This document shows positions 1-64,000 of a stretch of DNA of 64,000 nt, one piece after another. The notes under the pieces were generated by a model. That model was not told the origin of the DNA. It was given only the letters and a program-made list of their open reading frames with translations, and searched no databases. How positions within the stretch are numbered: position 1 is the first letter of the stretch; each line of letters begins with the position of its first letter. This stretch comes from Oceanibaculum indicum P24 (GTDB lineage: Bacteria; Pseudomonadota; Alphaproteobacteria; Oceanibaculales; Oceanibaculaceae): positions 1 through 64,000 of the forward strand of contig NZ_AMRL01000009.1 in the NCBI RefSeq assembly GCF_000299935.1. Reading direction: 5' to 3'. Position numbers and translations under genes: made by a program.

Positions 1-1560
1 GGCGGCTGCCGGCATCGCGGGCTTCTGGGCAACCGGCTGGGTAACCGGCTGGGCCTGCGGCTTCTGCGCTGCCGGTGCGGCCTCGCTGTCCTGCCCGCGC
101 ATCAGGCCAACGGCCTTCTGGAACAGGCTCGGCGTCCGCTTTTCGGCGGTCGGGCGGGCACCATTGGCCATCGCCGCCTCGGCGAACGGGTCGGCCCTGC
201 CAGCCGGTGCGGCCGGACGGGCTGCCGGGGTGACCGGACGCGGGGCGATGAACGGCGCCGCCGCCTTGGTCTCGGCAGCAGCCGGAGCCTTGGTTTCAGC
301 CGGAGCGGCCATCTCGGCGGTTGCCTGTTCGGCGACCTTCGCCTCAGCAGTTTCCGCAGCGGTTTCCGGGGCGGCTTCGGTGGCGCCCAGATCCAGCGTC
401 TCCTCCTCCAGCTTGTAGGCCAGCGCGGTGGCGTGGTTGCCCATGCTGCCGCCCATGCCGCCAGAATTCAGCGGCATGCCGGCAAAGCCGGTGGCCGTGG
501 CGGGCGCCGCCGGGGCGGCCGGAGCGGCAGTGCGGGTGCGCGAGGCGACCACGCTCAGCTGCGGGCGGGCCGCCGGGCGGTTCATGGTCTGCGACTCTGC
601 CTCGATGCCGGTGGAGACGATGGAGACGCGCATCTGGCCTTCCAGGCTGTCGTCGAAGGTGGCGCCGAAGATGATGTTGGCGTCGGCATCGACTTCCTCG
701 CGGATGCGGTTGGCCGCCTCGTCCACCTCGAACAGCGTCATGTCCGGGCCGCCGGTGACGTTGATGAGCAGGCCACGCGCGCCCTTCATCGAGGTGTCGT
801 CCAGCAGCGGGTTGTTGATCGCCGCCTCGGCGGCGTCGATGGCGCGGCGGTCGCCCGACGCCTGGCCGGTGCCCATCATCGCCTTGCCCATCTCGCTCAT
901 GACCGTGCGGATGTCGGCGAAGTCCAGGTTGATCAGGCCCGGCATGACCATCAGGTCGGTCACGCCGCGCACGCCGGCATGCAGCACATCGTCAGCCATC
1001 TTGAAGGCGTCGGCGAAGGTCGTCTTCTCGTTCGCCACCCGGAACAGGTTCTGGTTCGGGATAATGATGAGGGTATCGACATACTGCTGCAGTTCCTCGA
1101 TGCCGGCATCGGCGAGGCGCATGCGGTGATGGCCCTCGAAGTGGAACGGCTTGGTGACCACGCCGACCGTCAGGATGTCGCGCTCGCGCGCCGCCTGGGC
1201 GATGACCGGTGCCGCACCGGTGCCGGTGCCGCCGCCCATGCCGGCGGTGATGAAGCACATGTTGGAGCCTTCGAGGTGCTCCAGAATCTCGTCGATGGAG
1301 GCTTCCGCCGCCGCCCGGCCAACCTCAGGCCGCGACCCGGCGCCCAGACCCTGGGTCACCGAGGTGCCGAGCTGGATACGCCGCTCGGCGACCGACTGCG
1401 CGATCGACTGCGCATCGGTGTTGGCGACCACGAACTCGACCCCGGTCAGGTTCGAGCGGATCATGTTGTTGACCGCGTTGCCGCCGGCCCCGCCGACACC
1501 GATCACGGTGATCCGCGGCTTCAGGTCCGGCTCGTTCGGTAGAGAGATATTGATGGTCAT
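1..1560 (-). CDS. ftsZ: FtsZ cell-division GTPase (3' end cut by window edge)
   Basis: Tubulin-like GTPase that forms the cytokinetic Z ring at midcell. It reads from ATG at 1560 and is still open at base 1, giving 520 residues. Visible motifs are the N-terminal glycine loop ([10 protein letters not shown]), the tubulin signature GGGTGTG at about residues 109-115, and the catalytic T7-loop motif NLDFAD. After about residue 320 the chain becomes a long Ala/Pro-rich linker, as in the extended FtsZ of alphaproteobacteria; the C-terminal FtsA-binding peptide must lie outside the window. The start has a GGAGGG ribosome site. It is the last gene of the dcw cluster, 64 bases after ftsA. Confidence 0.97.
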
Positions 1561-1624
1561 ACTGCCCTCCGCTTGCTCATACCATCGTTGACAAAAGACT
1601 GCGCGAAACCCCTGTTTCCCAGCA

Positions 1625-2878
1625 TCAGAAGTTCTCCCGCAGCCACGACCCGATCCGGCCCATCAGGCCTTCGGGCGCCTCGGTGTCGCCGCGCTTCAGC
1701 AGCGCGGCGTCGATCTGTTCGTTGACCGCGTAGGTCAACAGCCCGGCGCAGGTGGCGAACGCCGGCCCGCCTGTGGAATCCGCCAGCCCGTGCACCCGGA
1801 TCGGCCGGCCCATGCGGACCTGCTTGTCCAGCACCAGCTGCGCCATGTCGCGCACGCCCGGCAGCTGGCTGGCGCCACCGGTCAGCACCACGCGCCGGCC
1901 GGCCAGCTTGTCGAAGCCGGAAATCTCCAGGCGCGAGCGCACATGCTCGAAGGTCTCCTCCAGGCGCGGCTGGATGATCGAGACCAGGAAGCTCTTGGGC
2001 ACATGGTTCGGGCTGGTGTGGCGATCCTCGCCGACCAGCGGCACGTCGATCACCTCGCGGTCGTCCAGCGGCGAGGAAATCGCGCTGCCATACAGCGTCT
2101 TCATGCGCTCGGCCTCGGCCAGCGGCGTGGTCAGGCCACGCGCGATGTCGCTGGTCACATGGGCGCCGCCGATCGGCACCATGTCGGTGAACACGACCTG
2201 GCCCTCGAAGAACACCGCGACGGTGGTGGTGCCGCCACCCATGTCGATGACGGTGACGCCCAGCTCCATCTCGTCCTCGACCAGCGCTGCAAGGCCGGAG
2301 GCGTAGGGCGAAACCACCAGCGCCTCGATATCCAGATGGCAGCGTTGCACCACCGTGGTCAGGTTGCGCAGCACGCCGGCCTGGGCGCTGACGACATGGA
2401 TGTCGGCGCCGAGGCGCTGGCCGAACATGCCGCGCGGGTCCTTGATGCCCCGGCTGCCATCGATGGAGAAGCCGATGGGGATGGAATGGATGAGCTGCCG
2501 GTCCTCCGGCTCCTGCTGGGTACGGCCCTGGCTCAGCACCCGGCGCACGTCGCGCTCGCCGATCTCCTGGCCACCCAGCGCCACCTCGACGCCGATGGTG
2601 TGCGAGGCGGGATGGCCGCCCGACACATTCACGACGACCTGGCGCACCGTCTCGTTCGCCATCTTCTCGGCGGCATGGACGGCGTTCAGGATCGATTCCT
2701 CGGCCGCTTCCATATCGACGATGGCGCCGGAGCGCAGGCCGCGGCTGACCTGATGGCCGATGCCGACGACGCGCGGCACGCCATGGTCGATCCGGGCGAT
2801 GAAGCAGGCGACCTTCGTGGTGCCGATGTCCAGCGCGGCGACCAGTCCGGTACGGGGCTTGCTGAGGCTCTTGCTCAT
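1625..2878 (-). CDS. ftsA: FtsA, actin-like Z-ring membrane anchor
   Basis: Actin-family ATPase that tethers FtsZ to the membrane and recruits later divisome proteins. The 417-residue length is normal. The phosphate-1 motif ALDIGTTKV lies near residue 15, the phosphate-2 motif VIDMGGGTT near 213, and the adenosine motif [11 protein letters not shown] near 332. The C-terminal [10 protein letters not shown] is a plausible amphipathic membrane-targeting helix. Its start codon overlaps the ftsQ stop by one base (TGATG), so the two are probably translationally coupled. Confidence 0.96.
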
Positions 2879-3732
2879 CAGGTGTTCTTCCCGGGGTTGC
2901 GCAGACGCTTCGCCGTCTCGGGGGCTACCCGCACGACCAGCCGGTCGGCGAAGCGCAGATCGATGGCGACGACATCCTTGGCCAGCACCTTGTGCTCGCG
3001 CTCCAGCGCGGCGAGGCGGGTCCAGGCGCCGGCCGGGTCCTCCTCCGGCAGGCGGACATCGATGCCGTTATCGAACAGCAGGTTCCAGCGCCGCTCGCCG
3101 ACCAGGGTGGCGGCGCGCACACGGGCACGCAGATCCGGAGCGGTCTCCAGCACGGCCAGCAGGGCCGGCGCTTCCTTCGGCGCCTCATCGCCGACCAGCA
3201 CCGGCAGGTGGCCGAAGGCGGCAATATCGTCGCGCAGGATCACCACGCCCTCGGCGTCGACCAGCACCAGCTTGTCGTCGCGCTGCCACAGCGCCATCGG
3301 CTGGCGCTCCTCAATGCGGACATAGAGCGTGTGCGGCAGGCGGCGCTCGATGACGGCGCTGCGCACCCAGTTGATCGATTCCAGCCGCTCGCGCGCGGCC
3401 TCGACATCGATGCCCAGCAGCGCATCGCCGCGGTTGACGTCGAGAACCGCCAGCAGCAGCCCGGCATCGGTCCGCCCGCGCCCCTCGACCAGCACGTCGG
3501 CGACGGTCAGCCCGGCCTTGCGGGTCAGCTCCAGCGCGTTGGCGCGCAGCTCCATCGCCGCTTCCGGGATGGTGTCGCTGGACCACAGGTACCAGCCGCC
3601 GCCGGCCAGCCCGCCCAGCAGTGCCAGCACGAATCCGGTCTTCGCCAGCGGCTTCACCCAGCGCGGCTGGATGCGGCGGCGCGGGGCCGCGCGGCGCTTC
3701 GTGGCGGCAGGCTTCTTCGTCAGGAGTCGCAT
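2878..3732 (-). CDS. ftsQ: FtsQ divisome protein
   Basis: Bitopic inner-membrane protein linking early and late division proteins through its periplasmic POTRA and beta domains. The 284 residues begin with a very basic cytoplasmic tail (residues 1-30), followed by one membrane segment at about 33-52. A POTRA region starts near residue 70 (LTVADVLVEGRGRT), and a second domain follows with the ERQPMALWQ stretch typical of FtsQ. It overlaps the end of ddlB by 13 bases and the start of ftsA by one base. Placement between ddlB and ftsA is the standard alphaproteobacterial order. Confidence 0.95.
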   Translation of the reverse strand: MRLLTKKPAATKRRAAPRRRIQPRWVKPLAKTGFVLALLGGLAGGGWYLWSSDTIPEAAMELRANALELTRKAGLTVADVLVEGRGRTDAGLLLAVLDVNRGDALLGIDVEAARERLESINWVRSAVIERRLPHTLYVRIEERQPMALWQRDDKLVLVDAEGVVILRDDIAAFGHLPVLVGDEAPKEAPALLAVLETAPDLRARVRAATLVGERRWNLLFDNGIDVRLPEEDPAGAWTRLAALEREHKVLAKDVVAIDLRFADRLVVRVAPETAKRLRNPGKNT

Positions 3733-4646
3733 CGCGCCTCCTCGACCATGCGGGCCACCAGCTCGGGGAAGGAGATGCCGAGATGCGCCGCCTGTTCCGG
3801 CACCAGCGAGGCCGGCGTCATGCCCGGCTGGGTGTTGACCTCCAGCAGGTACAGCGTGCCGGTTTCGGCCTCGGTGTCGTCATAGCGGAAATCGGCGCGG
3901 CTCACCCCCCGGCAGCCCAGTACGGCATGCGCCTGTTCGGCCATGCGCAGCGCCTGGTCATAGACCGGCTTCGGCAGTTCCGCCGGCACGATGTGCCGGG
4001 TCCGGCTGGTCGCCGCGTACTTGTTCTCATAGTCGTAGAAGCCCTCGTCGGTCACCAGCTCGGTCACCGCCATGGCCTTGCCGGACATCACGCCGACGGT
4101 CAGTTCGCGGCCGGGGATGTAGGTCTCCACCAGCACTTCCTCGCCGAATGGCCAGTCGCCGTTCAGCATCGGCGCGTTGCTGCCCTTATGGACGATGCGC
4201 ACGCCGATGGAGGAGCCCTCATCGATGGGTTTCAGCACATAGGGCGGCTCCATCGGATGCTCCAGAACGACCTCTTTCTTGCCGACGATGCGGCCTTCCG
4301 GGCAGCGCAGCCCGACGCCGGCGAACAGCTGCTTGGCGGCCGGCTTGTTCATGGCGATGGCCGAGGCCATGACGCCGGAATGGGTGTAGGGGATGCCCAG
4401 GATGTTCAGCAGCCCCTGCACATTGCCGTCCTCGCCGATCGGGCCGTGCAGCGCGTTGAACACAACGTCCGGCTTCAGCCGGCCCAGCACCTCGGCGATG
4501 TTGCGCTCCATGTCGATCTCGGTGACGCGGTAGCCGGCATGGCGCAGCGCCTTGGCGCATTCATGACCGCTGACCAGCGACACTTCGCGCTCGGCCGACC
4601 AGCCGCCCATCAGCACGGCGACGTGGATATTGGAACGCGCCTTCAT
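3720..4646 (-). CDS. ddlB: D-alanine--D-alanine ligase
   Basis: ATP-grasp ligase that makes the D-Ala-D-Ala dipeptide added by MurF. The 308-residue length matches DdlB. Near the N-terminus is [14 protein letters not shown]. The ATP-grasp core has [11 protein letters not shown] at about 150 and the acidic metal site [12 protein letters not shown] near the C-terminus. It starts four bases inside the murB stop (ATGA overlap) and runs 13 bases into ftsQ. Confidence 0.96.
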
Positions 4647-5620
4647 GCCGTCTCTCCCGTCTCGACAATGGCGCTCGGGCCGCTCTGCGATGGCACGCCG
4701 ATGCGGCGGATTTCCCAGTCCAGCCGGATACCGGAAGTCTCGAACACGCGGCGGCGCACTTCCTCGCCCAGCGTCTCGATGTCGGTTGCGGTGGCCGCGC
4801 CGGTGTTGATCAGGAAGTTGCAGTGCTTGTCCGACACCATGGCATCGCCGATGCGCAAGCCCCGGCAGCCGGCCTTGTCGATCAGCTGCCAGGCCCGAAG
4901 CGCCCCTGGATGCCCCTCGGGATTCTTGAAGGTGGAACCGCCGGTGCGCGCGCGGGTCGGCTGCGTCTCCTCGCGGCTCTTGCGGATATCGGCCATGCGC
5001 TGGGCGATGGATGCCGGATCGCCCTTGCGGGCCTGCAGCAGGGCGGACAGGAAGATCCAGCCCGCCGGCACTTCCGAACGGCGGTAGGAGAAACCCATCG
5101 CCGCCGCGTCCAGCCGGTGCCGCTTGCCGAACGGATCGACTGCCTCGGCCTCGACCAGCACGTCCTTGATCTCGCCGCCATAGGCGCCGGCATTCATGCG
5201 CAGGGCACCGCCGACAGTACCCGGAATGCCGGAGAAGAATTCAAGGTCGGTCAGCCCGGCCTGCTGCGCTGTCAGCGCCACATTCAGGTCCAGCGCCCCG
5301 GCACCGGCCCGCAACCGGTCGCCTTCCTCCAGCGTCACCTCGGTAAAGCCACGCGCCAGCCGGATCACCACGCCCGGCACGCCGCCGTCGCGGATCAGCA
5401 GGTTGGAGCCGACGCCGATCACCGTCACCGGCACGTCGGCCGGGCGGGTGGCCAGGAATTCCACCAGATCGTCGGCATCGGCCGGGCGGAACAGCACCTC
5501 GGCCGGCCCGCCGCAGCGGAACCAGGTGGTCTTCGCAAGGTCCGCATCCTCGGTATAGCGGCCCCGGACCGCGGGCAGACGTTCGATGAGACTGGTCATG
5601 GCTCTGCGCACCGCCTTCAT
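4643..5620 (-). CDS. murB: UDP-N-acetylenolpyruvoylglucosamine reductase
   Basis: FAD/NADPH enzyme that reduces enolpyruvyl-UDP-GlcNAc to UDP-MurNAc. The FAD-binding stretch [13 protein letters not shown] and the conserved [10 protein letters not shown] are visible, as is the NAGAYGGEI loop. At 325 residues it is a normal type II MurB. The ATG at 5620 is chosen because it overlaps the murC stop as ATGA; an internal ATG at residue 8 (MTSLIERL) is the alternative. Confidence 0.96.
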
Positions 5621-7056
5621 GAGCGTGCCCTCCGGCTTGCCTCGACGCCGAACACGGCATCCAGTTCGGCCGGCAGGGCGTTGGCCCAGTTGGTGATGGA
5701 GCCGGCGCCGAGGCAGACCACCATGTCGCCCGGCCTGGCGATGGCGGCGACCCTCTTGGCCAGCGATTCCGGGCCGGACAGCGGGGCGACGCCGCGATGG
5801 CCATGGGCCTGCAGGCCGGCCACCAGCCGGTCCTTGTCCATGCCCTCGATGGGCTGTTCGCCGGCGGCATAGACATCGGCCACCAGCACCGAGTCAGCGT
5901 CGTTGAAGCATGTGCAGAATTCCTCGAACAGGCTGGCCAGCCGGCTGTAGCGGTGCGGCTGCACCACGGCGATCACCTTGCCGTCCGGGCAGGCGCCGCG
6001 CGCGGCGGCCAGCACGGCGGAAATCTCCACCGGGTGATGTCCGTAATCGTCGATCACGGTGATGCCGTTCGACTCGCCGGTCTTGGTGAAGCGCCGCTTC
6101 ACCCCGGCGAAATTCGCCAGCGCCCGGCGGATCGTGTCTTCCTCCAGCCCCATTTCGGCGGCGATGGCGACCGCGCCCAGCGCGTTCTGCACATTGTGCT
6201 TGCCGTACATCGGCAGCATCAGGTCCTTGAAGGCGCGGCCCTCATTGCGCGAGCGCGGCCCGAAGATGACAGAGAAGCGCGAGCCTGCCGGGCTGATCTC
6301 GATATCGACGCCGCGCACCTCGGCCTGCGGGCTCATGCCGTAGGTGACGATGCGGCGGTCGGGGATCTGGCCGATCAGCGACTGCACCACCGGATGGTCC
6401 AGGCACATGGCGGCGAAGCCGTAGAAGGGGATGTTCTCGATGAAAGTGCGGAATGCCTCCTGCACCTTCTCGAAGCTGCCGTAATGGTCGAGATGCTCCG
6501 GATCGACGTTGGTGACGAGGCCGATGGTCGCCGGCAGCTTGGTGAAGGTGCCGTCGCTCTCGTCCGCCTCAACCACCATCCAGTCGCCGGTGCCCAGCCG
6601 CGCATTGCTGGCCCAGGCATTGATGATGCCGCCATTGATGACCGTCGGGTCGAGCTCGGCGGTGTCCAGGATCGAGGCGACCAGTGATGTCGTCGTGGTC
6701 TTGCCGTGCGTGCCGGCGATGGCGATGGACCATTTCAGACGCATCAGCTCGCCCAGCATCTCGGCGCGGCGCACCACCGGGACGAAGCGGGCGCGGGCGG
6801 CCACCACCTCGGGATTATCCTGCTTCACCGCCGAGGAGATCACGACCACGGCGGCGTCGCCGATATTCTCCTCGCGGTGGCCGACATGGATGGTCACGCC
6901 GCGTTCGCGCAGGCGCTTCACATTGGCGCTGTCGGCGATGTCGCTGCCTTGCACCTGGTAGCCCAGATTCAGCAACACCTCGGCGATGCCGCTCATGCCG
7001 ATGCCGCCGATGCCGACGAAATGCACGATGCCGATATCGAGTGGAAGCGCCCTCAT
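5617..7056 (-). CDS. murC: UDP-N-acetylmuramate--L-alanine ligase
   Basis: Cytoplasmic Mur ligase that adds L-Ala to UDP-MurNAc. The N-terminal Rossmann motif [17 protein letters not shown], the ATP loop [11 protein letters not shown] near residue 114 and the Mur-ligase stretch [12 protein letters not shown] near 330 identify MurC. Length is 479 residues. It overlaps murG upstream and murB downstream by four bases each. Confidence 0.97.
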
Positions 7057-8213
7057 GCCGCCTTCTCCTGCGGTTCCGGGGAGGTATGGCGGACGCTGCC
7101 GCCATTCGCGGGGAGTTCGGCCACCACCAGGTCGGCCAGCCGCTCGACCGCGTCCGGCGTGCCGGCCTCGCGCATCTTCAGCGCGGCGGCGTTCAGCTTC
7201 TGCGGCATGCTCAGCAGCATCTCCAGACGGTCGGCGACGGCCTTCGGGCAGAAGGCGTCCTGCGGCATGACCCAGGCGCCGCCAGCTGCCTCGACGGCAT
7301 GGGCGTTGGCGCTCTGATGGTCATCCATGGCATGCGGATAGGGCACCAGCACCGCCGGGCGTCCGGCCACCATCAGCTCGGCGACGGTTGAGGCGCCGGA
7401 CCGGCAGATCGCCAGATGCGCACGGGCCAGCCGGGCCGGCATGTCGGAGAAGAAGGACGCGACCTCCGCCGGGAAGCCGATCTGGCGATAGGCCGCCTCG
7501 ACGCGGGCAACATCCTCCGGCCGGGCCTGCTGCTCGATGCGCAGCCGGCGGCGCACGCTCTCGGGCAGCAGCGCGATGGCGGCGGGCATCACGTCGGAGA
7601 ATACGGTCGCGCCCTGGCTGCCGCCGGTGACCAGCACGGTCAGCTTGCCGTCGATCTCGGCCGGCGGGTAGGGGCTGTGGCGCACGGCGGCGACGTCCGG
7701 GCGCACCGGGTTGCCGGTGAAGCTGAGGCGGTTGCGCAGGCTTTCTTTCACGCCGGAAATCTCGGCGAAGGAGGTGGCGATGCGCTTCGCCCGGCCGGCC
7801 AGCAGCCGGTTGGCGCGGCCCAGCAGGGCGTTCTGCTCATGCAGCAGGATGCCGATGCCCAGCAGGCCGGCGGCGGTCACGGTCGGCACCGACGGGTAGC
7901 CGCCGAAACCCACCACCAGGGCGGGCTTCAGTCGGCGCAGCAGGGCCAGCGCATCCAGCGTGCCGAGGCCGAGCGAGACGGCACCGCCCAGCTTCGCCGC
8001 CAGGCCGGGCTTGCTGATGCCCTCGGCACGGATGCGGTGCACGGTGAAGGCGGCATTCGCCGGCGCCTCGAAGGCCTTGCCGCGCCGGTCGGTGACCAGC
8101 GCCACGGCATAGCCGCGCGCCAGCAGCGCATGGGCCAGCGCCTGTGCCGGGAACAGATGCCCGCCGGTGCCGCCGGCGGCCAGCACGATGGTCTTCTTCA
8201 GGACGGCGCTCAT
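7053..8213 (-). CDS. murG: MurG N-acetylglucosaminyltransferase
   Basis: Peripheral inner-membrane GT28 enzyme that adds GlcNAc to lipid I, making lipid II. The open frame extends far upstream, but the upstream part is an out-of-frame copy of ftsW. The start is set at ATG 8213, giving 386 residues beginning [19 protein letters not shown] with the expected glycine-rich loop. This start overlaps the ftsW stop as ATGA. Later motifs include [23 protein letters not shown] and [11 protein letters not shown] (UDP-GlcNAc site). Confidence 0.96.
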
Positions 8214-9331
8214 GGCTGACCTCCACCGGGGCGGCGGCGGGTCAGCGCCAGCGCCATGCCCATGCCGACGGCCAGCGCCAGCAGGGAGGAGCCGCCATAG
8301 GAGACGAAGGGCAGGGTCATGCCCTTGGTCGGCATCATGTGCAGGGTGGAGCCCATATTGATGATGGCCTGGATGCCGAACTGCGCCAGCAGACCCGAGG
8401 CGGCCAGCATGACGAACAGATTTTGCTCGCTCAGCACGCGGGCGAAGCCGCGCAGCACCACGAAGGCGAACAGCAGCAGTACCAGCAGGCAGGCGATCAG
8501 CCCCAGCTCCTCGCCGGCGACGGCGAACACGAAATCGGCGTGCGCGTCGGGGATGAAGGCCTTCACCGTGCCCTCGCCGGGACCGCGTCCCAGCAGGCCG
8601 CCATTCATGAAGGCCTCCATGGAGCGGTTCACCTGGTAGCTGTCGCCCGAGGCCGGATCGAGGAAGCGGTCGATGCGGCTGGCCACATGATCGAGCGTGA
8701 AATAGGCGCCGATCAGCCCCAGCACGCCGAACAGGATGGCGCCGCCGACCCAGGCGATGGGCATGCCAGCCAGGAAGAACTGGCCGAAGAAGATGGCGCT
8801 CAGCACCACCGCCTGGCCGAGGTCGGGCTGCATCAGCAGCAGGCTGACGATCAGCAGGTACAGCGCACCGGCGGCGATATGGCCGGGGAAGCCCTCGGCG
8901 CGCCGCCATTCGGCGAACAGCCAGCCGGCGATCACGGCGAAGAAGGGCTTGGCGAATTCGGAAGGCTGCAGCGAGAAGCCGGCCAGGTTGATCCAGCGGC
9001 GCGCGCCCTTGATCTCCGCGCCACCAAGCAGCACGGCCACCAGCAGCACGATGGTGCCGGCAAGGCCGATCAGCGCCAGCCGGCGCACGGTGCGCGGTTG
9101 CATCAGCGACACGCCGATCAGCAGTGCGATGGCGACCGGCAGCAGTGCGAAATGGCGGCGCACGAAATAGAACTGGTCGAGGCCGATACGCTCCGCCACC
9201 GGCGGGCTCGCGGCCAGGATCATCAGCGCACCGAAGCCGATGATGAGGCCCAGCGCCGCCAGGCTCCAGCGGTCGATGGTCCACCACCAGCGGCCCAACA
9301 GGCTGGTATCGTTGCGGGACAGCGCGCTCAT
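8210..9331 (-). CDS. ftsW: FtsW, SEDS peptidoglycan polymerase of the divisome
   Basis: Polytopic SEDS-family glycosyltransferase that works with FtsI at the septum. About ten hydrophobic segments are spread over 373 residues. Family signatures include INLAGFSLQPSEFAKP, LQPDLGQAVVL-type motifs near 180 and LPFVSYGGSSLLA near the end. The position between murD and murG distinguishes it from the elongation paralogue RodA. Both ends overlap neighbouring genes by four bases. Confidence 0.96.
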   Translation of the reverse strand: MSALSRNDTSLLGRWWWTIDRWSLAALGLIIGFGALMILAASPPVAERIGLDQFYFVRRHFALLPVAIALLIGVSLMQPRTVRRLALIGLAGTIVLLVAVLLGGAEIKGARRWINLAGFSLQPSEFAKPFFAVIAGWLFAEWRRAEGFPGHIAAGALYLLIVSLLLMQPDLGQAVVLSAIFFGQFFLAGMPIAWVGGAILFGVLGLIGAYFTLDHVASRIDRFLDPASGDSYQVNRSMEAFMNGGLLGRGPGEGTVKAFIPDAHADFVFAVAGEELGLIACLLVLLLFAFVVLRGFARVLSEQNLFVMLAASGLLAQFGIQAIINMGSTLHMMPTKGMTLPFVSYGGSSLLALAVGMGMALALTRRRPGGGQP

Positions 9332-10743
9332 GCGGCACCTCCCGTCACCGTGGCGGCGGCATGCCGCGTCATGGCCATCACCAGCTCGCGGAACCGGTCA
9401 CCGCGCTGCTCAAAGCTGTCGAACTGGTCGAAGGAGGCGGCAGCCGGCGACAGCAGCACGACGCCGCCGGTGCCGCGCGCGTCCTTCGCGGCGGCGGCCA
9501 CGGCCTGCTCCAGCGTGCCGCACTTGGACCAGGTCAGCTTGCCGTCCAGTGTCGCGGCGAAGGCGTCTGCGGATTCGCCGATCAGATAGGCATGGCGCAC
9601 GCGCCCGAAATGCGGGGCCAGCGCGGCGATACCGCCTTCCTTGGCGCGTCCGCCGGCAATCCAGTAGATGCGCTCGTAGCAGGCCAGGGCCTTCTCGGTC
9701 GCCTCGGCGTTGGTCGCCTTGGAATCGTTGACGAAGGTGACACCGTCCAGCACCGCCACCCGCTCCTGCCGGTGGGCAAGGCCGGGGAAGCTGCGGATGC
9801 CCGCCGCGATGGCCTCGGCCTCAACCCCCAGCGCCGCGCAGATGGCGAAGGCGCAGGCCGCGTTCTGCCAGTTGTGTGAGCCCGGCAGGGCAGGGGCCTC
9901 GGTCAGGTCCAGAATGGTACGCGCGCTGCCGTTGCGGGCATCGATCAGCCGGCCCCCACCGGTGCTGCCATCGACATAGACGCCGCCGACCACCGGCCGG
10001 TAGGCGGAAATGCCGGTCACGCCGCGGCTCAGGATGCTGCGGCCCAGCGCCTGGGCGACGCCGCGGGTGGTCTCGTCATCGAGGCCGATGATCGCGGTGC
10101 CGTCCGCCGGCAGCTGGTCGAACAGATGGCGCTTGGCGGCGACATAGCCCTCGAACCCGCCATGCCGGTCGAGATGGTCCGGGGTGATGTTCAGCAGGGC
10201 GGCCACATCGAAGCGCGCCTCGCGCAACAGCTCGATCTGGTAGCTGGACAGTTCCAGCACATAGACGCCATCGGTCCCCAGCGGCGCCAGCGTCAGCGCC
10301 GCCATGCCCAGATTGCCGCCGACCTCGGCCTTGCGTCCGGCCTGCTTCAGGATATGGCCGACCAGCGCCGTGGTGGTGGATTTGCCGTTGGTGCCGGTGA
10401 TGCCGACGAAGCGCGCCTGCGGGCAGGCCAGGGCCAGCAGCTCGATATCGCAGACCAGCGCCACGCCAGCCGCCTTGGCAGCGGTGGCGGCGGGGTGCGG
10501 CACCGGGAAGGAATGTGGGATGCCGGGGCTCCACACGGCGAGGTCGATGCCGGACCAGTTGGCTTCGGCCAGGTCGGTGACGGTGGCGCCCAGCTTCTCC
10601 GCCTCGGCGCGGCGCGCTTCATTGTCGTCCCAGGCCAGCACCTCGGCACCGGCCTTGAGCAGCGCGGACACGCTGGCGAGGCCGGAACGGGCGAGACCCA
10701 TCACGGCGATGCGGCGGCTGGCGAAACGGGAGAGATCGATCAT
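9328..10743 (-). CDS. murD: UDP-N-acetylmuramoyl-L-alanine--D-glutamate ligase
   Basis: Mur ligase that adds D-Glu to UDP-MurNAc-L-Ala. The N-terminal GLARSGLASVSALLKAGAEV fold, the ATP loop GTNGKSTTTALVGH near residue 116, NITPDHLDRHG near 190 and FVNDSKATNAEA near 330 are all MurD hallmarks. It is 471 residues long, separated from mraY by ten bases and overlapping ftsW by four. Confidence 0.96.
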   Translation of the reverse strand: MIDLSRFASRRIAVMGLARSGLASVSALLKAGAEVLAWDDNEARRAEAEKLGATVTDLAEANWSGIDLAVWSPGIPHSFPVPHPAATAAKAAGVALVCDIELLALACPQARFVGITGTNGKSTTTALVGHILKQAGRKAEVGGNLGMAALTLAPLGTDGVYVLELSSYQIELLREARFDVAALLNITPDHLDRHGGFEGYVAAKRHLFDQLPADGTAIIGLDDETTRGVAQALGRSILSRGVTGISAYRPVVGGVYVDGSTGGGRLIDARNGSARTILDLTEAPALPGSHNWQNAACAFAICAALGVEAEAIAAGIRSFPGLAHRQERVAVLDGVTFVNDSKATNAEATEKALACYERIYWIAGGRAKEGGIAALAPHFGRVRHAYLIGESADAFAATLDGKLTWSKCGTLEQAVAAAAKDARGTGGVVLLSPAAASFDQFDSFEQRGDRFRELVMAMTRHAAATVTGGAA

Positions 10744-10753
10744 GCCGCCTCCC

Positions 10754-11842
<1,089 letters not shown>

Positions 11843-11845
11843 CGG

Positions 11846-13252
11846 TCAGTTCTCCCCCGTGCGCAGCGCCAGCAGGGCATCCACCACCCGCGCCATTTTC
11901 ATGCCAAGGCTACCCTTCACCAGCACCACGTCGCCGGCATGCACCAGCGCGGTCACCAGCGGGGTCAGCGCCGCCGTGTCGTCGGCCGAGCCGCCCAGCT
12001 GCGCGCGCGGCAGCTTTTCGGCCATGCGGTTCATGTGCGGGCCGGCGGTGAACACCAGATCGGCGCCGGCTGCCTCAATCGGCTGGGCCAGCGCGTTGTG
12101 CGCCTCGGCAGCGCCGTCGCCTAGCTCCAGCATGTCGCCCAGCACCACCACGCGGCGGCCGCCGGCCTTCGGCTTGGTCATTGCCAGCACGTCCAGCGCC
12201 GCGCGCACGGCGGGCGGGCTGGCGTTGTAGCTCTCATCGATCAGCAGCAGCGTGCCGCCGGAAACCGCGATCTCGACCTGCCGGCCCCGGCCCTTCGGCG
12301 CCTCGACCTGTTCCAGCGCCGCCGCCGCCGTGGCGACATCGCCGCCCAGCGCCGCGATGCCGGCCAGCACGCCAAGGCTGTTCATCACCCAGTGCCGGCC
12401 CGGCACGGCCAGCCGGTAGCGCAGCCGGCGCTGCGCCACGATGGCCTGCACCAGGCTGTCGGTGCGGCGCAGCTCGGCGTTCAGCAGGCAGGTATCGGCG
12501 GCAAGGTCTGTGCCGAAGCTGATGATATTGCGGATGCCGGCCTTCTGGGCGCGCTCGCGCAGCCGGGCATAGTGCCGGTTGTCGCGGTTCAGCACGGCGG
12601 TGCCGCCTTCCTTCACGCCGAGCAGGATGTCGGCCTTCTCCTCGGCGATCTCCTCCTCCGAGGAGAAATGCCCGGCATGCACCGCTTCCACCGTGGTAAT
12701 CAGCGCCACGTCGGGCTGCACCATGCGCGCCAGCGGCTCCAGCTCGCCGCGATGGTTCATGCCCAGTTCGGAAACCAGATATTCCGCATCCAGCGGCAGG
12801 CGGGCCAGAGTCAGCGGCGCGCCGATATGGTTGTTGAAGCTGGCCACGCTGGCGTGGGTCTTGCCCAGCGCGGACAGGCCGGCCCGCAGCATCTCCTTGG
12901 AGCCGGTCTTGCCGACGCTGCCGGTGACGGCAATCGCCTTCGCCCTGCTGCGGCCGCGCTGGAAGCGCCCGAGTTTCCCGAGCGCTTCCAGGGTCGAGGC
13001 GACCTCCAGTACCGGCGCATCCGCCGGTACCCCCTCCGGTCGCCGCTCGACCAGCAGCGCGGCCGCCCCCCCACCCAGGGCGTCCCTTGCATAATCATGG
13101 CCGTCGAACGCATCGCCCTTCAGGGCGACGAACAAATCCCCCTCTGTCACCGTCCGGCTGTCGATGGACACGCCGAAGGCCTGCCAGTCGCGGCTGTTCT
13201 TCCCGCCGGTGGCGGTAACGGCATCAGCCGAGGTCCAGAGCGGTTCGGTCAT
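11846..13252 (-). CDS. murF: UDP-MurNAc-tripeptide--D-Ala-D-Ala ligase
   Basis: Mur ligase that completes the UDP-MurNAc pentapeptide with the dipeptide made by DdlB. The 468 residues show SIDSRTVTEGDLFVAL in the N-terminal substrate domain, the ATP loop VTGSVGKTGSKEM near 110, SELGMNHRGELEPLA, and DESYNASPPAVRAAL near 320. It starts inside the murE stop (ATGA). Confidence 0.96.
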   Translation of the reverse strand: MTEPLWTSADAVTATGGKNSRDWQAFGVSIDSRTVTEGDLFVALKGDAFDGHDYARDALGGGAAALLVERRPEGVPADAPVLEVASTLEALGKLGRFQRGRSRAKAIAVTGSVGKTGSKEMLRAGLSALGKTHASVASFNNHIGAPLTLARLPLDAEYLVSELGMNHRGELEPLARMVQPDVALITTVEAVHAGHFSSEEEIAEEKADILLGVKEGGTAVLNRDNRHYARLRERAQKAGIRNIISFGTDLAADTCLLNAELRRTDSLVQAIVAQRRLRYRLAVPGRHWVMNSLGVLAGIAALGGDVATAAAALEQVEAPKGRGRQVEIAVSGGTLLLIDESYNASPPAVRAALDVLAMTKPKAGGRRVVVLGDMLELGDGAAEAHNALAQPIEAAGADLVFTAGPHMNRMAEKLPRAQLGGSADDTAALTPLVTALVHAGDVVLVKGSLGMKMARVVDALLALRTGEN

Positions 13253-14739
13253 GCCGCACCTCCCAGACCCAGCGCCTGCACGGTGCGGCGCGCCACATCG
13301 GCATCGTCGAAGGGACGAATCTCCCCGGCGATTTCCTGGCCCTGCTCGTGCCCCTTGCCGGCGATCACCAGCACGTCGCCGGCACCCAGAGCGGAAATGG
13401 CGGCGTGAATCGCCTCGGCACGGTCGCCGATCTCCGTGGCGTCCGGGCAGCCCGCCATCACCTCGGCGCGGATCGCCGCCGGTGCTTCGCCGCGCGGATT
13501 GTCGTCAGTGACGATCACGCGGTCGGCCAGCCGCTGGGCGATCTCACCCATCATCGGACGCTTGCCGCGGTCACGCTCGCCGCCGCAGCCGAACACGACC
13601 GACAGGCTGCCGGTGGTGAAGGGGCGGATTTCCGTCAGCACCGTCTCCAGCGCGCCCGGCTTGTGGGCGTAATCGACATAGATGGCGGCACCGTTCGCCA
13701 GCGTGGCGACGCGCTGCAGCCGGCCCGCCACGCCCTGCAGCGTTTCCAGCGCGGCCAGCGCCTCGTCCAGCTGCGCGCCGGTGGCGGTGACAAGACCGAG
13801 GGCCGCCAGCGCGTTCATCGCCTGGAAGCCGCCGGCCAGCGGCAGATCGATCTCGCGCGCCCGTGCGTGCAGGATTAGCGCCAGTGTCTGCCCGTCGGGG
13901 CGCGGCAGCCGGTCCACGATGCGGAAGTCCGCACCCGCCGCCATGCCGTAGCTCAGCACGCGGTGACCGCGCCGGCCGCAGATTTCGACAAGGGCAGGGA
14001 ACTGGGGGCTGTCGGCATTCAGCACAGCCGTGCCGCCGGGCGCCATCACCCGGTCGAACAGCTGCGCCTTGGCGGCGAAATAGGCCTCCATGGTGCCGTG
14101 ATAATCCAGATGATCGCGCGCCAGATTGACGAAGGCGGCGGCCTTCAGCCGCACACCGTCCAGCCGGAACTGGTCGAGCCCGTGGCTGGAGGCTTCCATC
14201 GCCAAAAAGCCGACCCCGGAGCCGGCAAGCTCCGCGAGGACGCGGTGCAGCTCCACCGGGTCCGGGGTCGTAAGCCCCTTGCTGCTCGGCAAGTCAGGGG
14301 CGATCACGCCGAGGGTGCCCATGCTGGCGGCCTTGCGGCCCAGCCGGGTCCAGATCTGGCGGGTGAAGTCGGCGACGGAGGTCTTGCCGTTGGTGCCGGT
14401 CACGGCGACCACATTTTCCGGCTGCTGGCCGAAGAAGCGGGCGGCCATGCGGGCCAGCCGCAGCCGGGGATTGGCGTCGGCGATAACAGGGACCGGGCTG
14501 TCGAGCGTCAGGCCGGCGGGGGCCAGCACGGCGCGCGCACCGCGCTGCACGGCGTCGCCGATGAAGGCGCTGCCATCTTCCCGGGCACCGGGCAAGGCGG
14601 CGAACAGATAGCCGGGGCGGACCTGCCGGGAATCCGCCGTCAGCCCCTCGATATCAATATCGAGGGTGGCGGCAATGGCCGCCTCGGCCGGCTTGTCGCC
14701 ATTCATGAGGTCAATAAGACGCAAGGCGCTTGCTCCCAT
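13249..14739 (-). CDS. murE: UDP-MurNAc-dipeptide--meso-diaminopimelate ligase
   Basis: Mur ligase that adds the third stem residue. The ATP loop VTGTNGKTSVADF and the substrate motif DDNPRGEAP are present; DNPR marks the meso-DAP-specific class. The frame is open to 14808, but homology begins at about LRLIDLMNGD. ATG 14739 is used here (496 residues). A TTG at 14724 is a serious rival: GGGAG lies about 8 bases before it and it gives the canonical MRLIDL start. ATG 14706 has no ribosome site. Start 14739 overlaps ftsI by 29 bases. Confidence 0.93.
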   Translation of the reverse strand: MGASALRLIDLMNGDKPAEAAIAATLDIDIEGLTADSRQVRPGYLFAALPGAREDGSAFIGDAVQRGARAVLAPAGLTLDSPVPVIADANPRLRLARMAARFFGQQPENVVAVTGTNGKTSVADFTRQIWTRLGRKAASMGTLGVIAPDLPSSKGLTTPDPVELHRVLAELAGSGVGFLAMEASSHGLDQFRLDGVRLKAAAFVNLARDHLDYHGTMEAYFAAKAQLFDRVMAPGGTAVLNADSPQFPALVEICGRRGHRVLSYGMAAGADFRIVDRLPRPDGQTLALILHARAREIDLPLAGGFQAMNALAALGLVTATGAQLDEALAALETLQGVAGRLQRVATLANGAAIYVDYAHKPGALETVLTEIRPFTTGSLSVVFGCGGERDRGKRPMMGEIAQRLADRVIVTDDNPRGEAPAAIRAEVMAGCPDATEIGDRAEAIHAAISALGAGDVLVIAGKGHEQGQEIAGEIRPFDDADVARRTVQALGLGGAA

Positions 14740-16474
14740 TCTGAGAGGGGTCGCGGGGCGCGATATCGACCACCAGATCACGGCGGATTTCTGGCGCGTT
14801 TTCGTCAATCGGGGGAATTCCGTACATCGGCGCCATGCGGGCGACGATGCGGTTGACCACCGGGGCGGCGACCCAGCCGCCGGTGGCGTAGCCGAAGGTG
14901 CGCTTGTTGCCGACCGGCTCGTCGATCATGGCCAGCACGACATAGCGCGGATCGTTGATCGGATAGGCGCCGACGAAGGAGGAGATGCGTGCCTTGCGGT
15001 TGTAGCCGCGGCCGTTCAGCTTCTCCGCCGTGCCGGTCTTGCCGCCGACCAGATAGCCCTTGGCGTCGGCGTTGCGGCCGCTTCCTTCCTCGACCACGAG
15101 GCGCATCAGCTTGCGCATCTGCAGGGAGGTGCGCTCGGCGATCACGCGGCTGCCCTGGACCGCGGCACCCGGCTCGCGCCGCAGCAGCGTCGCCGGATGC
15201 AGCATGCCGCCATTCACCAGCGCCGACACGCCGCTTACCAGATGCAGCGGGCTGACCGACAGGCCATGCCCGAAGGAGATCGTCATCACATTGATGTCAC
15301 GCCACGGACTCGGCGCCAGCGGCAGGCCGGCCTCGGGAATCTCGATCGGCTGGCGGGCCAGCATGCCGATCTTCTCCATGAAGGCGCGTTGACCTGCAGC
15401 ACCGACCTCCAGCGCCATCTTGGCGGAGCCGATATTGGAGGAATGGATCAGGATTTCCGGCACGCTCAGCCAGCGGTTCTTGCCGTGATAATCGTTGATG
15501 GTGAAGCGCGCGATGCGGATCGGCTGGCTGGCGTCGTAGCCGCCACCCATGCGCACCTTGCCGCTGTCCAGCGCCATCGCGTGATTGAACAGCTTGAAGG
15601 TGGAGCCCATCTCGTACACGCCCAGCGTGGCGCGGTTGAACTGCTGTTCCTCGGTGATGCTGCCGGGCTGGTTCGGGTCGTAATCCGGCAGCGACACCAT
15701 CGCCAGCACTTCGCCGCTGCGCACATCCATCACCAGGCCGGCCGCGCCGATGGCCTTGAATTCCTCAATCGATTCCAGCAGCGAATCGCGGACAATCTGC
15801 TGCAGCCGCACGTCGAGCGACAGCTGCACCGGCTGGCCGCCGCTGCGCAGCACCTCGTCGAAGGACTTCTCGATGCCGGCGATGCCGCGCCCGTCCACGT
15901 CGGTGTAGCCCAGCACATGGGCGGCTGCAGACCCCTGCGGGTAGAAGCGGCGTTCCTCGCGCTGGAAGTAGAAGCCGGGGATGCCCAGCCGGTTCACTTC
16001 GTATTTCTGGCGCGGCGTCAGGTTGCGCTTCACCCAGACGAAGCGGCGGTCGGTCGCCAGCTTCGCGATCAGCTCCGGCTCGCTGAGGTCGGGCAGCACG
16101 GTGGCCAGCTTGCGCGCGGCCTCCGCCGGGTCCAGCACCGCCTGCGGATCGGCATAGAGCGAGGGCGTGGCGAGGCTGGTCGCCAGCAGCAGCCCGTTGC
16201 GGTCGATGATCTCCGCCCGGCCCGAGGGGCTGGCATTGGCGCGCGGCGTCTCGGCCAGGCGCGGCTCGCTGGCGCCGGACAGCACGCTGACATCGACCAG
16301 ACGCAGCCCGACGGCGGCGAACACGGCGGCGAACAGCGCGGTGGCGATGACCAGCCGGGTGCGGCCGGTTTCCAGCGCCTGCTTGGCAACACCTTCCAGC
16401 GCCACATGATGCGCAGGCGGGGGCGCCTCCGGCGTTGCCGGGCGCGCAAAACCGTTGCGGAACAGCCGGGTCAT
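14711..16474 (-). CDS. ftsI: FtsI (PBP3), septal transpeptidase
   Basis: Class B penicillin-binding protein that cross-links septal peptidoglycan in the periplasm. The 587 residues start with a cytoplasmic tail and a single membrane anchor at about 40-60. The transpeptidase triad is visible: STFK (near residue 290), SSN (HSSNIGSAK) and KTGT (GGKTGTAEKLN). The PBP dimerisation region includes SPSGRAEIIDRNG. It overlaps ftsL by four bases. Confidence 0.96.
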   Translation of the reverse strand: MTRLFRNGFARPATPEAPPPAHHVALEGVAKQALETGRTRLVIATALFAAVFAAVGLRLVDVSVLSGASEPRLAETPRANASPSGRAEIIDRNGLLLATSLATPSLYADPQAVLDPAEAARKLATVLPDLSEPELIAKLATDRRFVWVKRNLTPRQKYEVNRLGIPGFYFQREERRFYPQGSAAAHVLGYTDVDGRGIAGIEKSFDEVLRSGGQPVQLSLDVRLQQIVRDSLLESIEEFKAIGAAGLVMDVRSGEVLAMVSLPDYDPNQPGSITEEQQFNRATLGVYEMGSTFKLFNHAMALDSGKVRMGGGYDASQPIRIARFTINDYHGKNRWLSVPEILIHSSNIGSAKMALEVGAAGQRAFMEKIGMLARQPIEIPEAGLPLAPSPWRDINVMTISFGHGLSVSPLHLVSGVSALVNGGMLHPATLLRREPGAAVQGSRVIAERTSLQMRKLMRLVVEEGSGRNADAKGYLVGGKTGTAEKLNGRGYNRKARISSFVGAYPINDPRYVVLAMIDEPVGNKRTFGYATGGWVAAPVVNRIVARMAPMYGIPPIDENAPEIRRDLVVDIAPRDPSQNGSKRLASY

Positions 16475-16869
16475 TGCACGCTCCGCTGTGCGGCGAGCAC
16501 CGGCTGCGGCTTATCGAGAGGGGCATAGACCAGCGGGTCGCCGGGACGGGGCTTGGTCGCCAGTGGCAGCCCATCGGGCGTGATGACCGGGCGCGCTTCC
16601 GGCACGGCCGCCAGCGACACCGCGATCTGGCGGCCGCCGGCAGGCACCAGGTCGAGATGGCGCTGCGCCAGATCGGCCAGCCGGTCCGGGCGGTTCAGAT
16701 AGCTCCATTCGGCGCGCAGGACCTGGATCGCCTCCTGCGTGCGGATGATCTCGGAATTGATGCGGGCCAGCCGTTCCTCGCGCGCCTGCACCTCGTATTT
16801 CAGCAGGAACAGCGCAACGCCGGCGCCACCGACCAGCAAGACCCAGAAGAGGAAGCCCTGGCGGATCAT
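16471..16869 (-). CDS. ftsL: FtsL-like bitopic division protein
   Basis: Small divisome scaffold expected to pair with FtsB and FtsQ. The 132 residues have one N-terminal membrane helix (about 5-24, [19 protein letters not shown]), a charged coiled-coil-like stretch (about 25-60, [18 protein letters not shown]), and a [18 protein letters not shown] motif shared by alphaproteobacterial FtsL. ATG 16869 is chosen over 16884 because GGAGG lies 6-10 bases upstream and the start overlaps the rsmH stop as ATGA. FtsL sequences diverge widely, so the name rests partly on position between rsmH and ftsI. Confidence 0.88.
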
Positions 16870-17831
16870 GCGGCCTCCTCCCATGCCGGCGCGTCGGTAC
16901 GTTCGGCGACGCGCAGCTTGGCGGAACGGGCGCGCGGGTTGGCGGCGATCTCGGCGGAGTCCGGCGCCAGCGGCTTGCGGTGCACCAGCCGGAAGCTGGG
17001 GGCCTGCGGCGCGGCGGCGGCCACCGGCATGTGGCGCGAAGGCTGGGAGGCTTCGCCGCAGCGCGCCTTCAGGAAGCGCTTCACCTGGCGGTCCTCCAGC
17101 GAATGGAAGGTGACGACGGCCAGCCGCCCGGCCGGCTTCAGCGCGCGCTCGGCAGCGGCGAGGCCACGGTCCAGCTCACCCAGCTCGTCATTCACATGCA
17201 GGCGCAGCGCCTGGAAGGTGCGGGTGGCGGGGTCGATGCCATCCTTGGATTTCGGCACGACGCTGCGCACGATGGAGGCCAGGCGCCCGGTGCGCTCGAT
17301 TGGCGCCTCGGCGCGGGCGGCAACGATGGCGCGGGCGACGCGGCGGGCATGCCGTTCCTCGCCCAGATGGAAGACGATGTCGGCCAGTTCCGCCTCGTCG
17401 GCGCTGTTCACCACGTCGGCGGCGCTGGGGCCGGCCTGCTCCATGCGCATGTCGAGCGGCCCGTCGGCGCGGAAGGAGAAGCCGCGCCCGGCCTCGTCCA
17501 GCTGCGGCGAGGAAACGCCGAGGTCGAGCGCCACGCCATCGACGCCGTCGATGCCGCGCTCGGCCAGCAGCCGGTCCATCTCGCCGAAGCGACCCTCGAT
17601 CAGCACCAGCCGGCCGGCATAGCGCGCCACCATCGGCTCGGCCCGGCGGATCGCGTCGGGGTCGCGGTCGATGCCATAGACGCGGCAATCGGCGCTGTCC
17701 AGCAGTGCGCCTGTGTAGCCGCCGAGGCCGAAGGTGCCATCAACGAAGACGGCGCCGTCACGCGGCGCCAGGGCGGCGACCACCTGGTCGCGCAGTACGG
17801 GGATATGGAGCGGCCGGCCGGTTTCCGTCAT
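16866..17831 (-). CDS. rsmH: 16S rRNA (cytosine1402-N4)-methyltransferase
   Basis: SAM-dependent RsmH/MraW enzyme that methylates C1402 of 16S rRNA. The 321 residues begin with [18 protein letters not shown], then the SAM loop [15 protein letters not shown] near 31 and the family signature [18 protein letters not shown] near 103. [13 protein letters not shown] and [16 protein letters not shown] follow. It overlaps mraZ and ftsL by four bases. Confidence 0.97.
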
Positions 17832-18301
17832 GCGCCACCTCCCGCCTCGCCGTCACGGCGCAGCTTCAGCGTGACCTCGCCCTCACGGATGCGCTGGCGG
17901 GCTTCTTCCTTGCGGCGGCTATAAGCCTCGGGCGACCAGATCTGGAAGGTCGAGCCCTGGCCGACGAACAGCGCCGTCTCGTCGATGCCCATCTCGTCCA
18001 GCAGGTCGCGCGGCAGCATGATCCGGCCTTCGCCGTCGAAGGGGAGTTCGCGGGCTTCGGCAAGGATCGTGGCGGCCAAGTCGTCGGCCTTGTCGGAGAG
18101 CATGTCGAGATCGTCCAGGCTGGCGGCGATCTGCTCGATACGGCGGAAACTGCAGCCTTCCAGCGCCTGGAATTTGGGGGAGGGGTACACGACCACGCCC
18201 TGGAAGTCTTCCTTGGCGAGCTGGGCACGGAACTTCGACGGAACGGAGACACGCCCCTTCCTGTCGATCTTGTTCTCGTGCTGGCCGATGAACGTCGCCA
18301 C
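17828..18301 (-). CDS. mraZ: MraZ transcriptional regulator of the dcw cluster
   Basis: Ring-forming DNA-binding protein with two AbrB-like domains that autoregulates the mra operon. The frame is open to 18379, but MraZ homology begins at [21 protein letters not shown] at 18301 stands 6 bases after GGGGAG and gives a normal 157-residue protein. The first repeat has [12 protein letters not shown] and the second [13 protein letters not shown], the two DXXGR loops of the family. The promoter-side box array at 18384-18438 fits autoregulation. Confidence 0.95.
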
Positions 18302-18383
18302 CGAAAGCTCCCCTCGAATATCCCCGCCCGGATGGTGCGCCGGTCGCGATCCGGCTGCGCCTTTGGGCGGCGATGGCATCCCA

Positions 18384-18438
18384 TGGGTCTCTTATGGGAT
18401 ATGATGGGATATCATGGGAATATATGGTGGTCAATGGG
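18384..18438. promoter_or_regulatory. MraZ-box array upstream of mraZ
   Basis: On the plus strand TGGG-type pentamers recur exactly every 10 bases: TGGGT 18384, TGGGA 18394, 18404, 18414, TGGTG 18424 and TGGGA 18434. MraZ of other bacteria binds direct TGGG-type repeats spaced by five bases upstream of mraZ. The array is 83-137 bases upstream of the GTG start. Further loose copies occur at about 18445 and 18456. The boxes read TCCCA in the direction of transcription; I am not certain which orientation is usual. Confidence 0.85.
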
Positions 18439-18533
18439 AATGGCTGGTGATTTCCTGGGTTAGTTCTTGATTTATTCCAGTTTTTCGGGGCGACAGGGTG
18501 TCCTCCGACAGTCATCGTCAGTACAGGCGGGGC

Positions 18534-18542
18534 TGTGGATAA
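18534..18542 (-). promoter_or_regulatory. Perfect DnaA-box match between rnpB and mraZ
   Basis: TGTGGATAA on the plus strand is the complement of the consensus DnaA box TTATCCACA. It is a single site, 232 bases upstream of the mraZ start. One nonamer can arise by chance, so regulation of the dcw cluster by DnaA is only inferred from the position. Confidence 0.45.
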
Positions 18543-18582
18543 ATATTCGCCGGATTCTATTATGTTGCCTGAATGTTCTCAT

Positions 18583-18604
18583 TTGGGTTTGCGGAAAAAC
18601 CCAA
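18583..18604 (-). terminator. Hairpin downstream of rnpB
   Basis: Stem TTGGGTTT / AAACCCAA with a six-base loop, 30 bases beyond the 3' end of rnpB on its strand. There is no clear U-run after the stem, so intrinsic termination is uncertain. The region from here to the MraZ boxes contains no gene. Confidence 0.4.
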
Positions 18605-18633
18605 GCGATATCAACAGGCCGCGGGGACAGAAG

Positions 18634-19047
<414 letters not shown>

Positions 19048-19053
19048 GGCGGA

Positions 19054-19082
19054 TAGGTAGGCGTTCCGGACAGGCCGGTCAA
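19054..19082 (-). promoter_or_regulatory. Sigma-70 type promoter of rnpB
   Basis: On the minus strand TTGACC (19082-19077) and TACCTA (19059-19054) are separated by exactly 17 bases. The predicted start, about 7 bases on, coincides with the first G of the P1 stem at 19047. Confidence 0.75.
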
Positions 19083-19095
19083 GCGAAGAGGGGAC

Positions 19096-19800
19096 TTACT
19101 CCCCCTGCAGCGCATCCTGGCGCGGCAGCATGCGGGCGAGGCCGTTGATCAGGCCGGCGGTTTCGCGGTCCAGCTGCCCGTCAATCAGCGATGGCCGGTA
19201 TCGGCGCTGGAAGGCGGCGATGGAAGCCGGCAGGTCGGCGATGTCATAGCCGATCTCGGCCAGCAGGAAGGCGGCCTCCATCGGTGCCACGGGGGCGCCG
19301 GCATGGTTCGGTTTCGGCCAGATGCCAAAGCCCTGCCGGGCCATGTCTTTCCAGGGGAACAGCTCGCCCGGGTCCTGCTTGCGCGCCGGGGCCACGTCGG
19401 AATGGCCGACAAAGCGGTGGGGCGCTATCCCATGCCGGGTCTTCATCTCGCTGCATAGCGCGACCAGCCGGGCGATCTGCGGGTCGGGGAAGGGGCGGTA
19501 GCCATGCTCATGCCCCGGATTGACCAGCTCGATGCCGATGGAGATGGAGTTCACATCGCGCTCCCCGGCCCAGCAGGCCACACCGGCATGCCAGGCGCGC
19601 ATCGCCTCGTCCACCAGACGGTGGCAGGTGCCGTCCTCGTCGATCATGTAGTGCGCGCTGACCTCGGACGCCGGATCGCACATCCGCTCCAGCGCCTCGG
19701 CGGCGCTTTTCATACCGGTATAGTGCAGCACCACCAGATCGGGTTTCCGGCCGTCGCGGCGCGGCCCGAAATTCGGCGAGGGGCTGTCGATGACGCTCAT
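19096..19800 (-). CDS. AmpD-like N-acetylmuramoyl-L-alanine amidase with peptidoglycan-binding domain
   Basis: Zinc amidase of the Amidase_2 family that cuts MurNAc (or anhydroMurNAc) from the stem peptide, probably in cell-wall recycling. ATG 19800 gives 234 residues beginning MSVIDSPSPNFGPRRDGR; a longer frame to 19893 lacks homology. Likely zinc ligands are H26 (VLHYTG), H133 (GHSDVAP) and D143 (KQDPG), with E91 near the active site. Residues about 175-225 look like a PG_binding_1 domain (FQRRYRPSLIDGQLDRET). No signal peptide is visible, which favours a cytoplasmic AmpD role. Confidence 0.9.
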   Translation of the reverse strand: MSVIDSPSPNFGPRRDGRKPDLVVLHYTGMKSAAEALERMCDPASEVSAHYMIDEDGTCHRLVDEAMRAWHAGVACWAGERDVNSISIGIELVNPGHEHGYRPFPDPQIARLVALCSEMKTRHGIAPHRFVGHSDVAPARKQDPGELFPWKDMARQGFGIWPKPNHAGAPVAPMEAAFLLAEIGYDIADLPASIAAFQRRYRPSLIDGQLDRETAGLINGLARMLPRQDALQGE

Positions 19801-19813
19801 CCGCCGGAGGCCG

Positions 19814-20695
19814 CTACGACCTTGGGGCCACGGGCTGCGCCTGCTGCGGCCGGCGCACGGTGATGATGGCGACACCGAGGATAGTGAGGGCACCGCCCGC
19901 CAGCTTCAGCAGGCTCAGGCTCTCGCCCAGCATGATCACGCCGGCCAACACGCCGAACATCGGGGCCAGCAATGTGAAGGGCATGACCTGGTTCACCTGA
20001 TAGCGCCTCAGCATCTGCATCCAGATACCATAGCCGATTATGGTGACCGCGACTGCCATAAAGGCGACCGCCCCCCAGCCCTGCCAGCCGGCGTTGGCGA
20101 TGGCCTCCGTCTGGCCGTCTTCCAGCAGCCAGGAGCCGACCAGCAGCTGCGGCGCCGCGAACAGCCCCATCCAGCCATTCAGCGTCAGCGTGTCCAGATC
20201 CGAAAGCTGCTTCATCTGGATTGCCGAAACCGCCCAGATCATCGAGGCGGTGAGGATCATGCCGAGATACAGGATGTTGCTGCTGGTCTGCGGCTCGCCC
20301 GCCAGCAGCACCACCCCGGCAATCGCCAGCGCCATGCCCAGCGCGCGCCGCCAGCCCAGCTTGTCCTTGAAGAAGATGGCGGCCAGCAGGGCGGAGAAGG
20401 GCACCTGGATCTGCACCGCGATGGCGGCGGTGCTGGCATCCACCTTCTGCAGGCCGGTGAACATCAGCGCGAAATGCAGCAGCCCGAGCGTGGTGCTGAG
20501 CAGCAGCACCGGCAGCATCTTGTCGCGCGGCAGCCGGGTGAAGGGCACCAGGAACAGGGCGGTCAGCGCGAAGCGCAGCCCGACCAGCAGCAGCGGCGGC
20601 AATTCCTGAAGCCCCAGCTTGCTGACGCCGAAATTGGCCCCCCAGACCGCCATGACGAAGATGATGAGGGCGATGTCGCGCAGGCTCATATTCAT
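19814..20695 (-). CDS. EamA/DMT-family transporter
   Basis: Inner-membrane drug/metabolite-superfamily exporter of unknown substrate. The 293 residues hold ten hydrophobic segments in two EamA repeats (about 5-135 and 145-280). The first repeat opens with the family-typical VMAVWGANFGVSKLGL. It starts within the stop of the ABC-F gene (ATGA). Relatives include amino-acid metabolite exporters, but the sequence does not show the substrate. Confidence 0.88.
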   Translation of the reverse strand: MNMSLRDIALIIFVMAVWGANFGVSKLGLQELPPLLLVGLRFALTALFLVPFTRLPRDKMLPVLLLSTTLGLLHFALMFTGLQKVDASTAAIAVQIQVPFSALLAAIFFKDKLGWRRALGMALAIAGVVLLAGEPQTSSNILYLGMILTASMIWAVSAIQMKQLSDLDTLTLNGWMGLFAAPQLLVGSWLLEDGQTEAIANAGWQGWGAVAFMAVAVTIIGYGIWMQMLRRYQVNQVMPFTLLAPMFGVLAGVIMLGESLSLLKLAGGALTILGVAIITVRRPQQAQPVAPRS

Positions 20696-22530
20696 ACGGT
20701 CTTCGCCTGTTCGATGCCTTCGCGCAGGCTTTCCAGCTCCAGCCAGCGATCTTCCGATTTGGCGAGCGCGGCCTGGGCGCGTTCCAGCAGCGCGCTGGTC
20801 TTCTGGAAGCCGTCCGGGTCGCGCCGGAACAGGTCGGGGTCGGCCAGCTTCTCCTCCAGCTTGGCGATCTCCGTGCCCAGCTTGTCGATCATGCCGGGCA
20901 GCTGGTCCAGTTCGCGCTGGTCCTTGTAGCTCAGCTTCGCGGGCGCGGACTTCGGCTTCTCCGCCTTCGGCGCGGCGGCGGGCCGTGCGGCTTTCGGACC
21001 GTCCTCAACGGGTGCCGGGCGCTGGGCCAGATAATCGCGGTAGCCGCCGGCATATTCGGTGACCTTACCCTCACCCTCGACGGCCAGCATGGCGGTGACG
21101 GTACGGTCCAGGAAGTCACGGTCATGGCTGACCAGCAGCACCGTGCCCTCATAGTCGGCGATGACTTCCTGCAGCAGGTCCAGCGTCTCCATGTCGAGAT
21201 CGTTGGTCGGCTCGTCCATCACCAGGAAATTGTGGGGCTGGCTGAACAGCTTGGCCAGCAGCAGGCGGTTGCGCTCGCCGCCCGACAGGCTGCCGACCGG
21301 GCTGCGGAACTGGCGGTCCTGGAACAGGAATTCCTTCAGGTAGGTCGCCACATGCTTCGGCTTGCCGTTGATGAACACAGTGTCGCCGCCGGGCGCCAGC
21401 GTTTCCCACAGGCTGGTGGTGGGGTTCAGCTGCTCGCGCTTCTGGTCGAAATAGGCAATCTCCACACCGAAGCCGATCTTCACGCGCCCCTTGTCCGGCT
21501 TCAGCTCGCCGATCAGCATTTTCAGCAGCGTGGTCTTGCCGGCGCCATTCGGGCCGATCAGGCCGATGCGGTCGCGGCGGATGATGCGGGTGGAGAAATC
21601 CTTCACCAGCAGCTTCTCCGTGCCGTCCGGCTGCGGGAAGGATTTGGCGATGTGGTTGGCCTCGATGATCGCCGTGCCGGCGCCCTCGGCGGTCTCCACC
21701 GAGACGATCATGCGGCCGGACGGGCGGATGCGCTCGGCACGCTCCCGCCGGTTCAGCATCAGCGCCTTCACCCGGCCCATATTGCGCTTGCGCCGGGCGG
21801 TCAGCCCCTCGCGCAGCCAGCGCATCTCCTCGGCGATCCGGCGGTTCAGCTTCTGCGCCTGCATCTCCTCATCGGCCAGCAGCTTGTCGGCCCAGTCCTC
21901 GAAATGCGCGAAGCTCTGGTTGGTGCGGCGCAGCTCGCCGCGCTCCAGCCAGTAGGTCTTCTGCCCCAGCCGGGTCAGGAAGGCGCGGTCATGGCTGACC
22001 AGCAGGATGCCGCCGCGGAACCCCAGCAGCTCCTGCTCCAGCCATTCGATGGTCGGCAGGTCCAGATGGTTGGTCGGCTCGTCCAGCAGCAGCACGTCGG
22101 GGTCGGAGACCAGCGTGCGGGCCAGTGCCGCGCGCCGGCTCTCGCCACCCGACAGGCGCGCGGTCGGCGTCTCGGGCGCTAACCCCAGCCGGCGCACCAC
22201 CGATTCCACCAGATGGTCGCGCGGCGCATTGTCCTGCACCGGCGGCAGCCCCTCGGCGACATACTGGCCGACGGTGCTGTCCTTGGCGAAGACCGGCTCC
22301 TGCTGCAGATAGGCGATCCGGGCGCCCGGCTGCTGGAAGCGCTCGCCGGAATCGATATCGGCGAGGCCCGCCAGCGCCTTCATCAGGGTCGATTTGCCGC
22401 TGCCATTGCGGCCGACCAGGCACAGCCGGTCGCCGATGCCGACCGGCAGGTCGGCCTTCTCGAACACCGGATTGCCGCCGAAGCTGAGGGAGGCGCCACG
22501 CAGCGCCACGATGGGGGGATTGGTCGCCAT
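20692..22530 (-). CDS. ABC-F family ATPase (Uup-like)
   Basis: Soluble duplicated ATPase without membrane domain; ABC-F proteins act on the ribosome or in DNA-related processes. The 612 residues contain two ABC cassettes: Walker A GRNGSGKST with signature LSGGESRRAAL, then GPNGAGKTT with LSGGERNRLLL. The inter-domain linker (about 240-270) is basic (LTARRKRNMGRVKAL). The C-terminus (about 535-605) is a charged coiled coil as in Uup. It is four-base coupled to the EamA gene downstream. Confidence 0.92.
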   Translation of the reverse strand: MATNPPIVALRGASLSFGGNPVFEKADLPVGIGDRLCLVGRNGSGKSTLMKALAGLADIDSGERFQQPGARIAYLQQEPVFAKDSTVGQYVAEGLPPVQDNAPRDHLVESVVRRLGLAPETPTARLSGGESRRAALARTLVSDPDVLLLDEPTNHLDLPTIEWLEQELLGFRGGILLVSHDRAFLTRLGQKTYWLERGELRRTNQSFAHFEDWADKLLADEEMQAQKLNRRIAEEMRWLREGLTARRKRNMGRVKALMLNRRERAERIRPSGRMIVSVETAEGAGTAIIEANHIAKSFPQPDGTEKLLVKDFSTRIIRRDRIGLIGPNGAGKTTLLKMLIGELKPDKGRVKIGFGVEIAYFDQKREQLNPTTSLWETLAPGGDTVFINGKPKHVATYLKEFLFQDRQFRSPVGSLSGGERNRLLLAKLFSQPHNFLVMDEPTNDLDMETLDLLQEVIADYEGTVLLVSHDRDFLDRTVTAMLAVEGEGKVTEYAGGYRDYLAQRPAPVEDGPKAARPAAAPKAEKPKSAPAKLSYKDQRELDQLPGMIDKLGTEIAKLEEKLADPDLFRRDPDGFQKTSALLERAQAALAKSEDRWLELESLREGIEQAKTV

Positions 22531-22561
22531 GGTCAGAGAAATCTGTCCGGAAATAGAGGAT

Positions 22562-22672
22562 TGTCATTGCCGGGCTTGACCCAATGGGGCTTGGGGCAAT
22601 CCAGGGCGGCGGCCTGAAGTGTCACAGGCAAAGCACCGCCCCTGGATGCCCGGATCAAGTCCGGGCATGACA
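22562..22672. repeat. Long imperfect inverted repeat (REP-like element)
   Basis: The left end TGTCATTGCCGGG...AATCCAGGG mirrors the right end CCCTGGATGCCCGG...GGGCATGACA. The right arm also folds on itself (ATGCCCGGAT / GTCCGGGCAT, 22646-22668). Elements of this TGTCATncCCGG type are common between genes of Rhodospirillales-like genomes. It fills the gap between the djlA-like gene and the ABC-F start. Confidence 0.75.
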
Positions 22673-22702
22673 GAAGATAATAATGCCGGTATGAGCCAGC
22701 GC

Positions 22703-23449
22703 TCATTTCATCCCGCGATGCTTGCGGATGCGGTCGTAGGCGGCGTTGATCGCCGCCACCTTCTCGTTGGCGATCTCGATGAATTCCTGCGGCAGGCCCT
22801 GCGCCATCAGCCGGTCTGGATGGTTCTCGCGCATCAGGTCGCGATAGGCCTTCTTCACCGTGTCGTCATCAGCGTCCGGGGATATCCCCAGCACCGTGTA
22901 GGGATCACCAGAGGATTCGCCGGTATGCTGGGCGCGGATACGCTCGAAGGCAAATTCGTCGAAGCCGAAGATACGCGCCACCTCCTTCAGATAGGCGATT
23001 TCGGCATCGTGCAGCCGGCCATCCGACATGGCGATATGGAACAGGCTGGCCAGCAATTCCTCCAGCACCGGCGAGCCGGGCTCGAACAAGCCGGCGATCT
23101 GCCGCGCATAGGGCTCGAACCCGCGCGCGTCGCGCTTGGCGAGGTTGAACACCCGGGCGACATTCTTGATCTCGTCAGGCGGGACGCGGAACACCTCCTT
23201 GAAGGCGCGGATCTCGCGCTCGCTGACCACGCCATCCACCTTCGCCATCTTGGCGCCCAGCACGATGACGCCGATGGTGAAGGCGATCTTGCGCGTGCCG
23301 TCCTCGTCGCGCTGCGGCTGCGGCTCGACGGTGTCGATGGCGCGGATCTTGTCCACGGCATGGCCGGCCAGCGCGCCCAGAAGCGCGCCCAGCGGTCCGC
23401 CCAGCGCGAAACCTGCCGCGCCGCCTATGATCTTGCCCCAGATACTCAT
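22703..23449 (-). CDS. DjlA-like TerB/J-domain co-chaperone
   Basis: Membrane-associated co-chaperone expected to stimulate DnaK. The 248 residues begin with a glycine/alanine-rich hydrophobic segment (about 5-30), then a TerB-like helical domain (about 55-170), and a C-terminal J domain with the diagnostic HPD at 210-212 (MRENHPDRLMAQG). This is the DjlA order, membrane segment then TerB then J domain. It is a single gene facing away from the GNAT gene. Confidence 0.9.
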   Translation of the reverse strand: MSIWGKIIGGAAGFALGGPLGALLGALAGHAVDKIRAIDTVEPQPQRDEDGTRKIAFTIGVIVLGAKMAKVDGVVSEREIRAFKEVFRVPPDEIKNVARVFNLAKRDARGFEPYARQIAGLFEPGSPVLEELLASLFHIAMSDGRLHDAEIAYLKEVARIFGFDEFAFERIRAQHTGESSGDPYTVLGISPDADDDTVKKAYRDLMRENHPDRLMAQGLPQEFIEIANEKVAAINAAYDRIRKHRGMK

Positions 23450-23601
23450 GTGTCGCTCAGTTTCCTGCCTTGCCCGACCCTACCGAGAAATACCGCAGGG
23501 CACCAGTGCCCCTTGCCACGAGATAACCGTTGACAAGGGCACACGGCCACAACATTTATGTTTCAAATTATTGTGCAATGCAGCATAGTGTTGCGCAGCA
23601 A

Positions 23602-23624
23602 CGTATCGCAGAAGTGACGATACG
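23602..23624. promoter_or_regulatory. Inverted repeat in the gap before the GNAT gene
   Basis: CGTATCG and CGATACG form a perfect 7-base inverted repeat with a 9-base centre, directly preceded by a small hairpin GTTGC-GCA-GCAAC (23589-23601). A TTGACA at 23530-23535 lies upstream but has no convincing -10. Operator function is a guess. Confidence 0.3.
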
Positions 23625-23711
23625 AAACAAGCCGTCCGGGCGGGCCTCGGTCCCTCGGATGGCGCGGCCGCAAGGCCCAGGGAGGGTACCCGCAGCAGGT
23701 TAGGTGCCCCA

Positions 23712-24260
23712 ATGCTTGTTTACAGACGTCTCTGGCCGACCGACTCCACCGACTATGCCGATCATCTGGCCCGGCTGACGCCGGAGCAGCGCCATTACCG
23801 GTTCGGCGGCTTTGTCGATGACGGATACCTCACCACCAAGACCAAGGGAATCGACTGGTTCCGCTGTATCGCCATCGGCTGTTTCGTCGATGGTGTGCTG
23901 CGCGGCGCCGTCTTCGTCATCCGCGCCCATAATGGCTGGATCGACGAGGCGGAGCTGGCGATCACCGTCGAGGCCGATTTCGAGGGACGCGGCATCGGCA
24001 CCCAGCTGATGCGCCGTGTCGTCACGCTGGCGCGCAATCGCGGCGTCCACCGGGTGACCCTGTTCTGCCTGTCCGACAACCGCCGGCTGCTGGCGCTGGC
24101 GCGCAAGTTCGACCCCCGCATGCAGCATGACCATGGCGAGGCGGAACTGACCGTCGATCTGGGGATACCGGATCAGATGAGCTATGCGGAGGAGGCGCTC
24201 GGCCTGATGGAAACCACGGTCGGCAGCTTCTTCGAGCAACTCGGCGCGAAGGCAGCCTAG
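23712..24260 (+). CDS. GNAT-family N-acetyltransferase
   Basis: Predicted acetyl-CoA-dependent acetyltransferase of unknown substrate. The 182 residues fit a single GNAT domain: AELAITVEADFEGRGIGTQL (about 77-96) is motif A with the pyrophosphate-binding RGIGT. LARLTPEQRHYRF near the N-terminus recurs in acetyltransferases linked to the bacterial Pat family. The start ATG follows a weak AGGT. Confidence 0.85.
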   Translation: MLVYRRLWPTDSTDYADHLARLTPEQRHYRFGGFVDDGYLTTKTKGIDWFRCIAIGCFVDGVLRGAVFVIRAHNGWIDEAELAITVEADFEGRGIGTQLMRRVVTLARNRGVHRVTLFCLSDNRRLLALARKFDPRMQHDHGEAELTVDLGIPDQMSYAEEALGLMETTVGSFFEQLGAKAA

Positions 24261-24314
24261 TTTCCCCAAAAAGGCCGGCGGGATAGGATGCCCGCCTTGT
24301 CCGAAGGGGGATGC

Positions 24315-24827
24315 ATGCTGATCGTGTTCGGCGGACTGCCGGGAACCGGAAAAACCACGATATCTCGCGCCCTGGCCGCGCGGTTGCGGGCGGTCTATCT
24401 GCGAATCGACGCGGTGGAGCAGGCGCTGCGCGATTCCGGCGAATTGTCGGGTGAGGTTGACGCTGCCGGCTATCTGGCGGCGATGGCGCTGGCGCGCAGC
24501 AATCTGGAGATCGGCCATACCGTCATCGCGGACTGTGTGAACCCGGTTCCCGAAAGCCGGGAAGGCTGGGTCACTGTTGCGCGCACCGCTGGCGCCCGTC
24601 TGTTGCAGGTGGAAGTGATCTGTTCCGATGTGGCGGAACATCGCCGGCGTGTGGAGGAACGCGAAGCCGATATCGCGGGTCACCTTCAGCCGAATTGGGA
24701 AGCCGTGCAGGCCCGAGACTACCGCCCCTGGTCGGAGGCCGATGTGGTGATCGACACTGCCCGGCTGACCCCCGAGGCGGCAGTCGCCGGGTTGGAGCGG
24801 CTGGCCCTACAGGACGGGCCGCTATAG
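24315..24827 (+). CDS. P-loop kinase of the AAA_33/zeta-toxin-like fold
   Basis: Predicted small-molecule kinase. ATG 24315 gives 170 residues opening MLIVFGGLPGTGKTTISRAL, a Walker A at residues 6-14; it follows GGGGG by 4 bases and is preferred over 24288. A DxxxxA-type region (RIDAVEQALRDSG) and VIADCVNP (Walker B-like) follow. C-terminal VEEREADI and DVVIDT resemble shikimate/gluconate-kinase-like proteins. Substrate unknown. No antitoxin partner is adjacent, so a zeta toxin role is unlikely. Confidence 0.82.
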   Translation: MLIVFGGLPGTGKTTISRALAARLRAVYLRIDAVEQALRDSGELSGEVDAAGYLAAMALARSNLEIGHTVIADCVNPVPESREGWVTVARTAGARLLQVEVICSDVAEHRRRVEEREADIAGHLQPNWEAVQARDYRPWSEADVVIDTARLTPEAAVAGLERLALQDGPL

Positions 24828-24888
24828 GGAGATTCGCCGCGAGGAATGTCCTCATCCAGCTTTCCCTGACCGTCTCGCTTTCCTTGTC

Positions 24889-24989
24889 CGTCATTCCCGG
24901 CCTTGTGCCGGGAATCTAGGGTTCAGCCTGCTCGACAAGCGATCCAGCTAGCGGAGGCCTGGACCCCCGCAATAAATGCGGGGGTGACG
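24889..24989. repeat. REP-like palindromic element
   Basis: Begins CGTCATTCCCGGCC...GGGAATCTAGGG and ends GCCTGGACCCCCGC...GCGGGGGTGACG, so the ends mirror each other. The right arm is a strong hairpin (CCCCCGCA / TGCGGGGG, 24964-24984). It is the same class as 22562-22672. Confidence 0.7.
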
Positions 24990-25051
24990 GGTAGTGGTGA
25001 TGGCGGGTGTCAGTGCGATAGGCGGCAGGGCGTTTCATATCGCCGCCATAT

Positions 25052-25100
25052 GCTTCGAGACGGGCCTCCAAGTGCCTTGGCGGCCCTCCTCTGCATGAGG
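25052..25100 (+). repeat. CTTCGAGACG-type intergenic palindrome, copy 1
   Basis: Carries CTTCGAGACGGGCC and GGCCCTCCTC...ATGAGG. The CTTCGAGACG end is the exact inverse complement of the end of copy 2 at 25189-25198. Confidence 0.6.
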
Positions 25101-25162
25101 TCACCAAGGGGTACCGCCGGTGTCCCGATAGATTTAGGCACTGTCGGAATGCCAACCATCAC

Positions 25163-25201
25163 CTCGCCCTGAGGGCCGGCGAAGCCGGCGTCTCGAAGGG
25201 C
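25163..25201 (-). repeat. CTTCGAGACG-type intergenic palindrome, copy 2 (inverted)
   Basis: Reads CTCGCCCTGAGGGCC-GGCGAAGCC-GGCGTCTCGAAGGGC, with a GCCGGC / GCCGGC hairpin in the middle. It has opposite orientation to copy 1, leaving 62 bases between them. Confidence 0.65.
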
Positions 25202-25327
25202 ATCGGGGGAAGGTCGGTGTTTCTTCCCTCCGTCCTGCATGACTGCCCCGTGACAGGAACCGGGGAAGTTGCTAGGTACGTTACCGCAGTGCGACAGGAT
25301 CGCAGGATTGTAGCAGGGTGACGGAAC

Positions 25328-28300
25328 ATGGGGGTTGAGACGGTGGGCGCAGGCGAGTGGCAGTTCTGGATCGACCGGGGCGGCACCTTTACCGACATCG
25401 TGGCGAAGAAGCCGGACGGTTCGCTGGTCACCCACAAGCTGCTGTCTGAAAACCCGGAATCCTATGCCGATGCCGCGCTGCAGGGCATCCGCGAGCTGCT
25501 GGGCCGGACAGCCGAGGACGCCATCCCGGCGGAGCAGGTGGAGGCCGTGAAGATGGGCACCACCGTCGCCACCAACGCGCTGCTGGAACGCAAGGGCGAG
25601 CGCACGGCGCTGGCCATCACGCGCGGCTTCCGTGACGCGCTGCGCATCGCCTACCAGAACCGCCCGCACCTGTTCACCCGCAAGATCACCCTGCCGGAAC
25701 TGCTCTATGAGCGTGTCGTCGAGATCGAGGAGCGCATGAGCGCCCAGGGCGAGGTGCTGACGAAGCTCGACCTCGACGCGGCGCGCCGTGACCTTAAGGC
25801 GGTGTTCGACAGCGGCATCCGCTCGCTCGCCATCGTGCTGCTGCATGGCTATCGCTACACCGACCATGAGGCGGCGCTGGAGAAGGTCGCGAAGGAGATC
25901 GGCTTCACGCAGATTTCCGTCAGCCACCAGGTCAGCCCGCTGATGAAGCTGGTCGGGCGCGGAGACACCACGGTGGTGGACGCCTATCTGTCGCCGATTC
26001 TGCGCCGTTATGTGGACCGGGTGGCGGGAGAACTCGGCGATACCCGCCTGATGTTCATGCAGTCGAATGGCGGCCTGACCGACGCCTTCCTGTTCCAGGG
26101 CAAGGACGCCATCCTGTCCGGCCCGGCCGGTGGCGTCGTCGGCTGCGTGAAGACCGCGCAGATGGCCGGTTTCGACAAGGTGATCGGTTTCGATATGGGC
26201 GGCACCTCGACCGACGTGTCGCATTTCGACGGCGAGTATGAGCGTGCCTTCGAGACCATCGTCGCCGGTGTGCGGATGCGCGCGCCGATGATGCGCATCC
26301 ACACCGTGGCGGCGGGCGGCGGTTCCATCCTGTTCTTCGATGGATCGCGCTTCCGCGTCGGGCCGGAATCAGCGGGCGCCAATCCGGGGCCGGCCTGCTA
26401 CCGCCGCGGCGGGCCGCTGACCGTGACCGACGCCAATGTGATGGTCGGCAAGCTGCATCCCGATTTCTTCCCGCCGGTGTTCGGGCCGAAGCGCGACGAG
26501 AAGCTGGACGCCGATGTGGTGCGCCGGAAATTCACCGAGATGGCCGCCGAGATCGAGAAATCCATGGGCGTGAAGCGCACGCCGGAGGAGGTCGCCGAGG
26601 GCTTCCTGAAGATCGCGGTCGAGAACATGGCCAACGCGATCAAGCAGATTTCCGTGCAGCGCGGCTATGATGTCACGCGCTATGCGCTGAACTGCTTCGG
26701 CGGGGCCGGCGGGCAGCATGCCTGTTCTGTTGCCGATGCGCTGGGCATGAAGACCATCCTGATCCACCCCTTCGCCGGCGTGCTGTCGGCCTATGGCATG
26801 GGGCTGGCCGATCTGCGCGTGCTGAAGGAGAAGGCGGTCGAGGCGAAGCTGGCCGACGATCTGATCCCCACGCTGTCGGGGGAGCTGGATACGCTCGCCG
26901 AAGAAGGGTTGTCGGAGATGCGCCGCCAGGGCGTGGCCGAGGATCACATCAAGGTGCTGCGCAAGGTGCATGTGCGCTATGACGGCTCCGACACCGCACA
27001 GGTGGTGGAGTTCGGCAGCCGGCAGGAGATCGCCGCGCGCTTCGTCGAGGCGCACAAGCAGCTCTACGGCTTCCACATGGAAAACAAGGGCATGGTGGTG
27101 GAGGCCGTGTCGGTCGAGGTGATCGGCGTCACCGATTCCGCCGAGGACCCGGTGCTGGAGGCAGGCTCAGGCGCGCTGCCGGCCGCCAAGGGCACGCTGC
27201 CGATGTATTGCGGCGCGGAACGCCACGAAACCCCGGTCTATGACCGGCTGGACCTCAGCCCCGGCTGCAAGGTGGATGGCCCGGCCATCATCACCGATGC
27301 CAACGCCACCACGGTGGTGGAGCCGGGCTGGCAGGCGGAGGTCACCACCCGCGACCATATGGTGCTGAAGCGCGTGAAGGCCTTGCCGGCGCGCGTCGCC
27401 ATCGGCACCCAGGTCGATCCGGTGATGCTGGAGGTGTTCAACAACCTGTTCATGTCGATCGCAGAGCAGATGGGCGTGACCCTGCAGAACACCGCCTATT
27501 CGGTGAACATCAAGGAGCGTCTGGATTTCTCCTGCGCCATCTTCGACAAGGACGGCAACCTGATCGCCAACGCGCCGCACATGCCGGTGCATCTGGGTTC
27601 GATGGGCGAGAGCGTGCGCACGGTGGTGCGCGAGAACCCGGATATCCGGCCTGGCGATGTCTATGCGCTGAACGCGCCCTATAATGGCGGCACGCACCTG
27701 CCGGACGTCACCGTCATCACCCCGGTGTTCGACGAGGCGGGCAAGAAAATCCTGTTCTATGTCGCGTCGCGCGGTCATCACGCCGATATCGGCGGCACCA
27801 CGCCCGGCTCGATGCCGCCGGATTCGGTGACCGTCGATCAGGAAGGCGTGATGATCGACAATTTCCAGCTGGTCGATAAGGGGGCGTTCCGGGAGCAGGA
27901 GCTGGTCGAACTGCTGACCGGCGGGACATACCCGGTGCGCAACGTGACGCAGAATGTCGCCGACCTGCAGGCGCAGATCGCCGCTAACGAGAAGGGCGTG
28001 GCGGAGCTGCGCAAGATGGTCGGGCATTTCGGCCTCGACGTGGTCATGGCCTATATGCAGCACGTCCAGGACAATGCGGAGGAGCAGGTGCGCCGCGTCA
28101 TCGGCGTGCTGAAGGATGGCAGCTTCGCCTACGAGATGGACGATGGCAGCGTCATCAAGGTGACTGTCTCCATCGACCGCGAGAAACGGTCGGCGAAGAT
28201 CGATTTCACCGGCACCAGCGCACAGCAGAAGACCAACTTCAACGCGCCCTCAGCCGTGTGCAAGGCCGCCGTGCTGTACGTGTTCCGCACGCTGGTCGAT

Positions 28301-28948
28301 GACGACATCCCGATGAACGAAGGCTGCCTGAAGCCGCTGGAAGTCATCATCCCCAAGGGCTCGATGCTGAACCCGAACTACCCGGCCGCCGTGGTCGCCG
28401 GCAATGTCGAGACCTCGCAATGCATCACCGACGCGCTCTATGGCGCGCTCGGCGTGATGGGCGCGGCGCAGGGCACGATGAACAATTTCACCTTCGGCAA
28501 CGAGACCTACCAGTATTACGAGACGATCTGCGGCGGCTCCGGCGCCGGGCCGGATTTCGACGGCTGCAGCGCCGTCCACACCCACATGACCAACAGCCGC
28601 CTGACCGACCCGGAGGTGCTGGAATGGCGCTTCCCGGTGCTGGTCGAGGATTTCCGCATCCGCGAGGGCTCCGGCGGTACAGGTCTGCACAAGGGCGGCG
28701 ACGGCGTGATCCGCCGAGTGCGATTCCGCGAGGCGATGACGGCGGCCATGCTGTCCGGCCACCGCGTCATCCCGCCCTATGGCATGGCCGGCGGCGGCGA
28801 AGCGAAGACCGGCCGCAACGCGGTGGAACGCACCGACGGCACGGTGATCGAGCTGGAGCACATCAACCAGATCGAGATGCAGCCGGGCGATGTCTATGTG
28901 ATCGAGACGCCGGGCGGCGGCGGCTACGGGAAGGTGGCAGCGGAGTAG
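25328..28948 (+). CDS. 5-oxoprolinase (fused HyuA-HyuB, ATP-hydrolysing)
   Basis: Single-chain hydantoinase/oxoprolinase-family enzyme. The best functional guess is ATP-dependent opening of 5-oxo-L-proline to L-glutamate. Residues about 10-190 are the Hydant_A N-terminal domain ([12 protein letters not shown]), and about 200-510 the ASKHA-fold domain ([23 protein letters not shown]). A linker follows, then the HyuB half from about 690 ([31 protein letters not shown]). At 1206 residues it matches fused oxoprolinases rather than split hyuA/hyuB. Other substrates of the family (hydantoins, ketones) cannot be excluded. Confidence 0.9.
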
Positions 28949-28960
28949 GGAGGCTGTATT

Positions 28961-28987
28961 TAGTGCTAAAATGACCTTAAGGCACTA
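28961..28987. promoter_or_regulatory. Inverted repeat between oxoprolinase and hicA-like gene
   Basis: TAGTGC and GCACTA flank a 15-base AT-rich centre in an otherwise plain gap. It could be an operator for the hicA-like gene or a weak terminator of the oxoprolinase gene. Confidence 0.3.
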
Positions 28988-29043
28988 GGTGTAACTAATT
29001 TGTTCCCGTTGCCGGAAGGGACTTGTGAGTTCACGATACTCGC

Positions 29044-29253
29044 ATGAACTTCCGTGATTTCCTCCGTATTCTCGAAACACACGGTTTCGAGCTGGCTCGC
29101 CAGCGCGGGAGTCACCGGACCTATCGCGGTGTGGTGAATGGGGAAACGAAAATCGTCGTGGTCGCCTGCACGCGCGAGGGCGACGAGATCAAGCCGGGTA
29201 CGCTGGGTTCGATGATCCGCCAGAGCGGATTGCCGAAATCGCTGTTCCGCTGA
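29044..29253 (+). CDS. HicA-family mRNA interferase-like protein
   Basis: Small dsRNA-binding-fold protein of the HicA (YcfA) toxin family, which cleaves mRNA when free. The 69 residues keep the core GFELARQRGSHRTYRG with the catalytic histidine H24, followed by two strands and a basic helix (PGTLGSMIRQSGLP). Its stop codon directly abuts the stop of the HicB-like gene on the other strand (TGATCA at 29251-29256). Whether it is toxic cannot be told from sequence. Confidence 0.85.
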   Translation: MNFRDFLRILETHGFELARQRGSHRTYRGVVNGETKIVVVACTREGDEIKPGTLGSMIRQSGLPKSLFR

Positions 29254-29565
29254 TCAGGCGGCCATCGGCAGGGTGAAATCCGCCGATGCCGTCCGGCCTG
29301 TCAGGCTGTCAGACAGGACATTGCGGATCGCATAGCCGAGAAAGCGCAGGCGCGACGGCAGCGGGGCTGGCCTGTTCAGGAGGCGCCGCCGATCCTCTTG
29401 CGGAAGATCGGCGACGGTTTCCAGATACAGCGCGATGGCTTCCTGCAGCGCGGAATAGACTTCCTCGAAGCTGTCGCCCTGCACGGCAATGTCGAGGTCG
29501 AGGCAGGTTGCCTCCCACCCATCGCTGCTTTGTTCCGCATGGCACCTGAGAAGCCGCATCGTCAT
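29254..29565 (-). CDS. HicB-like (DUF1902-type) protein
   Basis: The 103 residues open with the HicB/DUF1902 fold: DGWEATCLDLDIAVQGDSFEEVYSALQEAIALYLE. No helix-turn-helix or ribbon-helix-helix segment is seen in the C-terminal half, which is basic (RRRLLNRPAPLPSRLRFLG). It probably binds and neutralises the adjacent HicA-like protein, but unlike standard hicAB operons the two genes are convergent, so they cannot share a transcript in the usual way. Confidence 0.75.
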   Translation of the reverse strand: MTMRLLRCHAEQSSDGWEATCLDLDIAVQGDSFEEVYSALQEAIALYLETVADLPQEDRRRLLNRPAPLPSRLRFLGYAIRNVLSDSLTGRTASADFTLPMAA

Positions 29566-29652
29566 TTCACACCGGACTTTACCAAACCTTTACCTACCAT
29601 ATTCGGGATCGTGACCGGCTTTAGCAAGCCCCTGCGGGTTTTCACCACGCCC

Positions 29653-31008
29653 CTACGCCGCCTTCACCTTGTCGAGGAAGGCCGCGACCTGACGGTCGAG
29701 CGTGCTGGTCTGCTGGGTGATCTCCCTGGTAGCCGCCAGCAGGTTGCCGGCCATGCTGGAGGTTTCGTCCGAGACCCGGCTGACATCCTCGATGGCAGCG
29801 CTGACGCGCTGTGTGCTCTGCGAGGATTCCTGGATGTTGCGGGAGATTTCCGTGGTAGCCGCCTGCTGCTGCTCGGCGGCGGCGGCGATCACCGCGATCA
29901 CCTCGTCGATCTTGTCGATGCGGGTCGCGATCTCGGCGATGGCGTTCACCGTCTCGCGGGTGACGGACTGGATCTGGTCGATCTGGCTGCCGATTTCCTC
30001 CGTCGCCCGGCCGGTCTGGGTCGCCAGCGCCTTCACCTCCGACGCCACGACCGCGAAGCCCTTGCCAGCCTCGCCGGCACGCGCCGCCTCGATGGTGGCG
30101 TTCAGCGCCAGCAAATTGGTCTGCGAGGCGATTTCCTGGATCATCGAGACGATCTCGCCGATCTTCTCCGATGCCTTAGTCAGGGTGCCGACCGTTTCCT
30201 GGGTGGTGCGCACCGTGGCCACAGCCTCCTTCGAGGCCTGGGTGGAGTTTTCCAGCTGGCCGGCGATCTCGCCGATGGAGGCGGACAGCTCCTCGGCGGC
30301 GGAGGCAACGGAATCGACTGCGTTCGCGGTCGTTGTCGCGGCGTCCTTCACGACCGCCACCTGGCGGGTTGCGTCATCGGCGAAACCGGAGAGCGACTGC
30401 GCGCCGGAATTCAGCTGGGTCACGGCGGCACCGATATTCTGGCCCAGCGAGCCGACGCCCGATTCGAACTCGCTGGCGAGCCGGGCCAGCAGCTCTTCCT
30501 TCTCGCGCGCACCCTCCTCCAGATAGATCGAGATGGCATAGTCCATGTCCAGCAGCGCGGCCTTGTTCAGCGCGTCCAGCATGGCGGCGCGCTTGGCGCT
30601 GTTGTTGCGCATCATGCCGTCGGCATAGGTGTCGCTGACCGCCTTCTGCATGGCGGAGGTCAGATAGCCATAGCCGCCGATATACCAGCGCGGCTCCAGC
30701 CCCAGCCGGTTGTGGGCGCGGCCGATCCTGCGCACCGAATCGACATAGGCCTGATCATACTTGCCCGACAGGATGATCTGCCAGTGCTTCATCTGCGCCG
30801 ATTGCGCATGGGCGCGGATCGCCGGGTCGGTGAAGTGGCGCTGCACCGAGGGGAAGCGGGCGATCTGGGCATAGAACTGGTCGAGAATGCCGGGCAGATG
30901 CTTTTCGATCAGCGGCCGGGATTCGCGCAGCATGGCCTTCACGCTGTCATCAATGTTCAGGAAACGGAGCCTTTCGGCGAGGTCGTCGGTATGGGCGGCA
31001 GCGCTCAT
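29653..31008 (-). CDS. Globin-coupled sensor methyl-accepting chemotaxis protein (HemAT-like)
   Basis: Soluble heme-based oxygen sensor for aerotaxis. ATG 31008 (451 residues) is used; a frame 20 codons longer lacks a ribosome site. Residues about 10-160 form a sensor globin with the family motif [21 protein letters not shown]99 being the proximal heme ligand. The C-terminal half is an MCP signalling coiled coil with the hairpin tip [20 protein letters not shown]. No membrane segment is present. Confidence 0.93.
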
Positions 31009-31102
31009 GGCAGTTCTTTCGATGGCTTGTTGTGTAGGGTTGGCGCCGAAAAATCCCGTGCGCGACATAAGGTTAATAAGAAAATGATAAAATAATAGTT
31101 AA

Positions 31103-32740
<1,638 letters not shown>

Positions 32741-32772
32741 CGGGTAGGGGACAGGAGCAGCGGCAGGACAGC

Positions 32773-33468
32773 GTGAGCGACAGCGGCCAGCAGCATATTC
32801 TCAGTGTTCGCGTCGCCGAGCTGGACGACGCCTTCGGGGTGGCGCGCGTGCAGCTGCGCAGCCTGGTCGGCAAGCCGGTGCCGGATGACGCCTTCGAGGA
32901 TTTCGCCGATGTCCGCGCCGCCGCCTTCTGGGGCGAGGTGATCGAGAGCACCAACAACATGGTGCTGGTCGCCGTGCTGGCCCCGCCGCCCCAGCCTCAG
33001 CCCCAAACTGCGCCGGCATCTTCCGAGAAGAAGCCTTCCGAAAAGAAGGGCAAGGCGCCCAAGGACAAGCCGGCAGAAGAAACCATCGTCGGCTTCATCG
33101 CCTTCGGGCCGCCCCGGTCCGAGGAGGATGCGGCGCTGGATGCGGAAATCTACGCCATCCATGCCGATCCGGGCCATCGCCGCCAGGGGGTGGGCCGCCG
33201 CCTGCTGGCCTCCGCCTTCAAGGCGATGGCGGCGGTCGGCCAGCTGTCCGTGCGCGCCTGGGCGCCGTCGGACAACGAACCGGCGGAAAGCTTCTACCTG
33301 CGCTTCGGGGCTGCCCCCGGCCAGCGCGCTGCCCTGCAGATCGGCGGCGTGTTCGGCGAGGAGGAAGTGCCCGAAACCGCCTATGACTGGATCGATGTGC
33401 GCCGTGTCATCCCGCGCCTCGACAACCCGCTCGACCGGCCCCATCACAGATCGTCCGAAGAGAATTGA
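32773..33468 (+). CDS. GNAT acetyltransferase with a Pro/Lys-rich insert
   Basis: Predicted acetyltransferase between guaB and guaA. The GTG start at 32773 follows AGGA. The 231-residue chain has N-terminal GNAT strands (about 8-68), an unusual low-complexity insert rich in Pro, Gln, Lys and Glu (about 70-102), then motif [18 protein letters not shown] (about 129-145) and motif [14 protein letters not shown]. The insert sits where GNAT domains carry a loop. Substrate unknown; the position suggests co-expression with the GMP genes. Confidence 0.82.
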
Positions 33469-33481
33469 GAACGAGCCCGCC

Positions 33482-35029
33482 ATGACAGACCGCATCCTGA
33501 TCCTCGATTTCGGCAGCCAGGTCACGCAGCTCATCGCAAGGCGGGTGCGCGAGGCCGGCGTCTATTGCGAGATATTTCCGTTCAATGTCGATCCCGCCCG
33601 CATCCGGGAATTCGCCCCGAAGGCGATCATCCTGTCCGGCGGGCCGGCCAGCCCGGCGGAAGAGGGCAGCCCCCGCGCGCCGCAGCTGGTGTTCGACATG
33701 GGCGTGCCGCTGCTGGGCATCTGCTATGGCCAGATGACCATGGCGGCACAGCTGGGCGGCACGGTGGAGAGCGGCCATCACCGCGAATTCGGCCGCGCGC
33801 TGCTGGATGTCAAGGAGCCCTCCGGCCTGTTCGATGGCGTGTGGGCGCCGGGCGAGAAGCATACGGTGTGGATGAGCCATGGCGACCGCATCACCCGGCT
33901 GCCCCCCGGCTTCAAGGTCAAGGGCGTGTCGCAGAACGCGCCCTATGCGCTGATCGAGGATGAGGGCCGGCACTATTATGGCCTGATGTTCCACCCGGAG
34001 GTGGTGCACACGCCGGATGGCGCGAAGCTGATCCATAATTTCGTGCTGAACGTCGCCGGCTGCAAGGGTGACTGGACCATGGCCGCCTTCCGCCAGCAGG
34101 CGGTGGAGGCGATCCGCAAACAGGTCGGCTCCGGCCGGGTGATCTGCGGCCTGTCCGGCGGCGTCGATTCCTCGGTGGCGGCGATCCTGATCCACGAGGC
34201 CATCGGCGACCAGCTGACCTGCGTGTTCGTCGATCATGGCCTCATGCGCCTGAACGAGGCGGAAGAGGTCGTGACCATGTTCCGCGACCATTACAACATT
34301 CCGCTGGTGCATGTGGATGCCAGCGACACCTTCATCGGCGCGCTGGAAGGCCAGAGCGACCCGGAGGTGAAGCGCAAGACCATCGGCAAGCTGTTCATCG
34401 ATGTGTTCGAGGCCGAGGCGAAGAAGATCGGCGGCGCCGATTTCCTGGCCCAGGGCACGCTCTACCCGGATGTGATCGAGAGTGTGTCCTTCACCGGGGG
34501 CCCGAGCGTCACCATCAAGTCGCATCATAATGTCGGCGGCCTGCCCGCGCGCATGAACATGAAGCTGGTGGAACCCCTGCGCGAGCTGTTCAAGGACGAG
34601 GTGCGCGCGCTGGGCCGGGAGCTGGGCCTGCCCGACCGCTTCGTCGGTCGCCACCCCTTCCCGGGGCCGGGCCTCGCCATCCGCTGCCCGGGCGGCGTGA
34701 CGCGCGAGAAGCTGGACATTTTGCGCCAGGCCGATGCGGTCTATCTCGACGAGATCCGCAAGGCCGGCCTGTATGACGCGATCTGGCAGGCCTTCGCCGT
34801 GCTGCTGCCGGTGCAGACCGTGGGCGTGATGGGCGATGGCCGGACCTACGAGTTCGTCTGCGCGCTGCGTGCCGTCACCTCGGTCGATGGCATGACCGCC
34901 GACTTCTACCATTTCGACATGGAGTTCCTGTCGCGCGTCGCCACCCGCATCATCAACGAGGTGAAGGGCGTCAACCGCGTGACCTACGACATCACCTCCA
35001 AGCCCCCCGGAACCATCGAGTGGGAGTGA
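33482..35029 (+). CDS. guaA: GMP synthase (glutamine-hydrolysing)
   Basis: Amidates XMP to GMP. ATG 33482 gives 515 residues starting [21 protein letters not shown]; the open frame extends upstream only as an overlap with the GNAT gene. The class I amidotransferase nucleophile C81 sits in GICYGQM, and the His-Glu pair is in MFHPEVVHT. The ATP-pyrophosphatase loop [12 protein letters not shown] is near 220. The C-terminal dimerisation domain ends PPGTIEWE. Confidence 0.97.
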
Positions 35030-35033
35030 GGGG

Positions 35034-35450
35034 TTAGGCCATCCAGGGGTCGATTACGGTCAGTCCCGCAGCGGTAAAAGCGCTGGTGTCTCGCGTGGCC
35101 ACGGCGAAGCCGTGCGCGGCGGCAATCGCGGCGATGTAGCCATCTGGCGTCGGGAAGCCTCGCCCGGCGGTGCGGGCCTGCACCGCGAGATCGGCATAGT
35201 GCCGCGCCGCTTCCGTGTCGAAGGGCAGGATGCGGTCGGCGAACTGGCTCAACAGCCGCGCGATCCGTTCTGCCAGCGTTTCTTTTCGCTTGCCCTTGGG
35301 GAGCACGCCGATGCCGAAGAGAAGTTCGGCGACGGTAATGCTGGACAGGAACAGCGTCTCCGCCGCCTGCTCGTCGAGCCAGGCGAGAACCGATGGGTGG
35401 GGCTCAGGCTTGATCGCCTCCGAGACGATATTGGTATCGAGCAGGATCAT
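35034..35450 (-). CDS. PIN-domain toxin (FitB/VapC family)
   Basis: Predicted Mg-dependent RNase toxin. The 138 residues show the four acidic residues of a PIN domain: D5 (LLDTNIVSE), E42 (VAELLFGIG), D103 (PTPDGYIA) and D121 (ATRDTSAF). It overlaps the antitoxin gene by four bases (ATGA), so the pair is translationally coupled. It sits 4 bases after guaA, tail to tail. Confidence 0.92.
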   Translation of the reverse strand: MILLDTNIVSEAIKPEPHPSVLAWLDEQAAETLFLSSITVAELLFGIGVLPKGKRKETLAERIARLLSQFADRILPFDTEAARHYADLAVQARTAGRGFPTPDGYIAAIAAAHGFAVATRDTSAFTAAGLTVIDPWMA

Positions 35451-35713
35451 TCGAACTTGAAGGGTTCGGCGGGGCGTGCATCGCGGACCTGCTCCAGGGA
35501 TTGCTCCAGCGCCTCGACATCGGCATTGGTAAGACCCATCTTCCGGCTAACATCCGCCATGGCCGTGCCAAGCCGCAGCCGCCCCTCGGGGCGCACGGCG
35601 GCTTCCAGAATGGCGCGCATCTCCGCTTCAGCGCTGCGATTATGCTGCGCCGCGCGGACCTTCAGCGCGCGATGTACCTCCTCGGGGAGGTTGCGGATGG
35701 TGACAGCAGCCAT
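35447..35713 (-). CDS. FitA-like ribbon-helix-helix antitoxin
   Basis: DNA-binding antitoxin for the PIN toxin. The 88 residues begin with the RHH strand-helix AAVTIRNLPEEVHRALKVRA, then a second helix with SAEAEMRAILEAAV, typical of FitA. The C-terminal tail (about 55-88) should wrap the toxin. The operator at 35742-35769 lies 28 bases upstream of the ATG. Confidence 0.9.
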   Translation of the reverse strand: MAAVTIRNLPEEVHRALKVRAAQHNRSAEAEMRAILEAAVRPEGRLRLGTAMADVSRKMGLTNADVEALEQSLEQVRDARPAEPFKFE

Positions 35714-35741
35714 GATGGTGTCTCTAAGAAATTCGTTACGC

Positions 35742-35769
35742 TGCTATCAATATGATGGCGATGATAGCA
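35742..35769. promoter_or_regulatory. Probable FitA operator
   Basis: Perfect inverted repeat TGCTATCA / TGATAGCA with a 12-base centre, just upstream of the antitoxin start. FitA proteins bind inverted repeats at this position and repress their own operon. The surrounding DNA is AT-rich, consistent with a promoter. Confidence 0.7.
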
Positions 35770-35903
35770 TTTTTCAAGAGTGATTGCATTATCCGTGCGA
35801 CTGAAAGCGTCACTTGCAAATACTTAATAGGACTTGACTTTTTTATGCCAAAGGGTTAATTTAATCATCCTTAACTGTAAATTACCATTAAATTTAGAGA
35901 GTA

Positions 35904-36521
35904 GTGAATTTTTTATACTGTATGAATGGTATGATTGTCTTTGATGTAGGTGGGATTAAAGAGAGAAAGCAGGCTCTGGAGAGGGCAATACTACGAAGGC
36001 GCTCCAGAAAATGGCTGCTTCAGCTCTGGAGCAGGTTCATTAAGACACGAGACGCTTTTCGTTGTTTAAGTTGCGATTCCCCTGATGGCATACAAGCACA
36101 TCACATTATACGGAAAACACTTTACCCACAGGCTGCTCTTGAATTGGGAAATGGCATTACATTATGCTCCGAATGCCATAACCGAGTACATGAAAAGTTC
36201 AACGGAAGACCTGATCTGTCACTCCCACTCGGAGCAGAACAAGGTGATGATCAGGATGAGTGGTCTTATCTTTTCGGCCTTCTTTTAGATGATGCAAAAA
36301 AAAGAGGCATTCCAGAGGATGATTTTTATCATCTTAGCGACGAAGTTTTAGGATTTTCTGTGTCATTTCAAGGTTATCACGAGTTATTTGATTTGGTAAA
36401 TGAAGGGAAAATCAGTCGAATTCAATTCGCTCATGAAATTTGGCGATCAATGCCTGAAACATTCTATGAATATTTTATTTCTGAGCTCGTGCGATTAAAT
36501 TTCGATGAGTTTCCCGAGTGA
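35904..36521 (+). CDS. HNH endonuclease-like protein in AT-rich DNA
   Basis: Predicted HNH nuclease of unknown target. Of 205 residues, 54-96 hold a zinc-supported HNH core: C54xxC57, the HH pair at 66-67 (IQAHHIIRK), N83 and C88xxC91 H92 ... H96 (LCSECHNRVH). The C-terminal 100 residues are acidic and show no known domain. The start could be GTG 35904 (used), ATG 35922 or ATG 35931. Base and codon use are far more AT-rich than all neighbours, a sign of horizontal transfer. No mobility gene is adjacent. Confidence 0.82.
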   Translation: MNFLYCMNGMIVFDVGGIKERKQALERAILRRRSRKWLLQLWSRFIKTRDAFRCLSCDSPDGIQAHHIIRKTLYPQAALELGNGITLCSECHNRVHEKFNGRPDLSLPLGAEQGDDQDEWSYLFGLLLDDAKKRGIPEDDFYHLSDEVLGFSVSFQGYHELFDLVNEGKISRIQFAHEIWRSMPETFYEYFISELVRLNFDEFPE

Positions 36522-36567
36522 ACATTCTTATTTTTATTACCTCACCGGAATACTGTTGTGAATTGTC

Positions 36568-37446
36568 TCACACCCCCATCTCCTCCACCAACCTCGCCAG
36601 CTTGTCCGGGTTGCGGGTGATGTAGATGGCGGCGATGCGGCCGTCGCGTATGTCGAAGGCGGTGGTCTGCAGGATGCCGTCGCGCTCGCGGCTGAGATAG
36701 CCGGGCAGCCCGTCGATGCGCAGCGGGCGGATCAGCACGATCTGCTCCGGGCTGTATTTACGCCTTAAGCCCGCATAGAGCCGCAGGATGCGCGCCAGCC
36801 CGCGGATCGGGTTGTGGAAGGCGATCACCTTGCCGCCGCCATCGGCATGCAGCACCGCATCCTCGGCCAGCAGGGCGCTCAAACCCTGCACATCCCCCCT
36901 GGAGGAGGCGTCGAAGAAGGCGCGGGCCAGTCGCTCCCCTTCTTCCCGCCCGACAGCGTAGCGCGGCCTTGCATTGCGCACATGCCGGCGGGCGCGGGAG
37001 GCCAGCTGGCGCACGGCGGCGGGCTCGCGCTCCAGCGTCGCCGCCACCTCGCCCAGCGGCACGCCGAACACGTCATGCAGCAGGAAGGCGGCGCGCTCCA
37101 GCGGTGACAGCCGCTCCAGCGCCAGCATCAGGGTCAGGGTCAGCTCGTCGGCTCGGGGCTCCTCCTCCGGCGGCTCGGCGACCGGCTCCGGCAGCCAGGG
37201 GCCGATATAGGTCTCGCGCCTTGCGCGGGCGGATTTCAGCGCATCCAGGCACAGCCTTGTGACGATGCGGCTGAGATAGGCCGCCGGCTCCGCGACGGCG
37301 CTGCGGTCGGCGGCCTGCCAGCGCAGCCAGGCCTCCTGCACGATATCCTCGGCTTCCGCGCGGGAACCCAGCATGCGGTAGGCGAGACGCAGCAGCCGCG
37401 GCCGCTGCGCCTCGAACGCGCCTGTGAGGGCGGCGTGCGCACTCAA
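36568..37446 (-). CDS. ECF41-type RNA polymerase sigma factor
   Basis: Extracytoplasmic-function sigma factor of group ECF41. The 292 residues contain region 2 (about 10-75), region 4 (about 108-160), and a C-terminal SnoaL-like regulatory domain (about 165-292). The ECF41 hallmarks are present: WLPEP at 84-88, DGGGK at 202-206 and NPDKL at 279-283. It starts with TTG overlapping the upstream stop (TTGA), after AAGG. The promoter at 37945-37971 carries the ECF41 consensus, so the operon should be self-activated. Confidence 0.95.
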   Translation of the reverse strand: MSAHAALTGAFEAQRPRLLRLAYRMLGSRAEAEDIVQEAWLRWQAADRSAVAEPAAYLSRIVTRLCLDALKSARARRETYIGPWLPEPVAEPPEEEPRADELTLTLMLALERLSPLERAAFLLHDVFGVPLGEVAATLEREPAAVRQLASRARRHVRNARPRYAVGREEGERLARAFFDASSRGDVQGLSALLAEDAVLHADGGGKVIAFHNPIRGLARILRLYAGLRRKYSPEQIVLIRPLRIDGLPGYLSRERDGILQTTAFDIRDGRIAAIYITRNPDKLARLVEEMGV

Positions 37447-37901
37447 GCGGCCGCCTTATCCACCGGATGCGCCGCGCGGAAGCCGACCTGCAGCCGGTTC
37501 CACACATTGATGGCGCCGATGGCGATGGTCAGGTCCACCTGTTCCTCCTCGCTGAACTCGGCCTTTACCAGGGCGTAATCCTCGTCCGGCGCGCCGGTTT
37601 CGGCAAGCAGGGTCAGCGCCTCGGTCCAGGCCAGGGCGGCGCGCTCGCGCGGGGTGTAGAGCGAGGATTCGCGCCAGGCGTTCAGCATGTAGAGGCGCAT
37701 CTCGGTCTCGCCGGAGGCGCGCAGCCAGGTCGAATGCATGTGGATGCAGAAGGCGCAGCCATTGATCTGCGAGGCCCGCAGCTTCACCAGCTCCAGCAGC
37801 CCATGGTCGAGGCTGCATTTGGAGAGGGCCCCCTCCAGCGCCACCATGGCCTTGATCGGGCCGGTGCCAATTCCGTGCGGATTGTTCAGACGCGGTGTCA
37901 T
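37443..37901 (-). CDS. AhpD/carboxymuconolactone decarboxylase-like protein
   Basis: All-helical CMD-fold protein, probably a peroxidase or redox enzyme. The 152 residues have the AhpD active site NGCAFCIHMH with C49, C52 and H56. CMD proteins are one of the standard partners of ECF41 sigma factors (the carboxymuconolactone decarboxylase / oxidoreductase / epimerase set), and here the gene precedes the sigma gene in one operon. Substrate unknown. Confidence 0.92.
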   Translation of the reverse strand: MTPRLNNPHGIGTGPIKAMVALEGALSKCSLDHGLLELVKLRASQINGCAFCIHMHSTWLRASGETEMRLYMLNAWRESSLYTPRERAALAWTEALTLLAETGAPDEDYALVKAEFSEEEQVDLTIAIGAINVWNRLQVGFRAAHPVDKAAA

Positions 37902-37944
37902 TTTCGCTTCCTCTCGTCAGGGTAAACAGGGTCGATGCCTGCCT

Positions 37945-37971
37945 GACGAGACAGAGGGGCGGAATGTGACA
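37945..37971 (-). promoter_or_regulatory. ECF41-dependent promoter
   Basis: On the minus strand TGTCACA (37971-37965) and CGTC (37948-37945) are separated by exactly 16 bases, matching the ECF41 consensus TGTCACA-N16-CGTC. It lies 44 bases upstream of the CMD-protein start. The -10 side is also part of a 10-base inverted repeat (37912-37921 with 37942-37951). Confidence 0.85.
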
Positions 37972-37992
37972 CGCGCGCCCGAACTTTTTTTC

Positions 37993-38514
37993 TTACTCCG
38001 CCGCGTTACGTTTCGGCAGCACCCAGTTGGGGCGCGGGAAGTGGCAGGTATAGCCGTTGGGGTAGCGTTCCAAGTAATCCTGATGCTCCGGCTCGGCCTG
38101 CCAGAAATCGCCGGCAGGATCGACCTCCGTCACCACCCTGCCGGGCCACAGGCCGGAGGCATTCACATCGGCGATGGTGTCCAGCGCCACGCGGTGCTGT
38201 TCCTCGTTCAGATAATAGATCGCCGAACGGTAGGACGGGCCGCGATCATTGCCCTGGCGGTTCGGCGTCGTCGGGTCGTGGATCTGGAAGAAATATTCCA
38301 GGATGCGGCGGTAGCTGGTGACCGCCGGGTCGAAGACGATCTCGATGCCCTCGGCATGGGTGCCGTGGTTGCGGTAGGTCGCGTTCGGCACATCGCCGCC
38401 GGTATAGCCGACACGGGTGGACAGGATGCCGGGCTGCCGGCGGATCAGGTCCTGCATGCCCCAGAAGCAGCCGCCGGCCAGAATCGCTTTCTCGGTCATC
38501 GCTTTTTCGGTCAT
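37993..38514 (-). CDS. msrA: Peptide methionine sulfoxide reductase A
   Basis: Repairs methionine S-sulfoxide. The catalytic motif GGCFWG (C16) is near the N-terminus, followed by [24 protein letters not shown] and [10 protein letters not shown], all standard for MsrA. The length of 173 residues is normal. A second in-frame ATG at residue 6 repeats the first residues ([10 protein letters not shown]) and could be used. It follows msrB by one base. Confidence 0.96.
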
Positions 38515-38515
38515 G

Positions 38516-38959
38516 TCAGTTCTCCTTCACCTGGTCGAGATAGTCGCCATAGCCTTCTTCCGCCATACGGTCGCGCGGGATGAAGCGCAGCGAGGCGGAA
38601 TTGATGCAGTAGCGCATGCCGCCGCGGTCGCGCGGCCCGTCCGGGAAGACATGGCCCAGATGGCTGTCGCCATGGGCGGAGCGCACTTCGATGCGGATCA
38701 TGCCGTGGCTGGTGTCGCGCAGCTCCGCCACATTCGCCGGCTCGACCGGTTTGGTGAAGCTGGGCCAGCCGCAGCCGGATTCGAACTTGTCGGATGAGGC
38801 GAACAGAGGCTCGCCCGACACGATGTCGACATACAGGCCAGGCTGCTTGTTGTCGTTATACTCGCCGGTGAACGGGCGTTCGGTGCCGTTCTCCTGCGTC
38901 ACCCGGTACTGTTCGGGCGTCAGCCGGTCGATGGCGTCCTTGGTCTTGGCGTAGCGCAT
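38516..38959 (-). CDS. msrB: Peptide methionine sulfoxide reductase B
   Basis: Repairs methionine R-sulfoxide. ATG 38959 follows GAGGGA and gives 147 residues; the frame to 39028 adds no homology. The catalytic C118 lies in [11 protein letters not shown] and the likely resolving C63 in SGCGWPSF. The two zinc-binding CxxC pairs found in many MsrBs are absent, so this is the zinc-free form. It is co-transcribed with msrA. Confidence 0.96.
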
Positions 38960-39070
38960 GGGTGTCCCTCTACGGGCTGCGGAAATCTGCATCCAATATG
39001 GGGTAGGTACGCCCGCCTGCCAAAGCACGCATCACGGTTATTTGAAGATCGGCCCGTTCAGGCCCCGGTT

Positions 39071-40045
39071 TTATGCCCGGATGCTGTCGGCGTAGCTGAC
39101 GACCTGCAGCGCCGACTGCGCCACGATATCCGCCCCGATGCGGTTGAAGGCGTCGGGGTTGGCCAGCACCGCCGGGCCGCCGACGGCGATCTTCAGCCGC
39201 CTGGGGCTGGGGGTGGCGTGGATGCGCCGGATCGTCCGGGTGCATTCCTCCACCTGGTCCACCTGCCCGACGGAAATACCCAGCAGGTGATAGGGCGTGT
39301 TGGACAGGCGCTTGTGGATGGTGTCGTCCAGCTCCGTATCCACGCCGCCATCGACCACCCAGCCCATCTCGCGGAAGCAGCTCGCCACGATTGCCACGCC
39401 GATGGTGTGGGCGGCCTTGCCGGTGCGCGCCAGCAGCACCCGGCGGACGGGGCGGTCGTCCTGCGACTGCGTGCGCTGGATGGACAGGTGCGAGAGGTGG
39501 TTGATGATCATGGAGAGCCGGGTGGAGGCCACCGCGACCAGCATGAAATCGATCTCGTCGTCGCACCATTGGTCGCCAAGCCGCGCCGCGACCGGCGAGA
39601 ACAGGTGGATCGCCAGGGTCTGCATCGGCACGCCGCTGGCCTGCAGCTCCTCGATCATCGCCCGGTGCGCGCGCGGGTCGATGTCGATCAGCGCTTCCTT
39701 GAGGGCGTTGCGATAGGAAATGGCCTTGTCCGTGCCCGGCAGCTGGCTGGCCACCGGATCATGCTCGGGGTGCAGCCTTGGGTCGAAGCCAAGCCCGCAC
39801 ACGCCGGCCTCGGCGTCAGCGCCGGCATCGGCCTGCGGCGGCTCCGCCTGAGGAATCTCCGGATGGCCGGCTCCGACCATGCGCGAAACCGATTTCCGGA
39901 TGGCGTTTTCGAGAACCCCGTGGTCCCTGGCGCTCAAATGTTCAGCGCCGTGAAATCTGCCAGTCTGACCAGTATCCGAGTCTATCGGCTGGTTCGAGGA
40001 CTGGTTATCCGCACCTGATGGCCGGCCTGAATTGTCATTGGCCAT
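39071..40045 (-). CDS. B12-binding PpaA/AerR-like regulator (second copy in the cluster)
   Basis: Predicted cobalamin-binding regulator. The 324 residues have a disordered, polar N-terminus (about 1-105), a helical cap (about 110-190), and a Rossmann-type B12 domain from about 200 (GKAAHTIGVAIVASCFREMGW), where H213 is in the place of the cobalt ligand. AVGGPAVLANPDAFNRIGAD continues the fold. It resembles the ppaA product at 48263-49249 in domain order but is clearly different in sequence. It lies downstream of dxs on the same strand and has its own AGGGGG ribosome site. Confidence 0.78.
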   Translation of the reverse strand: MANDNSGRPSGADNQSSNQPIDSDTGQTGRFHGAEHLSARDHGVLENAIRKSVSRMVGAGHPEIPQAEPPQADAGADAEAGVCGLGFDPRLHPEHDPVASQLPGTDKAISYRNALKEALIDIDPRAHRAMIEELQASGVPMQTLAIHLFSPVAARLGDQWCDDEIDFMLVAVASTRLSMIINHLSHLSIQRTQSQDDRPVRRVLLARTGKAAHTIGVAIVASCFREMGWVVDGGVDTELDDTIHKRLSNTPYHLLGISVGQVDQVEECTRTIRRIHATPSPRRLKIAVGGPAVLANPDAFNRIGADIVAQSALQVVSYADSIRA

Positions 40046-40155
40046 TTCCCCCTCCCGTTATTCGGTCCAGGTGGTCTGGCGCCTCCTTGGTTAAGCGTAT
40101 CCTAACGCTCTGTCGGCACCGAAAGCAATGCACCTTGGGACCCGGTCTTCTGTCA

Positions 40156-42039
40156 CTACTCCGCTACCTGAACCCGTCTGACATGCCGGCCGTTCAACTG
40201 GCGTGCTGCCAGGGGCACCACGCTTCTGGCGGCCAGCACATCCCGCACAAGTAGGGCGATGTGGTGCGCGCTCAACCCGGCGTCTTCGTACATTTCCTCC
40301 GGTGAGGCCTGCGCGATGAACCGGTCGGGCAAGGTCATGGTGCGCAGCGCGCAACGGGAACCCAGATGCCCGTCCAGCAGCCCCCGCCCGGCGAGATGAC
40401 TGAGCACGAGCGCCGCGAAACCGCCGCTCGCTCCTTCCTCTATGGTCACCAGCAGCTCATGGGTCTCGTACAGCTCTTCCAGCAGCCCGGTATCCAACGG
40501 CTTGGCGAAGCGCGCATCCGCTACCGTCACCGGAATACCGTGCGTGGCCAGCATCTGCCGGGCCATCAGGCATTCGCCCAGCCGGCCACCGAAGGACAGC
40601 AGCGCCACCGTGCCGCCAGCCGCCACCACGCGGCCCTTGCCGATGGGCAGCGGTACGCCGGTCTCGGGCATGGCCACGCCGGTGCCTTCGCCACGGGGAT
40701 AGCGGAAGGCAATCGGTCCGCTGTCATGCGCAGCGGCTGTCGCCACCATGTTCACCAGCTCCGCCTCGTCGCTGGCCGCCATGACGGTGAAGCCGGGCAG
40801 GTTCGCCAGGTAACCCACATCGAAGGCGCCGGCATGGGTCGGGCCGTCGGCGCCGACCAGCCCGGCGCGGTCAATGGCGAAGCGGACCGGCAGCCCCTGC
40901 AGGGCGACATCATGGACGATCTGGTCGTAGCCGCGCTGCAGGAAGGTGGAATAGATCGCGCAGAACGGCTTCATGCCGCCGGCCGCCAGCCCGGCGGCGA
41001 AGGTCACGGCGTGCTGTTCGGCGATGCCGACATCGAAGGCGCGGTCGGGGAAGTGCCGGCGGAAGATATCGACGCCAGTGCCGGCCTCCATCGCGGCGGT
41101 GATGGCGATGATGCGGCTGTCCTTCTCCGCCTCCTTCACCAGCGCGCCGGCGAATACCTTTGTGTAGCTGGGCGCCGCGGCGGCGGCCTTCGCCTGCTGC
41201 CCGGTTTCGACATCGAACTTGGCCACGCCATGATATTTGTCCGCCGAGGTTTCGGCGGCATCGTAGCCCGCCCCCTTGCGGGTGATTGCATGCAGCAGCA
41301 CCGGGCCTGTGGCCTCCTCCCTGAGGGACCGCAGCTTTTCCAGCAATCCGGGCAGGTCATGACCATCCACCGGCCCGTGATAGGCAAAGCCCATCTGCGC
41401 GAAGAAGCTGCGCTCTTCGCCGGGCCGCGCGCCGAGTTCTGCCAGATAGGTCGCGAACGCCCCGGTGGACGGGCTGATCGACATGGCGTTGTCGTTCAGG
41501 ATGACGAAGATGCGCTTGCCCAGCGCGCCGGCATTGTTGATCGCCTCGAAAGCCATGCCGGCCGACATGGCGCCATCGCCAATGACGCAGACCACATCGC
41601 CCGGATCGCCGCCCAGCTCCCGCGCCATGGCGAAGCCAAGGCCGGCGGAGATGGAGGTGGAGGAATGCGCGGCCCCGAAGGGATCGTAGGGGCTTTCGGC
41701 GCGCCGGGTGAAGCCGGAGGGACCATCTTTCTTGCGCAGGCCCAGCATGCGCTCGCGGCGTCCGGTCAGAATCTTGTGCGGGTAGCACTGATGGCTGACA
41801 TCCCAGATCAGCTTGTCGTGCGGCGTGTCGAAAATCGCGTGGATTGCCAGCGTCAGCTCGATGACGCCAAGGCTGGAACCGAGGTGCCCGCCGGTCCTGG
41901 AGACGATGCGGATCGTCTCGGCCCGCAATTCGCCGGCAAGCCGGACCAGTTTCTCGGAGTCCATTGTCCGGAGGTCTTTGGGACCGGTCACGCCATCGAG
42001 CAGCGGCGTGGCGGTTACCGGTGCTGAAATCAAGCCCAT
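40156..42039 (-). CDS. dxs: 1-deoxy-D-xylulose-5-phosphate synthase
   Basis: Thiamine-diphosphate enzyme that joins pyruvate and glyceraldehyde-3-phosphate, the entry step of the MEP pathway that supplies the phytyl tail and carotenoids. ATG 42039 (627 residues) follows GGGAGGA by six bases and is preferred to the longer frame to 42120. Motifs include [16 protein letters not shown], the ThDP motif [13 protein letters not shown] and [12 protein letters not shown]-terminal transketolase motifs [15 protein letters not shown] and YPRGEG are present. Its upstream gap carries a PpsR box. Confidence 0.95.
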
Positions 42040-42477
42040 CGCATGTCCTCCCGGCAATGGACCGTCCATTTTAGTTGACGCCTGTCTGGCGCCTTTTCCA
42101 TTGCGCAGTCCGGTTGTCACCGGTGGGCCTGTCGTCTCGACTTGGTCGTCTCGACCGGGCCTGCCGGCTTCTCACCGCGACCGGGGAAGCTTCTTTCTCC
42201 GGTGACCGAACGCCTTGATGCTGAATGAAATCCGCTTTTCAGAAAGGGTGAGCGGCGTATCCCCCAGCACCGGGCGGTGTCGGCCGTCGCAACGTGGACG
42301 GTATTATGCTTCCATATTCAGCGAGACTTAATGAACTGTAAACTTTTTTTTACACACGCGGTCTGGCTTCCGGCATTTCTGTTTCTTGGTAATCCCGTTC
42401 CGACAACCTATGTTGACAGCAGACACAAGGGGCAGGGCCGGTTCCCGGATAGGATTGCCCCGGAAAGGCGAAACCGT
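42040..42477. other. 438-base divergent regulatory gap between dxs and tspO
   Basis: It contains the PpsR box at 42337-42354. On the dxs side a CATAAT-like -10 at about 42304-42309 (minus strand) is possible, but its -35 is poor. The tspO frame is open through part of the gap; the codons there show no TspO homology. Confidence 0.5.
42337..42354. promoter_or_regulatory. PpsR/CrtJ box in the dxs/tspO gap
   Basis: TGTAAACTTTTTTTTACA is an exact TGT-N12-ACA with the T-rich right half seen in PpsR targets. It is about 300 bases upstream of dxs and 124 bases upstream of the chosen tspO start. Confidence 0.75.
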
Positions 42478-42927
42478 TTGATCTCCGCAATCGCGTTCAT
42501 TCTCATCGTGGTCGCCACCGCCTCCAGCGGCGCCATCTTCAAGCCCGGCCCCTGGTACGAGACCCTGCGAAAGCCCGCCTGGACCCCGCCGAAATGGGCG
42601 TTCCCGGTGGTCTGGACGATCCTCTACATGATGATCGCCTATGCCGGCTGGATCGTCTGGCAGCAGGTCGGATGGTCTGCGGCGATGCTGGCCTGGGGCG
42701 TGCAGATCCTGGCCAATGCCGCCTGGTCCTGGCTGTTCTTCGGGCGCCGGCGCATGGATCTGGCGCTGGCCGATATCGGTGTGCTGTGGCTGTCGGTTGC
42801 CGCCTTCATCGTGTTGGCCTGGCCGATTTCGACGCTGGCCGCGCTGCTGTTCCTGCCTTATCTCGTCTGGGTCAGCACGGCGGGCGCGCTGAACTATTCG
42901 GTGCTGCGGCTGAATTCCGCCCGCTGA
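42478..42927 (+). CDS. tspO: TspO/MBR-family tryptophan-rich sensory protein
   Basis: Five-helix membrane protein that binds porphyrins; in Rhodobacter it modulates expression of photosynthesis genes with PpsR. TTG 42478 after GGAAAGG gives 149 residues starting with the first membrane helix, the usual TspO length. ATG 42331 would add 49 residues without homology and overlap the PpsR box. Family motifs: KPGPWYETLRKPAWTPPKW, FPVVWTILYMMIAYA, NAAWSWLFFGRRR and LPYLVWVSTAGALNY. Its end overlaps the end of the convergent small gene by 34 bases. Confidence 0.88.
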   Translation: MISAIAFILIVVATASSGAIFKPGPWYETLRKPAWTPPKWAFPVVWTILYMMIAYAGWIVWQQVGWSAAMLAWGVQILANAAWSWLFFGRRRMDLALADIGVLWLSVAAFIVLAWPISTLAALLFLPYLVWVSTAGALNYSVLRLNSAR

Positions 42928-43187
42928 CCGGCCAGCCTCTGCAACACATCCAGAGCATGGGCCAGCAGGGAGAGGGCCAGCAGCCCGACGATCCAGACCG
43001 CGCCGCCATCCCGCAGCGCTACTCCCAGCGCCAGCAGCAGGCAGGTGCCGGAGGTGGCGTTCGGTGCGAGTGCCCGCAAGCGGTCCAGCGGCCCTGGTGC
43101 AAGCGCGCTGAGCAGTGCGGTTTCGGCCCACAGGATCACCACGGCAACCGGCGGCAGCCAGCCGAGCCAGTCGGCGAGCAGCGTCAT
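42894..43187 (-). CDS. Small membrane protein downstream of bchP
   Basis: Not recognised. The 97 residues hold three likely membrane segments (about 5-27, 43-60 and 64-82) joined by short loops, with a charged C-terminus (RLAGQRAEFSRSTE). ATG 43187 overlaps the bchP stop as ATGA, so it is translated with bchP. Several phototrophs have another gene in this position (for example idi), so its role is open. Assembly or anchoring of late bacteriochlorophyll enzymes is a guess. Confidence 0.7.
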   Translation of the reverse strand: MTLLADWLGWLPPVAVVILWAETALLSALAPGPLDRLRALAPNATSGTCLLLALGVALRDGGAVWIVGLLALSLLAHALDVLQRLAGQRAEFSRSTE

Positions 43188-44395
43188 TTCTGCGCCGCCG
43201 GGATGCCGAGCAGCTGGGCGAGGTCCTTGAAGAAGATGCGGATATGGGCGAGCGGATCGCGCCGCGTCAGCTTCTTGTCGAGATAGGATTCCCAGGTCAG
43301 GCGCTGGATGTCCGGATCGGCGCACATGGTCACGAATTTCTCGCGCAGCCGGTCGTTGCGGTACCAGACACTCTGCATGATGCCGAGGATCAGGAAGACC
43401 CGGCCATGCTCGCGCATAAAGCGGCGGCGGACCTGCTTCAGCGGGGCGGCCTGCCCGCTTGCCAGGCAATCGACGACGGCATCCGCCGCAAGCTGTCCGC
43501 ACAGCATGGCGTAATAGATGCCCTCACCGGAGGAGGGCGCCACGGTCCCCGCCGCATCGCCGATCAGCAGGATGTTGCGGCCATTGTCCCAGCGCCGCAT
43601 CGCTTTCAGCGGCAGCGGCGCCCCCTCGCGTCGGACGGTGCGGCAGCCTTCCAGACCCGAGGCGCGGCGCAGCGCGGCAGTCGCCTGCCGCAGATCGTGG
43701 CCCTTTACCGCCGTGCCGGTACCGACCGAGCTGTAGGGCCCGTGCGGAAACACCCAGCCATAGAAATCCGGCGAAATACGTCCGTCATAGACGACATCGC
43801 AGCGCGCAGGATGGAAGCCCGCTGGTGTCTCACTAACCGGAGTCTCGACGATCTCGTGATAGGCGAAGACATAGCGCGGCTTTTTGGCGGCGGGGAAGGC
43901 CAGCCGGCGCACGGCGGAATTGGCGCCATCAGCGCCGATCACCAGCCGCGCCCGCAAGATCAGGTCGAGGTCCGTCGCGCCGGGTGAAGAACGCGACGGC
44001 CTGACCACCACCGCCATGCAGCCATCCGCCTCCTCGGCCAGCCCGATCAGCCTGCCCGTCACCGGCTCCGCCCCGGCCCGTGCGGCGCGGGCACGCAGCC
44101 AGGGGTCGAAGGTCGCACGGTCCACCATGCCGACAAAGCCACGGTCGCCGATCTGCATGTCCACGCTGCGGCCGGAAGGCGCGATGATGCGCGCGCCATG
44201 GGCGCGGGACACCAGCTGGCTTTCGGGAATGCTGAAATCCTTTAACGCGCGGGAGGGGATGGCCCCACCGCAGGGCTTGATCCGGTCCGCCGGATCGACC
44301 AGCGCGACGCGATAGCCCGCCCGTGCCAGCTGTTCTGCGGCGGTGGCGCCGCTCGGCCCGCCGCCGATCACCGCGACATCATAGAGAGTTTCCAT
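43184..44395 (-). CDS. bchP: Geranylgeranyl-bacteriochlorophyll reductase
   Basis: FAD/NADPH enzyme that reduces the geranylgeranyl tail to phytyl. The 403 residues open with the dinucleotide-binding VIGGGPSGATAAEQLARAG, then PCGGAIPSRAL. GLVIGADGANSAVRR-type sequence lies near 160, and LLIGDAAGTVAPSSGEGIYYA (second FAD motif) near 280. An intercistronic hairpin (44408-44423) precedes it. Confidence 0.95.
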   Translation of the reverse strand: METLYDVAVIGGGPSGATAAEQLARAGYRVALVDPADRIKPCGGAIPSRALKDFSIPESQLVSRAHGARIIAPSGRSVDMQIGDRGFVGMVDRATFDPWLRARAARAGAEPVTGRLIGLAEEADGCMAVVVRPSRSSPGATDLDLILRARLVIGADGANSAVRRLAFPAAKKPRYVFAYHEIVETPVSETPAGFHPARCDVVYDGRISPDFYGWVFPHGPYSSVGTGTAVKGHDLRQATAALRRASGLEGCRTVRREGAPLPLKAMRRWDNGRNILLIGDAAGTVAPSSGEGIYYAMLCGQLAADAVVDCLASGQAAPLKQVRRRFMREHGRVFLILGIMQSVWYRNDRLREKFVTMCADPDIQRLTWESYLDKKLTRRDPLAHIRIFFKDLAQLLGIPAAQK

Positions 44396-44407
44396 CGTGA
44401 ACCTCCT

Positions 44408-44423
44408 GGCGGCTTTAGCCGCC
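44408..44423 (-). promoter_or_regulatory. Intercistronic hairpin between bch2 and bchP
   Basis: GGCGGCT-TT-AGCCGCC, a 7-base stem with a 2-base loop, fills the 33-base gap. It may act as an mRNA-stability or processing element, as hairpins do in other photosynthesis operons. There is no U-run, so termination is unlikely. Confidence 0.5.
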
Positions 44424-44428
44424 CCCTG

Positions 44429-45790
44429 TCATTCGGCCGCTATAGGGCCGGGGATATAGCTTTCTGGCTCCGGCGCAGCGCGGCGTGACGATCCGATGCG
44501 CAGCGCCAGCAAGGTCGAGAGCAGGAACAAAGCGGCCTCGCCGCCGAACACCAGCGCGAAGGCTGTCGAATCGAGGCCGGTCGCCCAGCGGCCCAGGTCG
44601 AAGGCGATCGTGCCGAGCAGCCCGCCCAGCCCGAAGGCGATGGCCTGCGCCGCGCCCCAGACGCCCATCCGCATGCCGGCGTTCTTTTTCGATCCCTGGC
44701 CGGCAAGCTGCATCATCGTGCCGATGGCGGCGACCGCGAAGGCGCCGTTCATCAGGCCGAGCAGGAAGATGTTGGCCTGCAGTGGCCAGACCGGCGCATG
44801 CGAGGCGGACAGCGCCAGCGCCGCCAGCGCCAGACCCGAGCCGGCGCAGCCCCAGACGATGAAATGCCGGGCGATGGCCGGGTTGCGGCGACCGTAAAGC
44901 CAGCCGGAAATGCCGACAATGGCCATGCCCAGCAGCATGCCGGCATGCTGGGTGCCTGACAGCCGGGTGGATTGCCCCGGCGTCATGCCGAACATCAGCC
45001 CGGCGAAGGGCTCCAGGATCAGATCCTGCGTCGAATAGGCCAGCATCGACAGGAAGACGAACAGGGTGAATATCCGGGCCTGCCGGTCCTGCCAGACATC
45101 GGCCAGGCTGTCGCGGAAGCTGGCCGCCGCCGGGCGCTGCGAAGCCTCGGGCAGGGCCGGCCGGCGCTCTACACCCCGAACCGCGAGGCAGGCGATGGCA
45201 AAGGCAACCGCCCCGGTCGCCGCCGTCACCACGATCAGGCGCAGGTGGGAATAGGGTTCCAGCAGGAAGCCGGTGATGATGGAGGTCACGACGATGCCGG
45301 CGATCATCATCATCCAGGTGATGGTCGCCGCCGTCGCCCGCCGCTCCGGCGCGGTGCGTGTCGCCAGCAGGGCCAGCAGCGAGGTGCCGCTGGCGCCGAT
45401 ACCGACGCCGATCAGCACATAGGCCGGGATCGCCACCAGCAGGCCCAGCGCCTGGCTGTGCGCGAAGGCGAGCGGGGACGCTGCCGCCATGGTGCCCGAC
45501 AGGCCCAGCAGGGCCAGCCCGCCCAGAATCCAGCGCTGCCGCGAGCCGCCCGTGTCGGAACGGTGGCCCCAGACTGGCCGGGAAATCTGCACGGCATAAT
45601 GGATGCCGACCAGCAGGCCGGGAATCACCGCCGCCAGCCCCAGCTCGACGATCAGCACCCGGTTCAGCGTGGAGTTGGTGAGCACGACGATGGCGCCCAG
45701 CGCCGCCTGCACCAGCCCCAGCCGGACGATATCCAGCCAGCCGAGTCCGGCGCTGCCCGGGGGATGTTGGCGGAAGAGGGAAGTACGCAT
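44429..45790 (-). CDS. PucC-family MFS protein in the bchG-bchP operon
   Basis: Twelve-helix membrane protein of the PucC/LhaA/Bch2 family (orf428 of Rhodobacter), thought to deliver or channel bacteriochlorophyll during light-harvesting assembly. The 453 residues include TLNRVLIVELGLAAVIPGLL near 40, shared with LhaA at 58329, and YSTQDLILEPFAGLMFGMTPGQST near 250. The bchG-bch2-bchP order is standard. Confidence 0.92.
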   Translation of the reverse strand: MRTSLFRQHPPGSAGLGWLDIVRLGLVQAALGAIVVLTNSTLNRVLIVELGLAAVIPGLLVGIHYAVQISRPVWGHRSDTGGSRQRWILGGLALLGLSGTMAAASPLAFAHSQALGLLVAIPAYVLIGVGIGASGTSLLALLATRTAPERRATAATITWMMMIAGIVVTSIITGFLLEPYSHLRLIVVTAATGAVAFAIACLAVRGVERRPALPEASQRPAAASFRDSLADVWQDRQARIFTLFVFLSMLAYSTQDLILEPFAGLMFGMTPGQSTRLSGTQHAGMLLGMAIVGISGWLYGRRNPAIARHFIVWGCAGSGLALAALALSASHAPVWPLQANIFLLGLMNGAFAVAAIGTMMQLAGQGSKKNAGMRMGVWGAAQAIAFGLGGLLGTIAFDLGRWATGLDSTAFALVFGGEAALFLLSTLLALRIGSSRRAAPEPESYIPGPIAAE

Positions 45791-45811
45791 GGTCTCACGC
45801 CCTCAGTAAAA

Positions 45812-46735
45812 TTAAACGGGCATCGCCAGTCCGCGCAGCCCGAAGGCCGCGACCATCATGCCGGTGACATACAGGCCAACGCCGGCAGCCGAATAGAGAA
45901 CGGCACGACTGACCGGATCGCGCAGGAACCACACCATCAGCAGCAATTGCGCCGCGACCAGTGCCTCGATGAGGATGGCATGACCGTCCAGCCCGGCCAT
46001 GTGCAGCATGACGATCACGCCGGCCTGGGCCAGGGCGATCACCGCGCAGGCGATCAGCGCGGCCATACCCGCACCATAGCGCGCCGGCAGGCTGCGGATG
46101 CCCATCTCGCGGTCGCCGCGGATCGACTTGAAATCATTCAGCGTCAGGATTCCATGGGCGCCCAGCCCGTAGAGCAGGGCGATGCCGGCCATGGTCCAGG
46201 AGGGCGGATGGCCCAGCACGGCGACGGCGGCGGTCAGCCAGGGCAGCGTCTCGTAGCTGAAGCCGACCAGCCCGTTGCCGACCCAGCCATTCTGCTTGAA
46301 GCGGAAGGGCGGGGCGCTGTAGGCCCAGGCGAAGGCCAGGCCGAACAGCGCGGCGGTGAACACCCAGGGGCCAAGCAGCAGCGCCACGACGGCGGAAATG
46401 CCGGACATGGCGATGGCGATATAGAGCCCCCAGCTGCCCGGCATGCGGCCCGACGGGATCACCCGCTCAGGTTCGTTGATCGCATCGACATGGCGGTCGA
46501 ACCAGTCATTCACCGCCTGGCTGGTGCCGCAGATCAGCGGGCCGGCCAGCAGGATGCCCAGCGCGACCAGATACCAGCGCTCGCCTATCGGTGCCCCGGC
46601 GGCAACGGCCCCGCAGACATAGGCCCACATCGGCGGAAACCAGGTGATCGGCTTCAGCAATGCCAGCACGGCACCCGGCGTCGGTCCCCTGACGGGTGAC
46701 GGACGGGTATCGGTCTGTGGGCGGGCGATTTCCAT
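45812..46735 (-). CDS. bchG: Bacteriochlorophyll synthase (geranylgeranyl transferase)
   Basis: UbiA-family membrane prenyltransferase that esterifies bacteriochlorophyllide a. The 307 residues have about eight or nine membrane helices. The first polyprenyl-diphosphate motif is NDWFDRHVDAINEP near 86, and FKSIRGDREMGIRSLPARYG is the second near 200. A PpsR box lies 31 bases upstream of the ATG. Confidence 0.95.
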   Translation of the reverse strand: MEIARPQTDTRPSPVRGPTPGAVLALLKPITWFPPMWAYVCGAVAAGAPIGERWYLVALGILLAGPLICGTSQAVNDWFDRHVDAINEPERVIPSGRMPGSWGLYIAIAMSGISAVVALLLGPWVFTAALFGLAFAWAYSAPPFRFKQNGWVGNGLVGFSYETLPWLTAAVAVLGHPPSWTMAGIALLYGLGAHGILTLNDFKSIRGDREMGIRSLPARYGAGMAALIACAVIALAQAGVIVMLHMAGLDGHAILIEALVAAQLLLMVWFLRDPVSRAVLYSAAGVGLYVTGMMVAAFGLRGLAMPV

Positions 46736-46765
46736 GAGGCGATGCTAAGCTTCGCCCCTTCGGAG

Positions 46766-46783
46766 TGTCAATTTTAATTTACA
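46766..46783. promoter_or_regulatory. PpsR/CrtJ box upstream of bchG
   Basis: TGTCAATTTTAATTTACA is an exact TGT-N12-ACA, close to the ideal TGTcaN(..)TTTACA form. On the minus strand it also supplies a TTGACA -35-like hexamer for the bchG operon, so PpsR bound here would block the promoter. Confidence 0.85.
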
Positions 46784-46820
46784 GTTTTGAGGAGGCAGTC
46801 GTGTTGACAGCAGCGCCCTG

Positions 46821-48266
46821 TCAGGAGGCGGAGGCAGGCCGGTAATCCTCCAGCCCATGCCGGCGTAGCTTGATGTAGAGGCTCTGCCGCGACAGACCGA
46901 GGATTTCGGCGGCGCCGGCGCGGTTGTTGTTGGTCTGGTCGAGCGCCGCCTCGATGCAGATCTTCTCGATCACATCCAGAGATTCACGGATCAGCTCCTT
47001 CAGCGGCACCTTGCCAACCAGGCTGGCAAAACCCTCGGCCTGATCGACGGAGCGCGGCGGCGGCAGGGCGATGCGCTCATTGCTGAGGACCTGCGGGATC
47101 ACCAGGATCTGCACCGTGCCGGTATCCGGGTTCTGCCGCGCCGAGATTGAGACCTGCCGGTCGCCTGACAGATTGTCGGTCAGCACGGAGGAGAAGCCGC
47201 GCACCACGACCTCGTCCACCAGCCGCGAGAAGAGGACGTGGATATCGATGGCGGCCTTGGTGAACCAGGAACCGATATGCCGGCCGATCACCTGGCTGAG
47301 CGATGGCGCATGGACGAAGTCGAGGAACAAAGTGTTCGCCGCCTGAATCTGGCCGTCTGCGTCGGTCTGCACCGCAGCCTCGGGCACGCCGGACAGGTCG
47401 ATGGCGTGACCGACTGCTGGCTCGGCGCCACGCTGCAGGCGGATTTCCTGCGCGCCGGAGGAGGGCCACAGCGAGACGAAGAGGTTGGTGACACCATTTT
47501 CGCGGTAGGAGCGCAGGCTGAGCGACATCTCCTCGCCCTTGGCGCTCAGAATACTGTCGATCAGCACGGGGCTGGCGCTGTGGCGGGCCTCGCTGATCGC
47601 GTCGGTCAGCCGCTCGCGCTCCTGCCTGCCGAAGAAATCACGCATCGGCTTGCCGGTCAGGCTGCCCTTTCCGGCGCCCAGCAGCGTCAGGGCGGCGGCG
47701 TTGGCGTCCAGCACCGACTTGCGGTCGCCATCCAGCATCAGATGGGCGACGGCGGACAGCTTGAAGGCGGTGCGGTAGCGCGCTTCCGCTTCCTGCAGCG
47801 CGCGGTAATCCGCCTCCATCGCCATCTGGGTCTCGACCAGGCGCTGCTGGTCGAGCGATTGCTGCCGCAGGTCGCGGCCGATGACCAGCGTGAAAGGCAG
47901 CCAGTCGGCCCGGTGGGCGGAATAGACCACCGGCAGGTCGGGCCTGCCGTCAACGCGGTGATTGACCTGATAGCCGCGCGCCGGCCGGTTCTTCGTATCC
48001 GGTGCCAGCATCGCCTCGACTTTGGGCACTGACTCGATGGTCACGCAATCGGCCAGGCGCTTGCCGGCGAAGCCGGTCACGCCCCACTCGTCCAGCCTGG
48101 GATCGGAAATGCGGATGCTCGATATGATTCCCTTGTCATCGACGAACATGACGATGTCCGCGCCGAGAGAGATCAGGGACACCAGGGCATCCGGGTCAAG
48201 CTTCTTCAGGAGGCCGCCATCGACCCCTTGAATTTCGCTCCCAGGATGACCGTTGGGGGGTGTCAT
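46821..48266 (-). CDS. ppsR: PpsR/CrtJ, redox-responsive repressor of photosynthesis genes
   Basis: PAS-containing DNA-binding repressor. ATG 48266 overlaps the ppaA stop as ATGA and gives 481 residues; the frame to 48353 only overlaps ppaA. Three PAS-like regions (about 20-130, 155-265 and 305-400) are followed by a Fis-type helix-turn-helix (NNRAGAAEILGLSRQSLYIKL, about 450-470). A cysteine just before it (EKICIEAALDQT) matches the redox cysteine C420 of CrtJ. A second cysteine lies near the N-terminus (LADCVTIES). Confidence 0.94.
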   Translation of the reverse strand: MTPPNGHPGSEIQGVDGGLLKKLDPDALVSLISLGADIVMFVDDKGIISSIRISDPRLDEWGVTGFAGKRLADCVTIESVPKVEAMLAPDTKNRPARGYQVNHRVDGRPDLPVVYSAHRADWLPFTLVIGRDLRQQSLDQQRLVETQMAMEADYRALQEAEARYRTAFKLSAVAHLMLDGDRKSVLDANAAALTLLGAGKGSLTGKPMRDFFGRQERERLTDAISEARHSASPVLIDSILSAKGEEMSLSLRSYRENGVTNLFVSLWPSSGAQEIRLQRGAEPAVGHAIDLSGVPEAAVQTDADGQIQAANTLFLDFVHAPSLSQVIGRHIGSWFTKAAIDIHVLFSRLVDEVVVRGFSSVLTDNLSGDRQVSISARQNPDTGTVQILVIPQVLSNERIALPPPRSVDQAEGFASLVGKVPLKELIRESLDVIEKICIEAALDQTNNNRAGAAEILGLSRQSLYIKLRRHGLEDYRPASAS

Positions 48267-49249
48267 GGGCTGAGCCAATCTATGCCGCTTGAGCTTACAA
48301 TTGCAGTCCTGCCGGTATCCGTCTTTCCGGCAGGAGGGGTGCCTGGTGCACAAGCCTGTTGATTAAGTTCTTCTAGATCATAAAAGCTTTTACAAATCCT
48401 GGCAGCTGAATAGACGCTGTCACAGACGCAGTCAATCCCTATTTCTACAAGAAAATCAACGGATTTCAAGGCGGCTGCGCCACCGACCACCAGGGGGAGT
48501 CTGCGGCCAGCGCTAAGCCTCCTGATCTGGCTGACGAGGTGCTGGAATTCACCGGCCAGCCGCTCATTGCTCCAGCCAATGCAGACGACATCCGCGCGCG
48601 CCACGGTGGCGGCCAGCATGGCGGCATTTTTCGGGCCTGGATCGACCACGGTCCGCGACCAGCCCAGCGTGTCGAACAGCAGGCCCAGCAGATGGGTTGT
48701 CAGCGTGTGCTGCTCGCCCTGGGGCGTCATCAGGGCGGCGAAAGGCCTGATCGTGGTGCCAACCGGATTCCGGGTCTCCATGGCAAAGGTCTGGATCAGG
48801 TCCTGCAGGCGGGCCGTTCCGATGGTGACATCGATGAAGTCGCAGCTGTCCCCGACCCATCGTTCGCCGAGCTGGCGGGCGGCGGCTTCGATGAACAGCG
48901 CCTTCATATAGTCGGGCCGGCCTGCCGGCAGCTTATGCTCGATAAAGGATTTGAGAACAGCCGCCCGCGTGCCCGGCGCCAGAATGAGGTCTTGAAACTG
49001 GGCGAGGGGCTTCCGGTAAAGACGGTCGTGTTCCAGACCCAGGTCATACATTGCCGCAAGGTTCCCGGCCATCATGGGCGCCACCGTCCCTTGCAGAATG
49101 CGGCGGAGTTTCTCTCTTTCACCCGGTTTTAAGTAAGCGTTCCCGGCTTCACATGCAATAGCGCGCATATGCCAGGCAGCGATATCCGCCGGTCCTGCGA
49201 AGGCCGGTTCGAATTCGGCCAAAGCTGTGTCGGTTCTGTCCATCGTCAC
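48263..49249 (-). CDS. ppaA: PpaA/AerR-type B12-binding antirepressor
   Basis: Partner of PpsR that binds cobalamin (or heme) and relieves repression. The 328 residues have a helical cap (about 25-160) and a B12-binding Rossmann domain (about 165-290) with GEQHTLTTHLLGLLFDTLGW, H181 being the likely ligand. PLVVGGAAALKSVDFLVEIG follows. It forms one operon with ppsR and is divergent from bchF; the shared gap carries two degenerate PpsR boxes. Confidence 0.9.
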   Translation of the reverse strand: MTMDRTDTALAEFEPAFAGPADIAAWHMRAIACEAGNAYLKPGEREKLRRILQGTVAPMMAGNLAAMYDLGLEHDRLYRKPLAQFQDLILAPGTRAAVLKSFIEHKLPAGRPDYMKALFIEAAARQLGERWVGDSCDFIDVTIGTARLQDLIQTFAMETRNPVGTTIRPFAALMTPQGEQHTLTTHLLGLLFDTLGWSRTVVDPGPKNAAMLAATVARADVVCIGWSNERLAGEFQHLVSQIRRLSAGRRLPLVVGGAAALKSVDFLVEIGIDCVCDSVYSAARICKSFYDLEELNQQACAPGTPPAGKTDTGRTAIVSSSGIDWLSP

Positions 49250-49365
49250 GGCGCCTCATCCCTCGGGGAGTGGAGTGCCGGCGGGTTTGGGGCTCTTGTG
49301 GCGATTTTCATCGCGCCGCGCTTTGCGCCGACAAGCCCGTACACCATGCGCCTAGTTGGCGCGCA

Positions 49366-49399
49366 TGTAAACAATCTTATACGTCAAAGAAAGTTGACA
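49366..49399. promoter_or_regulatory. Tandem degenerate PpsR boxes in the ppaA/bchF gap
   Basis: TGT-N12-ACG (49366-49383) is followed with a 2-base overlap by CGT-N12-ACA (49382-49399); each has one mismatch in the TGT/ACA consensus. A TTGACA at 49394-49399 with TTACTC 17 bases on could drive bchF. Paired boxes are usual for PpsR control of bch promoters. Confidence 0.65.
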
Positions 49400-49489
49400 C
49401 TTCTGAAATCCGGGGTTTACTCTTTCCCAGTCCGGTTCGCCCTTCGTCAGGTACGGCAGGGCGGGCACGGCAGGGAAGGAAGCCTACAG

Positions 49490-57593
<8,104 letters not shown>

Positions 57594-57606
57594 GGAGGGC
57601 CGCACG

Positions 57607-58329
57607 GTGACGCAGACCGACTACATCCGCAGGACCGGCGAGATCGAGCATTATTTCGACCGCACCGCGCTGGAGGCCTGGAAGCGCCTGACCGGCGACC
57701 AGCCGGTCAGCGGCATCCGCGCGACCGTGCGCAAGGGCCGGGAGGAGATGCGCAATACTCTGGCCAGCTGGCTGCCGCAGGACCTTACCGGCTGGCGCAT
57801 CCTCGATGCCGGCTGCGGTGCCGGCATCCTGTCGCTGGAGCTGATGGAGCGCGGCGCCGATGTGGTCGGCATCGATCTGTCGGCGCAGATGATCAGCTTC
57901 GCCCGCAAGCGCGCCTTTGAGCGGCAGGCGGCATCTCCCGAGCTTTCGGCGCGGCGCGGATCGGTGCGGTTCGAGAGCGGCGATTTGCTGGACCCGCGCT
58001 TCGGTGATTTCGACGCTGTCGTCTCCATGGATGTGCTGATCCACTACGCCGCCGCCGATGCGACAGAGGTGCTGGAACGGCTGGCGGAGCCCACCAGCCG
58101 CAGCCTGATCTTCACGCTGGCGCCGGGGTCCTTCCTGCTGCGCGCGATGCTGGCGACGGGCACCCTGTTCCCGCGCCGCGACCGCTCGCCGGCCATCCAT
58201 CCGGTCAATCCGGAGCGGGTGGTCGAACGGCTGACTGCCCGGCCCACCATGCAAGGCTGGTCCGCCGGTCGCAGCCACCGGGTCGCGGTCGGGTTCTACA
58301 TCTCCCAGGCGATGGAGGTGACCCGATAA
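57607..58329 (+). CDS. bchM: Magnesium-protoporphyrin IX O-methyltransferase
   Basis: SAM-dependent methyltransferase acting right after Mg insertion. GTG 57607 follows GGAGG by 9 bases and gives 240 residues. The SAM motif LDAGCGAGILSLELMERGAD is near 67, and YFDRTALEAWKRLTGD near the N-terminus is typical of BchM. The stop overlaps the lhaA start (TAATG). Confidence 0.95.
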   Translation: MTQTDYIRRTGEIEHYFDRTALEAWKRLTGDQPVSGIRATVRKGREEMRNTLASWLPQDLTGWRILDAGCGAGILSLELMERGADVVGIDLSAQMISFARKRAFERQAASPELSARRGSVRFESGDLLDPRFGDFDAVVSMDVLIHYAAADATEVLERLAEPTSRSLIFTLAPGSFLLRAMLATGTLFPRRDRSPAIHPVNPERVVERLTARPTMQGWSAGRSHRVAVGFYISQAMEVTR

Positions 58330-59768
58330 TGAGCGTGGGCATCGTCAACCGCAGGATGATCGCATTCTGGCAGCGGCTGGGGACGCGCTTCATGCCGTTC
58401 GCCGACGCCGCGACGGTTGACGTGCCGCTCTCCAAACTGCTGCGGCTGGCGCTGTTCCAGGTTTCGGCGGGCTGCGTCCTCGTGCTGCTGACCGGCACGC
58501 TGAACCGGGTGCTGATCGTCGAGTTGGGCGTCTCCGTGGCGCTGGTCTCGGCGGCGGTCGCCATCCCCGTGCTGGTGGCGCCGATGCGGCTGTTCTTCGG
58601 CCACCGGTCGGATACCTACCGCTCCGTGCTGGGCTGGCGGCGCGTGCCCTATGTGTGGCTCGGCAGCCTGTTGCAGTTCGGAGGGCTGGCGATCATGCCC
58701 TTCGCGCTGCTGCTGTTGCAGTCGCAGACGCTGGGGCCGAGCTGGGCCGGGCCGGTGGCGGTGGCACTGGCCTTCATCCTGACCGGTTTCGGCCTGCACA
58801 TGGCGCAGACGGCGGGGCTGGCGCTGGCCAGCGATCTGGTGCCAGCGGAAAAGCGTCCGCGCGTGGTGGCGCTGCTCTATTTCATGATGCTGGCCGGGAT
58901 GATCGGCGCGTCGGGCGGCTACAGCCTGCTGCTGGCCGATTTCAACCCGATGCGGCTGATCCAGGTGATCCAGGGCACGGCGGTCTTCGTCATCGCGGTC
59001 AATGTGGTGGCGATCTGGAAGCAGGAAGCGCGCGATCCCCGGCGCACCGCGCTGGACCGCGTGACCCAGAGCTTTATGGAGGCGCTGCGGGAATATCGCA
59101 GCGATCCCGGCGTGATGCGGCTGCTGCTGGCGGTCGCGGTAGGATCGGCGGCCTTCAGCATGCAGGACATCCTGCTGGAACCCTATGGCGGCGAGATACT
59201 GGGGCTCGGCGTCAGCCAGACCACGCTGCTGACCGGGCTGTGGGCGGCGGGCACCATGCTGGGCTTTGCCTGGGCCGGCCACTCGCTGCAACGGGGGGCG
59301 CAGATGCACCGCGTCGCGGCGCGCGGCCTGCTGATTGGCATTGCCGCCTTCTCGGCCGTCATTCTCGCCTCGCCCTTGCAGCTGACGGCTTTGTTCTATG
59401 CCGGCGCGGCGGCCATCGGGCTGGGCGGCGGGCTGTTCGCGGTCAGCACCATGCTGGCCGCCATGTCGGTCTCCGCCACGGCGCAGAACGGCATCGTGGT
59501 CGGTGCCTGGGGTGCCGTTCAGGCGACCGCCATCGGGTTGGGCCTGATGGTTGCCGGACTGCTGAAGAACGGCGTCAACAGCCTGGCGCTGAACGGCATG
59601 CTGGGCGAGGCGATGAACACCGGCGCGGCCGGATATCTGGTCGTCTATCAGGCGGAAATCATCCTGCTTTTCGTGTGCCTGGCGATCATCGGGCCGCTGT
59701 CTGGCCGGCGCTATGTAAAGGCGCAGCAGGGCGATATGCGTTTTGGACTGGCGGAGATGCCCGGCTGA
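58329..59768 (+). CDS. lhaA: LhaA, LH1 assembly protein (PucC family)
   Basis: Twelve-helix membrane protein needed for light-harvesting complex 1 assembly. The 479 residues share GTLNRVLIVELGVSVALV near the N-terminus with the bch2 product. RLFFGHRSDTYRSVLGWRRVPY and SMQDILLEPYGGEILGLGVSQT are family segments. Its place between bchM and puhA identifies it as LhaA rather than PucC. Confidence 0.93.
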   Translation: MSVGIVNRRMIAFWQRLGTRFMPFADAATVDVPLSKLLRLALFQVSAGCVLVLLTGTLNRVLIVELGVSVALVSAAVAIPVLVAPMRLFFGHRSDTYRSVLGWRRVPYVWLGSLLQFGGLAIMPFALLLLQSQTLGPSWAGPVAVALAFILTGFGLHMAQTAGLALASDLVPAEKRPRVVALLYFMMLAGMIGASGGYSLLLADFNPMRLIQVIQGTAVFVIAVNVVAIWKQEARDPRRTALDRVTQSFMEALREYRSDPGVMRLLLAVAVGSAAFSMQDILLEPYGGEILGLGVSQTTLLTGLWAAGTMLGFAWAGHSLQRGAQMHRVAARGLLIGIAAFSAVILASPLQLTALFYAGAAAIGLGGGLFAVSTMLAAMSVSATAQNGIVVGAWGAVQATAIGLGLMVAGLLKNGVNSLALNGMLGEAMNTGAAGYLVVYQAEIILLFVCLAIIGPLSGRRYVKAQQGDMRFGLAEMPG

Positions 59769-59803
59769 GGCCGGGCAAGACCGCCTAACGGGAGGAGAGG
59801 ATC

Positions 59804-60580
59804 ATGACTGGATCACTCGTAGGCAGCATCGATGTGGCACAGATGGTGCTGTACGCGTTCTGGGTGTTTTTCGCCGGGCTGGTCTGGTACCTGCGCCAGG
59901 AGGACCGGCGCGAGGGCTATCCTCTGGAGGAGGATGTGACGGGCCGCTACAACAAGAACCCGTTCCTGTTCATCCCGCCGAAGAAGACCTTCGTGCTGCC
60001 GCATGGGCACGGCACCGTTGACGCGCCGAACTTCAAGCGCGACGAGCGGCCCTTGTCCGCGCGCCGCATCGCCCCGGCGCCGGGCTATCCCATCGAGCCG
60101 GTCGGCAACCCGCTGCTGGCGGGCGTCGGCCCCGGCTCCTGGGCTGAGCGCGCGGAACGGCCGGACATCACATCGCATGGCGATGCGCGCATCGTGCCGA
60201 TGCGGCTGGCCGAGGGCTTTGCCATCGCCGAGGGCGAGGTGGAGCCGCGCGGACTTCAGGTCGTCGGCTGTGACGGCAAGGTGGGCGGCACGGTCGCCGA
60301 TGTCTGGGTGGACCGCGCCGAACATCTGATCCGCTATTACGAGGTGGCGGTGGGCGAGGGCAGGACGGTCCTGCTGCCGAACAATTTCGTGGTGGTCCGC
60401 CGCGGCCGTGGCGGCGTGCGCCAGCTCTATGTGCATGCGATCACCGCCGAACAGTTCGCCGATGTGCCGGCCACCGCGCAGCCCGAGACCGTGACCCTGC
60501 GCGAGGAGGACAAGATCGCCGCCTATTACGGCGCCGGCCTGCTCTACGCCCTGCGCAACCGGCAGGAGTCGGTGCTATGA
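59804..60580 (+). CDS. puhA: Reaction centre subunit H
   Basis: Caps the L/M core on the cytoplasmic side and guides proton entry to QB. The 258 residues have one membrane helix (about 12-31, MVLYAFWVFFAGLVWYLRQE) with a short periplasmic N-terminus. A PRC-barrel domain follows (about 125-240) with GGTVADVWVDRAEHLIRYYEV. The ATG follows GGGAGGAGAGG. It opens the puh section of the operon. Confidence 0.96.
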   Translation: MTGSLVGSIDVAQMVLYAFWVFFAGLVWYLRQEDRREGYPLEEDVTGRYNKNPFLFIPPKKTFVLPHGHGTVDAPNFKRDERPLSARRIAPAPGYPIEPVGNPLLAGVGPGSWAERAERPDITSHGDARIVPMRLAEGFAIAEGEVEPRGLQVVGCDGKVGGTVADVWVDRAEHLIRYYEVAVGEGRTVLLPNNFVVVRRGRGGVRQLYVHAITAEQFADVPATAQPETVTLREEDKIAAYYGAGLLYALRNRQESVL

Positions 60581-61251
60581 GGCAGGAAGTCATCGCCCGC
60601 GAGCATGAGATCGAGCCGGTTCCGGGCCTGCCCGAGCGGCTGCCCGATGGCGAGGTGATGCTGTGGCAGGGCAAGCCCGACGCAAGGCTGGTCGCGCGCC
60701 GGGTCATGAAGAGCCGCTGGATCGGTGGCTACTTCCTCATCCTCGCGGCCTGGGCGGGCACGGCAGGCCTGTATGACGGCCAGCCGCTGGGCGGCATCCT
60801 GTTTTCCATCGCGGTGCTGATCGCACTGGCGGCGGTGCTGCTGGGGCTGCTCGAGCTGTTCGCCTGGGCGGTCGAGCGCACCACGCTTTACACCATCACC
60901 AGCGAGCGCGTGGTGATGCGCTTCGGCGTGGCGCTCTCGATGACGCTGAACCTGCCATACAATCGCGTCAGCGCGGTCTCCATCCGCCGCCTCGGCGGCA
61001 AGGCCGGAAACCTCGCCATCCAGCTGCCGCCGGGCCATCGCCTGTCCTGGCTGATCCAGTGGCCGCATGTGCGCGGCTGGCGTTTTGCCGAGCCGGAGCC
61101 GTCGCTGATCTGCCTGCCGGACGCGGATAAGGCAGGCGACATTCTGGCGCTGGCGATTGCACAGTACCGCAGCCGACATTCCGAACATCCGCGGCTGGCC
61201 ACAGCACGCCCAGCCTCTGGCATGGCGGGCATCGCGGTGGCGGCGGAGTAG
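60577..61251 (+). CDS. puhB: Photosynthetic complex assembly protein PuhB
   Basis: Membrane protein that helps assemble the reaction centre. Of 224 residues, about 48-66 and 74-97 are membrane helices. A PH-like domain follows (TTLYTITSERVVMRFGVALS and LPYNRVSAVSIR). ATGA overlap with puhA. Confidence 0.94.
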   Translation: MRQEVIAREHEIEPVPGLPERLPDGEVMLWQGKPDARLVARRVMKSRWIGGYFLILAAWAGTAGLYDGQPLGGILFSIAVLIALAAVLLGLLELFAWAVERTTLYTITSERVVMRFGVALSMTLNLPYNRVSAVSIRRLGGKAGNLAIQLPPGHRLSWLIQWPHVRGWRFAEPEPSLICLPDADKAGDILALAIAQYRSRHSEHPRLATARPASGMAGIAVAAE

Positions 61252-61260
61252 GAGGGGCAC

Positions 61261-61755
61261 ATGGCGCGGGTATCGCATCTCGGCTATCTCGGCGACCGCA
61301 CGGGGAAGAAGCCCAATATCTTCCCGGCGAAGATCCTGGTCGCGGCCATCGCCCTGCTGGTCTTCACCGCCGGGGCGGTGCTATTCGGCCAGCTGACCGG
61401 CATCGGCACCGTGCGGGTGGACTCAGGCTCGCCCGTGGCGATCCGCGACATCGTGATCCTGCGCACGGCAGAGGACGAGGTGATCGTCCGCGATGCGGCA
61501 GGCGGTGGCGAGATTGCGCGCTACGAAACGGAAAAGGGCGGCTTCGTGCGCGGCTCCCTGCGCGCCTTCGCCCGGATGCGCCAGGTGGCGAATGTGCCGC
61601 TGGACGCCCCCTACCGGCTGATCCGGTGGGAAAGCGGACAGGTCAGCCTGTCCGACACGGCAACCGGGGAGCGCATCTATCTGGAGGCGTTCGGCCGGGA
61701 CAATGCCGCCGCCTTCGCCGTGCTGCTGGAGCGCCGGGAAGGAGGCAAGCGATGA
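61261..61755 (+). CDS. puhC: Photosynthetic complex assembly protein PuhC
   Basis: Bitopic protein that aids LH1-reaction centre organisation. The 164 residues have one membrane helix (about 21-43, ILVAAIALLVFTAGAVLFGQ) and a periplasmic domain with AVAIRDIVILRTAEDE-like strands and YETEKGGFVRGSLRAFARMR. The ATG follows GGAGGGGC. It overlaps the next small gene by four bases. Confidence 0.92.
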   Translation: MARVSHLGYLGDRTGKKPNIFPAKILVAAIALLVFTAGAVLFGQLTGIGTVRVDSGSPVAIRDIVILRTAEDEVIVRDAAGGGEIARYETEKGGFVRGSLRAFARMRQVANVPLDAPYRLIRWESGQVSLSDTATGERIYLEAFGRDNAAAFAVLLERREGGKR

Positions 61756-62048
61756 TCGAGCTGCTGCGCCGCACCGAGACGCATGACTGCACGGTGGAGA
61801 TCAACAACACCTTCGATGCCTTCGGCGCGCATGTGCGCTTCGATGACGGCACCATCATCCATCCCGGCGACGAGGTTCTGGTCCACGGCGCCCCGATCTC
61901 CATCCCCTATGGCGAGAGTCGCAGCTTCCAGCGCCGTGCCACGATCACGCGGGCAGGCCTGCTGGAGCGCACCTGGGCGCGCCTGACCGGCGACCTGGAG
62001 ATGCTGGAACTCTGTGAATTCAGTTTCACCGAAAGGACATTGTCATGA
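61752..62048 (+). CDS. Small conserved-type protein between puhC and acsF
   Basis: Not assigned. The 98 residues are soluble, with a beta-rich core (VEINNTFDAFGAHVRFDDG, HPGDEVLVHG) and an acidic end (LEMLELCEFSFTERTLS). Small proteins of this size occur between puhC and acsF in other phototrophs, so a role in complex assembly or cyclase function is plausible. It is coupled by ATGA overlaps to both neighbours. Confidence 0.8.
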   Translation: MIELLRRTETHDCTVEINNTFDAFGAHVRFDDGTIIHPGDEVLVHGAPISIPYGESRSFQRRATITRAGLLERTWARLTGDLEMLELCEFSFTERTLS

Positions 62049-63154
62049 GCGATCAAGCCATGCTGGCCGATCCGTTCTCCTCTCCCTCCGGTGCAGGGGG
62101 ACGAAAGGCAGTGGTCAATGATTCGACGCGCAGCGCGCTGGTCTCCACCATGCTGTCGCCGCGCTTCTACACCACCGATTTCGAGGAGATGGACCGGATC
62201 GACATTTCCTCGGTGCGCGAGGAGTGGGACGCGCTGATGGTCCGCTTCCGGGACGACCCCAATCGCGGGCATTTCAAGCGCAACGCCGACTGGGAAGATA
62301 TCGATATCGATGAGCTGCCCGACGATCTGCGCGAGGAGTTCAAGGATTTCCTGATCTCCTCCCTGACCTCGGAATTTTCCGGCTGCGTGCTCTACAAGGA
62401 GATGAAGCGCCGGGGCACCAACAAGGAAATCTGCGACCTGTTCGGCTATATGAGCCGCGACGAATCCCGCCATGCCGGCTTCATCAACGATGTACTGAAG
62501 GATTTCGGCATCGGCGTGAATATGGGCTTTCTCGCCAAGGCGAAGAAGTACACCTTCTTCAAGCCGAAATTCATCTATTACGCGACCTACCTGTCCGAGA
62601 AGATCGGCTATGCCCGCTACATCACCATCTACCGGCATCTGGAGAAGCATCCGGAGCAGCGCTTCCATCCGATCTTCAAATGGTTCAAGGAGTGGTGCAA
62701 CGACGAGTTCACCCATGGCGAGGCGTTCTCGCTGATCATCCGCTCCGACCCGAAGCTGACGCGCGGGCACAACAAGCTGTGGATCAAGTTCTTCCTGCTG
62801 GCCGTGTTCGCCACCATGTATGTGCGCGACCATATGCGCCCGGCCTTCCACAGGGGCCTCGGCGTCGATATCGACGAGTACGACATGCGGGTGCTGCGGC
62901 TCACCAGCGAGATATCGAGGCAGTGCTTCCCGCTGGTGCTGGATTTCGACAATCCCGCACTGGTCGAAGGGCTGCGGCGGATGGAGCGCATCAACCAGCG
63001 GGCCCAGGCCGCTGCTGCCTCGGGCGGTATCGGCGGGCGCATCGGCAAGGCCTTCTGGGGTCTGGCCGCCGGGGTGAACTTCCTGCGCCTCTATATGATC
63101 CCCAGCGTGCCGAACACGCTGCCCGAAACCTCGCGCCTGCAGCCGATCTGGTAG
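62045..63154 (+). CDS. acsF: Aerobic Mg-protoporphyrin IX monomethyl ester cyclase
   Basis: Diiron oxygenase that forms ring E with O2. The 369 residues carry two ligand helices: RDESRHAGF (E140, H143) and NDEFTHGEAF (E221, H224). Further likely ligands are E110 (SSLTSEFSG) and E184 (YLSEKIGYA). The presence of this O2-dependent form, with no bchE in the window, points to growth with oxygen. Confidence 0.96.
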   Translation: MSDQAMLADPFSSPSGAGGRKAVVNDSTRSALVSTMLSPRFYTTDFEEMDRIDISSVREEWDALMVRFRDDPNRGHFKRNADWEDIDIDELPDDLREEFKDFLISSLTSEFSGCVLYKEMKRRGTNKEICDLFGYMSRDESRHAGFINDVLKDFGIGVNMGFLAKAKKYTFFKPKFIYYATYLSEKIGYARYITIYRHLEKHPEQRFHPIFKWFKEWCNDEFTHGEAFSLIIRSDPKLTRGHNKLWIKFFLLAVFATMYVRDHMRPAFHRGLGVDIDEYDMRVLRLTSEISRQCFPLVLDFDNPALVEGLRRMERINQRAQAAAASGGIGGRIGKAFWGLAAGVNFLRLYMIPSVPNTLPETSRLQPIW

Positions 63155-63163
63155 GGACGCCCC

Positions 63164-64000
63164 ATGGACCTCGCCCACCCGGTCACCGTCATTCTGATCG
63201 CGATCGCCACCTGGTGGCTGTCGACCGGTCTGGTGCTGGCGATGGTCCACCGCGCCGAGCGGGGCGGCTGGCGGCCGGTGACGGTGCTGGGGCTGATGAC
63301 GCTGGCCGGGGCTGCCGGCGTGGCGCTGATGCTGGAAGGCGGGGCGAATCCCACGCCGATGGGCTCCTACACCGGCTTCATGGGCGCGCTGCTGGTCTGG
63401 GCCTGGCATGAGGTTGCCTTCCTGACCGGCGTGCTGACCGGCCGGCGCGGCGATTGCCCGCCGGGGCTGACGGGCCTCGCCCGCTTCCAGGCGGCCTGGC
63501 GGGCGGTGCGCGACCATGAGCTGGCCATCCTGGCGACCGGCATTGGCCTGTGGCTGCTGCTGGCCGAGGCGCCGAACCGGTTCGGCCTCACCGCCTTCGG
63601 CCTGCTGTGGGGCATGCGGATTTCAGCCAAGCTGCTGATCTTCCTGGGCGCGCCGCACGCAGTCAGCGACCTTATGCCGCGCGGAATTTCGCATCTGAAG
63701 AGTTATTTCAATACCGGGCGGCTGACACCGGTATTTCCTGTGCTGCTGGCGATTGCCGGCGGGCTGTTCCTGGTGCTGGTACTGGGGGCGAGCCGGGCGG
63801 TGCAGGATTATTCCACTGTTGGCCATATTCTGCTGGCGACCTTCATGGCGCTGGCGATCATCGAGCATTTGATACTTGTCGTGCCGGTCTCTGATACAGC
63901 ACTCTGGCGCTGGGCTCTGCCAAGAACACAAGAGGCAAAGCCCCGAAAGGAAGCCCCGCAAGGTTCCCCGCCGCTGGACGAGATGGCGCGTCTTGGCCTC
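63164..64000 (+). CDS. puhE: PuhE photosynthetic complex assembly protein (cut by window edge)
   Basis: DUF3623 membrane protein found next to acsF in photosynthesis clusters, likely acting in pigment-protein assembly. It runs from ATG 63164, 9 bases after acsF, to the last base without a stop (279 codons). About seven membrane helices are visible, with MGSYTGFMGALLVWAWHEVAFLTG and FGLLWGMRISAKLLIFLGAPH as family segments, and a polar C-terminus after about 240. Confidence 0.9.
   Translation, partial: MDLAHPVTVILIAIATWWLSTGLVLAMVHRAERGGWRPVTVLGLMTLAGAAGVALMLEGGANPTPMGSYTGFMGALLVWAWHEVAFLTGVLTGRRGDCPPGLTGLARFQAAWRAVRDHELAILATGIGLWLLLAEAPNRFGLTAFGLLWGMRISAKLLIFLGAPHAVSDLMPRGISHLKSYFNTGRLTPVFPVLLAIAGGLFLVLVLGASRAVQDYSTVGHILLATFMALAIIEHLILVVPVSDTALWRWALPRTQEAKPRKEAPQGSPPLDEMARLGL

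Follow-up and report, generated by a model that had tools for sequence, protein, structure and literature searches.

A conserved candidate PpsR operator over the promoter-like sequence of dxs in the photosynthesis gene cluster of Oceanibaculum indicum P24

The binding sites of the photosynthesis repressor PpsR have been mapped by ChIP-seq in Rhodobacter sphaeroides, where its control reaches tspO by way of the crtIB-tspO operon (PMC4344238). dxs is not among the targets in the ChIP table of that paper. The R. sphaeroides dxsA gene has been described as a target of PrrA (PMC4263372), and the Roseobacter clade has its dxs downstream of puf (PMC3176799). In Dinoroseobacter shibae, a PpsR motif placed over the predicted -35 of bchF represses the gene, and mutation of the half-sites derepresses it (PMC10890935). 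PpsR often uses two sites (PMC4452267), and AerR and AppA are antirepressors of PpsR/CrtJ (PMC5362033; PMC4344238). The presence of dxs in the cluster, dxsA as a PrrA target and crtIB-tspO as a PpsR target are thus already known. Among the matches listed for PpsR or CrtJ together with dxs, in literature outside subscription journals, none names dxs as a PpsR target; PpsR and dxs both occur in a paper on lycopene in E. coli (PMC3626847) and in one on plant carotenoids (PMC10515021).

We analysed a window of 64,000 nucleotides (64 kb, G+C about 67%) of O. indicum P24, positions 1 to 64,000 of contig NZ_AMRL01000009.1. It contains a photosynthesis cluster comprising dxs, tspO, bchP, pucC, bchG, ppsR, an aerR-like gene, bchFNBHLM, lhaA, puhABC and acsF; pucC and lhaA are presumed identities, named by position only from the gene order in other clusters. 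Beyond the window, the same contig carries puhE, hemA (5-aminolevulinate synthase), idi, pufC, pufL, bchZ, bchX and bchC and, further on, a crtE-like gene, crtD, a crtI-family gene, bchO-like and bchD-like genes and bchI (the crtE-, bchO- and bchD-like matches are below cut-off). The ppsR gene (46821..48266, minus strand) scores 295.7 bits against TIGR02040 (cut-off 275.4) and matches the solved PpsR structure 4hh2 (E 5.5e-34), and the C-terminal helix LGLSRQSLY of its product is near-invariant among the loci compared. An aerR/ppaA-like gene (48263..49249, minus strand), which matches AerR and whose true start is uncertain, overlaps the start of ppsR.

The dxs gene (40156..42039, minus strand) has its ATG at 42039, preceded by GGGAGGA, and diverges from tspO (42478..42927, plus strand, TTG start at 42478), which is identified by a best family match of 157.7 bits, below the model cut-off of 180. 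An exact TGT-N12-ACA had been reported for the 438-bp gap between them in an earlier note on this DNA, and we find it at 42337..42354 as the 18-bp inverted repeat TGTAAACTTTTTTTTACA (minus strand TGTAAAAAAAAGTTTACA; the site itself has no orientation), with a 6-bp dyad TGTAAA-N6-TTTACA. Like the R. sphaeroides PpsR operators, it is an 18-bp TGT-N12-ACA dyad with an A-rich core, here in a predicted promoter region of a photosynthesis cluster, and its score is within the known range (PMC4344238). It closely resembles the ChIP-verified R. sphaeroides crtE site, TGTAAGAAAAAGTTGACA, although its half-sites are TGTAAA and TTTACA, as against TGTC and TGACA in most sites of the table in that paper (PMC4344238). 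The placement of dxs inside the photosynthesis cluster is shared with R. sphaeroides, whose dxsA is controlled by a photosynthesis regulator, PrrA (PMC4263372). It differs from the Roseobacter clade (PMC3176799) in that dxs is away from puf and has promoter-like sequence and a PpsR-type box of its own.

By itself, TGT-N12-ACA carries little signal. It is expected 0.07 times in the dxs/tspO gap. The window has 11 copies where 4.3 would be expected, a number that no shuffle out of 100 reached, but genome-wide the pattern is near chance, with 411 occurrences against 393 for the backward (reversed) control, and we rejected its count as sufficient evidence. We therefore built a matrix from the R. 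sphaeroides PpsR ChIP-seq sites, using 13 of the 19 sites in Table 2 of PMC4344238; sites 14-19 were left out, two being at genes that are not differentially expressed and four not being upstream of annotated genes. Scanning took in 103 kb of this contig together with 2.5 kb at the second dxs of the genome. The full 18-bp site is far from chance. TGTAAA-N6-TTTACA is found a single time in the 3.95-Mb genome, and the box scores 23.2 bits, rank 2 in the 64 kb, where the 13 known sites score 10.0-25.5 bits when each is left out in turn. The probability per position of such a score is 5.9e-9 on the window background, 4e-8 on that of the gap and 2.8e-7 on that of the local AT-rich 120 bp. An 8-site matrix taken from the same cluster, with the dxs box excluded, again places the box at rank 2; this matrix is not fully independent, its sites having first been found with the 13-site matrix.

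The other high-scoring sites are in the photosynthesis cluster. Only one match of at least 11 bits (11.1) falls in the 1-38 kb part of the window, outside the cluster, compared with seven in 38-64 kb. Rank 1 is the bchG box (46766..46783, 27.4 bits) and rank 3 a bchF site at 49382 (20.8 bits). Ranks 4 and 5 are both in the dxs/tspO gap, which thus holds three of the top five matches in the 64 kb: CGTCCATTTTAGTTGACG (42063..42080, 15.1 bits), separated from the ATG of dxs by 23 bp, and CGACAACCTATGTTGACA (42401..42418, 13.5 bits), separated from the TTG of tspO by 59 bp. Neither of these weaker sites is conserved, and their probabilities per position on the local background are 5e-5 and 1e-4, respectively, so they may be chance matches. 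No conserved second PpsR site was found in the dxs/tspO gap across the relatives, in most of which the box is single. Eight sites reach at least 20 bits in the 103 kb. Besides the dxs box and those of bchG and bchF, there is a pair ahead of bchC, another pair between the crtE-like gene and crtD, and a single site at the start of bchI; the members of each pair are 26 bp apart. Some of these other sites have TGTAAA or TTTACA half-sites as well, and the pair at crtD resembles the dxs box in its TGTAAA half-sites.

Two further site arrangements are worth recording. The reference sites of bchF/aerR are a pair of PpsR-like sites (49366..49399) that overlap by 2 bp and are 16 bp apart centre to centre, compared with published spacers of 8 or 9 bp; this arrangement is kept across several lineages (L007-L013, L015, L016, L022, L027, L032 and L033). 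At bchG of Hoeflea (L022, 7658-7694; L028, 2369-2405), TGTAAAAAAACATTTACA, which is nearly the dxs box, lies 1 bp from a TGTCAA-type site.

A BchP scan of genomes yielded 80 loci, from which 11 relatives (L007-L017) were chosen by a Dxs match like that of the window before any look for the box. These are Nitratireductor, Rhizobium, Allorhizobium, Agrobacterium and metagenome-assembled genomes (MAGs) of Niveispirillum, Phyllobacteriaceae and Porphyrobacter. The box is present in 11 of 11; the 18-mer is identical in nine and one base off in L014 and L016, and two further genomes (G177 and G272) have it in its L014 form. Across 14 loci, the window and these 13 relatives, pairwise identity is 97% in the box, 33% in the 100 bp upstream, 53% in the 17-bp spacer that follows, 75% in the -10-like hexamer and 38% beyond (96, 27, 37, 67 and 29%, respectively, among six divergent loci), and the flanks of the 18-mer are unalignable among the relatives. 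The distance from the box to dxs is about 115-138 bp in 13 relatives, as extrapolated from match starts, and 297 bp in the window. The box varies in 2 of 18 columns (14 loci), compared with 6 for the bchG box (11 loci) and 4 for the bchF box (10 loci).

When other loci with a Dxs match are taken in, the box is found in 14 of 22. It is absent from dxs in L045, L048, L055, L065, L084 and L085, which represent other lineages and arrangements (at most 5.9 bits); in L027 the site at dxs is a weak one (14.2 bits). In L079, a betaproteobacterial MAG (Burkholderiales), bchI and dxs are divergent, and the interval between them (4230-4457) holds two strong boxes, of 24.9 and 23.7 bits. This is apparently an independent link between dxs and PpsR, although the 21 kb of this locus yielded no ppsR. 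Within the class, PpsR (TIGR02040, E up to 1e-40) was detected in 26 of 385 genomes. The longer pattern TGTAAAWAAWAGTTTACA is found in three of the 385, all of which are among the 26, and in each it stands in front of dxs; its distance to ppsR is about 4.5 kb in the window and about 5.1 kb in the other two, G177 and G272. TGTAAA-N6-TTTACA was not found in three congeners, nor were BchP (E up to 1e-100) and PpsR. The window BchP shares 67-70% identity with the BchP of Rhizobiaceae and other groups; gain of the cluster by transfer, or its repeated loss, may account for this pattern. One of the relatives, L017, is labelled Porphyrobacter; its cluster resembles that of the Rhizobium loci, its dxs is more divergent (64%), and this contig is possibly mis-binned or chimeric.

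Towards dxs, the near half of the box is itself a -35-like hexamer, TTTACA (42337..42342, minus strand), followed after 17 bp by a -10-like hexamer, GAATAT (42314..42319, minus strand). TTTACA, the 17-bp interval and a -10-like hexamer are found in 14 of 14 loci, the hexamer being GANNAT in 13 and AATCAT in L016. A simple promoter scan called no promoter in the dxs/tspO gap, so the dxs promoter is predicted here from this conservation and spacing. As this -35-like hexamer coincides with one of the two half-sites, it would be covered by any protein bound to the box. The arrangement is like that of D. shibae bchF, where a PpsR motif overlaps the predicted -35; in contrast to the four motifs there, two of them tested by mutation, dxs has one strong candidate motif here, single in most relatives (PMC10890935). 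Four genomes of the genus, this one among them, each carry a dxs, to which this genome adds the copy in the cluster. At the other copy (match C7:48636-50516), no box was found with the matrix on C7:46500-49000 (best 9.0).

The gene behind dxs (39071..40045, minus strand) begins 110 bp after it and encodes a B12-binding protein resembling AerR and the SCHIC part of AppA. The protein has a PF02310 domain (E 4e-10, over the cut-off), and the nearest proteins of solved structure are AerR (7te2, E 5.6e-17) and AppA (4heh, E 2e-5). No terminator or promoter was called between the two genes, which probably form one operon. An AerR-like gene is found behind dxs in 12 of 13 relatives (L007-L016, L112 and L113; it was not found in L017), so that the clade has a second gene of this type apart from the one next to ppsR; in the window the two proteins are 26% identical over 200 positions. 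With an AerR/AppA-like gene following dxs, control by the box may extend to an antirepressor. The AerR-like gene is itself followed immediately, on its own strand, by msrA and msrB (37993-39028). At 36568-37901, a sigma-70 region 2/4 protein carrying a SnoaL domain adjoins a carboxymuconolactone-decarboxylase-like gene, an arrangement that we take to be as in ECF41-type systems.

We consider that the 18-mer is very probably the PpsR operator of the cluster copy of dxs and that it would repress by covering the -35. The matrix scores, the conservation in 13 relatives, the overlap with the -35-like hexamer and the co-occurrence with PpsR give good support to the proposal of the earlier note that dxs is under a PpsR box. 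That note had gone further and joined dxs, tspO and bch in one circuit; of this, the dxs part is well supported, and tspO finds no support as a conserved target, so that the proposed circuit holds only in part. The box might serve both genes, with PpsR at 42337, possibly together with 42063 and 42401, closing the two divergent promoters, a reading that overlaps ours with respect to dxs. In the window, 123 bp lie between the box and tspO, and the crowding of top-ranking matches in this short gap would suit such a role, as would the distances between the sites (46 and 256 bp), which are in the range of the distant Rba. capsulatus pairs (76 and 240 bp, PMC4452267). The relatives point the other way. 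A c-type cytochrome frame, co-directional with dxs, lies across the box from dxs in 10 of 11 (L008-L017; identified by HMM in L008 with NF043008, E 4e-28, 98 bits against a cut-off of 240, and by eye in L008-L017). In nine of the 11 it separates tspO from the box, and in L016, where tspO is elsewhere, it stands between bchP and the box. The box is therefore an element of dxs, and tspO as its conserved partner is rejected. No such frame is present in the gaps of the window and L007, so the box adjoins tspO in these, the only two loci in which it is kept next to that gene. The tspO upstream regions of the other scorable inverted loci (L020 left out) reach at most 8.0 bits, except in L007, where the box is about 160 bp away; TGT-N12-ACA is absent upstream of tspO in L018, L032 and L033. 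In 33 loci tspO follows bchP on the same strand. Unlike the R. sphaeroides arrangement, with its box at crtI and an operon (PMC4344238), tspO stands alone here and is convergent with bchP. With the two weak sites poorly distinguished from the local background, we regard joint control of dxs and tspO as rather unlikely; for the window itself, PpsR control of tspO is possible, given the closeness of the box and the nearer, though poor and unconserved, site at 42401-42418.

The rigidity of the dxs box raises a different question, as it exceeds what PpsR alone should require, and the shared -35 accounts for just one half of it. A regulator other than PpsR could bind the 18-mer, its near-total conservation reflecting the taste of that protein; the nearly fixed core, and a degree of conservation that exceeds that of the bchG and bchF boxes, would agree with this. 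Such a regulator is improbable, however, considering that the dyad occurs once in the genome and is absent from three congeners without the cluster genes sought, that the longer pattern is confined to genomes with PpsR (three of three), and that the box fits PpsR matrices built without it. It is still harder to credit that the box is simply a strong A-tract promoter element, an UP element with a -35 and no repressor. The conserved -10-like hexamer 17 bp after TTTACA agrees with a promoter, but the far half, TGTAAA, would be unneeded for one and is nevertheless invariant in 14 loci, forming a perfect 6-bp dyad with the -35. A chance match in an AT-rich gap, which the near-chance genome-wide count of the bare pattern might bring to mind, is refuted, because the 18-mer is conserved in 14 loci despite unalignable flanks. 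What does count against a simple PpsR view is that the repressor often binds pairs of sites and that the dxs box is mostly single in the relatives. The dxs loci of other lineages that lack a box, the negative promoter scan of the gap and the absence of dxs from the R. sphaeroides ChIP table also speak against it. Repression of the cluster dxs by PpsR at this box is nevertheless the reading we prefer, and the box appears to be a well-supported new candidate member of the PpsR regulon rather than a new kind of system.

Under repressing conditions of oxygen or light, PpsR on the box would exclude RNA polymerase from the -35, turning off dxs and probably the AerR/AppA-like gene behind it. On relief of PpsR, isoprenoid supply would rise together with bch and crt expression. 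A more speculative extension, which we think unlikely on present sequence evidence, is a feedback module in which PpsR controls an operon of dxs and a second AerR/AppA-like B12 antirepressor, the rigid 18-mer being recognized jointly by PpsR, the antirepressor and RNA polymerase. The second AerR-like protein may then act back on PpsR. If such a module exists, derepression would raise isoprenoid supply and further relieve PpsR, and precursor flow, cobalamin/light sensing and the pigment genes would be joined in one loop. If the operator itself is as we predict, the entry to isoprenoid synthesis would be directly under the photosynthesis repressor, with the other dxs copy having no such box. The conservation of the box in the relatives suggests that precursor supply may be switched together with pigment synthesis in these bacteria.
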